In this document: positions 1-64,000 of the stretch, one piece after another
Numbering within the stretch: position 1 is the stretch's first letter
Layout: the number at the start of each line of letters is the position of its first letter
NCBI GenBank assembly: GCA_947176535.1
Contig: CAMWQU010000003.1
Location: forward strand, 1-64,000
Reading direction: 5' to 3'
Source of the DNA: an uncultured Prevotellaceae bacterium
GTDB lineage: Bacteria > Bacteroidota > Bacteroidia > Bacteroidales > Bacteroidaceae
DNA length: 64,000 nt
The notes under the pieces: model-generated
What the model saw: the letters and a program-made list of their open reading frames with translations, nothing else
What the model was told of the DNA's origin: nothing
Databases searched by the model: none
Made by a program: the position numbers and the translations under genes

Positions 1-181
1 ATATAATAATTAGGGTGTTCAGTTTGATGTTTCAACTTTTATGCTATATCTATATTTATAATATCTTGTTAACCAGTATAATGCATTCAAAAATCCATCT
101 AATCATTGAATCAAATTTTATGATGTTTCTCAATATTGCTATACGGTATGGAGTCAATAATGTGTATCAGTAACTTATGAG
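1..181. other. AT-rich left edge with inverted copy of the wzx 3' end
   Basis: No complete gene. The plus strand is open from position 3 to a stop near 173 and encodes the peptide RVFSLMF, which is also encoded on the minus strand near the end of the neighbouring flippase gene. The two DNA copies (about 12-31 and 213-232) are inverted and differ at one base over 20. This could be the end of a convergent gene entering from the left, or one end of an invertible segment. An ATGCAT site lies near 81. Confidence 0.5.
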
Positions 182-1744
182 TTAGCATCTACGATTTTTG
201 ATAAAAAACGAGAACATCAAACTGAAGACCCTATATATTAATCTAAGTATAAAACTACGTTCTTGTTTATTTAACGCTACAAAATAAAAAATCATACAGG
301 TCCAACATAAAGCAATAAATGACACAATAATAAAAGAATAGATATCAATAGTTAGCAAACTATTAAGCAAAAGCATCGGTATATAAGCTATGAAAAAAGG
401 TAATATGCATTTAAACAACAACATTGCCGCGTATTTGCGTAAGGGAAATTCTGTTAGTTTGTGTATAAAATACATTCGAGAGCAAACAAAAAAAACAGAG
501 ACACAAATAGTTGTGTAAAACACAATAAGCGGTTCTTTGAATATCTTCAATAAAACATAAGAAATTGGCAGATTTAACAGTGAGACAACATTTGTGACAA
601 TCTGATATTTTTTTATATTCCCTGTCGCTTGAATACCTGTATATAATGGTTCCGATGTCATACGTATCAGTTCCGCGATTAATACCAGAATGACAAACAC
701 AGACGAATTCTCTGGAGGAGTTTTAAGCCATAGTGATAATATGTATTCAGCATTAATCATGATGGGAATCATCAATATACTAAGAACTATGAAAGCAAAT
801 TTGCCACCACGAATCATCAAACCATAAAAGCCTTTAATATTACCTGATGCATAACCCTTGGTAATTTGTGGGAATAGAGCTATCAAGAAATTCGATGCAA
901 AACCATGCACGGCATTACTAACCTGAAACGCAACGGCTCGTGCAGCATTTACGATTGATCCAAAAAATAAATTCAACAGAATATTTAAACCTTGTCCATT
1001 TAATACATTAGAAAGAGACTCCATGAGATTCCATACGGTAAAACTCAACATCTTCTTAATCTGCGCAAAATTTCGAGACAATTGAAATCTGCATTCTTCA
1101 AAATGCTTTCTACAAAAATAAACATAGAAAAGAGTTACGCTAAACCCCATAATAAATATTATAAAACTATAGGCTATTAGTTTGTCAAAAAAGCAATATG
1201 GCAACAATGAAATAAGCAATAGTCTTAATAAAGGTTCTCCAACCCCAATATATCCATATACATCCATTTTCTCATGAGCAAGTATTACGGATACATAAGT
1301 GGATTGAATGAATGACAATAACATTTGGAAAATTGTTATTTGATAGATAATGTTTACAGCAAACATTCTATCCTCCGGAACAACAAGTTTATTATTGACA
1401 AACCATAAGCCTAATGTCTCCCCTAAGAGAAAAATTATGCAATATATTATTAAATAAATTGCAAGTGATGAAGTAAATATCTCTTTTAGTCGCGAGATGG
1501 GTGCATTTTGCCCCATTTCGTAGTTAAGAAATCTTTGCGTACCAGAAGAGACAAGAACAGTAAGAACGGATAAGATAGAAATTACTCCACCTACAACATT
1601 ATAAAGTCCATAATCAGATGCTCCCAATGCATTCAGTACTACACGAGCTGTGTAGAGGGACACCACCATTGAAAGCAGCATCCTGAAATATAGAAACATC
1701 GTATTCTTGGCTATTTGCTTGTTATTTGATGACGTGTCTGGCAT
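182..1744 (-). CDS. wzx: Wzx-type polysaccharide flippase
   Basis: A 520-residue, very hydrophobic protein of the MATE/MOP superfamily that would move lipid-linked repeat units of the surface polysaccharide across the inner membrane. It begins with a short polar stretch, then RMLLSMVVSLYTARVVLNAL, the usual first helix of these flippases (TARVVLNALG is typical in Bacteroidales), and has about 12 to 14 predicted membrane segments to the end. Its length is normal. It is the last complete gene of the leftward capsule operon, 68 bp after the cupin gene. Codon use is more AT-rich than in the nucleotide-sugar genes upstream, as often seen for the serotype-specific part of capsule loci. The last dozen codons include one arm of an inverted repeat shared with the left edge. 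The substrate cannot be read from sequence. Confidence 0.9.
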   Translation of the reverse strand: MPDTSSNNKQIAKNTMFLYFRMLLSMVVSLYTARVVLNALGASDYGLYNVVGGVISILSVLTVLVSSGTQRFLNYEMGQNAPISRLKEIFTSSLAIYLIIYCIIFLLGETLGLWFVNNKLVVPEDRMFAVNIIYQITIFQMLLSFIQSTYVSVILAHEKMDVYGYIGVGEPLLRLLLISLLPYCFFDKLIAYSFIIFIMGFSVTLFYVYFCRKHFEECRFQLSRNFAQIKKMLSFTVWNLMESLSNVLNGQGLNILLNLFFGSIVNAARAVAFQVSNAVHGFASNFLIALFPQITKGYASGNIKGFYGLMIRGGKFAFIVLSILMIPIMINAEYILSLWLKTPPENSSVFVILVLIAELIRMTSEPLYTGIQATGNIKKYQIVTNVVSLLNLPISYVLLKIFKEPLIVFYTTICVSVFFVCSRMYFIHKLTEFPLRKYAAMLLFKCILPFFIAYIPMLLLNSLLTIDIYSFIIVSFIALCWTCMIFYFVALNKQERSFILRLIYRVFSLMFSFFIKNRRC

Positions 1745-1812
1745 GTGATTTATTTCTATAAATCCAAACAGGAAATATAATGATAGTTAGTGGGACACAG
1801 CTACCTGCTTGA

Positions 1813-2217
1813 CTATTTCAAGGAGAACTTTAATATGTCTTCTTGACACAATGGCTCATACGCTCCATCTTTGCACTCAAGAACTACACTTCCTTCTTCA
1901 AGGGATTCCAATGCGTGCCATTGTCCAACAGGTACACGAATAGCAACCTGTGTAGTATTAGGTGAAAGTTCATAAGAAGCGGTCTTGCTACCATTATCAT
2001 CATAATAATGTTGTACGACCTTGCCACGAAAAACAACAATGGTTTCTGTAGAATCTCTATGGCGATGGATGGGAAGAACCGTTCCTGGTTCTACCGCATT
2101 GAGAATACGCTGAGAACCATTCTCTGGAGTAGTACGCAAGTCGTAGGCTTGCCGCAATCTTAGATTCGCTTTCGCCTGAGCAGAAAGCTCATCGAAGAAT
2201 TTTTGTTCTATTATCAT
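1813..2217 (-). CDS. wbuC: WbuC-like cupin metalloprotein
   Basis: A 134-residue single-domain cupin. The first cupin motif is visible as LPIHRHRDSTETIVVFRG (about residues 48-65), with histidines and a glutamate that would hold a metal; the second half has PVGQWHALESLEEGS. WbuC proteins are found beside the fnlABC genes in enterobacterial O-antigen clusters that contain L-FucNAc, and the same association appears here: fnlC lies 109 bp upstream. Its precise reaction is unknown to me; a role in tailoring or controlling FucNAc-containing glycans is inferred only from context. The length fits the family and the ATG start is the only good one. Confidence 0.75.
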   Translation of the reverse strand: MIIEQKFFDELSAQAKANLRLRQAYDLRTTPENGSQRILNAVEPGTVLPIHRHRDSTETIVVFRGKVVQHYYDDNGSKTASYELSPNTTQVAIRVPVGQWHALESLEEGSVVLECKDGAYEPLCQEDILKFSLK

Positions 2218-2326
2218 TTTCTCGTGATTTGTTTAATGAAACGTGCGAAAGAATCGAACTATATCCCTCGACGTGCTCAAAAACTGCGCCCACATGTGCG
2301 CACGCAAACCATTATATGTAAGTCCG

Positions 2327-3505
2327 TCAAAACTTCCTCCACACCATTTTATTCACGACGGTGACGTACGACTGTAGGATCTTGACTACGATATTGGATA
2401 CATTCTCGCCCACATATACATCAACGGGGATACCGTCGTCGTGGCTCTGGTTCATTGAGGTGGCAGTCTCGACTGCCTGAAGCAGGCTCTTATCGTCAAT
2501 GCCGGCAAGGATGAAGCCGGCATGCTCAAGGCTCTCCGGACGCTCCGTCGAAGTACGGATACAGACTGCGGGGAAGGGATGGCCTACACTCGTGAAGAAA
2601 CTGCTCTCCTCGGGTAGTGTGCCTGAGTCGGAAATGACTGCGGCAGCATTCATCTGGAGGCAGTTGTAGTCATGGAAGCCAAGTGGCTCGTGACGTATGA
2701 CTCTCCTGTCAAGTTCGAAGCCTGACTGCTCGAGACGCTTGCGGCTTCTCGGATGGCAACTGTAGAGGATGGGCATGTCGTACTTCTCGGCAATGGCATT
2801 GATGGCATTGAACAGGCTCAGGAAGTTCTTCTCCGTGTCGATGTTCTCTTCTCTGTGGGCACTCAGAAGGATGTACCTGCCTTTCTCGAGACCGAGTCGC
2901 TGGTGTATGTTGCTTGCCTCTATGTCCTTGAGGTTTGCATGGAGCACTTCTGCCATAGGCGAGCCACAAACGTAGGTGCGTTGAGGAGCAACGCCCGAGG
3001 CATTGAGATACCGGCGTGCATGCTCCGAATAGCAAATATTAACATCTGAAATGATGTCTACAATTCGGCGATTGGTTTCTTCAGGTAAACATTCATCAAA
3101 GCAACGGTTACCAGCTTCCATGTGGAAGATGGGGATATGCAGACGCTTGGCTGCAATGGCAGAAAGGCATGAGTTGGTATCACCGAGGATGAGCAGAGCA
3201 TCGGGCTTGATGTCAGCCATCAGTTTGTAGGAGCAGTTGATGATATTACCTACGGTTGCCCCAAGGTCGTCGCCCACGGCATCCATATACACTTCGGGAT
3301 CTGCTAACCTGAGGTCCTTGAAAAATACACCGTTGAGGTTGTAGTCGTAGTTCTGTCCCGTGTGAGCTAGGATTACGTCGAAGTACCTGCGACACTTGTT
3401 GATTGTTGCCGCAAGTCGAATAATCTCAGGGCGAGTGCCTACGATGATAAGCAGTTTGAGTTTGCCGTTGTCTACAAACTTTATGTCCGTATAATCTGTT
3501 TTCAT
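2327..3505 (-). CDS. fnlC: UDP-L-FucNAc-forming 2-epimerase (FnlC/CapG/WbjD)
   Basis: A 392-residue non-hydrolysing UDP-sugar 2-epimerase of the WecB fold. VGTRPEIIRLA (about residues 22-32) is the family signature at the start of the first Rossmann half; SDSGTLPEESSF and the later ICIRTSTERPE-like stretch form the C-terminal nucleotide site. Its place directly after fnlB (4-bp ATGA overlap) and fnlA identifies the last step: epimerisation at C2 of UDP-L-PneNAc to give UDP-L-FucNAc, rather than ManNAc synthesis. It acts in the cytoplasm and feeds glycosyltransferases that must lie outside this window. Length is normal and no damage is seen. Confidence 0.88.
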   Translation of the reverse strand: MKTDYTDIKFVDNGKLKLLIIVGTRPEIIRLAATINKCRRYFDVILAHTGQNYDYNLNGVFFKDLRLADPEVYMDAVGDDLGATVGNIINCSYKLMADIKPDALLILGDTNSCLSAIAAKRLHIPIFHMEAGNRCFDECLPEETNRRIVDIISDVNICYSEHARRYLNASGVAPQRTYVCGSPMAEVLHANLKDIEASNIHQRLGLEKGRYILLSAHREENIDTEKNFLSLFNAINAIAEKYDMPILYSCHPRSRKRLEQSGFELDRRVIRHEPLGFHDYNCLQMNAAAVISDSGTLPEESSFFTSVGHPFPAVCIRTSTERPESLEHAGFILAGIDDKSLLQAVETATSMNQSHDDGIPVDVYVGENVSNIVVKILQSYVTVVNKMVWRKF

Positions 3506-4707
3506 TTCTTTTCTACTGGATCAAAATATGTGTCGGGATGGTTAGAGTCAAATATCTCGTTGCAGTACATGACCGTCACGAGGTCTTCGGTATCGGAGAG
3601 ATTGACGATGTTGTGGGTATAACCCGGAAGCATGATGACAGACTGTATTCTGTCTCCGCTTACTTCGTAGCTCAGCACTTCGTCCGTGCCTTCCTTTCGC
3701 ATCTGTATCAGCCCGTGGCCTTTCACTACTATAAACTGCTCCCACTTCGTGTGGTGCCAGTGCTGGCCTTTGGTGATTCCGGGCTTGGAGATGTTGATGC
3801 TCACCTGTCCGCACTTGGGAGTATGTACAAGTTCGGTGAAGCTCCCGCGGTCGTCGCAGTTCATCTTCAGGTCGAAGACTGCCTTTTCCTTCGGCAGATA
3901 GGACAGGTAGGTCGAGAACAGACGTTTTGCAAAACTGTCTGTCGGTATCTCGGGAATCATCAGTGTCTTCGGCATCTCAGCAAACTGATGCAGGAGGTTG
4001 ACAATCTCACCCAGCGTCATGTGGAATATCGTAGGCACCGCACAATAGCGGCCGCCGTCCATCAGTACGGTTTCTACGCCGTCAAAATCGCAATGGTGTT
4101 CCCTGCCTTGCAATGCAAGAATCATTTCCTCCACAAGATCGTCGATATAGAGCAGTTCTAGTTCGACTGTTGGGTCATTGACCTGAATAGACAGGTCGTG
4201 GGCAATGTTGTGGCAGAAAGTGGCTACGGCACTGTTGTAGTTGGGTCGGCACCACTTGCCGAACAGGTTGGGAAAACGATATACAAGGACTTTTGCCCCT
4301 GTCTCTTTGGCGTAATCGAAGAACAGTTCTTCACCGGCTTTCTTACTCTCACCGTAGGGATGGCCGGCATAACGGCCTATGAGGCTTGCCTGAATGGAAC
4401 TTGATAGCATCACGGGACATCTGTTGCCGTATGTCTTGAGCGTGTCAAGCAGTGTAGAGGCAAAACCGAAGTTTCCTTTCTTGAAGTCCTCGGGATTCTC
4501 GGGGCGATTGACACCGGCAAGGTTGAAAACGAAATCGGTTTCTTTGCAGTAACGGTCAAGTTCCTCGGATGTTGAGTCTATGTCATACTCGAACACCTCG
4601 TCTATCCGGACGGGGCAGTTCCTTGCCTTGCCTTCCCTTATGTTGTTGAGCTGGGCACACAAATTCCTGCCCACGAACCCCTTTGCTCCTGTTACAAGTA
4701 TTTTCAT
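3502..4707 (-). CDS. fnlB: UDP-sugar reductase/epimerase with cupin tail (FnlB/CapF/WbjC)
   Basis: A 401-residue bifunctional enzyme. The N-terminal two thirds are a short-chain dehydrogenase domain (VTGAKGFVGRNL, residues 5-16, for NADPH; YGESKKAGEE with the catalytic YxxxK). The last ~115 residues are a zinc-type cupin (GQHWHHTKWEQF, and later LPGYTHNIVN). This domain order is characteristic of CapF/WbjC, in which the cupin does C3 epimerisation and the dehydrogenase reduces C4, converting the CapE product into UDP-L-6-deoxy-talosamine/pneumosamine forms. The start follows fnlA by 5 bp and the stop overlaps fnlC, so the three are translationally coupled. Both domains keep their key residues. 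Confidence 0.9.
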   Translation of the reverse strand: MKILVTGAKGFVGRNLCAQLNNIREGKARNCPVRIDEVFEYDIDSTSEELDRYCKETDFVFNLAGVNRPENPEDFKKGNFGFASTLLDTLKTYGNRCPVMLSSSIQASLIGRYAGHPYGESKKAGEELFFDYAKETGAKVLVYRFPNLFGKWCRPNYNSAVATFCHNIAHDLSIQVNDPTVELELLYIDDLVEEMILALQGREHHCDFDGVETVLMDGGRYCAVPTIFHMTLGEIVNLLHQFAEMPKTLMIPEIPTDSFAKRLFSTYLSYLPKEKAVFDLKMNCDDRGSFTELVHTPKCGQVSINISKPGITKGQHWHHTKWEQFIVVKGHGLIQMRKEGTDEVLSYEVSGDRIQSVIMLPGYTHNIVNLSDTEDLVTVMYCNEIFDSNHPDTYFDPVEKK

Positions 4708-4712
4708 TTCTG

Positions 4713-5762
4713 TTACTGAACGAAGTTGCCTTCCCCGCTAACTTCTTTCTGTATGTATTCGAGCGCGGCTATTTTCTCCTTGGTCTCCTCCACATTGAGC
4801 TGACGGGTATTGTTGGAATTGAACTCAGTGAGGATGTTACGGGTCTCGTCTCCTTCTTTGAAGAACTTGTCATAGTTCAAACCTCGATTGTCGGCAGGTA
4901 CGCGATAGAAGTCGCCCATATCTTCTGCCTTGGCACACTCTTCGTTGGTCAGTAAGGTCTCATACATTTTCTCTCCATGACGGATGCCGATGACCTTGAT
5001 ATCTTCTTTCTTACCACCGAACAGTTCACACACGGCCTCTGCCTGAGTACCGATAGTGCAGGCTGGAGCCTTCTGAACCAAAATGTCACCGTTTTGGCCA
5101 TGTTCGAATGCGAAGAGTACCAAATCAACAGCTTCTTCGAGAGACATGATGAAACGTGTCATCTTAGGCTCAGTGATAGTGATAGGATTAGCATTACGGA
5201 TCTGATCAATCCACAAAGGAATTACTGAGCCACGGCTACACATTACATTACCGTAACGGGTACAGCATATCTTGGTATTGCCAGAGTAGCGAGACTTAGC
5301 AACTGCAATCTTCTCCTCAATAGCCTTGGTGATACCCATGGCGTTGATGGGGTAAGCAGCCTTATCGGTAGAAAGGCAGATTACTGCACCCACACCCGCT
5401 TCGATTGCAGCTGTGAGGACATTATCCGTACCTATGACATTGGTCTTAACAGCCTCCATAGGGAAGAACTCACAGCTTGGGACCTGCTTGAGGGCTGCGG
5501 CATGGAAGATATAATCCACACCGGACATCGCGTTACGGCAACTCTGAAGACTGCGCACGTCACCGATATAGAACTTTATCTTGTAGACTATTTCAGGGTA
5601 ACGCACCTGGTACTCGTGACGCATATCGTCCTGCTTCTTTTCGTCACGGCTGAAGATGCGTATCTCCTTAATATCTGTGTTAAGAAACCTACGCAATACC
5701 GCATTGCCGAACGAACCGGTACCACCGGTAATCATGAGGGTTTTGTCTTTGAAAATTGACAT
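4713..5762 (-). CDS. fnlA: UDP-GlcNAc 4,6-dehydratase/5-epimerase (FnlA/CapE/WbjB)
   Basis: A 349-residue short-chain dehydrogenase with the nucleotide loop TGGTGSFGNA at residues 12-21. The usual catalytic YxxxK is written MGITK (in NAMGITKAIEEK); replacement of Tyr by Met is a known trait of the CapE/WbjB family, so this is not damage. It catalyses the first committed step from UDP-GlcNAc toward UDP-L-FucNAc. The C-terminal latch region (YDKFFKEGDETRNILTEFNS) typical of CapE is present. First of the fnlA-fnlB-fnlC triad; 186 bp separate it from the aminotransferase gene upstream, with no obvious promoter of its own. Confidence 0.9.
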   Translation of the reverse strand: MSIFKDKTLMITGGTGSFGNAVLRRFLNTDIKEIRIFSRDEKKQDDMRHEYQVRYPEIVYKIKFYIGDVRSLQSCRNAMSGVDYIFHAAALKQVPSCEFFPMEAVKTNVIGTDNVLTAAIEAGVGAVICLSTDKAAYPINAMGITKAIEEKIAVAKSRYSGNTKICCTRYGNVMCSRGSVIPLWIDQIRNANPITITEPKMTRFIMSLEEAVDLVLFAFEHGQNGDILVQKAPACTIGTQAEAVCELFGGKKEDIKVIGIRHGEKMYETLLTNEECAKAEDMGDFYRVPADNRGLNYDKFFKEGDETRNILTEFNSNNTRQLNVEETKEKIAALEYIQKEVSGEGNFVQ

Positions 5763-5948
5763 AATAATATTTGAAGGATAAAATTAACTATCAAGATAAA
5801 ATATGTTTCATGATGTAGAGGTCATAATCTGGCTTTACATCGAAGATAGTGAACTACGTTAGAATGTTAATTTTTATTTTGAACGGGAAGGAAACATCGA
5901 ACTGCATACATGCCGTACATCCTGTACTTCTTGTTTCTACTGATGTAC

Positions 5949-7295
5949 TTACCCTACAATGGCCTCTCTGATACATTCAACAATGTAGCGTACATCATCA
6001 TCGCTTACACACGGACCTGCCGGCAAGCAGAAGCCTACTTTGAAGATAGACTCTGACACGCCATTCACGTATGCAATCATTTTGGAACCCTCAAGCACCT
6101 TAAACTCCTTAAACTCTCGAACCTCTGCGCCCTCGCAATATACGGGTTGCTTGTGCATTGGCTTCCAAACAGGACGGCACTCTACCTTCTTGGAGAGCAT
6201 GAAGACACGCAATGCCTCTACGTTCTCATTAGGCTGACAATCGGTCACGGCACAATCAACGGCCTTGATAACTCCGGCTGCACCACCCACTGCAGTCCTG
6301 ATGACCTCTTTGTAGGCATCCTCCTGACCTTGAATCCTCACATCGGCATCCAAAGTGGCCGCACAAAGCCAGAAGTTGGCATCGTAACGAGAATCGTTTG
6401 GCTGCTCGTGGAGATGCACTCCAGAAACATCCTTCAACAACTCCTTATACAGTTCCTGCACGTGCTTATGGTGCTCAATATGCTGATCAAGTACAGTCAT
6501 CTGACCACGGCCTATGCCAGCACATACATTACTCATGCGATAGTTGTAGCCAATAGCCGTATGCTCATAATATGGATATGCATCACGCGCCTGAGTGGCG
6601 TACCACATGATGGTATTGGCATCCTCGGCATTGCGACAGATGAGGGCTCCACCGCCTGAGGTAGTGATCATCTTATTGCCATTGAACGAAAGCACTCCCA
6701 ATTTACCAAAGGTACCCAGTACCTGTCCATTAAATCTTGACCCCAGACCTTCTGCCGCATCTTCCACAACAGGAATGCCGTACTTGTCGGCAACAGTCAT
6801 TATCTTGTCAATCTGATAAGGCATGCCATAGAGGGCCACAGGCACAATAGCCTTCGGGTACTTACCAGTCTTTTCCTTACGGTCAAGGATTGCTTTCTCC
6901 AGCAGTATTGGATCCATGTTCCATGTCTCTTTCTCCGAGTCAATAAAGACAGGAGTAGCGCCAAGGTATGTGATGGGATGGGAGGATGCACAAAAGGTGA
7001 ACGACTGCACACACACTTCATCTCCGGCCTTCACACCACATGCAATGAGAGCCAAGTGGACAGCAGCTGTACCAGCCGAAAGGCAAACTACCTTGCGATC
7101 AAGCTTCGTGCCATCCGAATTACTGTTAGCGAAATCTGCCAAATCTTGCTCAAAGGCATTTACGTTTGGTCCCATTGGCACTACCCAATTGGTGTCAAAA
7201 GCTTCCTTAACGTACTTCTGCTCATAACCCTCCTCTGACATGTGCGCCAAACAGAGGTAAATAGTCTTTCTTTCTTCAGGCATAGTAAGTGTCAT
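5949..7295 (-). CDS. DegT/DnrJ/EryC1 aminotransferase for a nucleotide amino sugar
   Basis: A 448-residue PLP-dependent sugar aminotransferase. FTFCASSHPITYLGATPVFID near residue 100 and the PLP lysine in LSFNGNKMITTSGGG (about residue 225) are diagnostic for the DegT/WecE/PglE group. It would transfer an amino group from glutamate to a 4-keto-6-deoxy UDP- or GDP-sugar. No matching dehydratase other than fnlA and gmd is in the window, so the substrate may be made by genes to the left, or the enzyme may draw on the gmd intermediate (a perosamine-type route). It is slightly longer than the usual 380-400 residues, with an insert in the C-terminal half. Two Met codons near the start (7295, 7283) are both possible. 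Confidence 0.82.
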   Translation of the reverse strand: MTLTMPEERKTIYLCLAHMSEEGYEQKYVKEAFDTNWVVPMGPNVNAFEQDLADFANSNSDGTKLDRKVVCLSAGTAAVHLALIACGVKAGDEVCVQSFTFCASSHPITYLGATPVFIDSEKETWNMDPILLEKAILDRKEKTGKYPKAIVPVALYGMPYQIDKIMTVADKYGIPVVEDAAEGLGSRFNGQVLGTFGKLGVLSFNGNKMITTSGGGALICRNAEDANTIMWYATQARDAYPYYEHTAIGYNYRMSNVCAGIGRGQMTVLDQHIEHHKHVQELYKELLKDVSGVHLHEQPNDSRYDANFWLCAATLDADVRIQGQEDAYKEVIRTAVGGAAGVIKAVDCAVTDCQPNENVEALRVFMLSKKVECRPVWKPMHKQPVYCEGAEVREFKEFKVLEGSKMIAYVNGVSESIFKVGFCLPAGPCVSDDDVRYIVECIREAIVG

Positions 7296-7314
7296 AAGTG
7301 TCCTAGAATTGAAG

Positions 7315-7359
7315 CACTAAACAATTGCTACCTGCTAATCAGGTGACAATTGTTTAGTG
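7315..7359. repeat. Long perfect hairpin upstream of the aminotransferase gene
   Basis: Arms CACTAAACAATTG (7315-7327) and CAATTGTTTAGTG (7347-7359) are exact reverse complements; inside them ACCTG (7330-7334) pairs with CAGGT (7340-7344). The stem ends 20 bp before the start codon at 7295. It could be a terminator remnant, an attenuator acting on the downstream capsule genes, or a protein-binding palindrome. Confidence 0.7.
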
Positions 7360-7812
7360 ACTTTTTCAGGGGATATATTAAATATTAATGGTTATTAGTT
7401 TTTGCTTCAGGAAAATTATGCCTTACGGCTCTGCCACTTTTTGTCGCTCGTATCTACCTACTTATCATTCAGTCAAGATACCCACATCACTTCTTCATCC
7501 AAAAACAGACATCTACTTCGCAACAGTATCATAGGTGTCACAGCTAACATATAGAATTAACCTTTAAGCTCCTGAGCAACGAAAAGTTGCCAAACATTGT
7601 GGCATGCGGAGTCGAATCGGTATCAAGAGGGAAATTAGTATGTTTTATGCACGCCCGCTTACTTTTGATAAAGAGACTGTTACTTGATCGTCAAGGAAAC
7701 TTGGGCCGAGAGAATAAGACAGGCATAAAAAAGGTATATCCTTTTCAAGGAACTCCGTAAAGTTCATCTACGAACATTATGAACGGCATCAGCCAGAACC
7801 TTGTGGTTTAAG

Positions 7813-7840
7813 GGTTCCTCCTTCGACAGGCTCAGGAACC
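7813..7840 (-). terminator. Hairpin directly after gmd
   Basis: GGTTCCT and AGGAACC (7 bp each) enclose CCTTCGACAGGCTCA; the structure begins 10 nt after the gmd stop. No strong T-run follows on the minus strand, so a terminator role is uncertain. The CTTCGACARGCTCAGG core belongs to a class of palindromic intergenic repeats seen in many bacteria. Confidence 0.45.
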
Positions 7841-7849
7841 GCATTGTGA

Positions 7850-8959
7850 TTACTTCACAATGCCTTTCTCTAAATACTCTGCCAAATTGGTTCTAACTTC
7901 ACCTGCCACCTTGTCAGCCTTAACCTTGGCCATATCATGGGTTACCATAATGCGGACAAGGTCTTCGAAAGAGGTTGACTGTGGGTTCCAGCCAAGTTCT
8001 GCCTTGGCTTTGGTTGGGTCACCCCAAAGATTTACAACGTCTGTTGGACGATAGAAGTCTTCGGATACGCGAACGAGTGTCTTGCCGATGAGTTCGGCAG
8101 ATCCATCAACGCATACGCCTGTCTCATGGAGACCTTCGCCCTTGAACTCGAGTTTGATACCGGCATAGCGGAAAGCGAGATCGGTAAATTCGCGTACCGA
8201 GTGCTGTACGCCTGTCGCGATGACGAAGTCCTCTGGTGTTTCGTGCTGAAGAATGAGCCACATGCACTCAACATAGTCCTTGGCATAACCCCAGTCGCGG
8301 AGAGAGTCGAGGTTGCCGAGGTAGAGGCAGTCCTGAAGACCTGCGGCAATACGTGCGGCTGCAAGAGTGATCTTACGGGTAACAAAGGTTTCGCCTCTGC
8401 GCTCTGACTCGTGGTTGAAGAGGATGCCGGAGCAACAGAACATGTCGTATGCCTCACGATACTCCTTAATGATCCAGAAGCCATAGAGTTTGGCAACGGC
8501 ATAAGGGCTGTAAGGGTGGAAAGGTGTCTTCTCGTTCTGAGGAACCTCTTCTACCTTGCCGTAGAGCTCGGAAGTGGATGCCTGATAGATGCGGCAGGTC
8601 TTCTCGAGGTGGTTGGTGCGGACAGCTTCGAGAACACGGAGTACGCCAGTTGCATCAACATCGGCTGTGAACTCTGGTGCATCGAATGATACCTGTACAT
8701 GACTCTGAGCTGCAAGGTTGTAGATTTCGGTGGGTTGCACCTTACCCACGAGCTTGACGAGCGACATGGAGTCGGTCATGTCTGCATAGTGGAGGTGGAA
8801 GTTGGGTTGACCTTCGAGATGAGCGATACGCTCGCGATAGTCAACGGAACTTCTGCGGATGATGCCATGGACTTCGTAGCCTTTAGCAAGGAGGAACTCT
8901 GAGAGGTAGCTACCATCTTGTCCGGTAACACCTGTGATGAGAGCGATGTTTTTATTCAT
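7850..8959 (-). CDS. gmd: GDP-mannose 4,6-dehydratase
   Basis: A 369-residue short-chain dehydrogenase with [16 protein letters not shown] at the N-terminus (GxxGxxG for NADP) and the YAVAKLYG catalytic YxxxK near residue 155. [20 protein letters not shown] is the near-invariant Gmd stretch. It removes water from GDP-D-mannose to give GDP-4-keto-6-deoxymannose, the substrate of Fcl, whose gene is upstream on the same strand; ManA two genes up provides the mannose-6-phosphate. The three together make GDP-L-fucose. The C-terminus is complete. 238 bp of AT-rich DNA lie between it and fcl. Confidence 0.96.
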
Positions 8960-9197
8960 ATTTGTATGATCTTGTTTTTATTGTTTGAATGAGATAAAAA
9001 AGCTTTTATGAGGTCTTCTTCTTTGGAGAGAGGATAAAAACCCAACTCGAAAAAACCGTTGCTGCAAAATAAAAGGCAAAAAGAATCAAAAATCTACTTT
9101 TCTGAGTTTACGCTCCTTGATTTATTCTTTGTAATGCTAAGATTTTTTTATCCTTCAAAGAAAGCTTTTTTATCTATATTAAATTGCTCTGGGAGTC

Positions 9198-10139
9198 TTA
9201 TCTCTCTGCTCGCATCGGGTTGTTGAGGAAGTCTTCGTAAGAGAGGCGGATGCCGTCTTCGAGTTCGGTCTTGTATTCCCAACCGAGGGCTTTGGCTTTG
9301 GAGACATCGAGGAGCTTGCGTGGGGTGCCATTGGGACGGGTGGTGTCCCACTTGATCTGACCTTCGTAACCGATGACTTTGGCTACCAGTTCGGTGAGGG
9401 CCTTGATGGTGAGTTCCTTGCCCGTACCGGCATTGACGGTCTCGTCACCCGAGTAGTTGTTCATGAGGAAGACGCAGAGGTTGGCAAGGTCGTCAACATA
9501 GAGGAACTCGCGAAGGGGTGAACCATCGCCCCAGCAGGTTACCTCGGGGAGTCCAGCCTCCTTGGCCTCATGGAACCTGCGGATGAGGGCAGGAAGGACA
9601 TGGGAGTGCTCGGGATGGTAGTTGTCGTTGGGACCATAGAGGTTGGTAGGCATGAGGGAGATATAGTCGGTTCCGTACTGTTTGTTGAGATACTCGCAAT
9701 ACTTGAGTCCGGAAATCTTGGCGAGCGCATAGGCTTCGTTGGTCTTCTCAAGCTCTGATGTCAGCAAGCACGACTCTAGCATGGGCTGTGGAGCCATACG
9801 GGGGTAGATGCATGAAGAGCCGAGGAATTCGAGTTTCTTGCAGCCGTTCTTCCATGCGGAATGGATGACATTCATCTCGAGGATCATGTTGTCGTACATG
9901 AAGTCGGCAAGGGCACTCTGGTTGGCGATGATGCCACCTACCTTGGCAGCAGCAAGGAAGACGTATTCGGGACGCTCCAGGGCGAAGAAGGCTTCTACCA
10001 GATCCTGACGGGTGAGGTCGAGTTCCTTGTGGGTGCGTGTGATTATGTTGGTGTAGCCCTGGCGCTGGAGTTCACGCACGATGGCGGAACCTACCATTCC
10101 ACGATGGCCTGCTACATAGATTTTACTATTTAATTCCAT
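9198..10139 (-). CDS. fcl: GDP-L-fucose synthase
   Basis: A 313-residue dual 3,5-epimerase/4-reductase. It starts with IYVAGHRGMVGSAIVREL (NADPH loop) and has the YALAKISG YxxxK and the SCIYPRMAPQP stretch characteristic of Fcl/WcaG. It converts the Gmd product into GDP-L-fucose in the cytoplasm, for transfer to surface polysaccharide; in Bacteroidales fucose is also used to decorate glycoproteins. It follows the manA gene by 18 bp and so is in the same transcript. Length is normal and catalytic residues are intact. Confidence 0.96.
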   Translation of the reverse strand: MELNSKIYVAGHRGMVGSAIVRELQRQGYTNIITRTHKELDLTRQDLVEAFFALERPEYVFLAAAKVGGIIANQSALADFMYDNMILEMNVIHSAWKNGCKKLEFLGSSCIYPRMAPQPMLESCLLTSELEKTNEAYALAKISGLKYCEYLNKQYGTDYISLMPTNLYGPNDNYHPEHSHVLPALIRRFHEAKEAGLPEVTCWGDGSPLREFLYVDDLANLCVFLMNNYSGDETVNAGTGKELTIKALTELVAKVIGYEGQIKWDTTRPNGTPRKLLDVSKAKALGWEYKTELEDGIRLSYEDFLNNPMRAER

Positions 10140-10157
10140 ATCTTGTATTTTCTATTT

Positions 10158-11504
10158 TCAATTCATGTGGAAGAAGTCGGATATCATGCGAGTGATGGAC
10201 TTTTTATTATTGATGAAGACTTCGAGAAGCTTGGAAGACCCTCTCCCGTCCTCTCCCTTAGATGGCGAGGGGATATGGATGATGTCGTAATCGGCAATGG
10301 CGGCTGGTATGAGGCAGGAGGTGTCCTTGGGGAGGGTGATCTCATCGCCTGTGGCTCGCGTGCGGATTCGGCAGTCGGTGGTACCGAGGTTCATGAGGAT
10401 GACAAAGGAGTCGTACTTGATCATGTTGCGATGGAACTGATCGGTTGTCTCAATGACCTTTATTGAGAAATAAGGTGTGTTGAGCAACTCGTTGGCTTCG
10501 TCTTGATTCTCGGTATGTTCGGTTTTGTACTCGGGATATACCTGAAAATCGATGGCTTGGGCGGCAAGGTCGGTATGGAGCTCGCGAGGACGGCCATCGA
10601 GTCCGGGGCGGTTGTAGTCGAAGATGCGATAGGTGACATCGGATGACTGCTGGACTTCGGCAAGACGGATGCCTCCACAAATGGCATGTACCCTGCCTGC
10701 AGGCAGATAGAATACATCGCCCTTGTGGACTTCGTGCTTTGCGAGAACCTGAGTAATGGTACCGTTGGCTACCCGAAACTTGTACTCCTCGGGGGTGATG
10801 TGCTGACGGAAGCCGGCATAGAGATAGGCTCCGGGGGCAGCATCGAGGATGTACCACATCTCGGATTTGCCGAGTTTGTTGTGCTCGCGACGAGCCATGG
10901 CATCATCGGGGTGCACCTGTATGGAGAGATCCTGATGGGCATCAATGATCTTGGTGAGGAGGGGTAGTTGGTTGCCAAAGCGGAGAACTGTCTGTCGGCC
11001 AAGGATCTCTTGTGGGCGACGGGCAATGACCTCGGAGAGGTTGTAGCGTGCCCAGGTACCGTTCTCTACTTCGGACTCGGAATTGGGTACGGAGGAGACG
11101 GTCCAGTCTTCGGTGCCCCAGACGAGGGTCTTGCGATTGGGCTTGAAGAGCATGGGGTAGAGCTTGTTGCGGGAGGCCTCGATGACGCATCCGATGGTCA
11201 TGATGCGGGTGGAGGTGAGGGCTCGGAGCTCGTGGGAGGTGCATTTGTCGACATAGACGAAGGAGTCTTTTCGGCAAACGGTATGCTCGTCATTGAGCAC
11301 GATTTCGAGTTCGCCATCAAGGACATAGAATGCCTCTTGCATATCGGGATGGATATGGGCGGTGGCGATTTCGCCTGCACGGAGTTGGGTGACTGCTATC
11401 TGGGTGAGGGAGCAGCCGGACTCGTTGGAGGAAAGCAAGACGCGCTTGCTTCCCACTCCGTGGGAGGTGGTGACGGGTTGTATGTCTTCGAGTTGGCGGA
11501 TCAT
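10158..11504 (-). CDS. manA: Mannose-6-phosphate isomerase with N-terminal cupin
   Basis: A 448-residue protein counted from the ATG at 11504; an upstream in-frame ATG at 11585 would add 27 residues overlapping the ugd remnant and is unlikely. Residues ~1-120 form an extra cupin (AHIHPDMQEAFYVLDGELEI, VYVDKCTSHELRA). The rest is class I phosphomannose isomerase with zinc-site motifs SIQVHPDD, EMWYIL and LPAGRVHAI. It interconverts fructose-6-P and mannose-6-P, feeding Gmd and Fcl. Near the C-terminus, between DYDIIHIP and SSKLLEVF, an extra ~11-residue polar insert (SPSKGEDGRG) is encoded by a short CT/GA-rich palindromic segment (plus strand about 10232-10275), which looks like a repeat that landed in frame. 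The enzyme core is otherwise normal. Confidence 0.88.
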   Translation of the reverse strand: MIRQLEDIQPVTTSHGVGSKRVLLSSNESGCSLTQIAVTQLRAGEIATAHIHPDMQEAFYVLDGELEIVLNDEHTVCRKDSFVYVDKCTSHELRALTSTRIMTIGCVIEASRNKLYPMLFKPNRKTLVWGTEDWTVSSVPNSESEVENGTWARYNLSEVIARRPQEILGRQTVLRFGNQLPLLTKIIDAHQDLSIQVHPDDAMARREHNKLGKSEMWYILDAAPGAYLYAGFRQHITPEEYKFRVANGTITQVLAKHEVHKGDVFYLPAGRVHAICGGIRLAEVQQSSDVTYRIFDYNRPGLDGRPRELHTDLAAQAIDFQVYPEYKTEHTENQDEANELLNTPYFSIKVIETTDQFHRNMIKYDSFVILMNLGTTDCRIRTRATGDEITLPKDTSCLIPAAIADYDIIHIPSPSKGEDGRGSSKLLEVFINNKKSITRMISDFFHMN

Positions 11505-11527
11505 GGAATCTCTATAATGAGGTACTT

Positions 11528-11839
11528 TTAATCGCGACGGAAAATGTCGCATGTATATACATTCTCTTCTACATCTGCAAGGCATTCGTCAAAACGATTG
11601 GCAATGATAGCCTTTGATTCTGCCTTGAACTTTGCGAGATCGTTGACTACAAACCAACCGAAAAAGGTTTCGCCATCAGCAAGGGTTGGTTCATAAATAA
11701 TGATATTGGTACCTTTGGCCTTGATGCGCTTCATGATGCCTTGAATGGCACTCTGACGGAAGTTGTCTGAATTGGACTTCATTGTTAGGCGGTAGACGCC
11801 TATAGTAGGAATTTCAGCTCTCAATGAAGCCGGTAACAT
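11528..11839 (-). pseudogene. ugd: 3' remnant of a UDP-glucose 6-dehydrogenase gene
   Basis: The frame encodes only the C-terminal UDP-binding domain of a UDP-glucose/GDP-mannose dehydrogenase: [44 protein letters not shown] and the tail [11 protein letters not shown] complete enzyme is about 390-440 residues, so roughly three quarters, including the NAD domain and catalytic Cys, is missing. Recognisable homology begins around 11800; the 44 bp up to upxY carry no trace of the rest. It cannot be active. It is a scar of rearrangement where the second gene of the capsule operon should be. Confidence 0.85.
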
Positions 11840-11883
11840 TCAGTAGCGACCGACAATCTGTAATTGAGCAAAAAGGATAGATT

Positions 11884-12504
11884 TTACTTCAGCGGTTCAA
11901 TATCGGAAATATTGATTTCGCATCGGGCGCAGCCCAGGATTCCTAAAAAGATGCTAAGTTCCCCTTTCCCGTTCGGGGTAGTCACGACCTGCCCTTCAGC
12001 TCCACATAGGGCACCACGGATAACCCTGACCTTGTCGCCCTTGTCGTAATTCGCGGCAGAGACCTCAACCGGCGTGTCAGCATGTTCCAGAATGAAACGA
12101 AGTCTCCGAATCTGTTCGTCGGGGATAACCGCCACCGGCCGACCGAAGTCATGGGCGGCAGCCCTGTCCACGAGGAAGCGAAAGATGAAAGACAGTGCAA
12201 CGATTTTTCTTCTTTCCTGTTCGGTACAACGAACAAATACCATAGACCCGATTACCACGCGGTACACGGTCTTTCGCTTCCCGTTGCGCCACCTCCGCAC
12301 TGTTTTTTGCGTAGCAACGTAACTTTCGATACCGAGTTGAGTGAGTTTCTCAGCCGAAGCCACCTCCGCATTATGGTTCACAATGGCTACGTACCAACGC
12401 TTTTTACCTACGCCTACGGCACCGTCAGCGTCCTGAAACACTGGCGTAACGCTTGAATTTTCGGCTTTTTCAGGTGTACTCACGTTACTCAAGAAACCTG
12501 ACAT
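11884..12504 (-). CDS. upxY: UpxY-family capsule transcription antiterminator (NusG paralogue)
   Basis: A 206-residue NusG-like protein. After a ~33-residue leader, KRWYVAIVNHNAEVASAEKL opens the NGN domain (about residues 35-135) and KGDKVRVIRGALCGAEGQVV forms the KOW domain (about 150-180). UpxY proteins are encoded first in Bacteroides-type capsule loci and keep RNA polymerase transcribing through the long untranslated leader and operon. Its position at the head of the leftward sugar genes fits this exactly. The partner antagonist upxZ, usually next, is not present; a ugd fragment stands there instead. A -7 box lies ~57 bp upstream. Confidence 0.93.
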   Translation of the reverse strand: MSGFLSNVSTPEKAENSSVTPVFQDADGAVGVGKKRWYVAIVNHNAEVASAEKLTQLGIESYVATQKTVRRWRNGKRKTVYRVVIGSMVFVRCTEQERRKIVALSFIFRFLVDRAAAHDFGRPVAVIPDEQIRRLRFILEHADTPVEVSAANYDKGDKVRVIRGALCGAEGQVVTTPNGKGELSIFLGILGCARCEINISDIEPLK

Positions 12505-12560
12505 TAAGTTGTTAGAATATACCTCTTTATTTATAAAATAAGAGCGTATAAACCTGACTG

Positions 12561-12568
12561 CAAAGTTA
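12561..12568 (-). promoter_or_regulatory. Promoter -7 element of the capsule operon
   Basis: Read on the minus strand the box is TAACTTTG, an exact TAnnTTTG match, ending 57 bp before the upxY start codon. A TTTTG lies upstream but at shorter spacing than the usual 19-21 nt, so the -33 element is unclear. No flanking inverted repeats of an invertible promoter were found around it. Confidence 0.6.
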
Positions 12569-12742
12569 CGTATTTTGCAAAAGATAAAAAAATAATTTGC
12601 AAGAAATCAAGGCGATTACATCAAAAATAACTTAAAAGTTGCCGGATGAAGTGCAAAACCGACCGCTCGTCGCGCTTGTTTCCGTGCCAAACGCTCGCAC
12701 TCGTCACGGGCTCCTTTTGCTTTCGCCCCTACATGGACTACA

Positions 12743-12808
12743 TTATTCAGAGGCGACCGGTTAATTATTCGCTCACCTTTGAATAATTAACCGGTCGCCT
12801 CTGAATAA
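12743..12808 (+). repeat. 66-bp palindromic element, copy 1
   Basis: A perfect 28-bp inverted repeat (arms 12743-12770 and 12781-12808) around the loop GCTCACCTTT. It begins TTATTCAGAGGCGACC and ends mirror-image. It lies just after the GH2 gene and upstream of upxY. The outer flanks GGACT and AGTC continue the symmetry. Three further copies are at 20385, 42564 and 48736. Confidence 0.95.
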
Positions 12809-12866
12809 ACAAGTCGTGCGGACGCTTCGAAAAGAACTACCAGTTCCGCAGGTTCCAGTTCGCGGT

Positions 12867-15824
12867 TTACTTGTCGATATGCTGAAGGAGGTCGCACTCC
12901 ACGATTCGCAGTTCATGGCGCACCTTGTCCCCGTCTTTCACCTTAAACAGATCCAGTTCGTTGGCAACCGGGGCGGTCAGTTCGGTGATGCTGCCGAAAG
13001 AATCCGAATCAGACGCTTCGCCGCGCAGCCGTATGGTTATTGTCCGGGCCGGGGCAGCAGGGGCAAGGGGCAAATGGACGTAGCCCAGTGACACGGGCGT
13101 CTTGCCCTCCCATACCAGTGTGTTGTCCGCAAATATCTGGAGCGGGTATTCCCGCTTCCGCCATCCCGTCAGTTTCATCACCACTTCGTCCACCCGCGTC
13201 GGCGATTCCAGTTCGTAGCGAATCCATGCCGTCTCTAATCGGCCGTCGTTCTTCCATTCCGTGTCCTCGCTGTCGTCGATAGAACGGAGGGCCTCCTCCT
13301 GATTGCATCCGGCCACCACCCGACGGCAAGCGACCGTGCGCTTCAAGTCCCTGTATGACGGGGCGGCGGGCGTTTCTCCACGCACAAACTGCAGCGGACT
13401 GTCCTCCGCATCCGCCCTCGCCGGCAGACAGATAGAAGTGGGGGCAAGTCCATCGGCCGACACAGTGACTACTACATCTCCCTCCTCACCGGTGCTACGG
13501 ACGAGTACTCTGTTCACGCCACATTCCAGCGGCAGGTCAAGCGAGCGGATGCAGTTCGTGCCGAGACTGTCCCGACCGATGCCGCCTATCCACTCTGCGG
13601 GGCCTTCGATGGTGAAGTACAGCATGTTGCGGGCTATCGGATTTCGCTGCCCCTTGCTGTCCACGGCCTCAATTTCCAGCAGAGCCATGTCCGCCCCGTC
13701 GGCCTTCAGCCGGTGGTCTTTCACGTTGGTCATGCGCAGCGCTACCGCCTCGCCGGCCGTCATGAGGCTATGCTCCGACAGCACCTCGCCGTTCTCTCCA
13801 TACGATACGGCTTTCAGGCATCCGGCCTCAAAGGGCACATTCTCGAAGACGTGGAGGAAGTGATACGCCACGGAGTCTCTGCCGGTCTCCCGACCATTGA
13901 TAAAGAGTTTTACCAGAGGGGCATCGCTCACCACATAGACCGGCTTCACCACCGGCTGCCGGCGGGCGTCCGCATAGTTCCAGTGGCCAACGATGTGCGT
14001 CATCGACGTGTCCGGAGTGACCCACCCGTTCCACATCACCTGATGGGCAAAGAACGCATCCTTGGGCAGGCGCATGGCATCCACTACGCCGGACGTGCGG
14101 TAGTTCGATTCTCCACGACAGTGCGTGTTGGTATCGGAGAAGATAATCTTAGTTCCTCCGTTGGAGACACGCTTTCCCGTGCCGGGCCGCTCCATCCAGT
14201 AATCATACCATCGGCGCACCATCTCGACGGCAAACTCATCGTTGTTCTGGTTGTAGGCCGATGCGTCCGCGTTCCGGTACAACGGGCCGTCTCCGTGTTT
14301 GTGGAACGGCGGCGACCAGTTGTCCCAATAACGCCTGAGTGCCTCATCGCGGCAGTATTCCATGGCCCACACCGGTTTACCTGCGGACTTGTTGATGTAC
14401 AGCATTTCGCCGCCATATTCGGCGTACGTGGCCTTGTTTAGCATCTCTCGGCATCCGATGGCCCGCCCGCCGTAGGGGTCGTAGGTGTCCCGCAGCACTT
14501 TCATCTCTTTCATGTGTTCCTCGCTAATACCCTTGTTACCGCATTCGTAGAAAAGTATCGAGGGATTATTGCGGTTGTAGATGATGGCATCCCGCATGAG
14601 CTCTACTCTCTGTTCCCAGTGCCGACCGGTTGCGTCCCTTTCCGCATCTCCCGCCGGCATGGCTTGTATCAGTCCCACTCTGTCGCACGACTCGATGTCC
14701 TGTTTCCACGGACACACGTGCATCCAACGCACGAGATTGCCGCCCGAACGCACCATCAGTTCGTTGCTGTAATCGCTGAGCCATGCGGGAACGGACATGC
14801 CCACGCCGGGCCATTCGTTGGAGGTGCGTTGGGCATATCCGTGCATCATCAGCACACGGTCGTTGAGGTACGTCATGCCGTCGCGGAACGCCGTTTTGCG
14901 GAATCCCGTCACCGTGGTCTGCCGGTCATGACTCTTTCCTTTGTAACGCAGATAAGTATGGATGTCATACAGATAGCCGTAACCCCACGACCAGAAGTGC
15001 AAACCGCCGACCGTCTTTTCCGCACTCACCGTCCGCGTGTCTCCCGCTTCGATGCTGAAAGGCCCGGACGTGAAGGAAGCGACGGGCGTGCCGTCCCGGT
15101 CGATGATGTCCACGCAGTAAGTGAAAGTCTGACGCTTGCCGGTCTCGTTCTTTATCTCCGATTCGGCGTGCACCGTTGCTGTCCGCCCCTCCACGTCGAT
15201 GTCTTTCGCATAGATGTATGTACCCGTTGTGCCTAGCGCGGAGTAGAGGGGAAGGGTCTGATAGAGCAGGTCTGTCACGTGCAGGCGGACATTCTTCGGC
15301 AGTCCCCCGTAGTTGGCATTGAAGTTCTTGTTGTTCCATTGAAAGGAGGCCGGCGTAAGGGTGTTGTTGGGCAGACCGTTGCCGTCGGTAAGCACTTCTC
15401 CGTCTGTCGGTGTACCTTTCTCCTTGTAAGACCACGAATTGTCAGTCCTTACCTCAAGCACATTGCTTTTGCCGATACGCAGAAAGGGCGTGAGATCGAA
15501 GCCGAAAGCCATTACCCCGTTCTCGTGCAGACCGATGCGGCTGCCGTTGAGGAAAACCTCCGCGGCCTGTCGTGCCCCCTCGAACTCGATGAAAACCTTT
15601 TTCCCTTTCCAAGTCTTCAGGGCGACAAACTCTTTCCGGTACGTCACGGTATCTGCCGGCAACTTCTCGATAGGAACTCTGAAAGCGTCCGTCTCATTCC
15701 ATGCCCTCGGCAGCGTTACCTTCTTGCCGTTCATCATCCAGTCGGCATTGAAGTTTATCGCCCGTTGGGCGGTCGCCGTCGCGGCACACGCAACGGCGAA
15801 CAGTATTGCAACTACCTTTTTCAT
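12867..15824 (-). CDS. Secreted glycoside hydrolase family 2 enzyme with C-terminal discoidin-like domain
   Basis: A 985-residue exported enzyme with a cleavable signal peptide (MKKVVAILFAVACAATATAQ). Order: GH2 sugar-binding jelly roll (residues ~30-190), immunoglobulin-like domain (~200-300), TIM barrel (~310-600), further beta domains, and a final F5/8 type C-like module (~850-950). The presumed nucleophile is Glu489 in VWAMEYCRDE. At the acid/base site the usual GNE reads ECGNKGIS, with Lys431 instead of Glu and a Glu at 427. Its start overlaps the PL11 stop by 4 bp (ATGA), so it works with that lyase, probably trimming galactose or a similar sugar from rhamnogalacturonan. Substrate is inferred from context only. 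Confidence 0.87.
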   Translation of the reverse strand: MKKVVAILFAVACAATATAQRAINFNADWMMNGKKVTLPRAWNETDAFRVPIEKLPADTVTYRKEFVALKTWKGKKVFIEFEGARQAAEVFLNGSRIGLHENGVMAFGFDLTPFLRIGKSNVLEVRTDNSWSYKEKGTPTDGEVLTDGNGLPNNTLTPASFQWNNKNFNANYGGLPKNVRLHVTDLLYQTLPLYSALGTTGTYIYAKDIDVEGRTATVHAESEIKNETGKRQTFTYCVDIIDRDGTPVASFTSGPFSIEAGDTRTVSAEKTVGGLHFWSWGYGYLYDIHTYLRYKGKSHDRQTTVTGFRKTAFRDGMTYLNDRVLMMHGYAQRTSNEWPGVGMSVPAWLSDYSNELMVRSGGNLVRWMHVCPWKQDIESCDRVGLIQAMPAGDAERDATGRHWEQRVELMRDAIIYNRNNPSILFYECGNKGISEEHMKEMKVLRDTYDPYGGRAIGCREMLNKATYAEYGGEMLYINKSAGKPVWAMEYCRDEALRRYWDNWSPPFHKHGDGPLYRNADASAYNQNNDEFAVEMVRRWYDYWMERPGTGKRVSNGGTKIIFSDTNTHCRGESNYRTSGVVDAMRLPKDAFFAHQVMWNGWVTPDTSMTHIVGHWNYADARRQPVVKPVYVVSDAPLVKLFINGRETGRDSVAYHFLHVFENVPFEAGCLKAVSYGENGEVLSEHSLMTAGEAVALRMTNVKDHRLKADGADMALLEIEAVDSKGQRNPIARNMLYFTIEGPAEWIGGIGRDSLGTNCIRSLDLPLECGVNRVLVRSTGEEGDVVVTVSADGLAPTSICLPARADAEDSPLQFVRGETPAAPSYRDLKRTVACRRVVAGCNQEEALRSIDDSEDTEWKNDGRLETAWIRYELESPTRVDEVVMKLTGWRKREYPLQIFADNTLVWEGKTPVSLGYVHLPLAPAAPARTITIRLRGEASDSDSFGSITELTAPVANELDLFKVKDGDKVRHELRIVECDLLQHIDK

Positions 15825-18800
15825 CTTGTAATCACTACTTTCTTTTTATTCCATATATAGATGCCCGGCACCGTAACCCGGTCTATCCGGTTTCCTTTCA
15901 AATCATATATTTCCTTGCCCTCCACGTCGTTGATAGTCAATGCGTCGATGGCCGTGGGGTCTTTCACGACCCTGATGATGCCGTTGCTCTCCAGTTCGCT
16001 GCAGTCCCATGCCAGTCCGGGCGCAGGCTGTGTCGGCACGATAGTAATGTCTCCGGTTACGGAAATGCTTCCCTCGACTTTCAGCACTTTCAGTTCGGCA
16101 TTCTCCGCACACGTGTAGCTGCTGCTGAGCTCGGAGAATACGAACTTCGGGGACGCGAGCGTCACTTTGCCCTTGACGTTCAGCGCGTCACACGTTGTCC
16201 TTGTGGATGTGGAGCGCGTGCGCACTCTGAGGGTTGCCCCCGAGTTCATCGTCAGGTTGCCGTTCAGCGTGAGCGTGCTCACTGCGGTCGATGCAGCCTT
16301 TCCGGCACCGAGGGTACCGCCATTCTGCACGACAACACTGCTCACCATGCCGGTACCATCCAGCAGACCGCCGGAACGCACCGTGATAAGTCCCGTCGTA
16401 ACGGCGGCACTGCTGTTCTTCGCTTCCACCTCGCCCTCGTAGATATTGAGGGGGCCCGCACTCTCGCCGGTCAGCGTCAGAATGCCGGAACCGTATTTGT
16501 TGAGGGTGGCACCGGCATTGAACGTGCCGGCATACGTATCGTTATTGCCGGCATATCCGACATTCCACACACCTGTCGAGATCTGAGCATCGGTAGCCGT
16601 TGAGGCCAGTCCGCCGAGCTGATGCGTGAACGAACCCTCGTTTTTGTCCGAGGAGAAGCCGGCGGCATACACACCGCCCCCCAGTTTCAGGGTGCCTTTT
16701 TTCAGGTTCAGGGCCTGACGCAGGCGGAACTGTCCCGACGCCACCTCCAGTGTACCCCCGAAGTCCGCGCAGTTCGTATAGAAGTCACCCCGGACGTAGG
16801 GGAAGCTAATCCTGAAGGTACCTTCGCCGGAAAGCGTTCCCTGCACCTTACAACGGCTGCCGGCATTGAACGTCAGCGTCTTGCCCTTGTCTATGGTGAC
16901 GGTATTATCGAAAGACGGCACGGCCGACGTACTGTTGTTGTCAAACATGGCTATCGTAGCATTGCCGATGACGTGTATCGGCGATTTCGACTTTCCAAAC
17001 GTCGTGTTCCACGCTCCCATGGCCAGCGTGCCGGCATGGAGCACGGTACCGTTCCACGTGTTTGCCCCTGCATAAGTGATGTTGAGCTGTCCGTTGCCTA
17101 CTTTCTTCATCGTTCCGTTACCGGAAATAAGCCCCTTGAGCGACACCGTGCCCGAAGGAACGGAAATACTGGCCGTGTCGCCGGTGAGCACCACCGTTCT
17201 GTCCGTAGACGTATTGGTATTGTCGATGACCAGCGTGGCCCGGCCTACCTGCAGATTACCATTCTCTCCGGTTCCGATGCTCGACGGCGTACCTTTGTCG
17301 GCAATCTCTTTCACCCGCACTATTCCGCTTTCGAGCACGGTACTGCCCGTGTAGTCGCTCTTCGTCGCATAGAGCGAGAGCGTTCCCTGGCCCTTCTTGT
17401 ACAGGTCTCCGTTACCGGACAGTCCGCCTTTTCCGCTCAAGGCGTATGCCTTTGTCCCGTCGAACGTAACTTTGCCCACGGGCATCAACTCACTGACGGA
17501 GACAGTGGTGGATGCGGCACGGTCATCAAACCACACGCCGTCGCCCGCCACGAACTTCAGTCCTTCGCCCTGTTCGTCGGCCCAGTTGGCAGTCTGGTAG
17601 TCCCATGCTCCCGACTCGCTGCCCGTCCAGTAGATGCGGTCGTAAGGCTGTCTCTGACTGTCGATGGTTAGTTCGATGCGGCCGCCTTTCCCGTCGGTCA
17701 CATTATTTACCGTGTACGAAAGTCCCGTCAGTCCGGCGAACGACACCGTCGAGAGGCTGCCGGTGAATGTTCCCGTATAGTTCATCAGTGTGTAGCACCC
17801 CGGCGCATAATTGCCGGACGTGATGTTGAAGACGAGCGGTGCCGTGAGATTCACATCTCCCTCCACGTTCACCGTACTGCCGTTGTCGATAGCTATCTCG
17901 ATGTATGTCTTACGGTCTATGTTGAGCGTGCTGCCGACGGTCAGCGAGGGCTGAGGCTTCAAACGGCATCCCTCACTGTTGAGTGCGCCCTCGAAGACGA
18001 GGCTCCCCACCTTGCCACTGCCGGCCAATGTGCCGCGCGCCCGGAGGTCTATCTGTCCTTTCACGGTAGCGTTTTTCAGCATTATCGTGCCCTCGGAAAT
18101 GACAACTTTTGCCGTATGCTCCACGTTGCAAGCCACCTCGGCGACGCCCTGCTGGCTCTTCCAGATAATCGTGTTTGCCTGAAGACCGGCGGCATTGGCA
18201 AGCGTCAGCGTCTGCCCTTTCACCGGCATCAGATACAGATTCTCCAACCCTTCCCGGGGAGTGACCGTCGCATTACCCAAAGCAATGCCGCAGACCATAT
18301 TTTTCCCGTCCTCCCTCATGCACGGCGGCAGTTGGGGACGCGGCATGTCGTAGCCGAGATAGAATCCCGGGTCGGGACTCTGATAATAGCCCCTTGTCGT
18401 GCAGTCCGCCCGGTAATGCGGGTCTTCCTGCAGGCAATAGATATGGTTCACATTGGTGGTGTAGTCGGTAGTGAATCCCACGATACCCGTGTTCACTCCG
18501 TCCACCTCGCGGTTCAGGATGAGTTCCTCGCGCCAGTCGCCGATGATGTCGCCCCAGAACTTCCCTCTTTTTCCGTTGCTCGACTTCAGGGTGTAGCCCG
18601 ATTCCTTGGCCATTTCTATCAGTCGGCCATTCCGGAAGTCGCGTATGTCGGCATTGTACCCGCTACCGTCGGGCGAGTCCACCCGTTCCCGGTCCAGTTC
18701 GCCGTCCCACCAGATACCCTCCGTAGGGAAATATCCGGTCAGTCCCTCTATCTTTTCTCCTCTCGCGTCAAATACCTGATAACCATCCATCGTGGAGAAC

Positions 18801-20230
18801 ATTTCCCAGCCCAGATGGTCTTTGTCAAGGTCGAGACATTCGCCACGCCCCACGTCGCCCACGGCCGGCAGGTACCACTTCTTGATGGGCTCTCCCGTGG
18901 CGGCATCGAACAATATCTGCGCCAGCATGTCGGGAGCATTCTGCTGTATGGAGAACGTCTCCAGTCCGGGACGCAGCGGGTCGATGTCGGCCGTCCGGTG
19001 GCGGTCGCCGTGGCTGATGCCGGTGTTGTAGAGCGTGTTGCCGTCGTGATTCATGCAGTAGGCACCGCTCGACATTTCATCCCGTCCGTCCCCGTCGGCA
19101 TCGAAAATTCGTATCTGATGGAACGTGGCCCCTCCCGTCGGACGCATGAACAACTGGTGCCAGTTGCCGGCCCTGCCCTCGCTGTCGAAATCGAAGGCGA
19201 ACGCGGAATTGCGGTACATGTGGCCGCCCGACGACGTGCGCGTGTGCCACTCCATGACGACGGCGGGGTGGATGCCGTCGTGATAGAAGATACCCACGTG
19301 TCCCACGTGCTTGTTGTATTCGTCGCCCATCAGCGAAGCCTTGTTCGTTCGGTTGTAAGCCTCATCGTAGGCCTGCTCCACGGAGGCTTTCTCCGCTCCC
19401 GTCAGACCGTCCACGACGGTGAAGTAGCGCGGGGCGTTCCGGTGCGTCTCGCCGTTGTAGTCGATGATGCCGTCGTTGTCCGTGTCGCCGGTGGCCGAAC
19501 CGTTCACGTACAGTCCCCACGTATTGTTCGCCTTGTCCCAGAAACGGGTGCCGTCCGAGGTCTGCACGATGACTTCGCCCAATCCGTCGCAGTCGATGTC
19601 GTAGGCGCATATCTGGTCATCCTGTCCCGTGGAGCTCCATTCGTTCGGGCCGAGGTCGATGGTCCAAAGGTAAGTGCCGTCGGCCAGATAGGCTTCCAAG
19701 TAATGCCGGTCTGAATTGACCGAGTTTCTGTCCACCACATAGTCGTATTCGCCGTTGCCGTTGAGATCGACCGGCCACACGAACTTCGTGCTGACATCCG
19801 CATTCCGGAGCGGACTGCCGTTGAAGGCTATCTCCATGAATATGTTCCTCAGCGTCTGCTTCTTCAGCGTGAAAGGCAGGCTCATCTCCCCCGTCCGCTC
19901 TTCCCCGCCATACGCATACACCATCTGCACGGCCACTTCCGTTCCCACGGGCACAAGGCTCGTGGTGGTCTTCATGTTCGTGTTGTCCAGCGGCTGGGTA
20001 TTGAGCAACTGGAAGTCGCCGCTTCCGCCCTTCCTCAGGTAGACATTCCACCGGGCATTTTCCGGGTCCTGAGCCAATCGGCGCCACGTAATGGTCACAT
20101 TGTTTCCGCTCTGCACGGCCACCACACCTCTGCCGAGGGGCTGTTGCAGGCGTTGTGCACAGGCGTGCCGGAGGGGCAGCAGCAAGCATAGGGTTATCGC
20201 AAGAAGCAATAAGTTCGAGTGTTTATTCAT
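15821..20230 (-). CDS. Giant PL11 rhamnogalacturonan lyase with autotransporter-type beta repeats
   Basis: A 1469-residue protein from the ATG at 20230 (an in-frame ATG at 20260 would precede the signal peptide and the promoter box, so it is rejected). Signal peptide through HACA, then a fibronectin-like segment and the PL11 beta-propeller (about residues 120-620) with DLNGNGEYDYVVDRNS, FDADGDGRDEMSSG and GDIIGDWREELILN, calcium-rich loops typical of the family. It cleaves the rhamnose-galacturonate backbone of RG-I by beta-elimination. Ordinary PL11 enzymes end near residue 620; here another 850 residues follow, with several passenger-associated repeats (KGQGTLSLYA, VGNGQLNITYAG, YGSGILTLTGE) predicting a long beta-helix. 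The end, DLKGNRID...GIYIWNKKKVV, matches the C-terminal tail of two other secreted proteins here. Coupled to the GH2 gene. Confidence 0.88.
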   Translation of the reverse strand: MNKHSNLLLLAITLCLLLPLRHACAQRLQQPLGRGVVAVQSGNNVTITWRRLAQDPENARWNVYLRKGGSGDFQLLNTQPLDNTNMKTTTSLVPVGTEVAVQMVYAYGGEERTGEMSLPFTLKKQTLRNIFMEIAFNGSPLRNADVSTKFVWPVDLNGNGEYDYVVDRNSVNSDRHYLEAYLADGTYLWTIDLGPNEWSSTGQDDQICAYDIDCDGLGEVIVQTSDGTRFWDKANNTWGLYVNGSATGDTDNDGIIDYNGETHRNAPRYFTVVDGLTGAEKASVEQAYDEAYNRTNKASLMGDEYNKHVGHVGIFYHDGIHPAVVMEWHTRTSSGGHMYRNSAFAFDFDSEGRAGNWHQLFMRPTGGATFHQIRIFDADGDGRDEMSSGAYCMNHDGNTLYNTGISHGDRHRTADIDPLRPGLETFSIQQNAPDMLAQILFDAATGEPIKKWYLPAVGDVGRGECLDLDKDHLGWEMFSTMDGYQVFDARGEKIEGLTGYFPTEGIWWDGELDRERVDSPDGSGYNADIRDFRNGRLIEMAKESGYTLKSSNGKRGKFWGDIIGDWREELILNREVDGVNTGIVGFTTDYTTNVNHIYCLQEDPHYRADCTTRGYYQSPDPGFYLGYDMPRPQLPPCMREDGKNMVCGIALGNATVTPREGLENLYLMPVKGQTLTLANAAGLQANTIIWKSQQGVAEVACNVEHTAKVVISEGTIMLKNATVKGQIDLRARGTLAGSGKVGSLVFEGALNSEGCRLKPQPSLTVGSTLNIDRKTYIEIAIDNGSTVNVEGDVNLTAPLVFNITSGNYAPGCYTLMNYTGTFTGSLSTVSFAGLTGLSYTVNNVTDGKGGRIELTIDSQRQPYDRIYWTGSESGAWDYQTANWADEQGEGLKFVAGDGVWFDDRAASTTVSVSELMPVGKVTFDGTKAYALSGKGGLSGNGDLYKKGQGTLSLYATKSDYTGSTVLESGIVRVKEIADKGTPSSIGTGENGNLQVGRATLVIDNTNTSTDRTVVLTGDTASISVPSGTVSLKGLISGNGTMKKVGNGQLNITYAGANTWNGTVLHAGTLAMGAWNTTFGKSKSPIHVIGNATIAMFDNNSTSAVPSFDNTVTIDKGKTLTFNAGSRCKVQGTLSGEGTFRISFPYVRGDFYTNCADFGGTLEVASGQFRLRQALNLKKGTLKLGGGVYAAGFSSDKNEGSFTHQLGGLASTATDAQISTGVWNVGYAGNNDTYAGTFNAGATLNKYGSGILTLTGESAGPLNIYEGEVEAKNSSAAVTTGLITVRSGGLLDGTGMVSSVVVQNGGTLGAGKAASTAVSTLTLNGNLTMNSGATLRVRTRSTSTRTTCDALNVKGKVTLASPKFVFSELSSSYTCAENAELKVLKVEGSISVTGDITIVPTQPAPGLAWDCSELESNGIIRVVKDPTAIDALTINDVEGKEIYDLKGNRIDRVTVPGIYIWNKKKVVITR

Positions 20231-20257
20231 CGCAGTAAAGTAATAGTTAGTTTCCCA

Positions 20258-20289
20258 CAAAGATATAAAATAGATACCAGACTGCCAAC
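20258..20289 (-). promoter_or_regulatory. Promoter of the PL11-GH2 operon
   Basis: On the minus strand: GTTG (20286-20289), 20-nt spacer, TATCTTTG (20258-20265), about 28 bp before the ATG at 20230. It matches the Bacteroidetes consensus at both boxes. The 66-bp palindrome lies about 95 bp further upstream. Confidence 0.72.
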
Positions 20290-20384
20290 TTTCCTTTAGA
20301 GTTTCTCTATATTCCGCCTCCTGCGTCGCCCGAACTTCCGCCCCGCCGTCCTATTCTTTCGCATCTGTCCCGCCGTGGACTTTA

Positions 20385-20450
20385 TTATTCAAAGGCGAGC
20401 GGTTAATTATTCGCTCACCTTTGAATAATTAACCGGTCACGACCGAATAA
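20385..20450 (+). repeat. 66-bp palindromic element, copy 2
   Basis: Same loop GCTCACCTTT and inner stem TTAATTATTC/GAATAATTAA as the others, but the outer arms differ: left TTATTCAAAGGCGAGC, right CACGACCGAATAA. The outer left arm is instead complementary over 13 of 14 positions to the loop plus inner right arm (TCACCTTTGAATAA). It lies in a divergent promoter region. Confidence 0.93.
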
Positions 20451-20524
20451 ACTCATCGTGCAGGCATACGGAGAACGTTTGCCAGTTGCAGGGCCCGCAT
20501 CCCCACCATTTTAAGGCCGATTAT

Positions 20525-20556
20525 TTGCTTTTCTCCCGAAGAAAGAGTACCTTTGT
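20525..20556 (+). promoter_or_regulatory. Promoter of the TonB receptor gene
   Basis: TTTG at 20525-20528, a 20-nt spacer and TACCTTTG at 20549-20556, a textbook match to the Bacteroidetes sigma-A promoter, about 35 bp before the ATG at 20592. Confidence 0.8.
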
Positions 20557-20591
20557 GCGCATTTACAATAAAACCGATAAAACATATCCCT

Positions 20592-23309
20592 ATGCAGAAA
20601 CATTTCCGTATGCTCATAATGGCGATGGCTTTCGGACTGGCCGCCACGGCACAGGCCCAGACCGTCATCAAGGGCAAACTGGTGGATGCCGAGAACGGCG
20701 AACCCCTGATAGGAGCGCAAATCCGCGTTCTGGGCGAGAAAGAGGCCACCGTGAGTGATGCCGACGGCAACTTCACGTTAAAGAATCCCCGCCGCCATCG
20801 CGAAATCACAGTATCGTATCTGGGTTTCAAGACCGAAAACTTCAAAGTGACGACGTCCGGCGAGATGGGTACGTTGCAGATTCAGCCCAACGAGGTGACG
20901 CTGGAGGGCGTGACCGTGACGGGTACGATGGCCTTCGACCGCAAGACGCCCGTGGCCCTGTCCAACATCACGGCCGAGGAGATAGAAGAGAAGCTGGGCG
21001 GGCAGGAGTTCACCGAGGTGCTGAAGAGCACGCCCGGCGTACACGCCAACAAGCAGGGCGGAGGCTACGGCGACTCGGAAATATGGATGCGCGGCTTCGA
21101 CAATACCAACGTGGCTACGATGGTGAACGGCGTGCCCATGAACGACATGGAGAACGGTACCGTCTACTGGAGCAACTGGGCCGGCATCAGCGAGGTGGCG
21201 AAAATCGTGCAGACGCAGCGCGGACTGGGAGCCACCAAGGTGAGTGCACCGAGCGTGGGCGGCACCATCAACATCATCACCAAAACCCTCGAACAGAAAC
21301 GGGGCGGAAGCCTGTCCTACACGATGGGCAACAACGGAATGAACAAACTGAGTTTCAGCGTATCGACCGGTCTGTCCAAGAAGGGCTGGGGCATGACGCT
21401 GCTGGGCACGCGCCACTGGGGCGACGGCTATGTGCAGGGCACCGACTTCACGGGCTACACGTGGTTTGCCAGCATCGGCAAGAAGTTCAACGACCGGCAC
21501 GCCCTCTCGTTCACGGGTTTCGGCACGCTGCAGGACCACGGGCAACGCGTCAGCAGCCAGAAGTACGGCCCCCTCACCGTGGCCGAATGGGCACGCGTGC
21601 GGCAGACCTACGGCGACAAGCATTATCAGTATAACCCCACATTCGGCTACCTGCACGGCGAGGCATACAACGCCATGCGCAACCGTTACCACAAACCGCA
21701 ACTGTCGCTCAACCACGATTGGACCATCGACAAGCGCAGCAGCCTGTCCACGGCTCTGTACATGAGCATCGGACGCGGCAGCGGCACCACGGGCGAAGGC
21801 TTCGGAAGCGGTGCATACACTGACATCCGCGGCGTGAGCAACGGACACGTGCTCAATACGTTCCGCAATGCCGACGGCACGTTTGACTACGATGCGCTCT
21901 ACGACCGCAATGCCGAGAGCAACACGGGTTCGCTGTTCGCACTGGCCAACAGCGTGAACAACCACCTGTGGACGGGTCTCCTGAGCACCTACACGAACCA
22001 GATTAACGAACACTGGAACCTGTCCGGCGGTGTGGACTTCCGCTACTACAACGGTACGCACAAGACCGTCATCCGCGACCTCATGGGCGGACAGTATTTC
22101 ATCGACTACGACCAACGCAGCAAGATTGACCCCAGCAACAACGCTATCGCCGCCGACCCCAACTGGCTCTACCAGAAGATTGGCGTGGGCGACATCACGT
22201 ACCGCAACTATGACGGCTACGTCGTTCAGGAGGGTGCCTTCGCGCAGGCCGAATACAACGTCGGCGGTCTCAGTGCCTACGTGAACGGCGGATTCAGCAA
22301 CACCACCTACTGGCAGCGCAACCATTACTATTACGAGAAGTCGAAAGAGAAAAGCGACAACGTGAACTTCGCCGGCGGCAACATCAAGGGCGGTGCCAAC
22401 TACAACATCAACGACTACCACAATGTTTTCTTCAATCTCGGCTACATCAGCCGTGCGCCCAAGTACAATGCGGCTTTCATGAAGTGCGAGACCAGCAATA
22501 TGCTGAACACCGAGGCCAAGAACGAGAAGGTGCTGTCTTTCGAGGTGGGCTACGGATTCCACTGGCAGTGGATGCAACTGAAGCTCAACGGATACTACAC
22601 GAAGTGGCTGGACAAGAGCATGAGCAAATACATCGACAGCTTCCAGGAACTGGCCTACATCAACATGACCGGTGTGGACGCCCGCCACATGGGTATCGAA
22701 CTGGAGGGCAAACTGGAGCCCACGAAATGGCTTACCGTCAAGGGTATGCTGTCGCTGGGCGACTGGCAGTGGTGCAGCAACGCTGAGGGTTACGTCTACA
22801 ACGAACGCGGGCAGGCACTCACGGCCGACGGACTGGTGACTGCCGTAGGTGCCGCCGACCATGCCAAGGCGAACATCAATCTGGACGGCATCCGCGTGGG
22901 TGGTTCCGCACAGACGACGGCCGCCCTCGGCGCGGACTTCAAACTGGGCCGCGTGCTCGGTCTGCACGACGGACAGGAACTGAAAATCGGAGGCGACTGG
23001 ACATACTACGGACGCAACTACAGCTACTACTCGTTCAACGGCAGCGATCTGAGCATCGGACGCACGTTCAAGCCCACCGAGCCGTGGAAAGTGCCTGCGG
23101 CCAGTCAGGTGGATATACATGCCAACTACAAGTTCAAGGTCGGAAACCACATTACCGCTACGCTGAGCGGTGTTGTGAACAATCTGCTCGACTATCAGTA
23201 CATCGGCAAAGCCTACAACCCCGCCAGCGGAAAGGCCGCAGCCGACAACGTATATGTCTTTTACCAGTTCGGCCGCACGTACACCATACGGCTGAAACTG
23301 AATTTCTAA
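20592..23309 (+). CDS. TonB-dependent outer-membrane receptor
   Basis: A 905-residue beta-barrel receptor starting at the ATG at 20592 (signal peptide MQKHFRMLIMAMAFGLAATA). Domains: carboxypeptidase-regulatory-like (KGKLVDAENGEPLIGAQIRV, about 25-100), plug (IEEKLGGQEFTEVLKSTPGV ... SVGGTINIITKT, about 115-230), then the barrel to the C-terminal aromatic residue. It imports a substrate across the outer membrane using TonB energy. Unlike SusC pairs it has no SusD gene after it; a different lipoprotein follows 33 bp downstream. The adjacent but divergent PL11-GH2 genes might share its substrate, but this is not shown. An in-frame ATG 13 codons earlier lies inside the promoter and is rejected. 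Confidence 0.93.
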   Translation: MQKHFRMLIMAMAFGLAATAQAQTVIKGKLVDAENGEPLIGAQIRVLGEKEATVSDADGNFTLKNPRRHREITVSYLGFKTENFKVTTSGEMGTLQIQPNEVTLEGVTVTGTMAFDRKTPVALSNITAEEIEEKLGGQEFTEVLKSTPGVHANKQGGGYGDSEIWMRGFDNTNVATMVNGVPMNDMENGTVYWSNWAGISEVAKIVQTQRGLGATKVSAPSVGGTINIITKTLEQKRGGSLSYTMGNNGMNKLSFSVSTGLSKKGWGMTLLGTRHWGDGYVQGTDFTGYTWFASIGKKFNDRHALSFTGFGTLQDHGQRVSSQKYGPLTVAEWARVRQTYGDKHYQYNPTFGYLHGEAYNAMRNRYHKPQLSLNHDWTIDKRSSLSTALYMSIGRGSGTTGEGFGSGAYTDIRGVSNGHVLNTFRNADGTFDYDALYDRNAESNTGSLFALANSVNNHLWTGLLSTYTNQINEHWNLSGGVDFRYYNGTHKTVIRDLMGGQYFIDYDQRSKIDPSNNAIAADPNWLYQKIGVGDITYRNYDGYVVQEGAFAQAEYNVGGLSAYVNGGFSNTTYWQRNHYYYEKSKEKSDNVNFAGGNIKGGANYNINDYHNVFFNLGYISRAPKYNAAFMKCETSNMLNTEAKNEKVLSFEVGYGFHWQWMQLKLNGYYTKWLDKSMSKYIDSFQELAYINMTGVDARHMGIELEGKLEPTKWLTVKGMLSLGDWQWCSNAEGYVYNERGQALTADGLVTAVGAADHAKANINLDGIRVGGSAQTTAALGADFKLGRVLGLHDGQELKIGGDWTYYGRNYSYYSFNGSDLSIGRTFKPTEPWKVPAASQVDIHANYKFKVGNHITATLSGVVNNLLDYQYIGKAYNPASGKAAADNVYVFYQFGRTYTIRLKLNF

Positions 23310-23342
23310 CGAAACACTATAAAGGATTAAACGTAGACAGAC

Positions 23343-24878
23343 ATGAATATCAAACATATCTTCCCCATTGCTCTCGCAGCCGTTGCCCTCGTGTCCTGCG
23401 AGGACTACACCGAGCACAACTTCGGAAAATCCGAGGAACTCTACCAGCCTCAGCAGGTGAACCTGCTTCAGGTAAAGCTGAACGAATCCATCTACGAGAC
23501 TATCGCCGACAACGAGACCAACGTGACCCTTGCCGCAGAGGCCGAGGATGAGGGCGAAACACTGGCCCAGTTGCAACTGCTGAAACGTAAGAAACGCTTC
23601 TTCGGCAACATCACGCCCGAAAAGTATCTTCCGGCCGTCATGAAAGAGGTCATCGGCAACACGCAGTATTACAGCATTACCGTGGGCTCGCGCGTCACCG
23701 TCACCTTCGACCAGGAAGTGGAGACGGGCGCAACGGACAACAACGCCTACGTGCTCGCAACCGGCGAACTGACGGCGGCAGGCAAATACCTGCTGGTGGC
23801 CAAAGGCGAAAAGCAGGTGCTGACGGACAGCGACGATGCCCTTACGGACGCAGCCTCCGACAACGGGTACATCTACCCCTCCACAAACGGAAAAACGCAC
23901 AGGGAGGTCACCCGACTGAGCAACGATGCCATCAAGTTGGACGAGACCTCCACGGGCTATCTCTTCAACATCGACAAGGACGGCGACAACTGGCTCATCT
24001 GCAATTTCCAGGACAACTATCTCTACCTGAAGAAAGACCAAAACACGTTCAGCTACATCGACGACCTCGGAGAACTTGAGGACGAACAGTACCCCGCCTG
24101 GAAGATTACGTACAATGCGAATGACTTCACCTACAACATCGTAAATGCCGAGACCGGACAGGTGATGCTCTACGAGACCGACGGCGGCATGGCGGGTGCT
24201 TACAGCGACAAGGGCAGCGCAAACAGCTATCAGGACGGTTATGTAGCTATCGAGCTGTACAAGGCGGGACACGCCAACGAAATAGAAACTGCGGAAATGA
24301 CTTTCGAGCTTACCGACGAGGGATGGCAAGTCATAGAGGGCTATCTGGGCCAGATATTCAAGGGTACCGGAGGTTCCGACAATGCCGAGTTCATCTACAA
24401 CACCTACGGATGGAGCATTGAGCACGAAGGCCCCATCGGCGACCTGAGCTACGTATGGAAAGTGGATAACATGTACGGTCTGCGCGCCAGTGCGTACAAA
24501 GGAACGGCCTATGCCGTGAAATCATGGGTCATCAGTCCCACGTTCAGCCTGGAGAAGGCCAAGAATCCCGCGCTCATCTTCAGTCAGGCCCAGAAGTTCG
24601 CAGGCTTCCCCGTGTCGCAGTATCTGCAAGTGTGGATAAGCACCAACTACGAGGGAGTGGGCAAACGGAGCGAGGCTTCGTGGAAAAACATTTCCAAACT
24701 CGTCAATAACTGGCCGGACGGCAGCAACTGGAACTTCATCCGCGACACGGTATCGCTGGCAGACTACGCCGGGGAGACAAACGTGAACGTGGCTTTCCGC
24801 TACTTGTCCACCGAGGAGCATGCCGCCACGTGGGAGGTAGACTCCATCTATGTGAAGGAACTGAAGATAAAGGACTAA
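23343..24878 (+). CDS. Surface lipoprotein with choice-of-anchor-J domain
   Basis: A 511-residue lipoprotein: signal peptide ending in the lipobox VALVSC (Cys about 19). The middle (~110-320) is not recognised. The last ~170 residues, from LSYVWKVDNMYGLRASAYKG to ATWEVDSIYVKELKI, form a jelly-roll of the choice-of-anchor-J/cleaved-adhesin type. The same domain occurs in the secreted protein at 51689-53173. It follows the TonB receptor by 33 bp and is followed by holB after 1 bp, so it is probably the receptor's surface partner in place of SusD. Ligand unknown. Confidence 0.8.
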   Translation: MNIKHIFPIALAAVALVSCEDYTEHNFGKSEELYQPQQVNLLQVKLNESIYETIADNETNVTLAAEAEDEGETLAQLQLLKRKKRFFGNITPEKYLPAVMKEVIGNTQYYSITVGSRVTVTFDQEVETGATDNNAYVLATGELTAAGKYLLVAKGEKQVLTDSDDALTDAASDNGYIYPSTNGKTHREVTRLSNDAIKLDETSTGYLFNIDKDGDNWLICNFQDNYLYLKKDQNTFSYIDDLGELEDEQYPAWKITYNANDFTYNIVNAETGQVMLYETDGGMAGAYSDKGSANSYQDGYVAIELYKAGHANEIETAEMTFELTDEGWQVIEGYLGQIFKGTGGSDNAEFIYNTYGWSIEHEGPIGDLSYVWKVDNMYGLRASAYKGTAYAVKSWVISPTFSLEKAKNPALIFSQAQKFAGFPVSQYLQVWISTNYEGVGKRSEASWKNISKLVNNWPDGSNWNFIRDTVSLADYAGETNVNVAFRYLSTEEHAATWEVDSIYVKELKIKD

Positions 24879-24879
24879 G

Positions 24880-26004
24880 ATGCTGTTCAGGGACATCGTA
24901 GGACAGGAAGAGGTCATCCGCCAACTGACCCGGCAGGTGAGCGAGGGGCGGCTGCCCCACGCGCTGATGCTGTGCGGGCCGGAGGGGAGCGGCAAGCTGC
25001 CCATCGCGTTGGTGCTGGCCCGGTACCTGCTGTGCGAAAGTCCCGAAAACGGCGAACCGTGCGGCCACTGCCATTCGTGCCATATGACTGAAAACTGGGC
25101 CCATCCCGACCTGCATTTCTCGTTCCCCCTCATCAAGGGGAAGAGCAGCGAGCAGCCCATATCGGACGACCGGCTGACGGAATGGCGCGAGCAGCTCGGT
25201 CGCACGCCCTACTTCACCCCCAACGACTGGTTGGCCGACCTGCACGCCGAAAATCAGCAGTTGCAATTCTACGTCAGCGAGAGCGACGCCCTGCAGCGCA
25301 AACTGTCGTTGAAATCCAGTCAGGGAAGCTACCGCGTGGTGCTCATCTGGCTGCCGGAGAAAATGCCGCCCGCAACGGCCAACAAACTGTTGAAGCTCAT
25401 CGAGGAGCCGCCCGCCAAGACCCACTTCCTGCTGATAAGTCAGGAGCCCGACGCCGTGTTGGGCACCATCATCAGCCGCACGCAACGCATCGTGGTACCG
25501 GCCCTGAGCGAGGGAGTCATCGCACGGGCACTTACGGAACGTCACCGGCTACCCGAAACGACGGCACAGAACCTGGCTCACATCGCGCAGGGAAGCTACA
25601 CCCGTGCGCTGGAACTCATCGAGGAGGACAGCAACCGGCGCGAATATTTCGACCTCTTCGTGCAGTTCATGCGCCTCTGCTACATGCGCAACATCAAGGA
25701 ACTGCGGCAATGGACGGAGCAGGTGAGCGGCATGGGGCGCGAACGGCAGAAGCACATGCTCGACTACTGCCAACGACTCGTGCGCGAGAATTTCATCTAC
25801 AATTTTCGATGCGAAAAGCTCAACTACATGACGGAGCAGGAGGCGCAGTTTGCCCGCAACTTCTCCCGGTTCATCAACGAACGCAACGTCATCCCCATCA
25901 TGGAGGAGTTCGCGGCCTGCCGGAACGACATCGAACAGAACGTCAGCGCAAAGATGGTTTTCTTTGACCTCGCTATAAAGATTATATTACTACTGAAGAA
26001 ATAA
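24880..26004 (+). CDS. holB: DNA polymerase III delta' subunit
   Basis: A 374-residue clamp-loader ATPase homologue. FRDIVGQEEVIRQLTRQV opens the AAA+ domain; Walker A is GPEGSGK (about 34-40); CGHCHSCHM (about 61-69) is the zinc-binding module; KLLKLIEEPPAKTHFLLIS precedes the sensor region with ISRTQRI. It acts in the gamma/tau complex that loads the sliding clamp. The ATG comes 1 bp after the lipoprotein stop, so expression may depend on read-through from the TonB operon or on an unseen internal promoter. The holB-ricT-gldH order is conserved in Bacteroidetes. Confidence 0.93.
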   Translation: MLFRDIVGQEEVIRQLTRQVSEGRLPHALMLCGPEGSGKLPIALVLARYLLCESPENGEPCGHCHSCHMTENWAHPDLHFSFPLIKGKSSEQPISDDRLTEWREQLGRTPYFTPNDWLADLHAENQQLQFYVSESDALQRKLSLKSSQGSYRVVLIWLPEKMPPATANKLLKLIEEPPAKTHFLLISQEPDAVLGTIISRTQRIVVPALSEGVIARALTERHRLPETTAQNLAHIAQGSYTRALELIEEDSNRREYFDLFVQFMRLCYMRNIKELRQWTEQVSGMGRERQKHMLDYCQRLVRENFIYNFRCEKLNYMTEQEAQFARNFSRFINERNVIPIMEEFAACRNDIEQNVSAKMVFFDLAIKIILLLKK

Positions 26005-26073
26005 CACCCGACAACGCCTCGGATCCGCATCCGGGCGGCCCGTCAGGGAACAAGGAAACTAAAGACAAAGACT

Positions 26074-27213
26074 ATGGAACTCGACTATACCTGTGGAAAC
26101 GACCTACGGGGCCTGTGCGCCAAGGGTTGCGGCCACGACCAATGCCAACTGAACGTACACGACTATCTGGCCGACCTCCCCGACAATCAGGCGGTGACCG
26201 ACCTCGTGGAGGTGCAGTTCAAGAACACCCGAAAGGGCTTTTACCGCAACGACAACCACCTGCCCCTGCAGAAGGGCGACCGGGTGGCCGTGGAGGCATC
26301 GCCGGGTCACGACATCGGCATCGTCACCATGACGGGCCGGCTGGTGGCTCTGCAGATGAAGAAAGCCTACCTGAAACCCGGAGAGGAGATAAAACGCATC
26401 TACCGCGTGGCACGTCCCGTGGACATGGAGAAATACCGCGAGGCCAAAGCACGCGAGCACAACACCATGATACAGGCCCGGCAGGCGGCCAAGGATTTGG
26501 GACTGGAGATGAAAATCGGCGACGTAGAGTTTCAGGGAGACGGCAATAAGGCCATCTTCTACTACATCGCCGAAGGCCGCGTGGACTTCCGCGAACTCAT
26601 CAAGGTACTGGCGGAGCTCTTCCACGTGCGCATCGAGATGCGCCAGATCGGTGTCCGTCAGGAGGCCGGACGCATCGGCGGCTTCGGCCCCTGCGGCCGT
26701 CAGTTGTGCTGCTCCACATTCATCCGTTCGTTCCAGAGCGTGGGAACGGCAGCCGCACGTTTTCAAGACATCAGCCTCAATCCGCAGAAACTGGCCGGAC
26801 AGTGTGCCAAACTGAAGTGCTGCATGAACTACGAGGTAGACCAGTACATCGAGGCCGGACGGCGGCTGCCCAGTCGCGAAATCTCGTTAGAGACGATGGA
26901 CGGCGAATATTATTTCTTCAAGGCCGACATCCTCTCCAACATGGTGACATACAGCACCGACCGCCGCATCGCCGCCAATCTGACGACCATCCCCGCCCGC
27001 AGAGCGTTGGACATCATAGAGATGAACCGCCGGGGCGAAAAGCCCGTCACCTTGGAGGAGGAAGGCAAGCTGGTAGAGAATGCCCCCGTGGACTTGGCCG
27101 CACAGGACGACCTGCATCGCTTCGATAAGCAGAAGAAACGCAAAAAGAAAAATAACAACCGGGAGCGCCGTCGCAACGAGGAGAAGAAACCGCGTCACAA
27201 CGATGGAGCCTAA
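26074..27213 (+). CDS. ricT: RicT/YaaT (PSP1-domain) protein
   Basis: A 379-residue cytoplasmic protein with a PSP1 C-terminal domain. Cysteine sets CAKGCGHDQC (about 11-20), GFGPCGRQLCC (about 207-217) and CAKLKCC are the conserved metal or Fe-S ligands of the RicT family, which in Bacillus helps RNA processing with RicA and RicF. RicA/RicF partners are not evident here, so the role in Bacteroidetes is uncertain. The C-terminal ~35 residues are a lysine/arginine-rich tail likely to bind nucleic acid. It follows holB by 69 bp and overlaps the gldH start by 11 bp. Confidence 0.88.
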   Translation: MELDYTCGNDLRGLCAKGCGHDQCQLNVHDYLADLPDNQAVTDLVEVQFKNTRKGFYRNDNHLPLQKGDRVAVEASPGHDIGIVTMTGRLVALQMKKAYLKPGEEIKRIYRVARPVDMEKYREAKAREHNTMIQARQAAKDLGLEMKIGDVEFQGDGNKAIFYYIAEGRVDFRELIKVLAELFHVRIEMRQIGVRQEAGRIGGFGPCGRQLCCSTFIRSFQSVGTAAARFQDISLNPQKLAGQCAKLKCCMNYEVDQYIEAGRRLPSREISLETMDGEYYFFKADILSNMVTYSTDRRIAANLTTIPARRALDIIEMNRRGEKPVTLEEEGKLVENAPVDLAAQDDLHRFDKQKKRKKKNNNRERRRNEEKKPRHNDGA

Positions 27214-27679
27214 TCCCGCACGCTGTCTACTGCTGCCGGTCGTGCTCCTTCTGACGGTGGCCTGCCGGCGGACTACACTCATGCACCACTACGAACACGT
27301 CAGTTCCGAAGGATGGGCGCGCACCGACACGCTTCGCTTCCGGCTGCCCGAAGTTCGCGACAGCGGCGACTACCTCCTCGATTTGGGTATGCGATATACC
27401 GCCACTTTCCCGTACCGGGGTGTATGGGTGGTAGCGGAAACCCGCCTTTGCGGCGATTCCGTCGCATGCCGCGACACCCTATACTTCGCCATGACCGACG
27501 AGACGGGCGCACCCGTCACCGAGGGTGTCAATCTGTTGCAGCACGAAAGCCGCCTCACTACCCTGCATCTCTGCGAGGGGGATTCGCCGCAGATTCACAT
27601 CCGCCACATCATGAACCGGGAACTCATTCCCGGCATCCGGGAAGTGGGCCTGCGCGCCACCCTCCGGCAACGTCCATAG
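27203..27679 (+). CDS. gldH: GldH-like lipoprotein
   Basis: A 158-residue lipoprotein. The start is the ATG at 27203, overlapping ricT in another frame; the signal CLLLPVVLLLTVAC ends in a lipobox cysteine. Residues like HYEHVSSEGWARTDTLRF and GMRYTATFPYRGVWV match GldH, a lipoprotein first found as necessary for gliding in Flavobacterium. In non-gliding Bacteroidales it persists next to holB and ricT, so its general role is cell-envelope related and not defined. Length is usual for the family. Confidence 0.82.
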   Translation: MEPNPARCLLLPVVLLLTVACRRTTLMHHYEHVSSEGWARTDTLRFRLPEVRDSGDYLLDLGMRYTATFPYRGVWVVAETRLCGDSVACRDTLYFAMTDETGAPVTEGVNLLQHESRLTTLHLCEGDSPQIHIRHIMNRELIPGIREVGLRATLRQRP

Positions 27680-27967
27680 CAGGACGAACCTCCATCCTCC
27701 TATTGTCTCGCCTCCGTCCCCGTATTGTCGAGGCTCCGTCCCGCTATGGACTGAGGCCCGTCCTCCCTACGTGTGCGCATAGGCGCGCATACGCATACAC
27801 GCGCAGGCGCGTTCCTATATTTACTCTACGGCCTATTGTACCCGACAAAAAGTTACCGGATGCAGATAGAATAAAATAAGACAATCGCGTTGCTTATTCA
27901 ATATTATTGTCTATTTTTATACATTGAATGTGCAGCTACAGACCATTAAAAGATTATTACAGAATAA
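27680..27967. other. Intergenic region with GC-rich imperfect repeats
   Basis: The first half repeats CCGTCC/CTCCGTCCC units and contains CGTCCCGCTATGGACT, which resembles the left flank of the palindromic elements (for example CTGTCCCGCCGTGGACT at copy 2), but no palindrome follows. Then comes a run of CGCGCA/GCGCAT words (about 27772-27812). The right half is AT-rich, with a GACAAT...ATTGTC inverted repeat (27880-27911) ahead of the RhuM gene. Confidence 0.4.
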
Positions 27968-28549
27968 GTGAAAGAAGAAAACAATAAAATAATCATCTAC
28001 CAAGACGATAACGAAGTCACGCGGGTATCGGTTCGCTTTTCCGATAAGGATTTGTGGCTTACACAGAATCAGTTGGCGGAAATATACGATACTACACAGC
28101 AGAATATCGCACAGCACATTGCTGGCATATATCGTGATAATGAATTGGATGAGGCAACTCACAAGAAATTCTTGTTAGTTCAAACAGAAGGCACACGTCA
28201 GGTTAAACGCAACATAGAGCACTATAACCTCGATATGATTATCGCTTTGGGATACCGTGTTCAGTCTCAGATCGCCACACGATTCCGTCGTTGGGCAACA
28301 CAACGGTTTCACGAATATATTCAGAAAGGGTTTGCGATGGACGATGAGCGGCTCAAACAGGGTGGTAACCGTTACTTCCGCGAACTTTTGCAGCGCATCC
28401 GTGATATCCGAAACAGTGAACGAAATTTCTATCAACAGGTTACAGATATTTACGCGACTGCCATTGATTACGACCCACGCAGCGAAATGACCCTATTTGA
28501 AAGCGACTTCGACCGAACCATTAAGATGTTGCATCGGAAAGAGAATTAA
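27968..28549 (+). pseudogene. RhuM-family gene with an in-frame internal deletion
   Basis: A 193-residue frame starting at GTG 27968; a stop lies immediately upstream, so no earlier start exists. Residues 1-170 match the N-terminal half of RhuM-family proteins: LWLTQNQLAEIYDTTQQNI, NLDMIIALGYRVQSQIATRF and SERNFYQQVTDIYATAIDYD. The last ~17 residues (FESDFDRTIKMLHRKEN) match the very end of the family, whose members are about 330 residues. So ~130 residues from the middle appear to be deleted in frame. RhuM genes usually sit in islands or beside restriction systems; function is poorly known, with a proposed DNA-binding or virulence-associated role. Probably inactive, though the frame is open. 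Confidence 0.72.
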
Positions 28550-28559
28550 AGCAAATTAC

Positions 28560-28593
28560 TGTCCGCTGAACTATAAATGGCGGTCAGCGGGCA
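28560..28593. terminator. Bidirectional hairpin between the RhuM gene and rodA
   Basis: TGTCCGCTGA (28560-28569) pairs with TCAGCGGGCA (28584-28593) with one G-T pair. It lies between two converging genes and includes the rodA stop codon (28584-28586). No long T-run on either side, so strength is uncertain. Confidence 0.5.
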
Positions 28594-30095
28594 CTGTTAT
28601 GCACGAAGCGGTTGCGGCCGGCATCCATGCGCAGGAAGATGAACAGCAGAATGGTGAAGCCCCAGAGCGAGGAACCGCCGTAACTGAAGAAAGGCAGCGG
28701 AATGCCGATGACGGGGGTCAGTCCCAGCACCATACCGACATTGATGAAGACGTGGAACAGAAAGATGCTCAGCACGCAGTAACCGTAGATGCGCCCGAAC
28801 GCATAAGGTTGTCGCTCGGCCACGTGGATAAGTCGTAGTATGAGGGCTAAAAACAGCCCAAGGACAACGGCACAACCCAAGAAGCCCTCCTCCTCACCCA
28901 CGGTGCAGAAGATGAAGTCAGTGTCCTGCTCGGGTACGTATTTCAGTTTCGTCTGCGTACCGTTGAGAAAACCTTTTCCCTCTAATCCGCCCGAACCGAT
29001 AGCAATTTTAGCCTGAATGACATTGTAGCCGGCTCCGCGTGGGTCGTCCTCCATGCCCAGCAAAACACGGACACGGGTCTGTTGATGCTTGGCCAAATGG
29101 TCGAGCATGATGTCGGCTGAATAATGCACTACCAATGAACCCAAAGCAAACAGGGCGATATAAGCATAGCGGGCATAGTTCTCCTTCACGGCCAGAAAGA
29201 GCAGGTAGGAAATCACGCCTAAACTCACCACCAACTGCACCCAGACGATGTTGAAAGGTATCACATACTTGCTGAAGAACAAGGCCGACAGAGTGAGTCC
29301 CGCCCCATAGAAGAAGACTTTGAGCACGGGGGCCAGGCGTTCCGTGTAGACGTACATCATGCCCGCCGTAAACAGAAGAATGAGGGTCTGCACCCAGAAC
29401 TGTCCCGTACTAATGACCGGGATATCCCAAAACGGAACGTCGCTGAAGCGCACGCCGACCACAAAATAGATCACGGCCGACACGCCGGCAAAGAGTATGG
29501 AACCGGGCATCCCCTCACGGTAGAACATCAAGAAAAAGGCCATGTAGACCAACGCGCTGCCCGTTTCCTTCTGCAATACGATGAGGAGCATGGGCAGGAG
29601 TATGATCAGGCAGGAAAGGCAAAAGTTCCACCACCGAGAAAGATTGAAGTCAATGCCACTCATATACTTCGACACGCAGAGAGCCGTAGCGAACTTGGCA
29701 AACTCGGCGGGCTGGACACTGAACTTTCCTATTTTTATCCACGACAGTGACCCCTTGATGTCATTGGCAAGGAAGGGCGTGGCCAGCAAAAGCAGAAGGA
29801 AGGCAGCATATAGCGCATAAGAGAACGTGTCGAACAATCGTTCGTCGATGCTCAGTATGAGGCCGGCCAACAGAAACGACGTGCCAATCCATATAATCTG
29901 CATGCCGCTGCGCGTGCTGAAATCGAGGAAGTTCATTCCTTGGTCGAAGTCATAACTGGCACCGCAGACACTCATCCAGCCTAACCCCAGCAGGGCCATG
30001 TAGATAACAATAGTCACCCAGTCCAGCGACATGAGGATACCCCGTTCCTGTTTCTTACCGCTGTGGAAGTCCGCTTTATCTCTCCGTGCTGCCAT
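28584..30095 (-). CDS. rodA: RodA, SEDS-family peptidoglycan polymerase
   Basis: A 503-residue polytopic membrane protein from the ATG at 30095 (20-bp overlap with mrdA; a shorter start at 30032, MSLDWVTIV, is also possible). The C-terminal signature GLTPVIGIPLPFFSYGGSS is that of FtsW/RodA. It polymerises lipid II glycan strands for lateral wall growth together with PBP2. The central part is longer than in E. coli RodA (370 residues) because of additional helices between segments 4 and 7, usual for Bacteroidetes. Last gene of the purH-mre-mrdA-rodA operon, ending in a hairpin. Confidence 0.93.
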   Translation of the reverse strand: MAARRDKADFHSGKKQERGILMSLDWVTIVIYMALLGLGWMSVCGASYDFDQGMNFLDFSTRSGMQIIWIGTSFLLAGLILSIDERLFDTFSYALYAAFLLLLLATPFLANDIKGSLSWIKIGKFSVQPAEFAKFATALCVSKYMSGIDFNLSRWWNFCLSCLIILLPMLLIVLQKETGSALVYMAFFLMFYREGMPGSILFAGVSAVIYFVVGVRFSDVPFWDIPVISTGQFWVQTLILLFTAGMMYVYTERLAPVLKVFFYGAGLTLSALFFSKYVIPFNIVWVQLVVSLGVISYLLFLAVKENYARYAYIALFALGSLVVHYSADIMLDHLAKHQQTRVRVLLGMEDDPRGAGYNVIQAKIAIGSGGLEGKGFLNGTQTKLKYVPEQDTDFIFCTVGEEEGFLGCAVVLGLFLALILRLIHVAERQPYAFGRIYGYCVLSIFLFHVFINVGMVLGLTPVIGIPLPFFSYGGSSLWGFTILLFIFLRMDAGRNRFVHNSAR

Positions 30096-31929
30096 AGAAT
30101 ATGCTCCTGTTTTCGAAACTCTCGGCACGTGCCTCACTCTCGGGAGACAAATGCCCGTTGATAAACTTTTCCATAATCAGTGCCCCGATAGGCACGCCGT
30201 ATGTGGCTCCCCATCCCCCGTTCTCGACATACACTGCAACGGCTATCTGGGGATCATCTTTCGGGGCGAAACCCATAAAGACGCTATGGTCGTGCCCACG
30301 GTTCTGCGCCGTACCCGTCTTTCCGCAGACTTCGTACCACGCATTGTTGGCCGACGAACAGGTTCCACCCGTCACCGCGCGACGCATGCCCTCCACCACC
30401 GTCTCGTAGTTGCTGCGCGAAACCATGGTATAGTGTCGCTCGGTATATAGGGTATCGAGGGGTTCGCCCTGCACCTCCTTCACCACATGAGGAACGATGT
30501 AGTAGCCCCGGTTGGCGATGGTGGCTCCAAGATTGGCAATCTGCAGAGGGGTCAGGCCCACCTCGCCCTGCCCGATACTGATACTGATAACGCTCAATGC
30601 CCCCCACGAACGCCCCAGATGCTTATCGTAGTAGTCGGCATTCGGAATGAGGCCACGGTTCTCTCCGGGGAGGTCGATACCCAGACGGTAACCGAAGCCC
30701 ATCGACACCATATAGTCTTTCCACGTGGTCATGGCTTCCTGCACGGTGGCATACTTCTTGCGATTGTTAAGCATGTAATACAGTCCCCAACAGAAATAGC
30801 CGTTGCACGAGGTACCGATAGCCGGAACCAGCGGCAAAGGCGAACCGTGACCGTGGCAGCCTACGGTAAGGCGTCCGGAATGGAAGCCGTGGGTGCAGGA
30901 ATAAGCCGTCTGCGGAGTGATGATACCTTCCTCAAGGAACGTCAGCGCCTGCGAGGTCTTAAATGTGGAACCGGGAGGATATCGTCCCATGATGGAACGG
31001 TTCAGCAGCGGCTTCATCGGGTCGGCCGAAAGCACCAGATGGTTCTTTCCCCGCTGACGCCCCACCATGATGCGGGGGTCGTATGTGGGACTGCTGACCA
31101 TACACAGCACCTCTCCGGTCTGCGGCTCAATGGCCACGATACTGCCCAGTTTACCTTTCATCAGACGTTCCCCCAACTGCTGCAGTTCGAGGTCGATAGA
31201 GAGCGTCAGGTTCTTTCCGGGCACGGGAGCTTGATCGAACTTTCCGTTCTGGTAGCTACCCTTGATGCGGCCGCGGGCATCGCGAAGCAGGATTTCCACC
31301 CCCTTTTCGCCACGTAACTGCCGTTCATAACTGCGTTCTATACCCAGTTTACCGATGTAGTCGCCGCTCTGGTAATAGTCGTCCGCCTCTATGTCCGCAG
31401 GATTCACCTCTCCCACGTCCCCCAGAATGTGGGCCGCATTGGGATAGGCATATTGGCGGATGCTTCGTTTTTGAATATAGAAGCCGGGGAAGCGGAATAG
31501 CTTCTCCCGAAAACTCGAAAATTCCTCGGCCGAAAGCTGACTCATAAAGAGCTGCTGGGTATAGTCGCTATACCCCGGATTGCGGTTACGGTCCTTTATC
31601 TCTACCATGCGGCGGTCGAACCAGTCGCGGTCGATGCCAAGACTTTCGCAGAGGGCAAGTGTGTCCACCGCAGTGGCTTCCGACACCACAATCATGATGT
31701 CGTATGACGGCTGATTGTAGACAAGCAGACGGCCGTTGCGGTCGCGCATGGAGCCACGCGCCGGAAACTGAATACGCTTCAGAAAAGCATTGGAGTCGGC
31801 ATTGCGCTTGAAGTCATCGCTCATCAACTGCAAGGTGAACAAACGAAGCAGGTAGGTGAAAATGATGAGCACCGCCACACCGCCCAGAACGTACTTCCGA
31901 TTGCTGTACCGAAGGTCGTTATTTTCCAT
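30076..31929 (-). CDS. mrdA: Penicillin-binding protein 2
   Basis: A 617-residue class B PBP with one N-terminal membrane anchor (YVLGGVAVLIIFTYLLRLF). The pedestal domain starts at PARGSMRDRNGRLLVYNQP. Catalytic motifs are STFK (in PPGSTFKTSQ), SCN (GTSCNGYF) and KTG (CGKTGTAQN). It is the transpeptidase of the elongasome, partnered with RodA encoded next. It overlaps mreD by 11 bp and rodA by 20 bp. Length and motifs are normal. Confidence 0.95.
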   Translation of the reverse strand: MENNDLRYSNRKYVLGGVAVLIIFTYLLRLFTLQLMSDDFKRNADSNAFLKRIQFPARGSMRDRNGRLLVYNQPSYDIMIVVSEATAVDTLALCESLGIDRDWFDRRMVEIKDRNRNPGYSDYTQQLFMSQLSAEEFSSFREKLFRFPGFYIQKRSIRQYAYPNAAHILGDVGEVNPADIEADDYYQSGDYIGKLGIERSYERQLRGEKGVEILLRDARGRIKGSYQNGKFDQAPVPGKNLTLSIDLELQQLGERLMKGKLGSIVAIEPQTGEVLCMVSSPTYDPRIMVGRQRGKNHLVLSADPMKPLLNRSIMGRYPPGSTFKTSQALTFLEEGIITPQTAYSCTHGFHSGRLTVGCHGHGSPLPLVPAIGTSCNGYFCWGLYYMLNNRKKYATVQEAMTTWKDYMVSMGFGYRLGIDLPGENRGLIPNADYYDKHLGRSWGALSVISISIGQGEVGLTPLQIANLGATIANRGYYIVPHVVKEVQGEPLDTLYTERHYTMVSRSNYETVVEGMRRAVTGGTCSSANNAWYEVCGKTGTAQNRGHDHSVFMGFAPKDDPQIAVAVYVENGGWGATYGVPIGALIMEKFINGHLSPESEARAESFENRSIFYGSTER

Positions 31930-32422
31930 GGCGCAACGTTTCCAAGACGAGCATCAACAAAAAGGACAGCCATACGCTGGCCCCAAAGGCAACAAGCACT
32001 TCGCGGGCATGAAAAAAAGAAAAACTCTCAAGCAGATAGAAAGCGGCATGATGCACCAATGTCAGTAGGAGGATGTAGCGGACATGATTCCACCGCCCCA
32101 TGGTCTGATAAGAGGGCACCATGTCCTCCGTACTCTCTTTCGGAGCCATGAGTTGGAGCAGCGGCCACTGCACGAAAGCCGTCAGCGTCAGCGAAGCCGC
32201 AGCCTCGCCCGGCGTGTTGGAGAAGATGTCGATAAGCAGACTGAGAACGAAAGCCCATAACAAGTTGCCAACGCGACTGGCGTTGAGCGGAAGCCACACC
32301 ACGAAAAGCACATAAAGCATGGGAGTGGCATAGCCAAGGAAGTGGATGTGGTTGCACACCAACACCTGTAAGGCCACAAGGCCCGCCATTTGCAACAGTC
32401 GTTTCAGGAAAACCAATATCAT
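31919..32422 (-). CDS. mreD: Rod shape-determining protein MreD
   Basis: A 167-residue protein with about five predicted membrane helices (MAGLVALQVLVCNHIHFLGY, ATPMLYVLFVVWLPL, and others). It is a component of the elongasome membrane complex with MreC. Recognition rests on hydrophobic profile and position between mreC (11-bp gap) and mrdA (11-bp overlap), since MreD sequences diverge strongly; the SLLIDIFSNTPGEAAASLT stretch is typical of Bacteroidetes MreD. Confidence 0.9.
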   Translation of the reverse strand: MILVFLKRLLQMAGLVALQVLVCNHIHFLGYATPMLYVLFVVWLPLNASRVGNLLWAFVLSLLIDIFSNTPGEAAASLTLTAFVQWPLLQLMAPKESTEDMVPSYQTMGRWNHVRYILLLTLVHHAAFYLLESFSFFHAREVLVAFGASVWLSFLLMLVLETLRHGK

Positions 32423-32433
32423 CGTCTCGCTTT

Positions 32434-33255
32434 TTATTCAGGTTCACCGCCATACTCCGGGTATTCGATAACCGCCACCTCACGGAGCCTTGCGAAATCG
32501 GTGCCCAGCCCTATCTCTAATTTGTACGACAATCCATCGTCGGAATTTTGTATCTTACGCACCTTACCCACGAAGATGCCGGCCGGAAAGACACTGCCCA
32601 GTCCGCTCGTCTCCACCGTTTCGCCTTTCTTTATCTCGGCATGCCGGGGAATGTCGTCCATGAAAGCCCGTAAGGGGCTACCACCGCTCCATTTCAAGAA
32701 ACCAAAGTATTCCGTCCGCTTCAGCCGACAACTGATGCTACTATGCGAATTGAGTACGGGCAGCACGATGGCGTAATGCTCGCCGACCTGACTAACGATG
32801 CCGACAACTCCCGTTCCGCACACCACGCCCATCTCTTCCCGGATGCCCTCGGCACGCCCACAGTTGATGGTAATCAGATTGTCCTTGTCCCTGATGGAAT
32901 TACCAATAACCTGCGCCGGAATGAGCCGCACACCCTCCAACTGCCGTGCCACGGCACGTTCCGTAGCCGAAGAATCATGTTCGAAAGTCATCAACCGATG
33001 ACGCAATACGTCCACCTCACGCTGGAGGTCGATATTCTGCAACGTCAGTTGGCGGTTTTGTTCGCCCAGATGCAGATACGCATGTGCCTTAGCCTCCTGC
33101 TCCAGCACTTTCCCCGCCACCGCAGAGGCCTGCGTAAACCATACACTGCCCTGATAGGCGTTGAAACGAAACAGAAGCACCAGACTTGCCGCCTCCAACA
33201 GGAGAAAGACAATCCAGTGTCCCCAGGCCCGTATGCGATCTATCAGTGCATCCAT
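32434..33255 (-). CDS. mreC: Rod shape-determining protein MreC
   Basis: A 273-residue bitopic membrane protein: short cytoplasmic start, one helix (WIVFLLLEAASLVLLFRF), a coiled coil (about 60-95, EQNRQLTLQNIDLQREVDVL), then the two beta barrels of the periplasmic domain (about 110-265), with GRAEGIREEMGVVCGTGVVG and FPAGIFVGKV as family landmarks. It scaffolds PBP2 and RodA for side-wall synthesis. It lies 83 bp after mreB in the same operon. Confidence 0.94.
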   Translation of the reverse strand: MDALIDRIRAWGHWIVFLLLEAASLVLLFRFNAYQGSVWFTQASAVAGKVLEQEAKAHAYLHLGEQNRQLTLQNIDLQREVDVLRHRLMTFEHDSSATERAVARQLEGVRLIPAQVIGNSIRDKDNLITINCGRAEGIREEMGVVCGTGVVGIVSQVGEHYAIVLPVLNSHSSISCRLKRTEYFGFLKWSGGSPLRAFMDDIPRHAEIKKGETVETSGLGSVFPAGIFVGKVRKIQNSDDGLSYKLEIGLGTDFARLREVAVIEYPEYGGEPE

Positions 33256-33338
33256 TCCGTGAAAAGCCTTTTTACAGAAACAGAAAGATGCTCATGAATT
33301 ATTCCCGCAGGCAGGAACAATCATGAGCACCTGCTCTA

Positions 33339-34358
33339 TTACATGAGGAACGAGAAGTTATGAATATTCTTCAATGCCACGCCGGTGCCCTTAGCCACAC
33401 TGTGCAAGGGGTCTTCGGCCACATGAAAAGGAATATTGATTTTATCGGTCAGACGCTTGTCCAGTCCGCGCAGTTTGGCACCACCGCCCGTGAGCCAGAT
33501 GCCGTTGTGCACAATGTCGGCGTACAATTCAGGCGGCGTAGCCTCCAAGGCACTCAGTACCGCGGCCTCTATCTTGGCAATCGTCTTTTCCAAACAGTGC
33601 GCTATCTCCTGATAACAAACGGGAATCTCCATCGGCAGTGCCGTGATGCGGTTGGGGCCATGCACGATGTAGTCCTCGGGAGCGGCATCGCCCAAATCGG
33701 TCAGTGCTGCACCTACGTTTATCTTGATACGCTCCGCCATGCGCTCACTGATTTTCAGGTTGTGCTGACGGCTCATGTATTCCTGAATGTCGGCCGTAAG
33801 GTCGTCGCCGGCCACACGCTGGCTCTTGTTCACCACAATACCGCCCAGCGAAATAACGGCAATCTCCGTCGAACCTCCGCCGATGTCCACAACCATGTTA
33901 CCCTCCGGAGCGAGCACATCCAGTCCGATTCCCACGGCAGCGGCCATAGGCTCGTAAATGAGATAGACCTCGCGGCCGCCGGCGTGTTCGGCACTGTCCC
34001 TGACAGCGCGCAGCTCCACTTCCGTGGAACCGCTGGGCACGCCGATAACCATTTTCATGGAGGGGCTGAACAGGCTATGCCCCGTATTCACCATCTTTAT
34101 CAACCCGCGTATCATCTTCTCGCAGGCATCGAAGTCGGCAATCACTCCGTTGCGCAGCGGGCGCACGGTGCGAATCTCGGAATTTGTCTTTTCATACATT
34201 TCCTTGGCCCGCTCGCCGACAGCAATCATACGGTCGGAACGGCGGTCGAGGGCCACCACGCTGGGCTGATCCACCACAATCTTTCCGTTTGAAATGATGA
34301 TGGTATTGGCCGTACCCAAGTCCATAGCTATTTCCTTATTCAATGAGAAGAATTTCAT
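33339..34358 (-). CDS. mreB: Actin-like cell-shape protein MreB
   Basis: A 339-residue actin homologue. Phosphate-1 motif AMDLGTANTII (about 11-21), phosphate-2 VVDIGGGSTEIAVIS (about 163-177), adenosine motif TGGGAKLRGLDKRL (about 293-306). The N-terminal hydrophobic patch FFSLNKE would bind membrane. It forms filaments that direct peptidoglycan synthesis by the proteins encoded downstream. It is 67 bp after the purH domain gene, so it likely uses the same promoter. Confidence 0.97.
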   Translation of the reverse strand: MKFFSLNKEIAMDLGTANTIIISNGKIVVDQPSVVALDRRSDRMIAVGERAKEMYEKTNSEIRTVRPLRNGVIADFDACEKMIRGLIKMVNTGHSLFSPSMKMVIGVPSGSTEVELRAVRDSAEHAGGREVYLIYEPMAAAVGIGLDVLAPEGNMVVDIGGGSTEIAVISLGGIVVNKSQRVAGDDLTADIQEYMSRQHNLKISERMAERIKINVGAALTDLGDAAPEDYIVHGPNRITALPMEIPVCYQEIAHCLEKTIAKIEAAVLSALEATPPELYADIVHNGIWLTGGGAKLRGLDKRLTDKINIPFHVAEDPLHSVAKGTGVALKNIHNFSFLM

Positions 34359-34425
34359 ATCAGTATCTATGCGCTATTCACAATTAACCATTCAGCATGC
34401 ACCACCTCCACGACAGCAGTGCACA

Positions 34426-35016
34426 TTATTTCTCAAACCAGTTGCGGATGGCCGTGTCGTAGTGGCTGCTCACCCCGAAGGCGCAACCTGCCAGATGGCG
34501 ACGCTGCTCCAGTGTGGTCTCCGCACCCTGCGTCTTCAGAATGTCGAGCAGTACGGAATATTCGGCCTTGGAGGGCACGATAACCACATCCTGGAAGTTC
34601 TTGGCACCGGCACGGATGAGCGAAATGCCGCCGATGTCGATTTTCTCGATAATATCCGCCTCCGAGGCTCCGCTCTTCACCGTCTCCTCGAAAGGATAGA
34701 GGTCTACGATGACGAGGTCGATTTCGGGAATCTCGTACTGCTGCATTTCGGCCTGGTCCTCAGTCAGGGCACGACGGCCCAGAATACCTCCGAAGACACG
34801 CGGATGCAGGGTCTTCACCCGTCCGCCCAGAATGCTGGGATAGCCCGTCACGTCCTCCACCTTGCGGCAGGGAATACCCAGACTCTCGATGAAAGTCTGC
34901 GTGCCTCCCGTACTCAGCAGTTCAACACCTTCCGCGTGCAGAGAACGAAGAATCTCGTCCAGCCCGTCCTTATGATATACACTCACCAATGCGCGTTTAA
35001 TACGTTTCTTTTCCAT
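34426..35016 (-). CDS. purH: Stand-alone IMP cyclohydrolase domain of PurH
   Basis: A 196-residue protein covering only the MGS-like IMP cyclohydrolase half of PurH: RALVSVYHKDGLDEILRSLH, LLSTGGTQTFIESLGI, EDVTGYPSILGGRVKTLHP, IDIGGISLIRAGAKNF. It stops at HYDTAIRNWFEK, exactly where the AICAR transformylase half of the usual ~510-residue PurH would begin, and the 67 bp before mreB do not encode it. It would close FAICAR to IMP, and the formyl transfer must be done by a product encoded elsewhere. Either a natural split enzyme or a clean truncation. It heads the mre operon, behind a good -7 box. Confidence 0.85.
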   Translation of the reverse strand: MEKKRIKRALVSVYHKDGLDEILRSLHAEGVELLSTGGTQTFIESLGIPCRKVEDVTGYPSILGGRVKTLHPRVFGGILGRRALTEDQAEMQQYEIPEIDLVIVDLYPFEETVKSGASEADIIEKIDIGGISLIRAGAKNFQDVVIVPSKAEYSVLLDILKTQGAETTLEQRRHLAGCAFGVSSHYDTAIRNWFEK

Positions 35017-35035
35017 GTTCTTACAATTTAGCGTG

Positions 35036-35043
35036 CAAAATTA
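35036..35043 (-). promoter_or_regulatory. -7 element of the purH-mreBCD-mrdA-rodA operon
   Basis: TAATTTTG on the minus strand, about 20 bp before the start codon at 35016, leaving a very short leader. No convincing -33 TTTG is seen at 19-21 nt. Confidence 0.55.
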
Positions 35044-35095
35044 CTATTTTTTCCCCATAGTGTCACTATCTGTCGGGAGAAAGTTTTCCGGAATT

Positions 35096-37774
35096 TCAGT
35101 GCTTCACCACTTTCTGCCCGGCCCGGATGTAGAGACCACGCGACGGCGTGCCCGAAATGCGGCGGCCGGAGAGGTCGAACAAGGGAGCCTTGTCGGCTGC
35201 AACCGTCTGCTCACCACCGACATATATTCCGTCCGGAATCTCCTCCACGGGGCCGAGGTAGAACAACTGGAAGTTGTCGAAACAAGTCCACCCGCTCGTG
35301 CTGCTTGTCTTCTCCGTCTTCCTCACGCCCAGCGTCAGTACCTCCTGTTCCACTTCTGCTTCCACGGTATTCCGGTAATATCCGGCGTTGAAGAAGTACG
35401 TGGCATCGGCCATGCCGTTGGGCACATAATACCCGTCGGCATCCCGGGTCACGGAGAGGGGCGAGGTGCACTGAGGCTCATACATCGACCGCAGAGGCAC
35501 GGACTGCTCCTCGCCCTCTTTCGGGGAAGCAAAGAGGGCGGCATGCAGCGTGCCGGGATTATTTTGGTCGAGGTCTCCGTCGCGATAGAATCCCTGGCAG
35601 GTGATGCGGTACAGGCCGGCAGGCAGTCCCGTCAAGGTCTGCCGCACCTCCCACGTGCTCTCATAGTTCCCGCCGGTGAACGACCGATTATAGACCTCGG
35701 CCACGGGATTTCCGTGGGACAAGTCCACCGCGCCGTCGCCAAACGAACAGGTCATCTGCCGGGCATCGTCGGTAACCGTGCATTCCCAGGCTCCGCCTTT
35801 GGCTGCGGGCTGTCCCTGAATGTCGTTCCGGTCAAAGTTGGCACCCCGAATCAGGAACGTACAGTCATAGGGATTCTCCGACGTGGCCGAAAGCATCTCC
35901 TGCCTCAGGTCTTCCGCAGTCACGATTTCCCACAGTTGTCCGTTGTCATTGGCATTCGAAGCCGCAGTCCCCACAGTGTGCGTGTTGGGGCCGTAAGCGT
36001 CATAAGCACCGGCGCACAGGGCATTTCCGTCGGTCACAATCATATAGGCATCACCATTTTCCGTCAGCGTCCACTTAAACACCGTCTGATCCATATAAGG
36101 GTCGGTACCGTTCAGGTAGCCGCCTCCGATACCCGTCTGTATGACATACTTGTCGCCCACGGGCAGAATGTCCACGGGAGTGCCGTAGAAGCCCAGTGTG
36201 GCGTGCGTGCCCCACCATCCGCCGGTCTTCAGGAAGCCGCGCGTGGCCACGTTACGCAGGTACACCTGCTTCCATCCGCCCTCGTCCGGGGTCTCGTCGT
36301 CGCCTTGGTTGGGGTCGTAATCACGATAGGTGAAGAGTACCGCACAGGGCCAGTGGTCGGCCAGCGGTTCGCCGGCATCGTCCACAAACGAAAGGTCTTG
36401 CGTATAGGTCTCGGCCTCGATGCGGATGTCGGACTCCGTATTGTTGATATAGAACAACTTGTCCACCACTTCACCCTGACGGTAACCGAAATCCGAAGCC
36501 ATGATGGCACTGCTCCCGTAGGCGGGGTACAGGCCCTCGCGACCGAAGTCTATCCACGGGTCGCGACAGGTGAAACGGGGATCGTCGTTCAGGGCGTCGA
36601 TGAACAGCTCTTTCAGCCGGTCGCGGGTATAGCGGCAGTTGGTGTCGCCCATGACAATGATGGGCCGTCCGTTATGGGTATTCTTGATGTAGCTCACCAA
36701 CTGGTTCAACTGACTTTCGCGAGCCGCAAGGTCACCTTCCGTGATTTCGGCGTCCATGTGATGGATGTAGACGTCCACCTGCGACTTTCCGTCGGGCAAG
36801 GTCACGCAATAGTAGCGGAAACCTTTGTTTATCAGTCCGTCCGCTCCGTTATCGGTATAACCATTGTGGGCCGTCCACGATGTCCACGACTCACCCGTGA
36901 CGCCGATGCCGTCCGTCCGCCAGAAGAGGTTCAGACCGTCCGTATCGAAGAGCGTCTTTTTGGCCAAATAGCTCATGTAAGTGGAGGCTGTCACCGTGAT
37001 GCCTCCGCGGTGCGTGCCTGCCGAGTACACTCCGTCAATCTGCGCCCGTATCTCGTTGTCGTAGTTGAAGTCCTCGCTCACGCCGATGAAGTCGTACCCC
37101 ATGCCCACCAGCTTCTGTCCGATGGCCGTGGCTCCGGCGGCTTCCTTGCCGTCGGGGTTCAGTTTCAGTTCGTAGAAACCGGCTATCTTGATGCTGCGCG
37201 GCATACCGTCCACATTCATGGCCACGGCGGTGAAGGTTTTCTGACTCAGCTTCCCGGCGTACTCCTCCTCGTCGATGAAGCGCCACAGAGCCTTATCGGC
37301 ATTGAAGCCCACCGTCTGACGGCCCACGGTACAGGCCGTTCCGGCATCGAACATCAGATACGACGAAACACTGGCATACACGAAACAGCCCTCGTCCGAG
37401 GCCGACACGAAGAATTTGGTCGGCGTGCGCGAATCGCTGTTCGCATAGGGGATGCCGTCGGCGATGGAGACATAGTTGTCCGCGTCGCTCTGCCAGCCGC
37501 CGGCCTCCGCGCTGTAATGGGTGTTGATGTTGTAACCCGCCCCCGTCTTTTCGAGGGTGCACTTCAGCACACGGCTGTCGCCGAAGGGGGCCAGCGACAA
37601 CTGCGTCCCTTCCGCATTTCCGTAACTCAGGAACTTGCCCTGATAGACATTGTAGAGGTAATATGCCTTTCCCTCCACCGGCTTCCCCGCACCCTTGAAG
37701 GCGGCATGCAGCGTTGTCGTTCCCAACAGGCCGGCAATCAGGATAAGAAGTCTCAGAATCTGTGTCTTTTTCAT
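35096..37774 (-). CDS. Secreted endonuclease/exonuclease/phosphatase-fold protein
   Basis: An 892-residue exported protein (signal peptide ending TTTLHA). After a beta-trefoil-like N-terminal part (KAYYLYNVYQGKFLSYGN, a ricin-like repeat), residues ~185-480 form an EEP nuclease/sphingomyelinase fold: AMNVDG, GVSEDF, IHHMDAEI, VMGDTNCRY and the terminal DHWP. The C-terminal half has another trefoil-like unit (VYLRNVATRGFLKTGG) and a jelly-roll, then the tail DLSGRRISG...GLYIRAGQKVV, shared with other secreted proteins here. Target (DNA, lipid or inositol phosphate) cannot be chosen from sequence. It stands alone between the mre operon and the restriction island. Confidence 0.8.
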   Translation of the reverse strand: MKKTQILRLLILIAGLLGTTTLHAAFKGAGKPVEGKAYYLYNVYQGKFLSYGNAEGTQLSLAPFGDSRVLKCTLEKTGAGYNINTHYSAEAGGWQSDADNYVSIADGIPYANSDSRTPTKFFVSASDEGCFVYASVSSYLMFDAGTACTVGRQTVGFNADKALWRFIDEEEYAGKLSQKTFTAVAMNVDGMPRSIKIAGFYELKLNPDGKEAAGATAIGQKLVGMGYDFIGVSEDFNYDNEIRAQIDGVYSAGTHRGGITVTASTYMSYLAKKTLFDTDGLNLFWRTDGIGVTGESWTSWTAHNGYTDNGADGLINKGFRYYCVTLPDGKSQVDVYIHHMDAEITEGDLAARESQLNQLVSYIKNTHNGRPIIVMGDTNCRYTRDRLKELFIDALNDDPRFTCRDPWIDFGREGLYPAYGSSAIMASDFGYRQGEVVDKLFYINNTESDIRIEAETYTQDLSFVDDAGEPLADHWPCAVLFTYRDYDPNQGDDETPDEGGWKQVYLRNVATRGFLKTGGWWGTHATLGFYGTPVDILPVGDKYVIQTGIGGGYLNGTDPYMDQTVFKWTLTENGDAYMIVTDGNALCAGAYDAYGPNTHTVGTAASNANDNGQLWEIVTAEDLRQEMLSATSENPYDCTFLIRGANFDRNDIQGQPAAKGGAWECTVTDDARQMTCSFGDGAVDLSHGNPVAEVYNRSFTGGNYESTWEVRQTLTGLPAGLYRITCQGFYRDGDLDQNNPGTLHAALFASPKEGEEQSVPLRSMYEPQCTSPLSVTRDADGYYVPNGMADATYFFNAGYYRNTVEAEVEQEVLTLGVRKTEKTSSTSGWTCFDNFQLFYLGPVEEIPDGIYVGGEQTVAADKAPLFDLSGRRISGTPSRGLYIRAGQKVVKH

Positions 37775-38289
37775 CGTTATATCGTTTTATTGTTTTCGGG
37801 CGTAAAATTACGAATTTTATCCCAATCCTCCAAAACGGGAACGGGAAAAAGAGAGGCGTTTTCTCAACGTTTTCAGCAGACATCAAGCAGATTATGCGCT
37901 CATGTGCCAGTGAGGACACTAGTCAGCAAAAGGCGGTCGGCAGGTAGCTCATCGGTTATGCCGAAAGCTGACTCCGTCTTGCTTCCGAAAAACTCAAACA
38001 CGCTCACAGTGAAGTCGATGATATTACTGCAGGCACTTACGACTAAAAAAATGCAGAAATTCTCACAAGGGATACTGCGGTAAGACAGATGTTACGGTTT
38101 ATCTTTTGTTAATCACCAATACCTTTTTACGGTTTAAGGCATACACTTAAACGATATATTATACTTAGTGTAGTATTTAAGAAATAGCGGTAACGAGTTG
38201 GTGACCATGCTATTTTCAGTGATTTCCGATTCTATACTTCAAATACTCTTTCTAAATGCAATCATACAAAATAGACTTGAAATTCAAGC
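37775..38289. other. 515-bp gap: weak promoter, unassigned sequence, operon end
   Basis: A -7-like TAATTTTA (37803-37810, minus strand) could serve the secreted EEP gene. From 37860 to 38100 an open frame on the plus strand has no recognisable protein and is probably a relic. From 38100 onward base composition falls sharply in GC, marking the edge of the restriction island. It ends in the hairpin at 38261-38303. Confidence 0.45.
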
Positions 38290-38303
38290 CTATTTTGTAT
38301 GAT
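38261..38303 (-). terminator. Long hairpin at the end of the restriction operon
   Basis: A 19-bp stem with a single G-T pair: ATCATACAAAATAG... (38261-38279) with its complement (38285-38303) and a 5-nt loop. The stop codon of the GHKL-nuclease gene and its last four codons are inside the right arm. No long T-run follows. Confidence 0.7.
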
Positions 38304-40137
38304 TTGTTTTAAATCGTTCTCGTAAGATTTTCAAGAATGTTGAATTTCTTGAGTCTGCATCTTCTATCATCGCTCTAAAATCAAGAATATATGCGTTTTG
38401 TATTACACTCTGCTGCTTATTTAAGTCCAAATATACGGTTTTAGAACGAAAATATATTTCTCCATTAGAAAATAAAGGAGAAAATTCATTATTCACAAGA
38501 TGCATCCTATATTTGTCGTCAAAATCTACAATACCATAGAACCACATTCGTTGAATTCGGTTACCATAATATTCGGCCAAACGCTGAGTCCTTGTATCTA
38601 ATTGGAACTCTACTATCGAATTTTGCTCCGCACTTATACCCAGTCGCTTAAGTTCAACTACCACGACATCAACTTTTGTATTTTCAATTTGCGGATTTTC
38701 TGAGAAAAACAATGTTATATCAGGCCTATCATCATCATTATCTTTAACTTCTCCTTGTGTAATTACAGCTATTACTTTAGACATCTCAGCTTCACTCAAC
38801 ACCATATAATAGCTCATAAACTTGTCGTCAAAAATCCATACATTATTATTGTACAAGTCAGTAATGACATTTTCATTCTTGAACTCGGAAAATTTTGGAG
38901 CTATTAAATTATGGATATCTGCTTCTTTATTTTTAGTATTTAATGCTTGCATCCTCTTTATGACATTTTGTCTAAAAAGGATATATTCAGCTAAGGAACG
39001 TGCGGATAAATCAAGCGATTTCTCAAATTGCTCGTCATTTAATTCTGTTGCACCCAAGATTTCTTTCTGGTCTCTAAAAAATTTGTCTTGAGCTTTCTTT
39101 AATACATCGGATTGCGAAGAGTATCCAATATCATTATTCTCAAAATAACCGTTTAAATGAGGATATGTTTCATTAAGATATTTTTCTTTACTTTTATTAT
39201 TTTTCTCAATCTGAGGAAATTGTTCTTTTATAACCTCAGCAATAGCATTACGAAATATGAGTTTAACAGAACTTAAATCTGAATCAGGTATAGATAAGTT
39301 TATTCGAGCACCATCTACACTTCCTTGAAAGGATTCAGACATAAGTAAAAATATCATCTCATAACCCGATGGCAAATTTTCTCCTGCAATAATATCTATC
39401 TTATGACTCCGTTCATCTATAGCTAATGCAGTAATCACATTACTGTCTTTTGGAGCAACTTCTCTTACTTTATAATACAATTCAATTTTGTTAAAAAGGT
39501 CTGTTTGAGTGTCTAACACCTTTATTTGAAAATTCGGCAATTCTTCTGTTTTAATTGTATCTTCAACTAAAGAACCTCCAATGATAGCTTTGATGCAAAC
39601 ATTTACTTGTCTACCTGCAAGTTTTGCTTTATAGAACTTCATGTAAAAGTTTTCCAATAAAGCTTTCTTTATATAGTGTGGATTTATATAATCATTTTTA
39701 CCAAGTCTTTCTCCTGTGAAACCGCACATTCTGAAAATTGATCCATTGAGTGTTGGTTCAATTTCAGTTATGGTACATTCTTTATCAAATGCTTCATTAA
39801 ATTCAAAGACTCTTTGTTTTGAATTATCAAAAACACTTTTAACCAAAACTTTATCAAAATAGCATAAATAGACCAAACGTCCTAAACCTTTATGGCTTTG
39901 TTCCTCAACATCAAACAATTTTGAGAATTTTCTGAATCTTTCATCATTGAAACCAACACCATTATCTGAAAGTGTAACTACAAGATTTTGTAATTCACCA
40001 TAATTACTCAATGATATATTAATATTAAATTCGGTAGCATTCGCATCTAAAGCATTTGCAAATGCTTCGAAATAAATCATCTCAAATGATGATTTAGAGA
40101 AAAACATCTTCAATGCTTGTTTGATATTAACTTCCAT
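38290..40137 (-). CDS. GHKL ATPase fused to a PD-(D/E)XK-like nuclease
   Basis: A 615-residue protein in a restriction operon. N-terminal GHKL (Hsp90/MutL/MORC) ATPase: N-box FEAFANALDA with Glu24, Asn28 and Asp31; G1 box SDNGVGF with Asp58; G2 box KGLGRL at 83-88. A transducer-like region follows, then an alpha-helical part (about 300-440). The C-terminal part has RPDITLFF (Pro472-Asp473) and VVVVELKR (Glu495-Lys497), followed by QLDTRTQRLAEYY: the spacing and hydrophobic strands fit a PD-(D/E)XK nuclease core. Prokaryotic MORC/MutL-like GHKL proteins near restriction genes are known; this fused form is not one I can name. It starts 11 bp after the presumed endonuclease gene. AT-rich codon use suggests transfer. 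The fold calls are by eye. Confidence 0.72.
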   Translation of the reverse strand: MEVNIKQALKMFFSKSSFEMIYFEAFANALDANATEFNINISLSNYGELQNLVVTLSDNGVGFNDERFRKFSKLFDVEEQSHKGLGRLVYLCYFDKVLVKSVFDNSKQRVFEFNEAFDKECTITEIEPTLNGSIFRMCGFTGERLGKNDYINPHYIKKALLENFYMKFYKAKLAGRQVNVCIKAIIGGSLVEDTIKTEELPNFQIKVLDTQTDLFNKIELYYKVREVAPKDSNVITALAIDERSHKIDIIAGENLPSGYEMIFLLMSESFQGSVDGARINLSIPDSDLSSVKLIFRNAIAEVIKEQFPQIEKNNKSKEKYLNETYPHLNGYFENNDIGYSSQSDVLKKAQDKFFRDQKEILGATELNDEQFEKSLDLSARSLAEYILFRQNVIKRMQALNTKNKEADIHNLIAPKFSEFKNENVITDLYNNNVWIFDDKFMSYYMVLSEAEMSKVIAVITQGEVKDNDDDRPDITLFFSENPQIENTKVDVVVVELKRLGISAEQNSIVEFQLDTRTQRLAEYYGNRIQRMWFYGIVDFDDKYRMHLVNNEFSPLFSNGEIYFRSKTVYLDLNKQQSVIQNAYILDFRAMIEDADSRNSTFLKILRERFKTNHTK

Positions 40138-40148
40138 ATATATTATTT

Positions 40149-41258
40149 TTATAGTTCATCCTCATAGTTAAACTCAATTCTACTTTGAAGTATTATCTCT
40201 TTGAGTACATTCGAAATTAGCCCCGCATCTTCTATTTCTTGAAAATGATGTAGCAATGTTGGGATATTTATAATTTCCTCTATGCATTCCATATACTTAC
40301 GAACGACATCTTCTACAACATAAATTTTGGACGCATCTTTATACAACTTATCTTTCAAAATATCCACATTATCAAGCGATTTAATTACGAAAGTTATCGG
40401 ATACTTTTCTATTTTCTCTATATCAAGAAAATACTTTTTGAAATCTAATGTTTCTGTGACTTGGAAGAATCTTCCTAAAGGTCTCATCACAAAATCAATA
40501 CCTCCATCATTCGCATTTGTTCTCCCCGTCTTGTAAAGTTCTAAAGTTTCTTCATTCAAATTTTCCAAAGAATACCCCCATATAATAGTCTGCTCTTTAT
40601 AATAATATTTGAGAATAGCATAACTGACTATCTCAAATAATCTAGCGTCAACATTTGGAGCAAGTAATCCTACTATAAATTCATGGATATTTACACTATT
40701 GTTATCTTCAATAGCTTGCAGAGCTTCACATTGTTTGATGAAACGCAGAAACGAATCTTTCTTAATTTTCACATATTCATCTATGATTGTAATAATAGCT
40801 TTAGCCACGTTGTATTGGACTCCATTGATATCAACAATCAATAAATTCTCATTTATCCAATAACGGTTGGTTGACAAATCCCTCAAAATAGGAATTATGT
40901 CTGATGTTGGGAAGAACTTTTGGAATTCCGCATTCATTCGATTATTTAATGCGTGATTTTGCAATTTACTTCCGAATGGAAGTTCGCGTTGCCTCTGAAA
41001 TAAACGAGAAAATTGCGCTCCTTCATAATTTCTATATTTGGAATTTGTATCAAAATCATGTGATATATAATCCTCAATTATAACATATATCGCATAAAGA
41101 TTGGCAAAGCTAGAACGAGATTTAGAACCTTTATTTGCAGATTTCGTTTTTTCATTGATGTATTGAATTAAAAGACTCTTTGCATAAATCTCTATCCCAT
41201 TCTCCCCATACATACAGAATAAAATGTCTTTAATGATAGGTGTGAAGCTATGTTCCAT
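40149..41258 (-). CDS. Putative type II restriction endonuclease
   Basis: A 369-residue soluble protein between a DNA methyltransferase (4 bp upstream) and the GHKL-nuclease (11 bp downstream). The segment NANDGGIDFVMRPLGRFFQV (residues ~248-267) has Asp255 followed ten residues later by Gln266-Val-Thr-Glu, resembling a degenerate PD-(D/E)XK active site of the D...(E/Q)x(K/T) kind. The N-terminal half is helical and would hold recognition. By position it should cut the site protected by the neighbouring methyltransferase, predicted to be ATGCAT. No signal peptide, no membrane helix. Low GC like its neighbours. Confidence 0.62.
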   Translation of the reverse strand: MEHSFTPIIKDILFCMYGENGIEIYAKSLLIQYINEKTKSANKGSKSRSSFANLYAIYVIIEDYISHDFDTNSKYRNYEGAQFSRLFQRQRELPFGSKLQNHALNNRMNAEFQKFFPTSDIIPILRDLSTNRYWINENLLIVDINGVQYNVAKAIITIIDEYVKIKKDSFLRFIKQCEALQAIEDNNSVNIHEFIVGLLAPNVDARLFEIVSYAILKYYYKEQTIIWGYSLENLNEETLELYKTGRTNANDGGIDFVMRPLGRFFQVTETLDFKKYFLDIEKIEKYPITFVIKSLDNVDILKDKLYKDASKIYVVEDVVRKYMECIEEIINIPTLLHHFQEIEDAGLISNVLKEIILQSRIEFNYEDEL

Positions 41259-41262
41259 AAAT

Positions 41263-42129
41263 TTAAAAAAACAATGATAGTTGCTGAATATCTGTAGATA
41301 CAGTTGGTTTATACACCTTTTGTAATGCTTCTAATGTCAATCCTTTGTATTCTGTCGCTAACCCCAATCGCCTAAGTCCAATTTTGATATACTCTTCTTG
41401 TAACTCAATACCAATCGATTTCCGTCCTAAAGTTTTTGCTACATAAGAAGTTGTAAATGTTCCGGAAAACGGGTCTAATACTACATCTCCAACTTTGGAA
41501 CTTGCTTTTATAATTCTTTCAAGTAACGCTATTGGCTTTTGAGTCGGGTGATTCTCATATTCTTCCATTCTATACCTGACTCGTGCGAAGTCCCAAACAT
41601 TGCCCGGGACTTTTTCTGTATTGTATGGCTGTGGCGGATTCTTTCTATAATCTATCAATTTGCGTTTTGCACCAGTCTTTGCTTCAACCTTTATATCATT
41701 AGCATTAAATGTATAGTTCTTTTTATCTTTCACGCAAAAAAGAATTGGCTCATACATAGAGCCAAAATAACGTTTGGCTTGTACCCCTGAACTATCATAA
41801 GACCATACAAGACGAGATAAAATTGTTAGTTTTTCACGTAGAAAAATATCAAAATATGGCATAAATTGCGTTGATGTCATTACATAAAAAGCTCCCGTTG
41901 GCTTCAATTTCTTGATACATAAATTTAGCCATTCGTAGCACCATTCCAAATAAGCATTACCAGTTTCCCATTTGTCTTTACAACCTGCGAAATTTTTCCC
42001 GATATTATAAGGCGGATCTGCAAATATTAAATCTACTGATTCATCCGCAACTTCATTATTCAAAGCTATAATAGCATCTGAATGAATTATCTTATGTTCG
42101 ATATTTCCTAAAACCTCAATATCATCCAT
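41263..42129 (-). CDS. YhdJ-like DNA adenine-N6 methyltransferase
   Basis: A 288-residue beta-class N6-adenine methyltransferase: motif IV FADPPYNIGKNF (Asp38-Tyr41) comes before motif I LDPFSGTFTTSYVAKTLGRK (about 217-236), then IGIELQEEYIKIGLRRL. Long stretches such as WSYDSSGVQAK, YGSMYEPIL-like and DYRKNPPQPYN, PGNVWDF, YENHPTQKP match E. coli YhdJ as I remember it, which methylates ATGCAT; so the same site is predicted. First gene of the restriction operon. It is preceded by a broken XRE regulator. It protects host DNA from the adjacent endonuclease and perhaps from the fused nuclease. Confidence 0.9.
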   Translation of the reverse strand: MDDIEVLGNIEHKIIHSDAIIALNNEVADESVDLIFADPPYNIGKNFAGCKDKWETGNAYLEWCYEWLNLCIKKLKPTGAFYVMTSTQFMPYFDIFLREKLTILSRLVWSYDSSGVQAKRYFGSMYEPILFCVKDKKNYTFNANDIKVEAKTGAKRKLIDYRKNPPQPYNTEKVPGNVWDFARVRYRMEEYENHPTQKPIALLERIIKASSKVGDVVLDPFSGTFTTSYVAKTLGRKSIGIELQEEYIKIGLRRLGLATEYKGLTLEALQKVYKPTVSTDIQQLSLFF

Positions 42130-42132
42130 ATC

Positions 42133-42400
42133 TTTACAATATTTTGTGCCATCTTCAATATTTGTGTAGCATTATTTTCATCCTTGATCAATTCAGCAAA
42201 TTTCATCTGCAAGCCATAAGATCATAAGTCACTCTTTCTCTGTCTTTAATACCTGATAATTATTCTCTCTTGACTTTTCTTTCACCTTTCTTTATTTCGC
42301 AATGTGTAGCGGTGTCAATATCCAACGCCACAGCTAACTGTTTCTGTGGTATCTGATTTTGAATACGAAGTTTTTATGTGTTCCGGAAAACATTTATTTA
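42133..42400 (-). pseudogene. Frameshifted XRE-type controller gene of the restriction operon
   Basis: No open frame covers it, but translated on the minus strand from about 42371 to 42263 it reads LRIQNQIPQKQLAVALDIDT then ATHCEIKKGERKVKRE, a clear XRE helix-turn-helix, ending at a TAA (42260-42262). In a second frame nearer the methyltransferase (about 42210-42133) the tail AELIKDENNATQILKMAQN resembles the C-terminus of the same small regulators, and LWLADE lies in the first frame between them. At least two frameshifts or stops are needed, so it is dead. It probably once controlled the methyltransferase operon. Confidence 0.7.
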
Positions 42401-42776
42401 CTCTTTTATGCCTTGACACTATTTGGCAAATATAGTACTTTTATTTGATTTATGTCTTATGTTCGTTTATCTTTTTTATTGGATTCTTCACATCTCCTAC
42501 ATTTCCAGCTCGATTTTCACCCCGGTCGCGGGAAGACTAAGGCGAATCGTGCAGAGGACTATATTATTCAAAGGCGACCGGTTAATTATTCGCTCACCTT
42601 TGAATAATTAACCGCTCACGACCGAATAATCCCATCCACGGCGGGACTGTCGCCCATGAAAACAATCTCCGGGAGCGGAAGAAAGGCGCACGCCGGCCAA
42701 ATAAACCGGGCTTCATGGCGGATATGTCGGGATTTTGTTGTAACTTCGCGCCGGATTTTTTATTTTTTATATAAGT
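42401..42776. other. Boundary of the restriction island: AT-rich to GC-rich switch and palindrome copy 3
   Basis: AT-rich unassigned DNA to about 42500, then a return to genome-like composition, the 66-bp element at 42564-42629 and a short leader to the helicase start. TAACTTCG (42741-42748) is a near match to a -7 box for the helicase gene. Confidence 0.5.
42564..42629 (+). repeat. 66-bp palindromic element, copy 3
   Basis: Same loop and inner stem as the others. Left arm TTATTCAAAGGCGACC, right arm CGCTCACGACCGAATAA, so the outer arms do not pair, while the left arm matches the loop-side segment TCACCTTTGAATAA. It lies between divergent genes. Flanked by GGACTATA on the left. Confidence 0.93.
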
Positions 42777-44693
42777 ATGACAGATTTCAAGGAACTGGGT
42801 CTCGGACAGGAACTGCTGCAGGCCATCGGAGAACAAGGTTACGAACATCCCATGCCCGTGCAGGAGGCGGTGATTCCGTGGTTACTGGGCAGCGAGACAA
42901 GAGACCTCGTGGCTCTGGCGCAGACGGGAACGGGCAAAACGGCGGCATACGGACTGCCGTTGCTGCAACTGCTGAGCGAAGCCCTGATGGCTGCCTCCCG
43001 CGAGGGCAAAGGCCTTTCGGGACGGCCGCAGATTCTCATCCTCAGCCCCACGCGTGAACTCTGTCTGCAAATAGCCGACGACCTGCAGGGCTTCGCCCGA
43101 TACCTGCCCGCCGTGCGCACACTGGCCGTATATGGCGGAGCGAACATTGAACCGCAGATTCGCGCCCTGAAGCATGGCGTGGACATCATCGTGGCCACAC
43201 CCGGACGACTGGTAGACCTGATGAAACGGAAGAAGGTGGCCGTGCTGGAGGACGTGCGCTATCTGGTGCTGGACGAGGCCGACGAAATGCTGTCGATGGG
43301 CTTTCAGGAAGACCTCGACACCATACTGGAGGGCGTGCCCGAGGAGCACCGCACGCTGCTGTTCTCGGCTACGATGAGCCGCGAAATCGAGCGCATCGCC
43401 CGGAAGTACCTCAAAGACAGTCACGAGATACAGATAGGTAGCCGCAACGAGGGTTCCGAAAACGTAAACCACGTCTACTACATGGTGCAGGCCAAGGACA
43501 AATATCCGGCCCTGAAGCGGGTAGTGGATTATTACCCGAAAATCTACGCCATCATCTTCTGCCGCACCCGCATGGAAACGCAGGAGGTGGCCGACTGGCT
43601 CATACGCGACGGCTACAACGCCGATGCCCTGCACGGCGAACTCAGCCAGCAGCAGCGCGACCTGACGATGCAGCGTTTCCGGCAGCACCGCACGCAGTTG
43701 CTCGTGGCCACGGATGTGGCGGCACGCGGACTGGACGTGAACGACCTGACGCACGTCATCAACTACGGATTGCCCGACGACGTGGAATACTACACCCACC
43801 GCAGCGGACGCACGGGACGGGCCGGAAAGAAGGGTACCTCGATAAGCATCGTGCACGTTCGCGAGAAGCATAAAATCCGACAGATAGAGCAGGTGATACA
43901 GAAGGAGTTCGTCCGTCAGTCGCTGCCCGAGCCGCGCGAAATCTGCGGAAAGCAGTTGTACCACGTCATCGACGAAATAGAACGCGTGGAGGTGGACGAG
44001 GAGCAGATTGCCTCGTTCATGGACGAAGTGCGGAAGCGTTGGGCATGGCTGGACAAGGAAGATTTGGTGAAGCGATTGGTGAGCCGCGAGTTCGGCCGCT
44101 TCCTCCGCTACTATGCCAATGCGCCGGAGATTGAGGAAGTGAGCACCGCATCCGCCAAGGGCGAGGGCCGCAAGGGGAAAGCCTCGGCACGCAAAGGCAG
44201 TGCGAAAGGAGTAGCCGAGGAGGGATATACCCGACTGTTCCTGTCGGTGAGCAAGATAGACGGTTTCTTTGCCAAGGAAATCATCAAACTGATTAACGAG
44301 AAAGTCAAGGGGCAGAAGGTGGAAATCGGCCGCATCGACCTCCTGAAAAACATTTCTTTCGTGGAGGTAGCCGAAGAAGATGCCGACCGCGTGCTGAAGG
44401 GACTGAAAGGCACCCGTGTGCGCGGCCGTGAAATCATTGTCGATAGGGCGGACAGTCCTAATCACACGGCCTCCCGGAAAGAGGAGAAACGCGACGGCAG
44501 AAAGTCCGGAAAGAAAGAAAAGAAAAAGGAGAAGTACCCCGTCAATTTCTTCGACGGGCAGGAGAAACCCAAGGAGAACAAAAAGAAACAGAAACCCAGT
44601 CGCGAGGAACGCGGATATACGGAGCCGCGCGGAAGGAAGTTTAAGAAGGAGGACTGGATGAAGTTCCTCCACCCCGAACGCAACGAGGAATAA
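42777..44693 (+). CDS. DEAD-box RNA helicase with DbpA-type RNA-binding domain
   Basis: A 638-residue ATP-dependent RNA helicase. Motifs in order: Q (HPMPVQEAVIP), I (AQTGTGKTA), Ia (PTRELCLQ), II (LDEADEML), III (FSATM), VI (HRSGRTGRAGK). RecA-like domains span about 10-370. A DbpA-like RNA recognition domain follows (about 475-555, GYTRLFLSVSKIDGFFAKEI), then a Lys/Arg-rich tail of about 80 residues. DbpA-type domains bind 23S rRNA, so a ribosome-assembly role is likely; cold-shock roles are also common. It has its own start region after palindrome copy 3, and 31 bp separate it from the peptidase gene. Confidence 0.93.
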   Translation: MTDFKELGLGQELLQAIGEQGYEHPMPVQEAVIPWLLGSETRDLVALAQTGTGKTAAYGLPLLQLLSEALMAASREGKGLSGRPQILILSPTRELCLQIADDLQGFARYLPAVRTLAVYGGANIEPQIRALKHGVDIIVATPGRLVDLMKRKKVAVLEDVRYLVLDEADEMLSMGFQEDLDTILEGVPEEHRTLLFSATMSREIERIARKYLKDSHEIQIGSRNEGSENVNHVYYMVQAKDKYPALKRVVDYYPKIYAIIFCRTRMETQEVADWLIRDGYNADALHGELSQQQRDLTMQRFRQHRTQLLVATDVAARGLDVNDLTHVINYGLPDDVEYYTHRSGRTGRAGKKGTSISIVHVREKHKIRQIEQVIQKEFVRQSLPEPREICGKQLYHVIDEIERVEVDEEQIASFMDEVRKRWAWLDKEDLVKRLVSREFGRFLRYYANAPEIEEVSTASAKGEGRKGKASARKGSAKGVAEEGYTRLFLSVSKIDGFFAKEIIKLINEKVKGQKVEIGRIDLLKNISFVEVAEEDADRVLKGLKGTRVRGREIIVDRADSPNHTASRKEEKRDGRKSGKKEKKKEKYPVNFFDGQEKPKENKKKQKPSREERGYTEPRGRKFKKEDWMKFLHPERNEE

Positions 44694-44724
44694 GAAGAAA
44701 CAGACGAAATCAACCTTTACAGCT

Positions 44725-46854
44725 ATGAAGAAAATATGTTTTGCTTTGCTGCTTCTGTGCAGCGTCGTGTCCCGTGCCGACGAAGGTATGTGGATGCTTA
44801 ACCGAATCGACCAACGCACGGCCGACATCATGAAGGGACTGGGATTGCAGCTCACTCCTCTGGAACTCTACAATCCCGAGGGAGAGAGCCTGAAAGACTG
44901 CGTGGTGGACTTCTGCGATTTCTGCTCCGGCGTGGTGGTGAGCCCCGAAGGACTGGTATTCACCAACCACCACTGCGGCTTCGGAGGCATACAGAAGCTC
45001 TCGACTCCCGAGGATGACATCCTGAAAAACGGTTTTGCGGCCAAGACGTATGAGGAGGAACGCCCCGTGGAAGGTTTCTTTGTCCGCTTCCTCGACCGCA
45101 CCGAGGAGTGTACCGGCCGTGTGATGCGGGCCATGAATGAAATCTACCTCAAGTACCCCGAAAAAGACCCGAAACAGCTCGACGCGCAGTATCTGGACAG
45201 CGTGATGAACGCCGTGGAGAAGGAATACAGCGAGGCGAATCCCGACCGCTACTGTCTCGTGAAGTCGTACTACACCGGAAATGCCTACTACGTCTCTCTG
45301 TACAAGGTCTACAACGACATCCGCCTTGTCTTCACCCCGACCCAGACGTTGGGTAAGTTCGGCGGCGACACGGACAACTGGATGTGGCCGCGACAGACGT
45401 GCGATTTCAGCGTCTTCCGCATCTATGCCGACAAGGACGGCAACCCGGCCGAGTACAGCCGCGACAACGTGCCCCTGAAAGCGAAACGCTATGCCCGCGT
45501 GAGCCTCGACGGCTTCCGGCCCGGCGACTACTGCATGACGGTGGGTTACCCCGGCAGCACCGACCGTTACCTCTCCAGTTACGGCATCCGCGAGCGGGTG
45601 GACGGCATCAACATTTCCATGATTGATGTGCGCGGACTGAAACAGAGCGTCTGGAAGCGTTGGATGGACAGCGACCGCGCCATTGCCATAAAATATGCCT
45701 CGAAGTTCGCTTCCAGCAGCAACTACTGGAAGAACTCCATCGGCATGAACAAGGCGGTGAAGGAACTGAACGTCGTCGGTCAGAAGCAGCAGTTGGAACA
45801 GGACATCCGCAACTGGTATGCTCAGGACGAGAGTCTTACCGCACGTTTCGGCACGATGTTCGGTGAGCTGGAGCAGGCCTATAACGGTCGCTTCGACACC
45901 ATGAAGGCTTACGGATTCTTCGCAGAAACGTTCCTGCGCGGCATCGAACTGGGCCGGGTAGCCGCCATACTGGACTCGAAACCCGACTCGGCGCAGATTG
46001 CCAAAACGCGCGAACAGTTGCAGACGTTCTACAAGGACTACGACGCACGGGTGGACGAGGAAACGATGGCCGTCCTGCTCGACAACTACCGTCAGAAAGT
46101 CGGCAAGGACTATCTGCCCTCGTTCTACAAGGACATCGACAGCCTCTTCAAGGGCGACACCAAGGCGTATGCCCGCGACATTTTCAGCCGCACCGCACTT
46201 ACCGACATCGCTTGTCTGAACCGCATCGTGGCCGACAGCACGCTGCGCGACACCGACCCGATGTTCGGTTACTACAATAGCATGACCGACTTTTATAAGG
46301 AAATGATGAAGCACGTTCTCGACGGACGGCAGACCATCAGCTACAACGAACACATGCTGACTCAGGCCATTTTGGAGCGTGACCAAGAGACACCGCACTA
46401 CAGCGACGCAAACTTCACCCTGCGCCTCTCTTACGGCTTCATTCAAGACTACACGGCCGGCGAGCAGCATTTCGACTACTACACCAATGCACAGAGCTTG
46501 CTCGACAAGGCTGCCCGTCAGCAGGAGATTGAGGATTACAAACTGGAGGAAGACATCATCAGTCTCATCCGGAAGCAGGACTTCGGACGCTACGCAGACC
46601 CGCAGACCAAAGACCTCCATCTCTGCTTCCTGTCCAACAACGACATCACGGGCGGTAACTCCGGCAGCCCCATGTTCAACGGACGCGGCGAGCTCATCGG
46701 ACTGGCGTTCGATGGCAACTGGGAGGCCATGTCGGGAGACATCACTTTCAATCCCGAACTCCAGCGCTGCATCGGCGTAGACATTCGCTTCGTGCTCTAC
46801 CTCATCGACAAATGGGGCCACGCAGACCGCCTGATTAAGGAGATGGGGCTGTAA
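44725..46854 (+). CDS. S46 dipeptidyl-peptidase, DPP7-like
   Basis: A 709-residue periplasmic serine peptidase with signal peptide MKKICFALLLLCSVVSRA. The chymotrypsin-type triad is split across the protein: His in FTNHHCGFGG (His82/83), Ser646 in TGGNSGSP, and an Asp between. The S1-pocket position after AFD is Gly664 (LAFDGNWE); family knowledge places Gly here in DPP7 (hydrophobic P1) and Arg in DPP11 (Asp/Glu P1), so DPP7-type specificity is predicted. It removes dipeptides from the N-terminus of imported peptides, for amino-acid nutrition. A strong terminator follows. Confidence 0.92.
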   Translation: MKKICFALLLLCSVVSRADEGMWMLNRIDQRTADIMKGLGLQLTPLELYNPEGESLKDCVVDFCDFCSGVVVSPEGLVFTNHHCGFGGIQKLSTPEDDILKNGFAAKTYEEERPVEGFFVRFLDRTEECTGRVMRAMNEIYLKYPEKDPKQLDAQYLDSVMNAVEKEYSEANPDRYCLVKSYYTGNAYYVSLYKVYNDIRLVFTPTQTLGKFGGDTDNWMWPRQTCDFSVFRIYADKDGNPAEYSRDNVPLKAKRYARVSLDGFRPGDYCMTVGYPGSTDRYLSSYGIRERVDGINISMIDVRGLKQSVWKRWMDSDRAIAIKYASKFASSSNYWKNSIGMNKAVKELNVVGQKQQLEQDIRNWYAQDESLTARFGTMFGELEQAYNGRFDTMKAYGFFAETFLRGIELGRVAAILDSKPDSAQIAKTREQLQTFYKDYDARVDEETMAVLLDNYRQKVGKDYLPSFYKDIDSLFKGDTKAYARDIFSRTALTDIACLNRIVADSTLRDTDPMFGYYNSMTDFYKEMMKHVLDGRQTISYNEHMLTQAILERDQETPHYSDANFTLRLSYGFIQDYTAGEQHFDYYTNAQSLLDKAARQQEIEDYKLEEDIISLIRKQDFGRYADPQTKDLHLCFLSNNDITGGNSGSPMFNGRGELIGLAFDGNWEAMSGDITFNPELQRCIGVDIRFVLYLIDKWGHADRLIKEMGL

Positions 46855-46916
46855 GAATATGCCGAAGCGAGCTGTCGCTCTTTAACAGTCCACAGTCGTA
46901 AACCGACAACTAACAT

Positions 46917-46959
46917 ATCGCCGTGTCTGACTTATCCAGTCAGGCACGGCGATATTTTT
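46917..46959 (+). terminator. Rho-independent terminator of the S46 peptidase gene
   Basis: ATCGCCGTGTCTGAC (46917-46931) pairs with GTCAGGCACGGCGAT (46939-46953) with one G-T pair, loop TTATCCA, followed by ATTTTTA. It separates the peptidase gene from hipBA. Confidence 0.9.
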
Positions 46960-46995
46960 ATGGGAAAATCCGTAAACGTGCATAAACTTCCCTCC

Positions 46996-47019
46996 TAATA
47001 GTTGCTAATTAAACTATTA
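46996..47019. promoter_or_regulatory. HipB operator 1 (palindrome)
   Basis: TAATAGTT, 8-nt spacer, AACTATTA: a perfect 8-8-8 palindrome. It covers the -33 element (GTTG at 47001-47004) and most of the spacer of the hipBA promoter, so a bound repressor would block polymerase. The layout resembles the N8-spaced HipB operators of E. coli with different half-sites. Confidence 0.7.
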
Positions 47020-47031
47020 TCACTATATTTA
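47001..47031 (+). promoter_or_regulatory. hipBA promoter
   Basis: GTTG (47001-47004), a 19-nt spacer and TATATTTA (47024-47031, one mismatch from TAnnTTTG). It is framed by two copies of the same operator, and the transcript would start about 20 nt before the hipB ATG. Confidence 0.65.
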
Positions 47032-47036
47032 CAGCG

Positions 47037-47060
47037 TAATAGTTCATAATACAACTCTTA
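47037..47060. promoter_or_regulatory. HipB operator 2 (near-perfect palindrome)
   Basis: TAATAGTT, 8-nt spacer, AACTCTTA; one mismatch from operator 1. It begins 41 bp after operator 1, about four helical turns, and its last base is the A of the hipB start codon, so it would cover the transcription start and the translation start. Confidence 0.65.
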
Positions 47061-47407
47061 TGAATGACATATACGTATTGGCAGACACGATGATTCAGCA
47101 GCGCATCGGCAACAAATTGAAGGCTACCCGCCTCAAGCAGAATATAACTCAACAGAGTTTGGCCGAATCCGCAGAAGTCTCGTTGTCCACCGTGAAGAAA
47201 ATCGAGAACGGCGAGATTAGTTCGTTCGGTTCCCTGCTCCGCCTCCTGCGAATACTCGGCAAACTGGATGCCCTTCAATCGTTGGTCGAGGAGGAACCGT
47301 TAAGTCCCAACGAATACTACAATCAGGTTCACGCCGCACAAAAGAAAGCGCGCAAACGCGCCGTCGGACGCATACCCCATAAAAGCAAGGAGGAGTCGGA
47401 ATGGTAG
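47060..47407 (+). CDS. hipB: HipB-like antitoxin, XRE family
   Basis: A 115-residue DNA-binding antitoxin. An XRE helix-turn-helix spans residues ~15-70 (KLKATRLKQNITQQSLAESA, LSTVKKIENGE); the rest is a basic tail (QKKARKRAVGRIP). It should bind the two palindromes in its own promoter and neutralise HipA by complex formation. Its stop overlaps the hipA start by 7 bp (47401-47407), as usual for toxin-antitoxin pairs. The ATG itself is the end of operator 2. Confidence 0.9.
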   Translation: MNDIYVLADTMIQQRIGNKLKATRLKQNITQQSLAESAEVSLSTVKKIENGEISSFGSLLRLLRILGKLDALQSLVEEEPLSPNEYYNQVHAAQKKARKRAVGRIPHKSKEESEW

Positions 47408-48681
47408 ACGTTGCCAAAGTCAGTATGTTCGGAAGGCCGGTCGGCACATTCCGATGGGACGCCAACCGCGATGTTGCCCTGTTTGAATACGCTCCGGAAT
47501 TCATCGGCAGAGGTATTGAGCCTGCTCCACTGATGATGCCGGTACGGCCGGGTCGTGTCTATTCGTTCGGGAACATCGGCAATGAAACATTCCGAGGATT
47601 ACCCGGCATGTTGGCGGATTCGCTCCCGGACACCTACGGCCGCGCCCTGTTCGACCGCTGGCTGTCGCTTACCGGCCGGACAAGCAGCAACCCGATTGAG
47701 ACCTTGTGCTTTCTCGGCAAGAGGTGCATGGGAGCCCTGGAATTTGAACCGGCCATGGAAGTCCCGTACGACCCCAGTTTTCGGTTTGAGCTCGAAGCCC
47801 TTGTCGATGTGGCCAAAGAGGCATTGAACGAGAAGGAAGGCTTCGGAGTGAACCTCGACAATGACAGAAAAGCAGCCATCGCAGAGATTGTACGGCTCGG
47901 AACCTCTGCCGGCGGACAGCGTGCCAAAGCCATCATCGCGTACAACAAAACGACGGGGGAAGTCCGCTCGGGGCAGGTGGATGCACCCGAAGGGTTCGAC
48001 TATTACATCATCAAACTGGACGGCGTATCGGCAACAGCGGGATTCAGAGAGACGGACAACTTCGGCCGCCTCGAATACTCTTTCTCACAATTAGTCAGAA
48101 AGTGCGGCATCGAGATGACCGACTGCCTATTGAAAGAAGAGAACGGCCGGGCGCATTTCATGACGAAACGCTTCGACAGGCCCAACGGGAGGAAGCGACA
48201 CATGCAGACGCTGTGCGGAATTGCACATTACGATTACAGACTCCACCGGGCCTACTCCTACGAACAGGCTTTCGACGTGATGCGGGCTCTCCGCTTGCCT
48301 TATCCGCAGGCCAAGGAGTTGTTCCGGAGAATGGTGTTCAACGTCGTTGTCCGCAATCAGGATGACCACACAAAGAACATTTCTTTCCTGATGGACGAGG
48401 GCGGCAAATGGAGATTATCCCCGGCGTATGACATGGGGTATGCCTACAACCCCAACGGCGGTTGGACGGCAACACACCAGATGTCAATCAACGGCAAATT
48501 CGACAACATCACCCGCACGGACTTGCTGGAATGCGCCAAACGCAATAGCATCAGGGAGGCCTCCCTCATCGTGGATGAAATCTGTGAAATAGCCTCCGGC
48601 TGGCCGGCCATCGCCGCAGCATGCGAGGTACCGCAGGAGATGATACGCCAAATAGCCTCGAACATGAGGCTGTCCCTATGA
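47401..48681 (+). CDS. hipA: HipA-type serine/threonine kinase toxin
   Basis: A 426-residue kinase of the HipA family. N-terminal domain (couple_hipA type) to about residue 110, ATP-binding part around GTSAGGQRAKAIIAYN (about 157-172), catalytic loop NQDDHTKNISFL (about 315-326) with the Asp base, and the metal motif LSPAYDM (about 338-344). HipA of E. coli phosphorylates glutamyl-tRNA synthetase and slows growth, aiding persistence; the target of this one is not known. Full length and catalytically intact. Followed by palindrome copy 4. Confidence 0.92.
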   Translation: MVDVAKVSMFGRPVGTFRWDANRDVALFEYAPEFIGRGIEPAPLMMPVRPGRVYSFGNIGNETFRGLPGMLADSLPDTYGRALFDRWLSLTGRTSSNPIETLCFLGKRCMGALEFEPAMEVPYDPSFRFELEALVDVAKEALNEKEGFGVNLDNDRKAAIAEIVRLGTSAGGQRAKAIIAYNKTTGEVRSGQVDAPEGFDYYIIKLDGVSATAGFRETDNFGRLEYSFSQLVRKCGIEMTDCLLKEENGRAHFMTKRFDRPNGRKRHMQTLCGIAHYDYRLHRAYSYEQAFDVMRALRLPYPQAKELFRRMVFNVVVRNQDDHTKNISFLMDEGGKWRLSPAYDMGYAYNPNGGWTATHQMSINGKFDNITRTDLLECAKRNSIREASLIVDEICEIASGWPAIAAACEVPQEMIRQIASNMRLSL

Positions 48682-48735
48682 CGGAAACAGACGCGGAAAG
48701 CATTTTCTTATGCCTCCCTCCCCACATGGACTTTA

Positions 48736-48801
48736 TTATTCGGAGGCGACCGGTTAATTATTCGCTCACCTTTGAATAATTAACCGGTCGCCTCCGAATA
48801 A
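48736..48801 (+). repeat. 66-bp palindromic element, copy 4
   Basis: Perfect 28-bp arms (48736-48763 and 48774-48801) and the common loop GCTCACCTTT. Compared with copy 1 the arm reads CGGAGG instead of CAGAGG and the opposite arm CCTCCG instead of CCTCTG, a compensatory change. It lies between two converging genes, where it may end transcription on both sides. Flank GGACTTTA / GAAGTC extends the symmetry. Confidence 0.95.
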
Positions 48802-48852
48802 CGAAGTCTTCCGTAGGTTCCGGATTCATCTTTTGCTGAATCCGGGGTGGAG

Positions 48853-50313
48853 TTACTGTCTTTTCTCGGTTACATAAATATAGCCGAGGAAAAGAAGTAT
48901 GAGGGATGTGTTGAGCGACAGACGGAGGGAAAGATTCCACGACGACGTGAGACACATGAGGACATAGAAGAGTACGGCGATGAACACATAGGCGGCAATG
49001 CTCTTCATGGGATAGGGAATGGGATTCTTCCTCTGCCCCACAAAGTACGAGAGCACCATGGCGGTGCCGTAACCCGCTACCCCGCCCCACGCGCAGGCCA
49101 TGTAGCCGTAGGCGGGAATGAAACAGTAATTGACCAACAGCAGCACGGAACAGCCTATCAGGGAGAAACAGGCTCCGTAAATCGTCCGGTCAATCAGCTT
49201 GTACCAGAACGAGAGGTTGAAATAGATACCCATCATGATTTCGGCCACCATGACAATGGGCACCACCACGATACCCTCGCGATAGCCCTTGCCGATGATG
49301 AGTTGCAGCACGTCGATATACCCCATCACGCAGAGGAAAGCCAGCAGGGTAAAGATGATGAAATACTTCATGGCCAAGGCGTAGTACTCGTTCTTGTCAC
49401 GGTCTTTGGCTTTGGCAAAAACGATGGGTTCGTAGGCGTAGCGGAAGGCCTGCGTTATCATGGCCATAATCATGGCTATCTTCGTGCAACTGCCGTAGAT
49501 GCCCAACTGCACATTGGCCTCGGCCTTGTCGGGATAGACAAGCGGGAAAATGATTTTGTCGGCCACCTGATTCAGGATGCCCGCAATGCCCAGCACCAGT
49601 ATGGGCCACGAGTAGGAAAGCATCCGCCGCAGAAGAGCCCGGTCGAAATTCCAGTGTATCCGAAGCAGGTCGGGGATGAAAAACAGGGAGATGAGACCGG
49701 TGCAGACCAGATTGATGGCAAAGACGTAGAAGACGCTCGTCTTGCCGAGCACAACGAAGTAAAGCAGGTTGAGCCCGATGTTGAAAGCTATAAACAGGAG
49801 TTTGAGCGAGGCAAAACGGACGGCACGCTTCTGGAACCGCAGATAGCAGAACGGCAGGGCCTGCAGGGCATCCATGGCCACAACGACCGCCATTATCCGG
49901 AGGTATTCGGGATGCTCGGCATACCCGAGGGCGGCGGATATGGGGGTAATGAAACTAAAGACGAGCAGCAGGAACAGGGCCGTGAGCGAGCCTATCAGGG
50001 CGAAACTGGTCGTGAAAACCGTTCCTTCCCATACTTTGGGATTCTCTACTCTCCGCACCGCGAGGGAGGCATCATTGGCATAGCGGAAGAACGTGGTCTC
50101 GAAGCCGAAAGTGAGCAGCACCATAATGAGCGCGGTATAGGCGTAGACGTTGGTCGATATGCCGTAATCGCCCGACTGGGTGGGCATATAGTGCGTGTAG
50201 AGGGGAACGAGCAGGTAGTTGAGAAAACGTCCCACGATGCTGCTCATACCATAGACAACAGTGTCCTTAAAGAGGCTTTTGAATTTTGCCGGAGTTTCTA
50301 TTTTTATACGCAT
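48853..50313 (-). CDS. Polysaccharide flippase, second copy in the window
   Basis: A 486-residue MOP-superfamily membrane protein with about 14 helices (YGMSSIVGRFLNYLLVPLYT at the start is the typical first helix). It resembles the family of lipopolysaccharide or exopolysaccharide exporters common as single genes in Bacteroidales, and is not closely similar to the wzx at the left end. It is followed (upstream on the same strand, 57 bp) by the SpmA-SpmB fusion gene and may share its transcript. Substrate is unknown; being outside the capsule locus it may serve a conserved surface glycan. Confidence 0.87.
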   Translation of the reverse strand: MRIKIETPAKFKSLFKDTVVYGMSSIVGRFLNYLLVPLYTHYMPTQSGDYGISTNVYAYTALIMVLLTFGFETTFFRYANDASLAVRRVENPKVWEGTVFTTSFALIGSLTALFLLLVFSFITPISAALGYAEHPEYLRIMAVVVAMDALQALPFCYLRFQKRAVRFASLKLLFIAFNIGLNLLYFVVLGKTSVFYVFAINLVCTGLISLFFIPDLLRIHWNFDRALLRRMLSYSWPILVLGIAGILNQVADKIIFPLVYPDKAEANVQLGIYGSCTKIAMIMAMITQAFRYAYEPIVFAKAKDRDKNEYYALAMKYFIIFTLLAFLCVMGYIDVLQLIIGKGYREGIVVVPIVMVAEIMMGIYFNLSFWYKLIDRTIYGACFSLIGCSVLLLVNYCFIPAYGYMACAWGGVAGYGTAMVLSYFVGQRKNPIPYPMKSIAAYVFIAVLFYVLMCLTSSWNLSLRLSLNTSLILLFLGYIYVTEKRQ

Positions 50314-50370
50314 TGCTTCAGATATTATTTCGGTGGTTACTATAAGATATATAAGGATTTTACTTCTTGC

Positions 50371-51600
50371 TCAATAGAAAAACAAGTAGGCCACGACGAT
50401 GGCCGCAACAACGCCCACAAGGTCGGTGAGCAGACCGGCGGTGACGGCATGGCGCGTGTTGTGCACACCTACCGAACCGAAATAGACGGCGAGGATGTAG
50501 AACGTGGTATCGGTGGCACCCTGAAAGATGCACGACAGGCGACCGACAAACGAGTCGGCACCATAGGTGCTCATGGCATCCACCATCATGCCGCGCGCAC
50601 CGCTGCCACTCAGCGGTTTCATCAGTGCCGTGGGCAAGGCTCCCACAAAGTCGGCATTGAGGCCCGCAAGTCTGAACCCTTTCTCTATGCCGCCAATCAG
50701 CACATCCATAGCCCCCGAGGCACGGAATATGCCGATGGCCACAAGTATGGCCACCAAGTAAGGGATGATGCGCACGGCGGTCTCGAAGCCTCCCTTCGCG
50801 CCTTCGATGAAGGCTTCGTAGACGTTCACCCGCTTGCGGACTCCGGCCACGATGAAAGCCACGATAATGCCGAACAGGAGTACATTGGCCACGGTGGTGC
50901 TCCAGAGGTTCATATCCTCCCGGCTGAGCCGTGAGGCGCAGAAAGCCATGCCGCTCACCAACAGGCAGAGGGCGAGCAGGGTGCCCACGATGGCGCGGTT
51001 GAAAAGATTGATACGCTGATAGATACTGGTGATGATGATGCCGGCCATGGTGGCGATGGTTGTGGCCAGAAGGATAGGAATGAAGACGTCCGTCGGCTGT
51101 GCGGCTCCCATCTGCGCCCGGTAGACGAGAATGGAGACCGGAACAAGCGTCAGACCGCTCGTGTTCAGGACAAGGAACATAATCATGGCATTCGTGGCCC
51201 GTTCCTTGTGCGGGTTCAGTTCCTGCATGCCCTCCATGGCCTTCAGACCGAGCGGTGTGGCGGCATTGTCGAGGCCAAGCATATTGGCACCTAAATTCAT
51301 GAAGATGTGCCCGAACACGGGATGCCCTTCGGGTATCTCGGGAAAGAGACGGCGAAAAAGCGGATTGAGCGCACGCGCCAGTGCATGGACAAGTCCTCCC
51401 TTTTCACCGATTTTCATGATGCCCATCCACAAGGCCAGCGTGCCTGTCAGGCCCAGGGAAATGTCGAACGCCGTTTTTGACGACGCGAATGTCGATTCGA
51501 TAATGGCGGGAAACACTTCGGTGTTGCCCATGCACAACTGTACGGTGGCGATGACAAAGGCCACAAGGATAAAACTTATCCAGATGTAGTTTAGAACCAT
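50371..51600 (-). CDS. SpmA-SpmB fusion, nucleoside-recognition (Gate) membrane protein
   Basis: A 409-residue inner-membrane protein from the ATG at 51600 (a start 10 codons earlier would lie in the promoter). Two Gate/nucleoside-recognition domains: the first around NLGANMLGLDNAATPLGLKA (SpmA signature), the second around ALPTALMKPLSGSGARGMM and IFQGATDTTFYILAVYFGSV (SpmB signature). In spore formers these are two proteins; the fused form is usual in Bacteroidetes. Function is unproven; a transporter or exporter role is suspected. A -7 TATCTTTG lies ~20 bp upstream. Confidence 0.9.
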   Translation of the reverse strand: MVLNYIWISFILVAFVIATVQLCMGNTEVFPAIIESTFASSKTAFDISLGLTGTLALWMGIMKIGEKGGLVHALARALNPLFRRLFPEIPEGHPVFGHIFMNLGANMLGLDNAATPLGLKAMEGMQELNPHKERATNAMIMFLVLNTSGLTLVPVSILVYRAQMGAAQPTDVFIPILLATTIATMAGIIITSIYQRINLFNRAIVGTLLALCLLVSGMAFCASRLSREDMNLWSTTVANVLLFGIIVAFIVAGVRKRVNVYEAFIEGAKGGFETAVRIIPYLVAILVAIGIFRASGAMDVLIGGIEKGFRLAGLNADFVGALPTALMKPLSGSGARGMMVDAMSTYGADSFVGRLSCIFQGATDTTFYILAVYFGSVGVHNTRHAVTAGLLTDLVGVVAAIVVAYLFFY

Positions 51601-51619
51601 ATAGACGATTGTTGCGTCG

Positions 51620-51627
51620 CAAAGATA
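51620..51627 (-). promoter_or_regulatory. -7 element of the SpmA-SpmB gene
   Basis: TATCTTTG on the minus strand, exact consensus, 19 bp before the ATG at 51600. It abuts the terminator of the upstream gene, so no sequence is wasted between the two units. Confidence 0.65.
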
Positions 51628-51632
51628 CAAAA

Positions 51633-51667
51633 AAAAGGGGGAAAGCCTGTACGGCTTTCCCCTTTTT
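51633..51667 (-). terminator. Terminator of the secreted choice-of-anchor-J gene
   Basis: GGGGGAAAGCC and GGCTTTCCCC form a strong stem with loop TGTAC, flanked by A-runs and T-runs on both sides, so it can work in both directions. It begins about 20 bp after the stop at 51689. Confidence 0.9.
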
Positions 51668-51688
51668 GTTTTTATTCTCCGTAGGATT

Positions 51689-53173
51689 TTAGAAGACTAC
51701 TTTCTTGCCATTAACGATGTAAACACCCTTCACGGCCTTTTCTACACGACGACCGGAAAGGTCGAAGATAACCTGCTCCTTGCGAACGTCGGCAGAAATG
51801 CTCTGCACGGGAGTCTCGCCGTTCAGCGAATAGATGTAGTTGTTTTGGTCGATTTCGGGAGTCGTATTATAGAGCGTCAGCATACCGTAAACGATAACCT
51901 CGTCACCGACCTTAATCTGTTCGTTGTCCGTGAAGTCCTGTCCGTTGAGGTAGTAACCGTTGTACACGTAGAGGGTAGTCTCTGCGTCTACGGTCTCACC
52001 GATGTAGTACTGAGCACGAACGTACTGAGATACGTCAATAGACTTGATGCTGGTGATTACACCCTTCGTGTACACTTTCTTCGACATATCGTAACCATCC
52101 TTGTTGCTGATGATGTTGATAGCCTCAGCTACGCTATAAGCCGTCTCGGGAGTGTTGGTCGGGTCTTTCAATACGGGGCCTTCTTCTGCGGCCTTTGCAT
52201 TGGTCACCTTCACGTTCTTGATTTCCCATGTAGCGGCATACTCCTCGTTGCTGGTATAGCGGAAACAGAGCTGAATGGTCTTGCCGGCGTATGCGGAAAG
52301 ATCGATTTCGCTCGAAGATACATAGCTCCAACTGGTGCCATCGGAATAGTTGGGGATGGTTACCTGCGTCTTCTCGGTAGCATTAGCTTCACGAACCCAG
52401 AGCGTGAGCTGCGTAGCAATATCCTCTGCACCGAAACGCCAAGCGTGGTCGAACGTCAGCACACTGTTCTCCTGCAGGACAATGGCGGGAGAAACCAAAT
52501 AGCTATCCGTCACATACTTCGTATTATTGGCAAAGGCACTGGCTTTCATGCCGTATGTGCTGCTCTGCGACCAGATGTAGCTGAGGTCTTCGGGAATAAC
52601 GACATCCTCGAAAGTCCAGTTACCTTGTGCATCGGTCAGGGCTGCCTCAAAGTTATCACCGGCGGGAGTGGGATCCACTTCCTCACCGACCTTATATACC
52701 TCAATCTTCGTAATCTGCAAATTGTGCTTGCTGGAAATCTTCAAGGTGTACACAGAACCTGCGGCCTGATAAGCCTCTGCAATCTCAAAGGTATTAGATG
52801 TTTGACTACCTTTAGCCTCCGTGCTGACAGCATCGTCACCCACATAAATGTTAGAGATAGTTGCAGCAGAAGCGCCTGCTTTACCATACACAATTATCTT
52901 CTCGGTATCGAAGTCAAAAGCGGGCAACGACAAAGAGGCACCGCTTTTTCCCAACATCAGGTAGCCGTCGGGATTGAAATAATATCCGGCATCCGTACTA
53001 CCGGTAAGCGTAATAACTACACCATTGGCATTGGTGAATGTATTCGCTTCTACCAGTTTGCCGTCTTTCTCGGGGATTCCCCAGTCGTTGGTGGTGAAAT
53101 CCAACGTCACCGTCTGTCCCATTGCGAAACTTGCAGTCAAGACTGCGAAGAGAGAGAGTAAAAGTTTCTTCAT
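51689..53173 (-). CDS. Secreted choice-of-anchor-J and OB-fold protein with C-terminal sorting-like tail
   Basis: A 494-residue exported protein (MKKLLLSLFAVLTASFAMGQ). Residues ~30-165 form a first beta domain; ~190-330 is a choice-of-anchor-J jelly roll (LSYIWSQSSTYGMKASAFAN, SYLVSPAIVLQ, CFRYTSNEEYAATWEIKNVK), clearly related to the end of the lipoprotein at 23343-24878; ~345-450 looks like an OB-fold (VYTKGVITSIKSIDVSQY, VGDEVIVYGML). The tail DLSGRRVEKAVKGVYIVNGK is the Prevotella-type C-terminal domain. Likely a surface or secreted binding protein; ligand unknown. It has its own promoter and terminator. Confidence 0.8.
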   Translation of the reverse strand: MKKLLLSLFAVLTASFAMGQTVTLDFTTNDWGIPEKDGKLVEANTFTNANGVVITLTGSTDAGYYFNPDGYLMLGKSGASLSLPAFDFDTEKIIVYGKAGASAATISNIYVGDDAVSTEAKGSQTSNTFEIAEAYQAAGSVYTLKISSKHNLQITKIEVYKVGEEVDPTPAGDNFEAALTDAQGNWTFEDVVIPEDLSYIWSQSSTYGMKASAFANNTKYVTDSYLVSPAIVLQENSVLTFDHAWRFGAEDIATQLTLWVREANATEKTQVTIPNYSDGTSWSYVSSSEIDLSAYAGKTIQLCFRYTSNEEYAATWEIKNVKVTNAKAAEEGPVLKDPTNTPETAYSVAEAINIISNKDGYDMSKKVYTKGVITSIKSIDVSQYVRAQYYIGETVDAETTLYVYNGYYLNGQDFTDNEQIKVGDEVIVYGMLTLYNTTPEIDQNNYIYSLNGETPVQSISADVRKEQVIFDLSGRRVEKAVKGVYIVNGKKVVF

Positions 53174-53208
53174 AAAAATTGTTTTTAGAGTTTATAAATA
53201 AGTTATCG

Positions 53209-53216
53209 CAAAGGTA
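53209..53216 (-). promoter_or_regulatory. -7 element of the secreted protein gene
   Basis: TACCTTTG on the minus strand, about 35 bp before the ATG at 53173. The -33 box is not obvious. Confidence 0.6.
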
Positions 53217-53256
53217 CGAATTTTTATGAAATGTGATAAAAAAACAACAGAAAAAG

Positions 53257-53289
53257 TTTGGCAATATCGCATACTTTGTAATAACTTTG
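53257..53289 (+). promoter_or_regulatory. Promoter of the RecQ-tail-like gene
   Basis: TTTG (53257-53260), 21-nt spacer, TAACTTTG (53282-53289): consensus at both boxes, 25 bp before the ATG at 53315. Diverges from the promoter of the secreted protein gene. Confidence 0.78.
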
Positions 53290-53314
53290 CCCCCGAATTA
53301 AAACCGACAAAGAG

Positions 53315-54049
53315 ATGAACGCAAAGGATTCTTTGAAGAACGTGCTGGACGTATTGCACGAACTGAAAAAACAACCGGCGAAACGTCAGACTGTTATAGA
53401 CATCATCCGAGGCATTGAGAGCCGGAGCGTAACAGAGGCGGGATGGGAGAAGATGGAAACGTTCGGCTGTGGAGACAAACGTGAGGAACCGCATTACAAC
53501 ACGGTCATCGATCAGGCCGTGGACGAAAAAATGATAAAAGAGGACAACGGAGAACTGTCCGTCACCCCGAAGGGAGAAAAGTTCCGCAAGGCACCCTCCG
53601 ACTTCATTCTGCGTGACGAGACGGACGAGGCCGAGCCGTCCGACAGCGACGAAGCTCTGTTGGACAGTCTGGTGGAAGAAGCTCTGCACGATAAGGAAGA
53701 GGAGGAGCTCACGGCTACCATCCCCCTGTCCTACCACACGGCCGCACGGTCGCAGCAGATGATTCAGCTCATACAGGCCATCGACCGGAAAATTCCTTTG
53801 GACGACTATGCCGAGCAGAATATGCTGGACTTCGGGGAAGTGCTGGACACACTGGAGGCCTTGGTACGCCGGGGCACCAAGTTAGACATCCATTACTTCA
53901 TCAACGAAGTGATGGAGAAAGAGTGTCAGGAAGAACTTCTCGACTTCTTCGACGAAGTGGACGGCGACGTGGAACGCACCGTCGAGGAGTTCTACGGAGT
54001 CTATCAGCCCGAGGAAATCCGCCTGATGCGGTTAATCTGGAAGAAATAA
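53315..54049 (+). CDS. Hypothetical acidic protein resembling the C-terminal part of Bacteroidetes RecQ
   Basis: A 244-residue cytoplasmic, acidic protein. Residues 1-85 look like a winged-helix or helix-turn-helix (TVIDIIRGIESRSVTEAGWE, YNTVIDQAVDEKMIKEDNGE, LSVTPKGEKF), as in RQC domains. A Glu/Asp-rich linker (about 100-130) follows; residues ~140-244 are helical and end in YGVYQPEEIRLMRLIWKK, reminiscent of the extreme C-terminus of RecQ helicases of this phylum. No helicase domain is present. Possibly a DNA-binding accessory. Its 3' end overlaps the converging nucleosidase gene by 18 bp. The relation to RecQ is a by-eye resemblance. Confidence 0.55.
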   Translation: MNAKDSLKNVLDVLHELKKQPAKRQTVIDIIRGIESRSVTEAGWEKMETFGCGDKREEPHYNTVIDQAVDEKMIKEDNGELSVTPKGEKFRKAPSDFILRDETDEAEPSDSDEALLDSLVEEALHDKEEEELTATIPLSYHTAARSQQMIQLIQAIDRKIPLDDYAEQNMLDFGEVLDTLEALVRRGTKLDIHYFINEVMEKECQEELLDFFDEVDGDVERTVEEFYGVYQPEEIRLMRLIWKK

Positions 54050-54733
54050 GGAAGCAAGGAACTGACGGGTGACGCCGAACGAACGGTCGGCCATGTCGCC
54101 CCAGAATCCTTCATATTGCTGTTGGTGCCCTTCGGCTCCGGGCGTATCGCTGATGATGCGCAGGGAGACGAAGGGCACCTGCTGTATGTAACATACCTGA
54201 GCGATGGCAGCCGACTCCATGTCCACGGCCAGGGCTTCGGGGAAGTCGTGCTTGATTTGGGAAAGCTCCGCACGCGAGGTGACGAAACGATCACCCGTGC
54301 AGATGAGACCGGCATGAATGCGGGGCGGCGTCTGCAAGTCCAGAGCCGTCTGCACCATAGACTCCGCGGCAGGGAACAGCAGCGGCAATCCCTGCACCTG
54401 TCCCGGAGCGCATCCCAGTCCCTCGCCGCACGAGACATCGTGATACACCAAATGTGTACTTACCACCACATCCATCACCTGCAGGCAGCGGTCTATGCCG
54501 CCGGCCACACCCGTTGAGACGATGCACGCCGGACGATAGTGCATAATCATGAGCGTGGCCCCCATGGCGGCATTCACTTTACCGATGCCGCACTGCAGAA
54601 GCACCACCTCATGACGGCCGATACGGCCCAATGTAAACTGTAAACAGCCTGTCTGCCGGCGGCAGGGCTCTTCCATCAGACGAACCAATTGGTCGTACTC
54701 GACCTGCATGGCCACAATTACTCCAAACTTCAT
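54032..54733 (-). CDS. mtn: 5'-methylthioadenosine/S-adenosylhomocysteine nucleosidase
   Basis: A 233-residue enzyme from the ATG at 54733 (MKFGVIVAMQVEYDQL, the family's usual start). CGIGKVNAAM, STGVAGGID and AVDMESAAIAQVC with the substrate-binding Glu, and the catalytic Asp in RIISDTPG, are all present. It splits adenine from MTA and SAH, in methionine salvage and in making the AI-2 precursor. The -7 box ends only 4 bp before the start codon, so the mRNA may be leaderless. It overlaps the preceding gene tail to tail. Confidence 0.93.
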   Translation of the reverse strand: MKFGVIVAMQVEYDQLVRLMEEPCRRQTGCLQFTLGRIGRHEVVLLQCGIGKVNAAMGATLMIMHYRPACIVSTGVAGGIDRCLQVMDVVVSTHLVYHDVSCGEGLGCAPGQVQGLPLLFPAAESMVQTALDLQTPPRIHAGLICTGDRFVTSRAELSQIKHDFPEALAVDMESAAIAQVCYIQQVPFVSLRIISDTPGAEGHQQQYEGFWGDMADRSFGVTRQFLASLFLPD

Positions 54734-54737
54734 GCTG

Positions 54738-54745
54738 CAAAGGTA
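54738..54745 (-). promoter_or_regulatory. -7 element directly at the mtn start
   Basis: TACCTTTG on the minus strand with only four bases between it and the ATG. Transcription would begin at or next to the start codon. No -33 box at normal spacing (a TTTG is only 12 nt away). Confidence 0.5.
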
Positions 54746-54793
54746 GCACTTTTCGGGCAAACGGCCGAATGCCCGCCCAAAAAGTTGCATCCG

Positions 54794-55969
54794 TCAGGCG
54801 CAGAACCCGATTCTCGGACGTTCCACCCGCAGCATCCGCCCCGTCGGCCGGGGGATGTCGCAGGCCTGAATCTCGGTAAGTTCCTCCGGCTCGGCCCATC
54901 CGGAGGAAACCACCCGCACGGCCATGGCGGGAATGATTTCGGTCTGTATCAGATTTATCACATGACGGGCATTGCCGAAACTTTTGTCCCTGTTCGCATA
55001 GTCGGAGGCCAGTCTGCGCGCCAGTGCCTCCCGAGCGGCCGCAGAAAGCACGTACTCCTGCCGTCGGAAATAACGCTCGGCAATCTCCATCAGTTCCGTT
55101 TCCGTGAAATCCTCGAAGTCGTAGATGTTGGTATCGGGAATGCGCGACTTCAGCCCCGGATTCATCTCGAACATCCTGCGCATCTCGTCGGGATAACCGG
55201 CAAGTATCAGCATCCAGTCGCGCTTCGACTCATCGGCGAGGGCCGTAAGAAGCGTTTCAATGACAAACCGCCCCGGGTCGCGAGGGTCGTTGGGCTGATA
55301 GAGCTGATAAGCCTCGTCTATCAGCAAGATACCGCCCTGAGCCTCCTCTATGGCCTTGAGCGTGTTCGTCTCCTCCATGCTGTAGTTGGGGCCGAGCAAC
55401 ATGGAGCGTTCCCTGACGACCACGTGTCCTCTCGACAACACACCGGCCCGACGCAGCATTACGCCCATCATCTTGGCCACAGTGGTCTTTCCGGTACCGG
55501 GCGAACCGAGAAACATGGCGTGCAGCGGGGCCGCAGCAATCGGGAAACCATTGTCCGCGCGCATTTTATTGAAGCGCACCAGCTTTTCGTAGACCGTCAG
55601 TTTGGCCTTGACCGAAGCCAGTCCCGTGAGATGGTCGAGCGACACCAGCCGCGCCTCTTTCTCCGCTTCCTTGCGAGCCTCCTCGGTTCCTTCCTCACAA
55701 TCCTCCGTTTCCTCCTCTATTTCAGATTCATTCTCGGCCTCGGAATCATCCCGCGCCGATGCAATGAACGCGTCAAGGGCCCGATCGTAATCGTCGCCAC
55801 TCAACGTAATGTCTTCCGTTTCCTCCACATCCTCGGTGCTGTCCCGGAAAACGGACGAACGGCAGCGACCGGTGCATTTCTCCGACAACTTTTCATTAGC
55901 CACTTCGCAGTCGGGGGTATAAACTCCCTGACGGAGCGACGCGATAACTAAAGCATTTTTCTTACTCAT
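54794..55969 (-). CDS. CbbX/SpoVK-like AAA+ ATPase
   Basis: A 391-residue AAA+ protein. The first ~105 residues are not conserved and are strongly acidic (EENESEIEEETEDCEEGTEE-like), then LDHLTGLASVKAKLTVYEKL opens the ATPase: Walker A FLGSPGTGKTTVAKM (about 152-166), Walker B GGILLIDEAYQLY (about 211-223), arginine finger region LKSRIPDTNIYDF. Proteins of this type remodel partners (Rubisco activase CbbX, ESX EccA, SpoVK); here the partner is unknown because the neighbours are unrelated. The gene has a leader of ~335 nt with several hairpins. Confidence 0.87.
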   Translation of the reverse strand: MSKKNALVIASLRQGVYTPDCEVANEKLSEKCTGRCRSSVFRDSTEDVEETEDITLSGDDYDRALDAFIASARDDSEAENESEIEEETEDCEEGTEEARKEAEKEARLVSLDHLTGLASVKAKLTVYEKLVRFNKMRADNGFPIAAAPLHAMFLGSPGTGKTTVAKMMGVMLRRAGVLSRGHVVVRERSMLLGPNYSMEETNTLKAIEEAQGGILLIDEAYQLYQPNDPRDPGRFVIETLLTALADESKRDWMLILAGYPDEMRRMFEMNPGLKSRIPDTNIYDFEDFTETELMEIAERYFRRQEYVLSAAAREALARRLASDYANRDKSFGNARHVINLIQTEIIPAMAVRVVSSGWAEPEELTEIQACDIPRPTGRMLRVERPRIGFCA

Positions 55970-56371
55970 ATTATTTTACGTTTTAGGTTATACAATTCTT
56001 TTCATTTACTTTAGGATAGCCGGGAGCCTTCTCCCGGACTCAGTGCCAACATGTCAAAGAACACCAAAGCGCAGCGGCAGCAGCAACGGGATGACGTGTG
56101 AGGACACACTCCCGGCTGTCGGGCGTCTGCGACGGATGAAAAGAATGTTAGCGAAAGGCTATGCTCACTACATCCTCATACCGCCCGGAGGGGCCGCAAC
56201 ACCGAAACAGATTTCAGTCAGATGTAGATGCTTCATAGCTTAAAAATGAAAAGGTATTAAACCGTAAAATATGAGCCGCACCACACAGCGGTGCATACTA
56301 TGTACGCCACAAAGGTAATGAAAAAAACATACCGGCAAAAATTTTCTGCCCTTTTTCTTTCGTATTTCTCT
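55970..56371 (-). other. Long structured leader of the AAA+ ATPase gene
   Basis: Between a promoter box (56310-56317) and the ATPase start lie about 335 nt with hairpins CCGGGAG-CCTT-CTCCCGG (56020-56037), GTGTG...CACAC near 56100 and GCACC...GGTGC near 56280-56300, and a 22-codon open frame on the minus strand (56236 to 56168) encoding MKHLHLTEICFGVAAPPGG plus three residues. It matches no riboswitch I know. It may be a regulatory leader or an independent small RNA. Confidence 0.4.
56310..56317 (-). promoter_or_regulatory. -7 element ahead of the ATPase leader
   Basis: TACCTTTG on the minus strand, exact consensus, about 340 bp before the ATPase start codon and close to the end of the tat operon. 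Confidence 0.5.
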
Positions 56372-56415
56372 ATACGTTGCATCCACTGTAGCGTTCAACA
56401 GCGGATGCAACGTAT
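56372..56415 (-). terminator. Hairpin at the end of the RiPP-tat operon
   Basis: ATACGTTGCATCC (56372-56384) and GGATGCAACGTAT (56403-56415) are perfect complements, and ACTGT/ACAG inside lengthens the stem. It starts 6 bp after the tatC stop. No T-run, but the position marks the operon end. Confidence 0.7.
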
Positions 56416-56420
56416 TGTAT

Positions 56421-57305
56421 TTACAGGCTTTCGTCCTTGGGCTCTGTCCATTTTACAACTCTTATACTTACCTCATAAAGCAAGTAAAGAGGTATTGCAA
56501 CCAATATTAGCGTCATGATATCCGGCGGAGTAATGATGGCAGCCACCAGCATAATGCCAATGAAGGAATGCCTGCGATAGTTGGCAAGCAGTGATGACGT
56601 GACAATCCCCATCTTTCCGAGGAAAAAGGCAATTACGGGCAACTGGAATACCACACCCATAATCAAGGTTAGTGAAATGAAAGTCGAGATATAAGAGTCG
56701 AGCGTGATGTTACTTACCACCCTTTCCGACACACTATAAGTACCGAGAAAACGGAATGAGATCGGGAACAATACAAAGTAACTCATCAGCACACCGAGAA
56801 TAAACAGCGCATAAATGATACCCGCCACTTGCACCGAATATCTCCGTTCGTTTTCATACAGAGCAGGCGATATGAAACGAAATAACTCGTACAGGATGTA
56901 AGGCGATGCTCCCAACAGCCCCAAATAAACCGCAGTACTGATGTGCATCATAAACTGGCTCGACAAGTCCGTGGCAATCATATCCACATGGAACGCCTCA
57001 AAATGAAAATCTATGCCGACCGACCGTATGGCCTGTTCCAACCAACGATAGGTGCAGAAATCCCATTCACTCGGTGCCAGCAGCAACTGCCACGTGATGT
57101 CTTTGAAGCAGAAAACTACCCCTGCAATCAGAGCCACTACACCGAGAATGCGAAAAAGCATTTGGCGGAACACCTCCAAGTGCCCGCCAAAAGTTAGAAG
57201 ATTGCCATCATCGGCTACTTCGCTTTCCTGCGTTTGCGGTTTACTCTGCTCCAGTTTCTGCTGACTTCTTTTGTTCAGCGTCTTCTGTTTCTTCCTGACC
57301 ACCAT
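56421..57305 (-). CDS. tatC: Twin-arginine translocase subunit TatC
   Basis: A 294-residue inner-membrane protein with six predicted helices. The N-terminal motif [18 protein letters not shown] (about 40-57) holds the conserved Glu that reads the twin-arginine signal; [14 protein letters not shown] and the late helices [17 protein letters not shown] and [20 protein letters not shown] follow the family. The start at 57305 overlaps tatA by 65 bp; no later ATG would keep the first helix, so coupled translation is likely. It is the last gene of the RiPP operon and would export its Tat-signalled precursor. The first 35 residues are polar and not conserved. Confidence 0.93.
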
Positions 57306-57471
57306 CTTTTTGCTTCTCTTCTGCCAGTGGCTCGTTCATACCTTTCTTGAAACTCTGCACTCCTTGCCCCAGGCCTTTCATCATTTCAGGCAGTTTCTTT
57401 CCGCCGAACAGCAGCAAAGCAATGCCACCTATCAGCACCAGTTCCGTCGTCCCTATAAATAATGGTATCAT
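57241..57471 (-). CDS. tatA: Twin-arginine translocase subunit TatA
   Basis: A 76-residue protein: one N-terminal helix [20 protein letters not shown] followed by the amphipathic helix [19 protein letters not shown] and an acidic tail, the standard TatA/E layout. It forms the pore with TatC encoded next. Its start overlaps the stop of the small modification gene by 4 bp. No TatB was found; two-component TatAC systems are common outside Proteobacteria. Confidence 0.93.
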
Positions 57472-57746
57472 ACTGTCACAAGATATATTTCACACGTTGC
57501 AAAGTCTATCTCCCAATTTCCGTTTTCGGAAGATTCCCACTGATACTTCTCTGCCATCCTATCCCACCAGCCTTGGAACTTCGCTCCTGTCTCGCCCAAG
57601 TCCTTCACCAGTCTTTCATACAATTCGGCATTGTCTGCTGTGAGAATCTTTGCCAACTCATTCAGTCCGTTGCGACGTTCGAAGAGCGTCTGAATCTCGT
57701 TCTTCTCTTCGGGTGTCACTTGCCCCACAAGTTTTTTTACTGCCAT
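57468..57746 (-). CDS. Small CXXX-repeat peptide modification system protein
   Basis: A 92-residue cytoplasmic protein, mainly helical, with [20 protein letters not shown] at the start and [14 protein letters not shown] near the end. I recognise it as the small protein that accompanies CXXX-repeat RiPP operons in Bacteroidetes; its job may be leader recognition or enzyme scaffolding, but this is inference. It overlaps the upstream maturase gene by 10 bp and tatA by 4 bp, so all are coupled. Confidence 0.72.
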
Positions 57747-58663
57747 GTCTCTCTTTTGTCAAAGGGGTCTAAATAATCTATTTCTTTTATATCTTCCTTT
57801 TCAGGCAGGAATGTGCCGTGCTTGCGAATGTTCCGCAACAATTCTTTAGAAGCGTTGCGCTCCAGATGGGCCACAACACACTGTTCATGCGAGGGAGTGT
57901 TTACTTCTAATGTTGTTTTACGGTTCAACCACACACAACGTTTACACTGGTAAGCATCGCAGTGGCGACAGATAGGCGCATACTCCAATTTATACAACTG
58001 CTTGTTCCTGATGTCAAGCCCATGTTCCAAGTCGCCAATGCTATCCTCTTCATTTTCATAATAGAACGCAGGACACACATAGAACTTTCCGTTTGGTGCA
58101 AGAGTGACGGACATATCTCCTGCCCCGCAGTTGTTCATGGCAGACAACATCATCCTATCTGTCAATAAATTGATTTGAGGCGATTTTCCATCTACGTACA
58201 TTCGCTCTACCTCTGCAGCGACCCTCTCCAACAGCGATTTATACCGGGTGAAATCATTCTCCGTAAATGTTTCCACATCCGTAAGCACGATGTTCAATCG
58301 TGGCACACTTTTCAGCATTTCCACAACCTCATTCTCTTTCTCGAACAACACCTCTTTGCTCACACGCAACACCACAGGCACATTGCCATCCACTTTTGCA
58401 GGCTCATCCGCCACCCACACATCAGCCTCATCGGCAATCGGCTTTATCTTTGAGTGGTCAATCGTTTCCACTTCATCCTTATACTCCTGTGGCAAATCAT
58501 ACTTCGGGAATACAAACTGAATCATCAGATTCTCCATCATTCCGTACCGAATGCCTTTTTTCAAGACATCAAGAGGTATCAGATTTCTCTCTTTCCTTGT
58601 ATTCTCATAGTGACAGAACGATGTGCTTGTCTCGTCAAGCAATATAATTAAATATTGTAACAT
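57737..58663 (-). CDS. CXXX-repeat peptide maturase with SPASM-like domain
   Basis: A 308-residue protein whose C-terminal half resembles a SPASM domain: NNCGAGDMSVTLAPNGKFYV, CPAFYYENEED, then ICRHCDAYQCKRCVWLN and EQCVVAHL, cysteines able to hold auxiliary Fe-S clusters. The N-terminal half looks like a degenerate half-barrel but has no CxxxCxxC, so it should not perform radical SAM chemistry by itself. It probably pairs with the radical-SAM enzyme encoded 5 bp upstream to modify the CXXX repeats. Found in this operon type in other Bacteroidetes. Confidence 0.78.
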   Translation of the reverse strand: MLQYLIILLDETSTSFCHYENTRKERNLIPLDVLKKGIRYGMMENLMIQFVFPKYDLPQEYKDEVETIDHSKIKPIADEADVWVADEPAKVDGNVPVVLRVSKEVLFEKENEVVEMLKSVPRLNIVLTDVETFTENDFTRYKSLLERVAAEVERMYVDGKSPQINLLTDRMMLSAMNNCGAGDMSVTLAPNGKFYVCPAFYYENEEDSIGDLEHGLDIRNKQLYKLEYAPICRHCDAYQCKRCVWLNRKTTLEVNTPSHEQCVVAHLERNASKELLRNIRKHGTFLPEKEDIKEIDYLDPFDKRETWQ

Positions 58664-58668
58664 ACTCG

Positions 58669-59850
58669 TCAGCAGATTAAATCGTTTGACTTCGGTTTGC
58701 TCTTCTCGAACTCCTCGCGCATATCCTCCAGCTCCAGTTTCCTATAGAGCTTGTTCCAATAGTAGTTGTTGGCACGTACACGGGCCTTGTGCATCTTGCA
58801 AATGGCGGTTGCCCTTTGGTAAATAGTGGCAGTATCAGCCGCATCATAGTTCTCACCCTGACACCAAGCACAACCGCTGGCCACCTCACAATCAATACAC
58901 TCCTGCCGCGACTGTGTAGTTCGGTCAAGTGTCAGGAAAGGACGCAACTTATTTTTGTCAATGCCATCATGCACATTACCAATAATAATGGGCTTTTTTG
59001 AACGAAGCGAATAAGCAGCGAAACGAGTACAAGGATAGAAGTTGCCTGCTGCATCAACCGACAGCATCATACCTGCTCCACACCAATTCTGGTTGTATAG
59101 AACCCTATCAAGTGGTTTTCCTATGTTTTCTGAGAAGAACGAACAAGAATAGTCGTTATAGTACCCACCGTCTATTATTTCATCAGCTAATTGTATCAGT
59201 TGGTCTCCAAACAACTTATCATCGTCTTCTTTCCATACATTCTCAAACACAACATTGATGTGCACTTCACGTATGCCAAGAGAAAAAAGGTGCAACACAC
59301 TTTCCTTGATATATGGTATATCTGCGCTGCTGATTGTTACTTTTGTCCCACCGTGAGGAAACTGTTTCAGCCACAAAGGAATGTTTCGCACCACATCATC
59401 GTATGATCCCCGCTCTGCTCCTCCTTTATAAATCCTATTCAAATCGTGCTTACGTTTTGTTCCATCAATCGTAATACCAATACTTAAATGCTCATGGTTT
59501 TTCGTTATAAATTCCTGAACTTTAGGACTATCATAGTTTATCCCATTTGTAGAGAAACTAAATCTATAGGAATTAAACCAATGATGATTCCTGCGAAACA
59601 TCTCGGTTTTGAGATAGTCACAAATCTTGTCTATGAGTTCTATTTCTAAAAATGGTTCCCCACCAATAAAATCCCACACGACGGATTCCTCACGAAAATC
59701 TTCCTCATGGCCGAGGATATAATCAATAGCTTGTTTAGCTACCTCCCAAGGCATTCGCTCTTTCGAGTTCTTCCCTACGAGGTAGCAGTATTTGCAGGCA
59801 AGTTGGCAATCTTTTGTGACAATAAAAGTTATATTTTTGATACTATTCAT
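58669..59850 (-). CDS. Radical SAM/SPASM peptide maturase for a CXXX-repeat peptide
   Basis: A 393-residue radical-SAM enzyme. The cluster motif is CQLACKYCY (Cys14, Cys18, Cys21 approximately) in ITFIVTKDCQLACKYCYLVG; WDFIGGEPFLEIELIDKIC holds the GGE SAM contact. The SPASM region starts at NWCGAGMMLSVDAAGNFYPC and continues ECIDCEVASGCAWCQGENYD and ICKMH. Enzymes of this subfamily make sulfur-to-carbon links in cysteine-rich peptides; here the substrate is almost surely the precursor encoded 24 bp upstream. Cytoplasmic; acts before Tat export. Low GC like the whole operon. Confidence 0.9.
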   Translation of the reverse strand: MNSIKNITFIVTKDCQLACKYCYLVGKNSKERMPWEVAKQAIDYILGHEEDFREESVVWDFIGGEPFLEIELIDKICDYLKTEMFRRNHHWFNSYRFSFSTNGINYDSPKVQEFITKNHEHLSIGITIDGTKRKHDLNRIYKGGAERGSYDDVVRNIPLWLKQFPHGGTKVTISSADIPYIKESVLHLFSLGIREVHINVVFENVWKEDDDKLFGDQLIQLADEIIDGGYYNDYSCSFFSENIGKPLDRVLYNQNWCGAGMMLSVDAAGNFYPCTRFAAYSLRSKKPIIIGNVHDGIDKNKLRPFLTLDRTTQSRQECIDCEVASGCAWCQGENYDAADTATIYQRATAICKMHKARVRANNYYWNKLYRKLELEDMREEFEKSKPKSNDLIC

Positions 59851-59874
59851 TGCAAGTGTTTACTTAACTTACAT

Positions 59875-60174
59875 TCAATACTTACCCGCCCGTTTACAAA
59901 GACCCTTACAAGTTGTTGAACATCCAGATTTACATGCTCCACTACATCCTGTACTACATCCACTTTTACATGTTCCACTGCATCCACTTTTACAACCATC
60001 TTTACAGCTATCAGCACAATCTGAGCATCCAATTACATCCTCTAATTCATCACATGATGTGAGAACTGTTGGCCCAAGAATCGTTAATCCAAGAATCGGT
60101 AGAACGCCTTTAGCAGCAGCCTTGAAAAATTCTCTCCTTGATTTCAGTTCTTCTTTTTGTTTCGTTGTTTTCAT
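59875..60174 (-). CDS. CXXX-repeat RiPP precursor with twin-arginine lipoprotein leader
   Basis: A 99-residue peptide from the ATG at 60174 (a TTG five codons earlier is less likely). The leader has SRREFFK (Arg13, Arg14), a hydrophobic stretch GVLPILGLTILGPTVL and the lipobox LTSC (Cys41): a Tat lipoprotein signal. The core has Cys at 53, 57, 61, 65, 69, 73, 77, 81, 85, 89 and 93, eleven in strict four-residue register, plus Cys50; fillers are KSG, SGT, STG, KDG and similar. The DNA also repeats in ~12-nt units. Expected fate: cross-linked by the radical-SAM pair, folded, exported by the adjacent TatAC, lipidated and displayed on the outer membrane. Confidence 0.92.
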   Translation of the reverse strand: MKTTKQKEELKSRREFFKAAAKGVLPILGLTILGPTVLTSCDELEDVIGCSDCADSCKDGCKSGCSGTCKSGCSTGCSGACKSGCSTTCKGLCKRAGKY

Positions 60175-60251
60175 CTTAATAAATTTCAATTTTGTTTATA
60201 ATATGAACGTCTCCGGTTTGTTTTACAGAAAGTAAGATTTACTGCATCTAT

Positions 60252-60983
60252 TTAATCTTCACTCTTACCTAAGGATATGAACTTCCACACACCGCCTCTC
60301 TTTTCAAACATACCATTCACCTTCAATTCTATTGTTCCTATTTTACTAACCGTAGGAACAATGAAGACTCCACCGATGACATTTCCTTTAGGCTGCGTTG
60401 GTAAGTCATAGATAAAAGTATTGTCTTTGGTTGTTATGTTAAACAAAGCATATTCAAGACTCAGTCCTGTTGGAGCATGTTTCATATCAAAACTATTATT
60501 GCATTTTAACCATACAGAATAACCTTTTTTCTTACCTGCTTCTTCATCTATCCCGAAGCCTTCAATCTCCGAAGCCTCTATTTTGTAAAGATGATTGGAA
60601 ACTTCCTCAGATGCGTCCTCTACATCGCAATCAAATTGTTCAAAATCAATCGTACTTTGTGTTAAGAATCCACTATAAGATACCTGAGGGCGGCGTTTGT
60701 CGCTTTTTGCAATAGATTCATTACTCCATGGTGTAACAAAATCTTTTGTTACAAGAAACTGGTTTTCACCAATTCTAACTCCACAAGTATAAGTCCTTCC
60801 ATAACAATTCATTCCTGACTTGTTTTCAATAGGTTCATCATCTTCGTTGAGTATCTGGTAGTCCTGTCTTAAAACAACAATACCTTTTTTAATAGCACGC
60901 TCTATCAAATCGTTTGCCATGCTTTGTGCCATTACGCATAAGGAGGATGAGCCCAAAAGCATTGTAATAAGGAGTTTTTTCAT
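60252..60983 (-). CDS. Hypothetical exported protein upstream of the RiPP precursor
   Basis: A 243-residue protein with a Sec signal peptide (MKKLLITMLLGSSSLCVMAQ). I do not recognise a family. The mature part is mixed alpha/beta with few cysteines (CYGRTYTCGVRIG near residue 60-72) and ends in GMFEKRGGVWKFISLG. It overlaps the upstream gene by 4 bp and lies 77 bp before the precursor gene on the same strand, so it may belong to the operon and assist the exported peptide, but a separate role is equally possible. Confidence 0.75.
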   Translation of the reverse strand: MKKLLITMLLGSSSLCVMAQSMANDLIERAIKKGIVVLRQDYQILNEDDEPIENKSGMNCYGRTYTCGVRIGENQFLVTKDFVTPWSNESIAKSDKRRPQVSYSGFLTQSTIDFEQFDCDVEDASEEVSNHLYKIEASEIEGFGIDEEAGKKKGYSVWLKCNNSFDMKHAPTGLSLEYALFNITTKDNTFIYDLPTQPKGNVIGGVFIVPTVSKIGTIELKVNGMFEKRGGVWKFISLGKSED

Positions 60984-61492
60984 TTGTCTAATTCTATTAT
61001 GTTTATTATGTCATTGATTGTCTTACTTTCTTTCTTCCATTTATTCTGATAAAAAGAAAAACGCAAGTGGTTATTAAATTCTATGACATAAGGTGTCATA
61101 CAACCATATAAATCTTTCCATTCAGACCATTTGATATAAAACCGTAGTCTATTGACATAGTATGATTTATAAGGTTCGCAATATATCAATTCCGTTTTTA
61201 CTTTGATTATCTTCGAGCCACTTTTGACATACACAGAGTCCAACTTCTCTACGACAGGAGTAACCACAGTTGTTGTGAACGACACAGAGTCTGTGTCTCC
61301 AGAAAGATAGGTAATATCAAATGTCATGCCATATCTTGTCTGATTCTCACTGCATTTAGGCATGTGCATTGGTCTAATAAAATACAACATTCCGCTCTCT
61401 GTCAAAAATGTCGTATATCTTTTTGACACAGAACTGGCAAGAACCTGCATACAGCACATGTATGCAAGAAATAGGAATAGGGGTCTTTTCAT
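60980..61492 (-). CDS. Hypothetical exported protein
   Basis: A 170-residue protein with signal peptide MKRPLFLFLAYMCCMQVLAS. No family recognised. The mature part is predicted mostly beta (TFDITYLSGDTDSVSFTTTV, GSKIIKVKTELIYCEP, LRFSFYQNKW). Its stop overlaps the next start by 4 bp. Just upstream is the 12-mer ACTTTCTGTAAA (minus strand), which is also present in front of the RiPP precursor gene. Confidence 0.72.
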   Translation of the reverse strand: MKRPLFLFLAYMCCMQVLASSVSKRYTTFLTESGMLYFIRPMHMPKCSENQTRYGMTFDITYLSGDTDSVSFTTTVVTPVVEKLDSVYVKSGSKIIKVKTELIYCEPYKSYYVNRLRFYIKWSEWKDLYGCMTPYVIEFNNHLRFSFYQNKWKKESKTINDIINIIELDK

Positions 61493-61509
61493 AGAAATTT
61501 ACAGAAAGT

Positions 61510-61540
61510 GAGGATGTGCCTGTTTGAACAGCACACCCTC
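61510..61540 (-). terminator. Hairpin between the TRL-like gene and the next gene
   Basis: GAGGGTGTGC and GCACATCCTC (minus-strand sense, one G-T pair) with loop TGTTCAAACAG. It lies 15 bp after the TRL-like stop; a short T-containing stretch follows, so it may separate the TRL gene from the RiPP operon. Confidence 0.55.
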
Positions 61541-61554
61541 ATAGACATTCTTAC

Positions 61555-61854
61555 TTATTCTCCGTACACATAGGTTTTGTAAGACGTGAATAAACTGAGA
61601 ACTGAAGTCCGTTGCTGATCAACATGACTGATCTTCTTGATTCCAGCCTCTTTAGCAGCCTTGTTGATACCACCATTGCCAACATGGACAATACCCAAGA
61701 CATTGGTCGAGCTGGAGGTTCCGACCTTCTTACCAACAGGATTACTTGTTGCAGCAATAGGCCCTGTCTCATCTACGAAAAGGGCGCCCATACAACTTGT
61801 GAACAGTGTAACACTAAAGAATGCTACAGCAGCAAAAGACATGATTTTTTTCAT
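61555..61854 (-). CDS. TRL-like lipoprotein
   Basis: A 99-residue lipoprotein from the ATG at 61854; signal AAVAFFSVTLFTSC ends in a lipobox. Residues ~30-95 match the TRL-domain family of small bacterial lipoproteins: GPIAATSNPVGKKVGTSSST, NVLGIVHVGNGGINKAAKEA and the terminal VYGE. Function of the family is unknown; envelope or stress-linked roles are suspected. It lies upstream of the RiPP genes but a hairpin stands between. Confidence 0.8.
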   Translation of the reverse strand: MKKIMSFAAVAFFSVTLFTSCMGALFVDETGPIAATSNPVGKKVGTSSSTNVLGIVHVGNGGINKAAKEAGIKKISHVDQQRTSVLSLFTSYKTYVYGE

Positions 61855-62529
61855 GACATTTTCATTTATATGCCTATGAACTCCCAAATTCGGCGTTAAT
61901 AGTAAGTTTTTGGTCTGGAAATAAAAAAGACGTGGGAGTTTATTCCTCCGCGCCTATCCCTACATTCAGGCCTTCGCATTGCCTCTTCCTAAGGATAAGC
62001 AACGCAAGCCAGCCCACGCCGAGTGATATTATTGTAGCCAACACAACATTACACCTCAGCATAATAAAAGGAGTAATGAATGGTTGGAATATAATACACT
62101 CCCGCAGACGCCTCAGTTGCATTACCGCTGTAGGAAGATTCAAGTTTGCGAAGTTTGAATGTACAGACAGGTAACGTCCGAAAACGTCCTTTTCCCATTG
62201 GCCGGCCCTACAAACGGCTTGGTTGGCCTCCGGATTCCATCAATGTTAATCGACCCGCCCTGTCCTTTTGACTTAACGGACACGTCTGCCCGTTGGTCGG
62301 CATGACTGGCTTGGTTGCTGCAAAATTATAGAAAATCTTTAAGAATACATCACCTTTTTACGTTTTTTTATTGAATTTTCTATCTACCATAAAGAAAATT
62401 TCTGTAACTTTGGTTTGTATTTCGTCAAACTCATCTTGATTAGGTACTATATAATAGGAAACGAACCACAGACCAATACGTATGAGTCTGTGCCCGATGT
62501 CGAATAACATTTTATTAACAGTTGTAGAT
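61855..62529. other. 675-bp region without a firm gene; possible small minus-strand transcript
   Basis: A consensus -7 box on the minus strand (62321-62328, TAATTTTG) precedes a 31-codon frame (about 62305 to 62210) starting MPTNGQTCPLSQKDRAGRLT, and further on a 67-codon frame (61940-62143) with one possible membrane helix (VVLATIISLGVGWLALLILR). Neither is recognised. A repeat-like pairing GACAGG...CCTGTC could fold the RNA. On the plus strand TAACTTTG (62405-62412) is a probable -7 box for the M48 gene. Confidence 0.35.
62405..62412 (+). promoter_or_regulatory. -7 element of the M48 peptidase gene
   Basis: TAACTTTG, exact consensus, about 118 bp before the chosen ATG at 62530. The -33 box is weak. 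Confidence 0.5.
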
Positions 62530-63330
62530 ATGACCATTAAGAAATTATCAGCTTCTCTGCTTGCGGCAGTCGTATGTTTAGCCCCGATGGAGGCAAATGC
62601 TCAGTTTAGGCCCAATATAGGGAAAGTAGTGCAGGCAGCAAGCAAGACGGTACAGGCTATTACGCTCACGGACGAGCAGATGGCCGGGTATGTGAAACAG
62701 TCGGTGGAGTGGATGGATGCAAACAATCCCGTACTGCCGGAAGACGACGACTATGTGAAGCGCCTCAGACGCCTCACCGAGAACGTGAAGGAGGCCGACG
62801 GCATTCCTCTGAACTTCAAAGTCTATCACGTAAAAGACGTGAATGCCTTTGCGTGTCCGGACGGTAGCGTTCGTGTGTTCTCGTCGCTAATGGACGTTAT
62901 GACTGACGACGAACTCATGGGAGTTATCGGCCACGAAATCGGCCACGTCCTGAAGCGTCATTCCAAGAATGCCATGAAACAGCAACTGCTGACGGACGCC
63001 GCTCTCGACGCAGCTGGAGCTGCAAACGGAAAAATCGCCAAACTCACGGATTCCCAGCTCGGGGCCATCAGTGAAAGTCTGGTAAACGCCAAGTTCTCGC
63101 AGAAGCAGGAAACGGAGGCCGATGAATGCGGATATGATTTCTTAGTGGCCAATGGCCTCAACCCGTGGGGCATGGCAATGGCTTTTGAGAAACTCTCCGG
63201 TTCAAACGGAAATGCGAAAAGCTCTATCGTCCAGAAGATGTTCTCGTCGCATCCCGATACGCAAAAGCGCATAAGCAAGATGAGCGAACGCGCACAAAAA
63301 GACGGTTACAAGAAACCGACGGCAAATTAA
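62530..63330 (+). CDS. M48-family zinc metallopeptidase
   Basis: A 266-residue exported peptidase. The ATG at 62530 is chosen because the signal peptide (MTIKKLSASLLAAVVCLAPM, ending ANA) begins there; an ATG at 62482 adds 16 residues. The zinc motif is HEIGH (His135, Glu136, His139) in GVIGHEIGHVLKRH, with the third ligand in EADECGYDFL. It is similar to LoiP/YggG and BepA-type periplasmic M48 enzymes that degrade misfolded outer-membrane proteins. Single gene with its own promoter and terminator. Confidence 0.92.
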   Translation: MTIKKLSASLLAAVVCLAPMEANAQFRPNIGKVVQAASKTVQAITLTDEQMAGYVKQSVEWMDANNPVLPEDDDYVKRLRRLTENVKEADGIPLNFKVYHVKDVNAFACPDGSVRVFSSLMDVMTDDELMGVIGHEIGHVLKRHSKNAMKQQLLTDAALDAAGAANGKIAKLTDSQLGAISESLVNAKFSQKQETEADECGYDFLVANGLNPWGMAMAFEKLSGSNGNAKSSIVQKMFSSHPDTQKRISKMSERAQKDGYKKPTAN

Positions 63331-63351
63331 GAGCCGCATACGTTCTAAAGT

Positions 63352-63387
63352 AAAGTGGATAGAGTTGCAGACCCTATCCACTTTTTT
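63352..63387 (+). terminator. Rho-independent terminator of the M48 gene
   Basis: AAGTGGATAG and CTATCCACTT form a 10-bp stem with loop AGTTGCAGACC, followed by seven Ts. It begins about 20 bp after the stop codon. Confidence 0.92.
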
Positions 63388-63490
63388 TGTAGTCCTGAAT
63401 CGGGAGTTGATGCAGAGCCGAGAATATGCAAAATCCGTCCATATAATAGGTCTTCAAAAATCGCGACATAAAAACAAATAACCTTAGTTA

Positions 63491-63522
63491 TTTTCTGCAT
63501 TGCATATTGTTTTATATATTTG
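63491..63522 (+). promoter_or_regulatory. Promoter of the Fic gene
   Basis: TATATTTG at 63515-63522 matches the -7 consensus; TTTT at 63491-63494 with a 20-nt spacer is a weak -33. The leader to the ATG at 63627 is about 100 nt. Confidence 0.6.
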
Positions 63523-63626
63523 CAGATAAATATCGGAGAGAAGCAAATGGCAGCATCAATTTGCCCGGTAGGAACCTGAATGCCATTCATTTGAGAAGGT
63601 CTCCGAGAAGAAAGAACAGCAGACAT

Positions 63627-64000
63627 ATGATAAACTTTGATGAATATATACGTCAAGGCGAACCGCAAAAGCGGGAAAAAGGCTACGCATGGCAGACGGC
63701 AATCGGTTTGCAGGCGGTCGATGGTCTGAAACCATCCGACTATCTGATTGAGACCGCCCGTAAGGACATCGAGGGTGAAATTACGATTGATGAAGTTGAG
63801 CAGCTTATAAAGAGCTATTATCAGTCGAAAGAGATACGTACCCCCGGAGATTCTGAAATGCACGAGGCAGATATGGCGTCAGCCAACATCCGCCGGCTTC
63901 TCACGGAAAAAACATTTGCCTTTACGCTTGTCGGACTGACATCGGTTCATCGTCGGATTTTCGACGGTATATTCAGGTTTGCAGGACAAATACGCAACTA
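63627..64000 (+). CDS. Fic-family protein, N-terminal part (cut by the window end)
   Basis: The first 124 codons of a gene running off the right edge, from ATG 63627. Residues 1-70 (YIRQGEPQKREKGYAWQTAI, LIETARKDIEGEITIDEVEQ) look like the VbhA-type antitoxin segment found fused to or beside Fic proteins. DSEMHEADMASANIRRLLTE and LVGLTSVHRRIFDGIF, FAGQIRNY are the start of a Fic domain; the catalytic HPFxxGNG motif would come next, outside the window. Fic enzymes usually attach AMP to target proteins; the fused helix would inhibit it. Confidence 0.85.
   Translation, partial: MINFDEYIRQGEPQKREKGYAWQTAIGLQAVDGLKPSDYLIETARKDIEGEITIDEVEQLIKSYYQSKEIRTPGDSEMHEADMASANIRRLLTEKTFAFTLVGLTSVHRRIFDGIFRFAGQIRN

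Follow-up and report, generated by a model that had tools for sequence, protein, structure and literature searches.

The locus described here raises the question of whether a Cys-repeat peptide that is modified inside the cell could be exported by a twin-arginine (Tat) translocase encoded in the same operon. The window, i.e., the whole stretch of 64,000 nucleotides that was analyzed from an uncultured Prevotellaceae bacterium, contains at positions 56421–60174 six genes on the minus strand, which code for a CXXX-repeat precursor, a radical-SAM/SPASM enzyme, a partner protein, a 92 amino acid (aa) protein, TatA, and TatC, neighbouring genes being separated by 24 and 5 bp or overlapping by 10, 4, and 65 bp. 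An earlier observation of this six-gene operon is confirmed, the open reading frames, their positions, strand, gaps, and overlaps all being as the earlier note claimed. The hairpin said to close the operon is borne out in part: a good inverted repeat of 10 + 4 pairs is located directly 3' of tatC (56375–56412, minus strand), but no T-run lies behind it, no terminator-like site is called there by the rule of the tool used, and the nearest such sites are at 56277–56295 and 56334–56350. The overall interpretation of the operon is likewise partly supported, what is supported being an operon for CXXX-repeat maturation that also encodes a TatAC pair, and sequence evidence makes it probable that this is a RiPP-type maturation and export operon for a CXXX-repeat peptide that leaves by Tat. 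The RiPP assignment draws on the gene set and the leader-core layout, and covalent modification and export are inferred.

The precursor (59875–60174, minus strand) is a 99 aa peptide with 13 Cys, eleven of which form a repeat core (C53–C93; 59896–60018, minus strand) in which every spacing is exactly 4. It scores just under the cut-off of TIGR04117 (47.1 bits; cut-off 50), a model that nothing else in the genome matches at E <= 1, and scores 15.7 bits on the TIGR04114 repeats (cut-off 20), the repeat itself being plain in the sequence. At least four CxxxC motifs are present in only two of the stop-to-stop frames of at least 40 aa in the window, and the precursor frame has ten. The precursors of related loci carry 8–74 Cys each in a regular CXXX arrangement with G/S/T/N-rich spacers, Cys occupying +4 and Asp about 4% of the X positions. 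The enzymes encoded beside the precursor belong, as had been recognized, to a known gene set, viz. the CXXX-repeat radical SAM target system of NCBI (TIGR04114–TIGR04119), with which the operon shares the maturase (TIGR04115, 631.2 bits; cut-off 350), the partner (TIGR04119, 255.5 bits; cut-off 150), the small protein (TIGR04116, 105.2 bits; cut-off 50), and, to judge from its repeat, probably the type of precursor. These families are known by name, and what this analysis describes is the coupling to Tat, the degenerate nature of TIGR04119, and a variant with an ABC transporter; in the literature searched, no paper gave the accessions looked for or the term "CXXX repeat", and no published description of a modified peptide paired with a Tat exporter was found.

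The radical SAM/SPASM peptide maturase (58669–59850, minus strand) has relatives in which the CxxxCxxC motif is retained in 79 of 80 sequences and the SPASM-type Cys pattern in all 80. Its best secondary models are the PapB, CcpM, Nif11-like, and SCIFF maturases, and the solved structure nearest to it in sequence is 5wgg, which we take to be CteB. The partner (57737–58663, minus strand) had been described as a SPASM-like maturase; the radical-SAM/SPASM fold stands (model pLDDT 91; best solved match 5why/5wgg, TM 0.65–0.69), but the CxxxCxxC motif is absent from the first 150 residues in all 78 relatives inspected. Seven SPASM-type Cys are invariant in 86/86 aligned rows of this protein, and sequence and model together identify it as a predicted pseudo-enzyme of the radical-SAM/SPASM fold that has kept the Cys of its auxiliary clusters. 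The 92 aa CXXX modification system protein (57468–57746, minus strand), which is fused to the pseudo-enzyme in two genomes, is modeled with a strand-helix-helix-strand-strand arrangement (pLDDT 91.5), for which no fold match stands out, the RRE fold having been considered. The ranthipeptide systems PapA/PapB (freyrasin) and CteA/CteB likewise involve radical SAM/SPASM enzymes acting on Cys-containing peptides, PapB on CX3-type motifs. The present system differs from them in that its enzyme falls under the family cut-offs (202.9 bits on NF047865, the PapB type, cut-off 340; 114.8 bits on TIGR03974, the SCIFF/CteB type, cut-off 425), in having Cys rather than Asp at +4, in its pseudo-enzyme partner, and in the putative use of a Tat signal as leader.

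The twin-arginine signal previously noted on the precursor (SRREFFK, residues 12–18; 60121–60141, minus strand) is upheld by its conservation in related loci. The pattern RRx[FVLIM] is present in 140 of the 141 precursors found by homology, a search whose query was the precursor of the window and which hence favours similar leaders; the sole exception (L061) was omitted from the position counts given below (n = 140), and no precursor was found by homology at four loci (L049, L059, L083, and L093), where the start of the enzyme gene is in every case no more than about 600 bases from the end of the locus. When frames were collected by the repeat alone (at least six CxxxC, plus strand), 148 were obtained, 8 of them outside the homology set, and twin arginines are present in 142, one of these being a spurious Arg-rich frame. 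Of the six frames lacking them, two are truncated by the beginning of a contig, which leaves up to four that may be repeat proteins with no Tat signal or else broken frames. The signal is followed by an LPILG element (residues 25–29; 60088–60102, minus strand), a candidate for maturase recognition and/or a Tat hinge, whose Pro lies at +14 from the Ser of SRR, and by a lipobox-like LTSC sequence (residues 38–41; 60052–60063, minus strand). The proposal that the peptide is a Tat lipoprotein fits this locus, where acylation at C41 is predicted, but describes a minority form among the relatives, about 24/140 of which have a lipobox by a loose pattern, with most others ending in an AxA-type site.

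The two distal genes encode TatA (57241–57471, minus strand; TIGR01411, 60.1 bits, cut-off 53.9; also PF02416) and a TatC of the operon-linked group (56421–57305, minus strand; TIGR00945, 160.6 bits, cut-off 132.7; also PF00902). The presence of tat genes beside CXXX-repeat precursors is conserved across Bacteroidales. Among 80 loci picked by similarity to the enzyme of the window, near-duplicates included (L047 and L051 come from the same genome, and L062/L063 and L091/L092 are nearly identical pairs), a TatC-like ORF lies within the locus in 60 of the 74 that could be decided (60 linked, 14 not, 6 undecidable). A sample anchored independently, consisting of 30 loci (the window included) from 34 genomes over the TIGR04116 cut-off, has a TatA- and/or TatC-like ORF on the TIGR04116 strand in 25 of 29 decidable loci, with none in 4, one of which has just 1.0 kb of downstream sequence, and 1 undecidable. 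At the 14 loci of the larger sample from which TatC is absent, at least 2 kb is available beyond the TIGR04116 gene. All 16 of the precursors found by homology at 13 of these 14 loci retain the twin arginines, and the genomes of these thirteen loci have one unlinked TatC. Hence, targeting to Tat is the constant feature, and the linked pore is a frequent addition to it.

In the genome of the window, the translocase that the earlier note regarded as the operon's own is accompanied by a second tatA-tatC pair on another contig, which is of the housekeeping type and adjoins an aldo/keto reductase that itself carries a Tat signal; the operon's Tat is therefore dedicated at best and is not the sole Tat of this organism. 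The distribution of 58 linked and 41 unlinked TatC rows over the tree takes 2 changes (mean after shuffling 31.7), and a single clade of linked TatC is not rejected (p-AU 0.70), the free tree grouping two linked proteins (L098 and L111) with unlinked ones. These results are compatible with a lineage of its own for the operon-linked TatC. In 9 of 49 genomes (a survey of TatC content covering 49 of the 80 loci), the operon-linked TatC is the only one. Tat signals were surveyed in 40 of those 49 genomes, and a TIGR01409 match at E <= 0.05 is absent from 5 of the 7 with solely an operon-linked TatC compared with 0 of the 33 others, although such matches may include CXXX precursors (one 105 aa frame sits on an operon contig). 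Drafts allowing, this suggests that Tat has been kept in those five genomes for one peptide family; most of the genomes are drafts, that of the window being 85% complete, so that an apparent lack of any other Tat may reflect gaps.

A variant is found in one distant genus (three genomes, one of them 77% complete), where the same two enzymes are present and an ABC transporter adjoins the partner gene in all three. TIGR04116 is absent from each of these genomes at E <= 1, and in each the precursor lacks twin arginines and no tat gene occurs in the examined stretch. The three RR-less precursors have nevertheless kept a K-T-L-P-G sequence, the LP of which is common to most Tat-type precursors. The retention of this motif in a leader without twin arginines indicates that the Tat signal may double as the maturase leader.

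In the mechanism that we propose, the radical-SAM/SPASM enzyme and the pseudo-enzyme would recognize the leader of the precursor, probably through the conserved LP element, and the CXXX repeats would undergo modification in the cytoplasm, the likeliest one being thioether links of the kind made by the nearest named relatives of the enzyme. PapB joins Cys to Asp in CX3D (PMC9413430); by contrast, the repeat of the precursor is CX3C, and the acceptor motifs CX3D and CX3E are not found in it. The TIGR04116 protein would act together with the pseudo-enzyme, perhaps as an adaptor or by guarding the Tat signal until the peptide has been modified. The modified, stiffened peptide would then leave by Tat, at most loci through the TatAC that travels with the operon, a step for which the genomic support is strong. 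Judging from the type of signal, signal peptidase I would release the peptide outside, and at a minority of loci, this one included, signal peptidase II and lipid anchoring would tether it there.

Several other explanations bear on the route of export and on the leader. The hydrophobic h-regions of the precursors, with their Leu and Ile, could in general engage Sec, the twin arginines then being incidental; it is extremely improbable that this accounts for a signal in which RR is so nearly universal (140/141), Phe occupies +4 in 135/140 and Lys or Arg +6 in 134/140, and which a TatAC pair adjoins in most cases. The tat genes could also be a housekeeping copy located downstream by chance with no functional tie, in keeping with the 14 loci that have the maturation genes without TatC and with the 9 of 49 genomes whose operon-linked TatC must serve any other Tat substrate present. 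We regard such a coincidence as very unlikely given the order conserved in 60 and 25 loci, the overlap of the genes in the window, the grouping of the linked TatC, the separate housekeeping-type locus in the same genome, and the twin arginines on nearly all precursors. It is possible, if somewhat doubtful, that the LP element is a Tat hinge only and that the maturases recognize another part of the leader. Helix-breaking residues or Pro at 12–17 residues past the twin arginines are a general feature of Tat signals and can form an ordinary hinge (PMC7317946). Against this, besides the K-T-L-P-G of the RR-less precursors, Pro is found at +14 in 126/140 precursors and at +12 to +16 in 138/140, compared with 0 of 21 selected other Tat signals and 3 of 35 automatic picks before selection; the Tat model with which these controls were identified may itself be biased against Pro. 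The picks were made around TIGR01409 matches, and many are ORFs in the wrong frame; we kept 20 in which RRx[FI][LI][KR] lies in a frame of at least 240 aa, dropped 15, and added the signal of the aldo/keto reductase. No claim is made from position +5, which this filter fixes as Leu or Ile, and no weight is placed on Fisher values, which leave relatedness out of account.

Concerning the modification itself, the maturase pair might instead load or protect metal or Fe-S clusters on the Cys repeats without forming cross-links, with Tat exporting a folded metallo-peptide. The main cargo of Tat consists of proteins that bind cofactors in the cytoplasm (PMC7317946), the regular CXXX arrangement with its 8–74 Cys per precursor and G/S/T/N-rich spacers would suit metal binding, and all seven SPASM-type Cys are kept in the pseudo-enzyme. 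However, the first enzyme retains CxxxCxxC in 79/80 relatives, and peptide maturases, including several of the thioether type, supply both its best secondary models and the solved sequence nearest to it. Metal loading without cross-links is in our view unlikely; we favour thioether-type maturation followed by export through Tat.

A more far-reaching model, which we put forward tentatively, is that the Tat signal is simultaneously the RiPP leader: the maturase pair would read the LP of the h-region, TIGR04116 would cover the twin arginines, and the dedicated TatAC would let through only peptide that had been cross-linked, the folded-cargo check of Tat thereby acting as a quality control on a natural product. 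The exporter would then be a swappable module (Tat with RR and TIGR04116, or ABC without them) around a fixed modification core. A substrate-linked TatAC pair is known in Bacillus subtilis, where the minimal TatAdCd is likewise dedicated to a particular substrate, PhoD; here, in contrast, the cargo is a short Cys-repeat peptide that is probably modified, and the linkage is spread over an order. Halocins, archaeal antimicrobial peptides of which one is Cys-rich, are said to use Tat, and we know of no radical SAM maturase or co-encoded Tat for them.

The family is widespread: the TIGR04116 protein of the window is matched by 6,846 protein clusters (90% identity), 34 of the 301 genomes that were sampled from its family exceed the TIGR04116 cut-off, and the operon is carried by gut and rumen Bacteroidales. 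To our knowledge, known RiPPs leave the cell through ABC transporters or Sec-like routes. The operon described here appears to modify a Cys-repeat peptide inside the cell and then to export it via a Tat translocase of the same operon. If this Tat pore is used by the peptide, Tat would be an export route for modified peptides and would gain small natural cargoes for mechanistic work.

The minus-strand operon at window 56421-60174 has the six-gene layout drawn in the earlier note, namely a precursor, a radical-SAM/SPASM maturase (TIGR04115), its partner (TIGR04119), the 92-aa protein TIGR04116, TatA and TatC. NCBIfam models assign three of the six genes to the CXXX-repeat peptide system and two to TatA and TatC, the precursor scoring slightly below the cut-off of its family. 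The families of this system are already named at NCBI; among the matches listed, in a partial coverage of the literature, no publication dealt with the CXXX families or with a Tat-linked radical-SAM peptide, and a term search of the main text of a survey of Bacteroidales RiPPs (PMC10352776) found neither "CXXX" nor "TatC" nor "translocase". The 99-aa precursor carries the twin-arginine (RR) signal previously read there (SRREFFK), followed by LPILG, LTSC and eleven Cys residues at a spacing of four, and is the sole match to TIGR04117 (E <= 1) in this genome, which is 85% complete. Two genes upstream of the operon on the same strand (window 60252-61492) encode products of 243 and 170 aa; both have N-termini resembling secretion signals, and neither matches a Pfam family.

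The two enzymes had been read as a radical-SAM pair, which holds fully for the first and in part for the partner. Among 80 relatives of the first enzyme, 79 have CxxxCxxC and all show the Cys pattern of a SPASM domain. The partner retains the SPASM-type pattern in 78/78 relatives, its seven Cys being invariant in 86/86 aligned rows (seven distant rows included), and has lost the SAM-cluster motif, with CxxxCxxC in 0/78 relatives within the first 150 residues. Its AlphaFold model (pLDDT 91) best matches 5why/5wgg (TM 0.65-0.69), structure entries on thioether bond formation. On these grounds TIGR04119 looks like a pseudo-enzyme with a presumed partner role, a radical-SAM/SPASM fold in which the ligands of the auxiliary clusters persist although the SAM cluster is gone. 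The best secondary models of the first enzyme are the PapB, CcpM, Nif11-like and SCIFF maturases, all below cut-off, and together with 5wgg, also the solved structure nearest to this enzyme in sequence, they suggest that it would form thioethers in the CXXX peptide. PapB couples Cys to Asp within CX3D (PMC9413430), whereas the window-type repeat has another Cys at +4. The peptide may be stiffened in the cytoplasm and hence exported by Tat; that the maturation proteins instead load metal on the peptide is a live alternative.

One scan of species genomes returned 335 relatives of the first enzyme, and the best 80 of the 335 were analysed, 77 of them in records labelled Bacteroidales. These loci contain the enzyme (80), partner (79), a homology-found precursor (76) and TIGR04116 (76), usually in the order precursor(s), enzyme, partner, TIGR04116, tatA, tatC. 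The proposed adjacency of tat genes recurs across relatives, with TatC inside the locus in 60/80; six loci are interrupted by contig ends, and in 14 TatC was not found despite at least 2 kb of sequence beyond TIGR04116. Since similarity to the window governed the choice of these loci, TIGR04116 served as the anchor for a second sample within the window's own family, where 34/301 genomes exceed its cut-off; of 30 such loci (window included), 25 have tat genes on the same strand, four do not and one is cut. The distribution of the system is patchy, TIGR04115 exceeding its cut-off in 6/395 genomes of an evenly sampled phylum (the window's genome counted) and TIGR04119 in 3/98 and 4/245 genomes of two other classes. 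Loci L052, L069 and L108 are in records titled Clostridium, Clostridia bacterium and Ruminococcus flavefaciens; judging by Bacteroidota-like rpoB sequences (compared for L052 and L108, 87% and 67% identical to that of the window genome), these look like mislabelled assemblies. Loci L035 (12688-13945) and L323 hold TIGR04116 and tatA twice with a partial second partner gene between the copies, apparently a tandem duplication within the operon.

The signal is nearly universal in the precursors: RRx[FVLIM] occurs in 140/141 homology-found precursors, the exception being that of L061. Because homology favours similar leaders, frames were also collected by the CXXX repeat alone, and RR was present in 142/148 (one of the 142 a spurious Arg-rich frame); the six without it are two cut at a contig start, L061, and frames at L050 (9503-9886), L055 (1050-1415) and L056 (6301-6474). 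The last three CXXX-rich frames adjoin ordinary operons and may be genuine Tat-less repeat peptides or broken frames. Counting from the Ser of SRR, Phe occupies +4 in 135/140 and +5 in 131/140, and Lys/Arg +6 in 134/140. The earlier note's Tat lipoprotein fits the window locus with its lipobox-like LTSC and extends to a minority of relatives: loose patterns, with some visible misassignments, sorted the 140 signal ends as about 100 AxA-like, 24 lipobox-like and 16 neither. Pro stands at +14 in 126/140 precursors and within +12..+16 in 138/140, vs 0/21 selected other Tat signals; these controls come from a search with TIGR01409, a model that may be biased against Pro. This Pro by itself could be a mere Tat hinge, since a helix breaker 12-17 residues after RR is a known trait of Tat signals (PMC7317946). 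Precursors at L050 (8703-9425) and L054 (8669-9919) have a long additional stretch besides the repeats, resembling a separate domain.

Distant forms vary this arrangement. A different genus supplies two genomes (rpoB 55% identical to that of the window genome, one genome measured) in which partner and TIGR04116 are naturally fused in a single 510-aa frame (L230, 6436-7968; L231, 5726-7258), the precursor has a Tat signal and a lipobox-like site, and tat is unlinked. Of two loci in a further genus, the first comprises an RR precursor, enzyme, partner and TIGR04116 with no tat behind; the second is cut after the partner, and TIGR04116 was not found elsewhere in its genome. In three genomes of another genus (rpoB 53%, one of three measured) the precursors keep KTLPGLAF or KTLPGFGF and the CX3 repeat core, RR is absent, TIGR04116 is found in 0/3 genomes at E <= 1, the adjoining gene encodes a permease-ATPase type ABC transporter, and the single TatC lies on another contig. 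This one lineage of three genomes suggests that RR, TIGR04116 and Tat belong together and that the maturase reads the LP element (LPILG in the window).

The suggested check for other tat genes in the window genome gave a positive result: a second tatA-tatC adjoins an aldo/keto reductase bearing NRREFLK. Other Tat signals are few rather than many, with two signals above the TIGR01409 cut-off, both at this second locus. There (L195, contig C9, 2604-5503) the tat genes are preceded by the reductase, whose signal is Tat lipoprotein-like, and by a 496-aa frame that resembles a 4Fe-4S membrane protein and has a Tat-model match in its interior. Across 49 genomes TatC is both linked to the CXXX operon and unlinked in 26, unlinked only in 14 and linked only in nine. 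When 58 linked and 41 unlinked TatC rows are placed on a tree, the label needs two changes, vs a shuffled mean of 31.7; two linked rows (L098, L111) fall among the unlinked in the free quick tree, and a tree uniting all linked rows has a higher likelihood and is not rejected (p-AU 0.70). Among 40 of these 49 genomes, no Tat signal at E <= 0.05 was found in 5/7 linked-only genomes vs 0/33 others, though genes may be missing from draft assemblies. One genome has two complete operons (L047 and L051), both of which include a linked tatAC pair; neither an unlinked TatC nor another Tat signal was found in it. The 14 unlinked-only genomes host 13 of the 14 TatC-less loci plus L058, whose contig stops 1 kb beyond TIGR04116. 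RR is present on 17/17 of their homology-found precursors; the repeat-only search adds an RR frame at L104 and a 57-aa frame without RR at L056. As TatC-less loci thus retain RR precursors, Tat targeting is, as read from sequence, the rule for these peptides, to which a pore of their own is often added.
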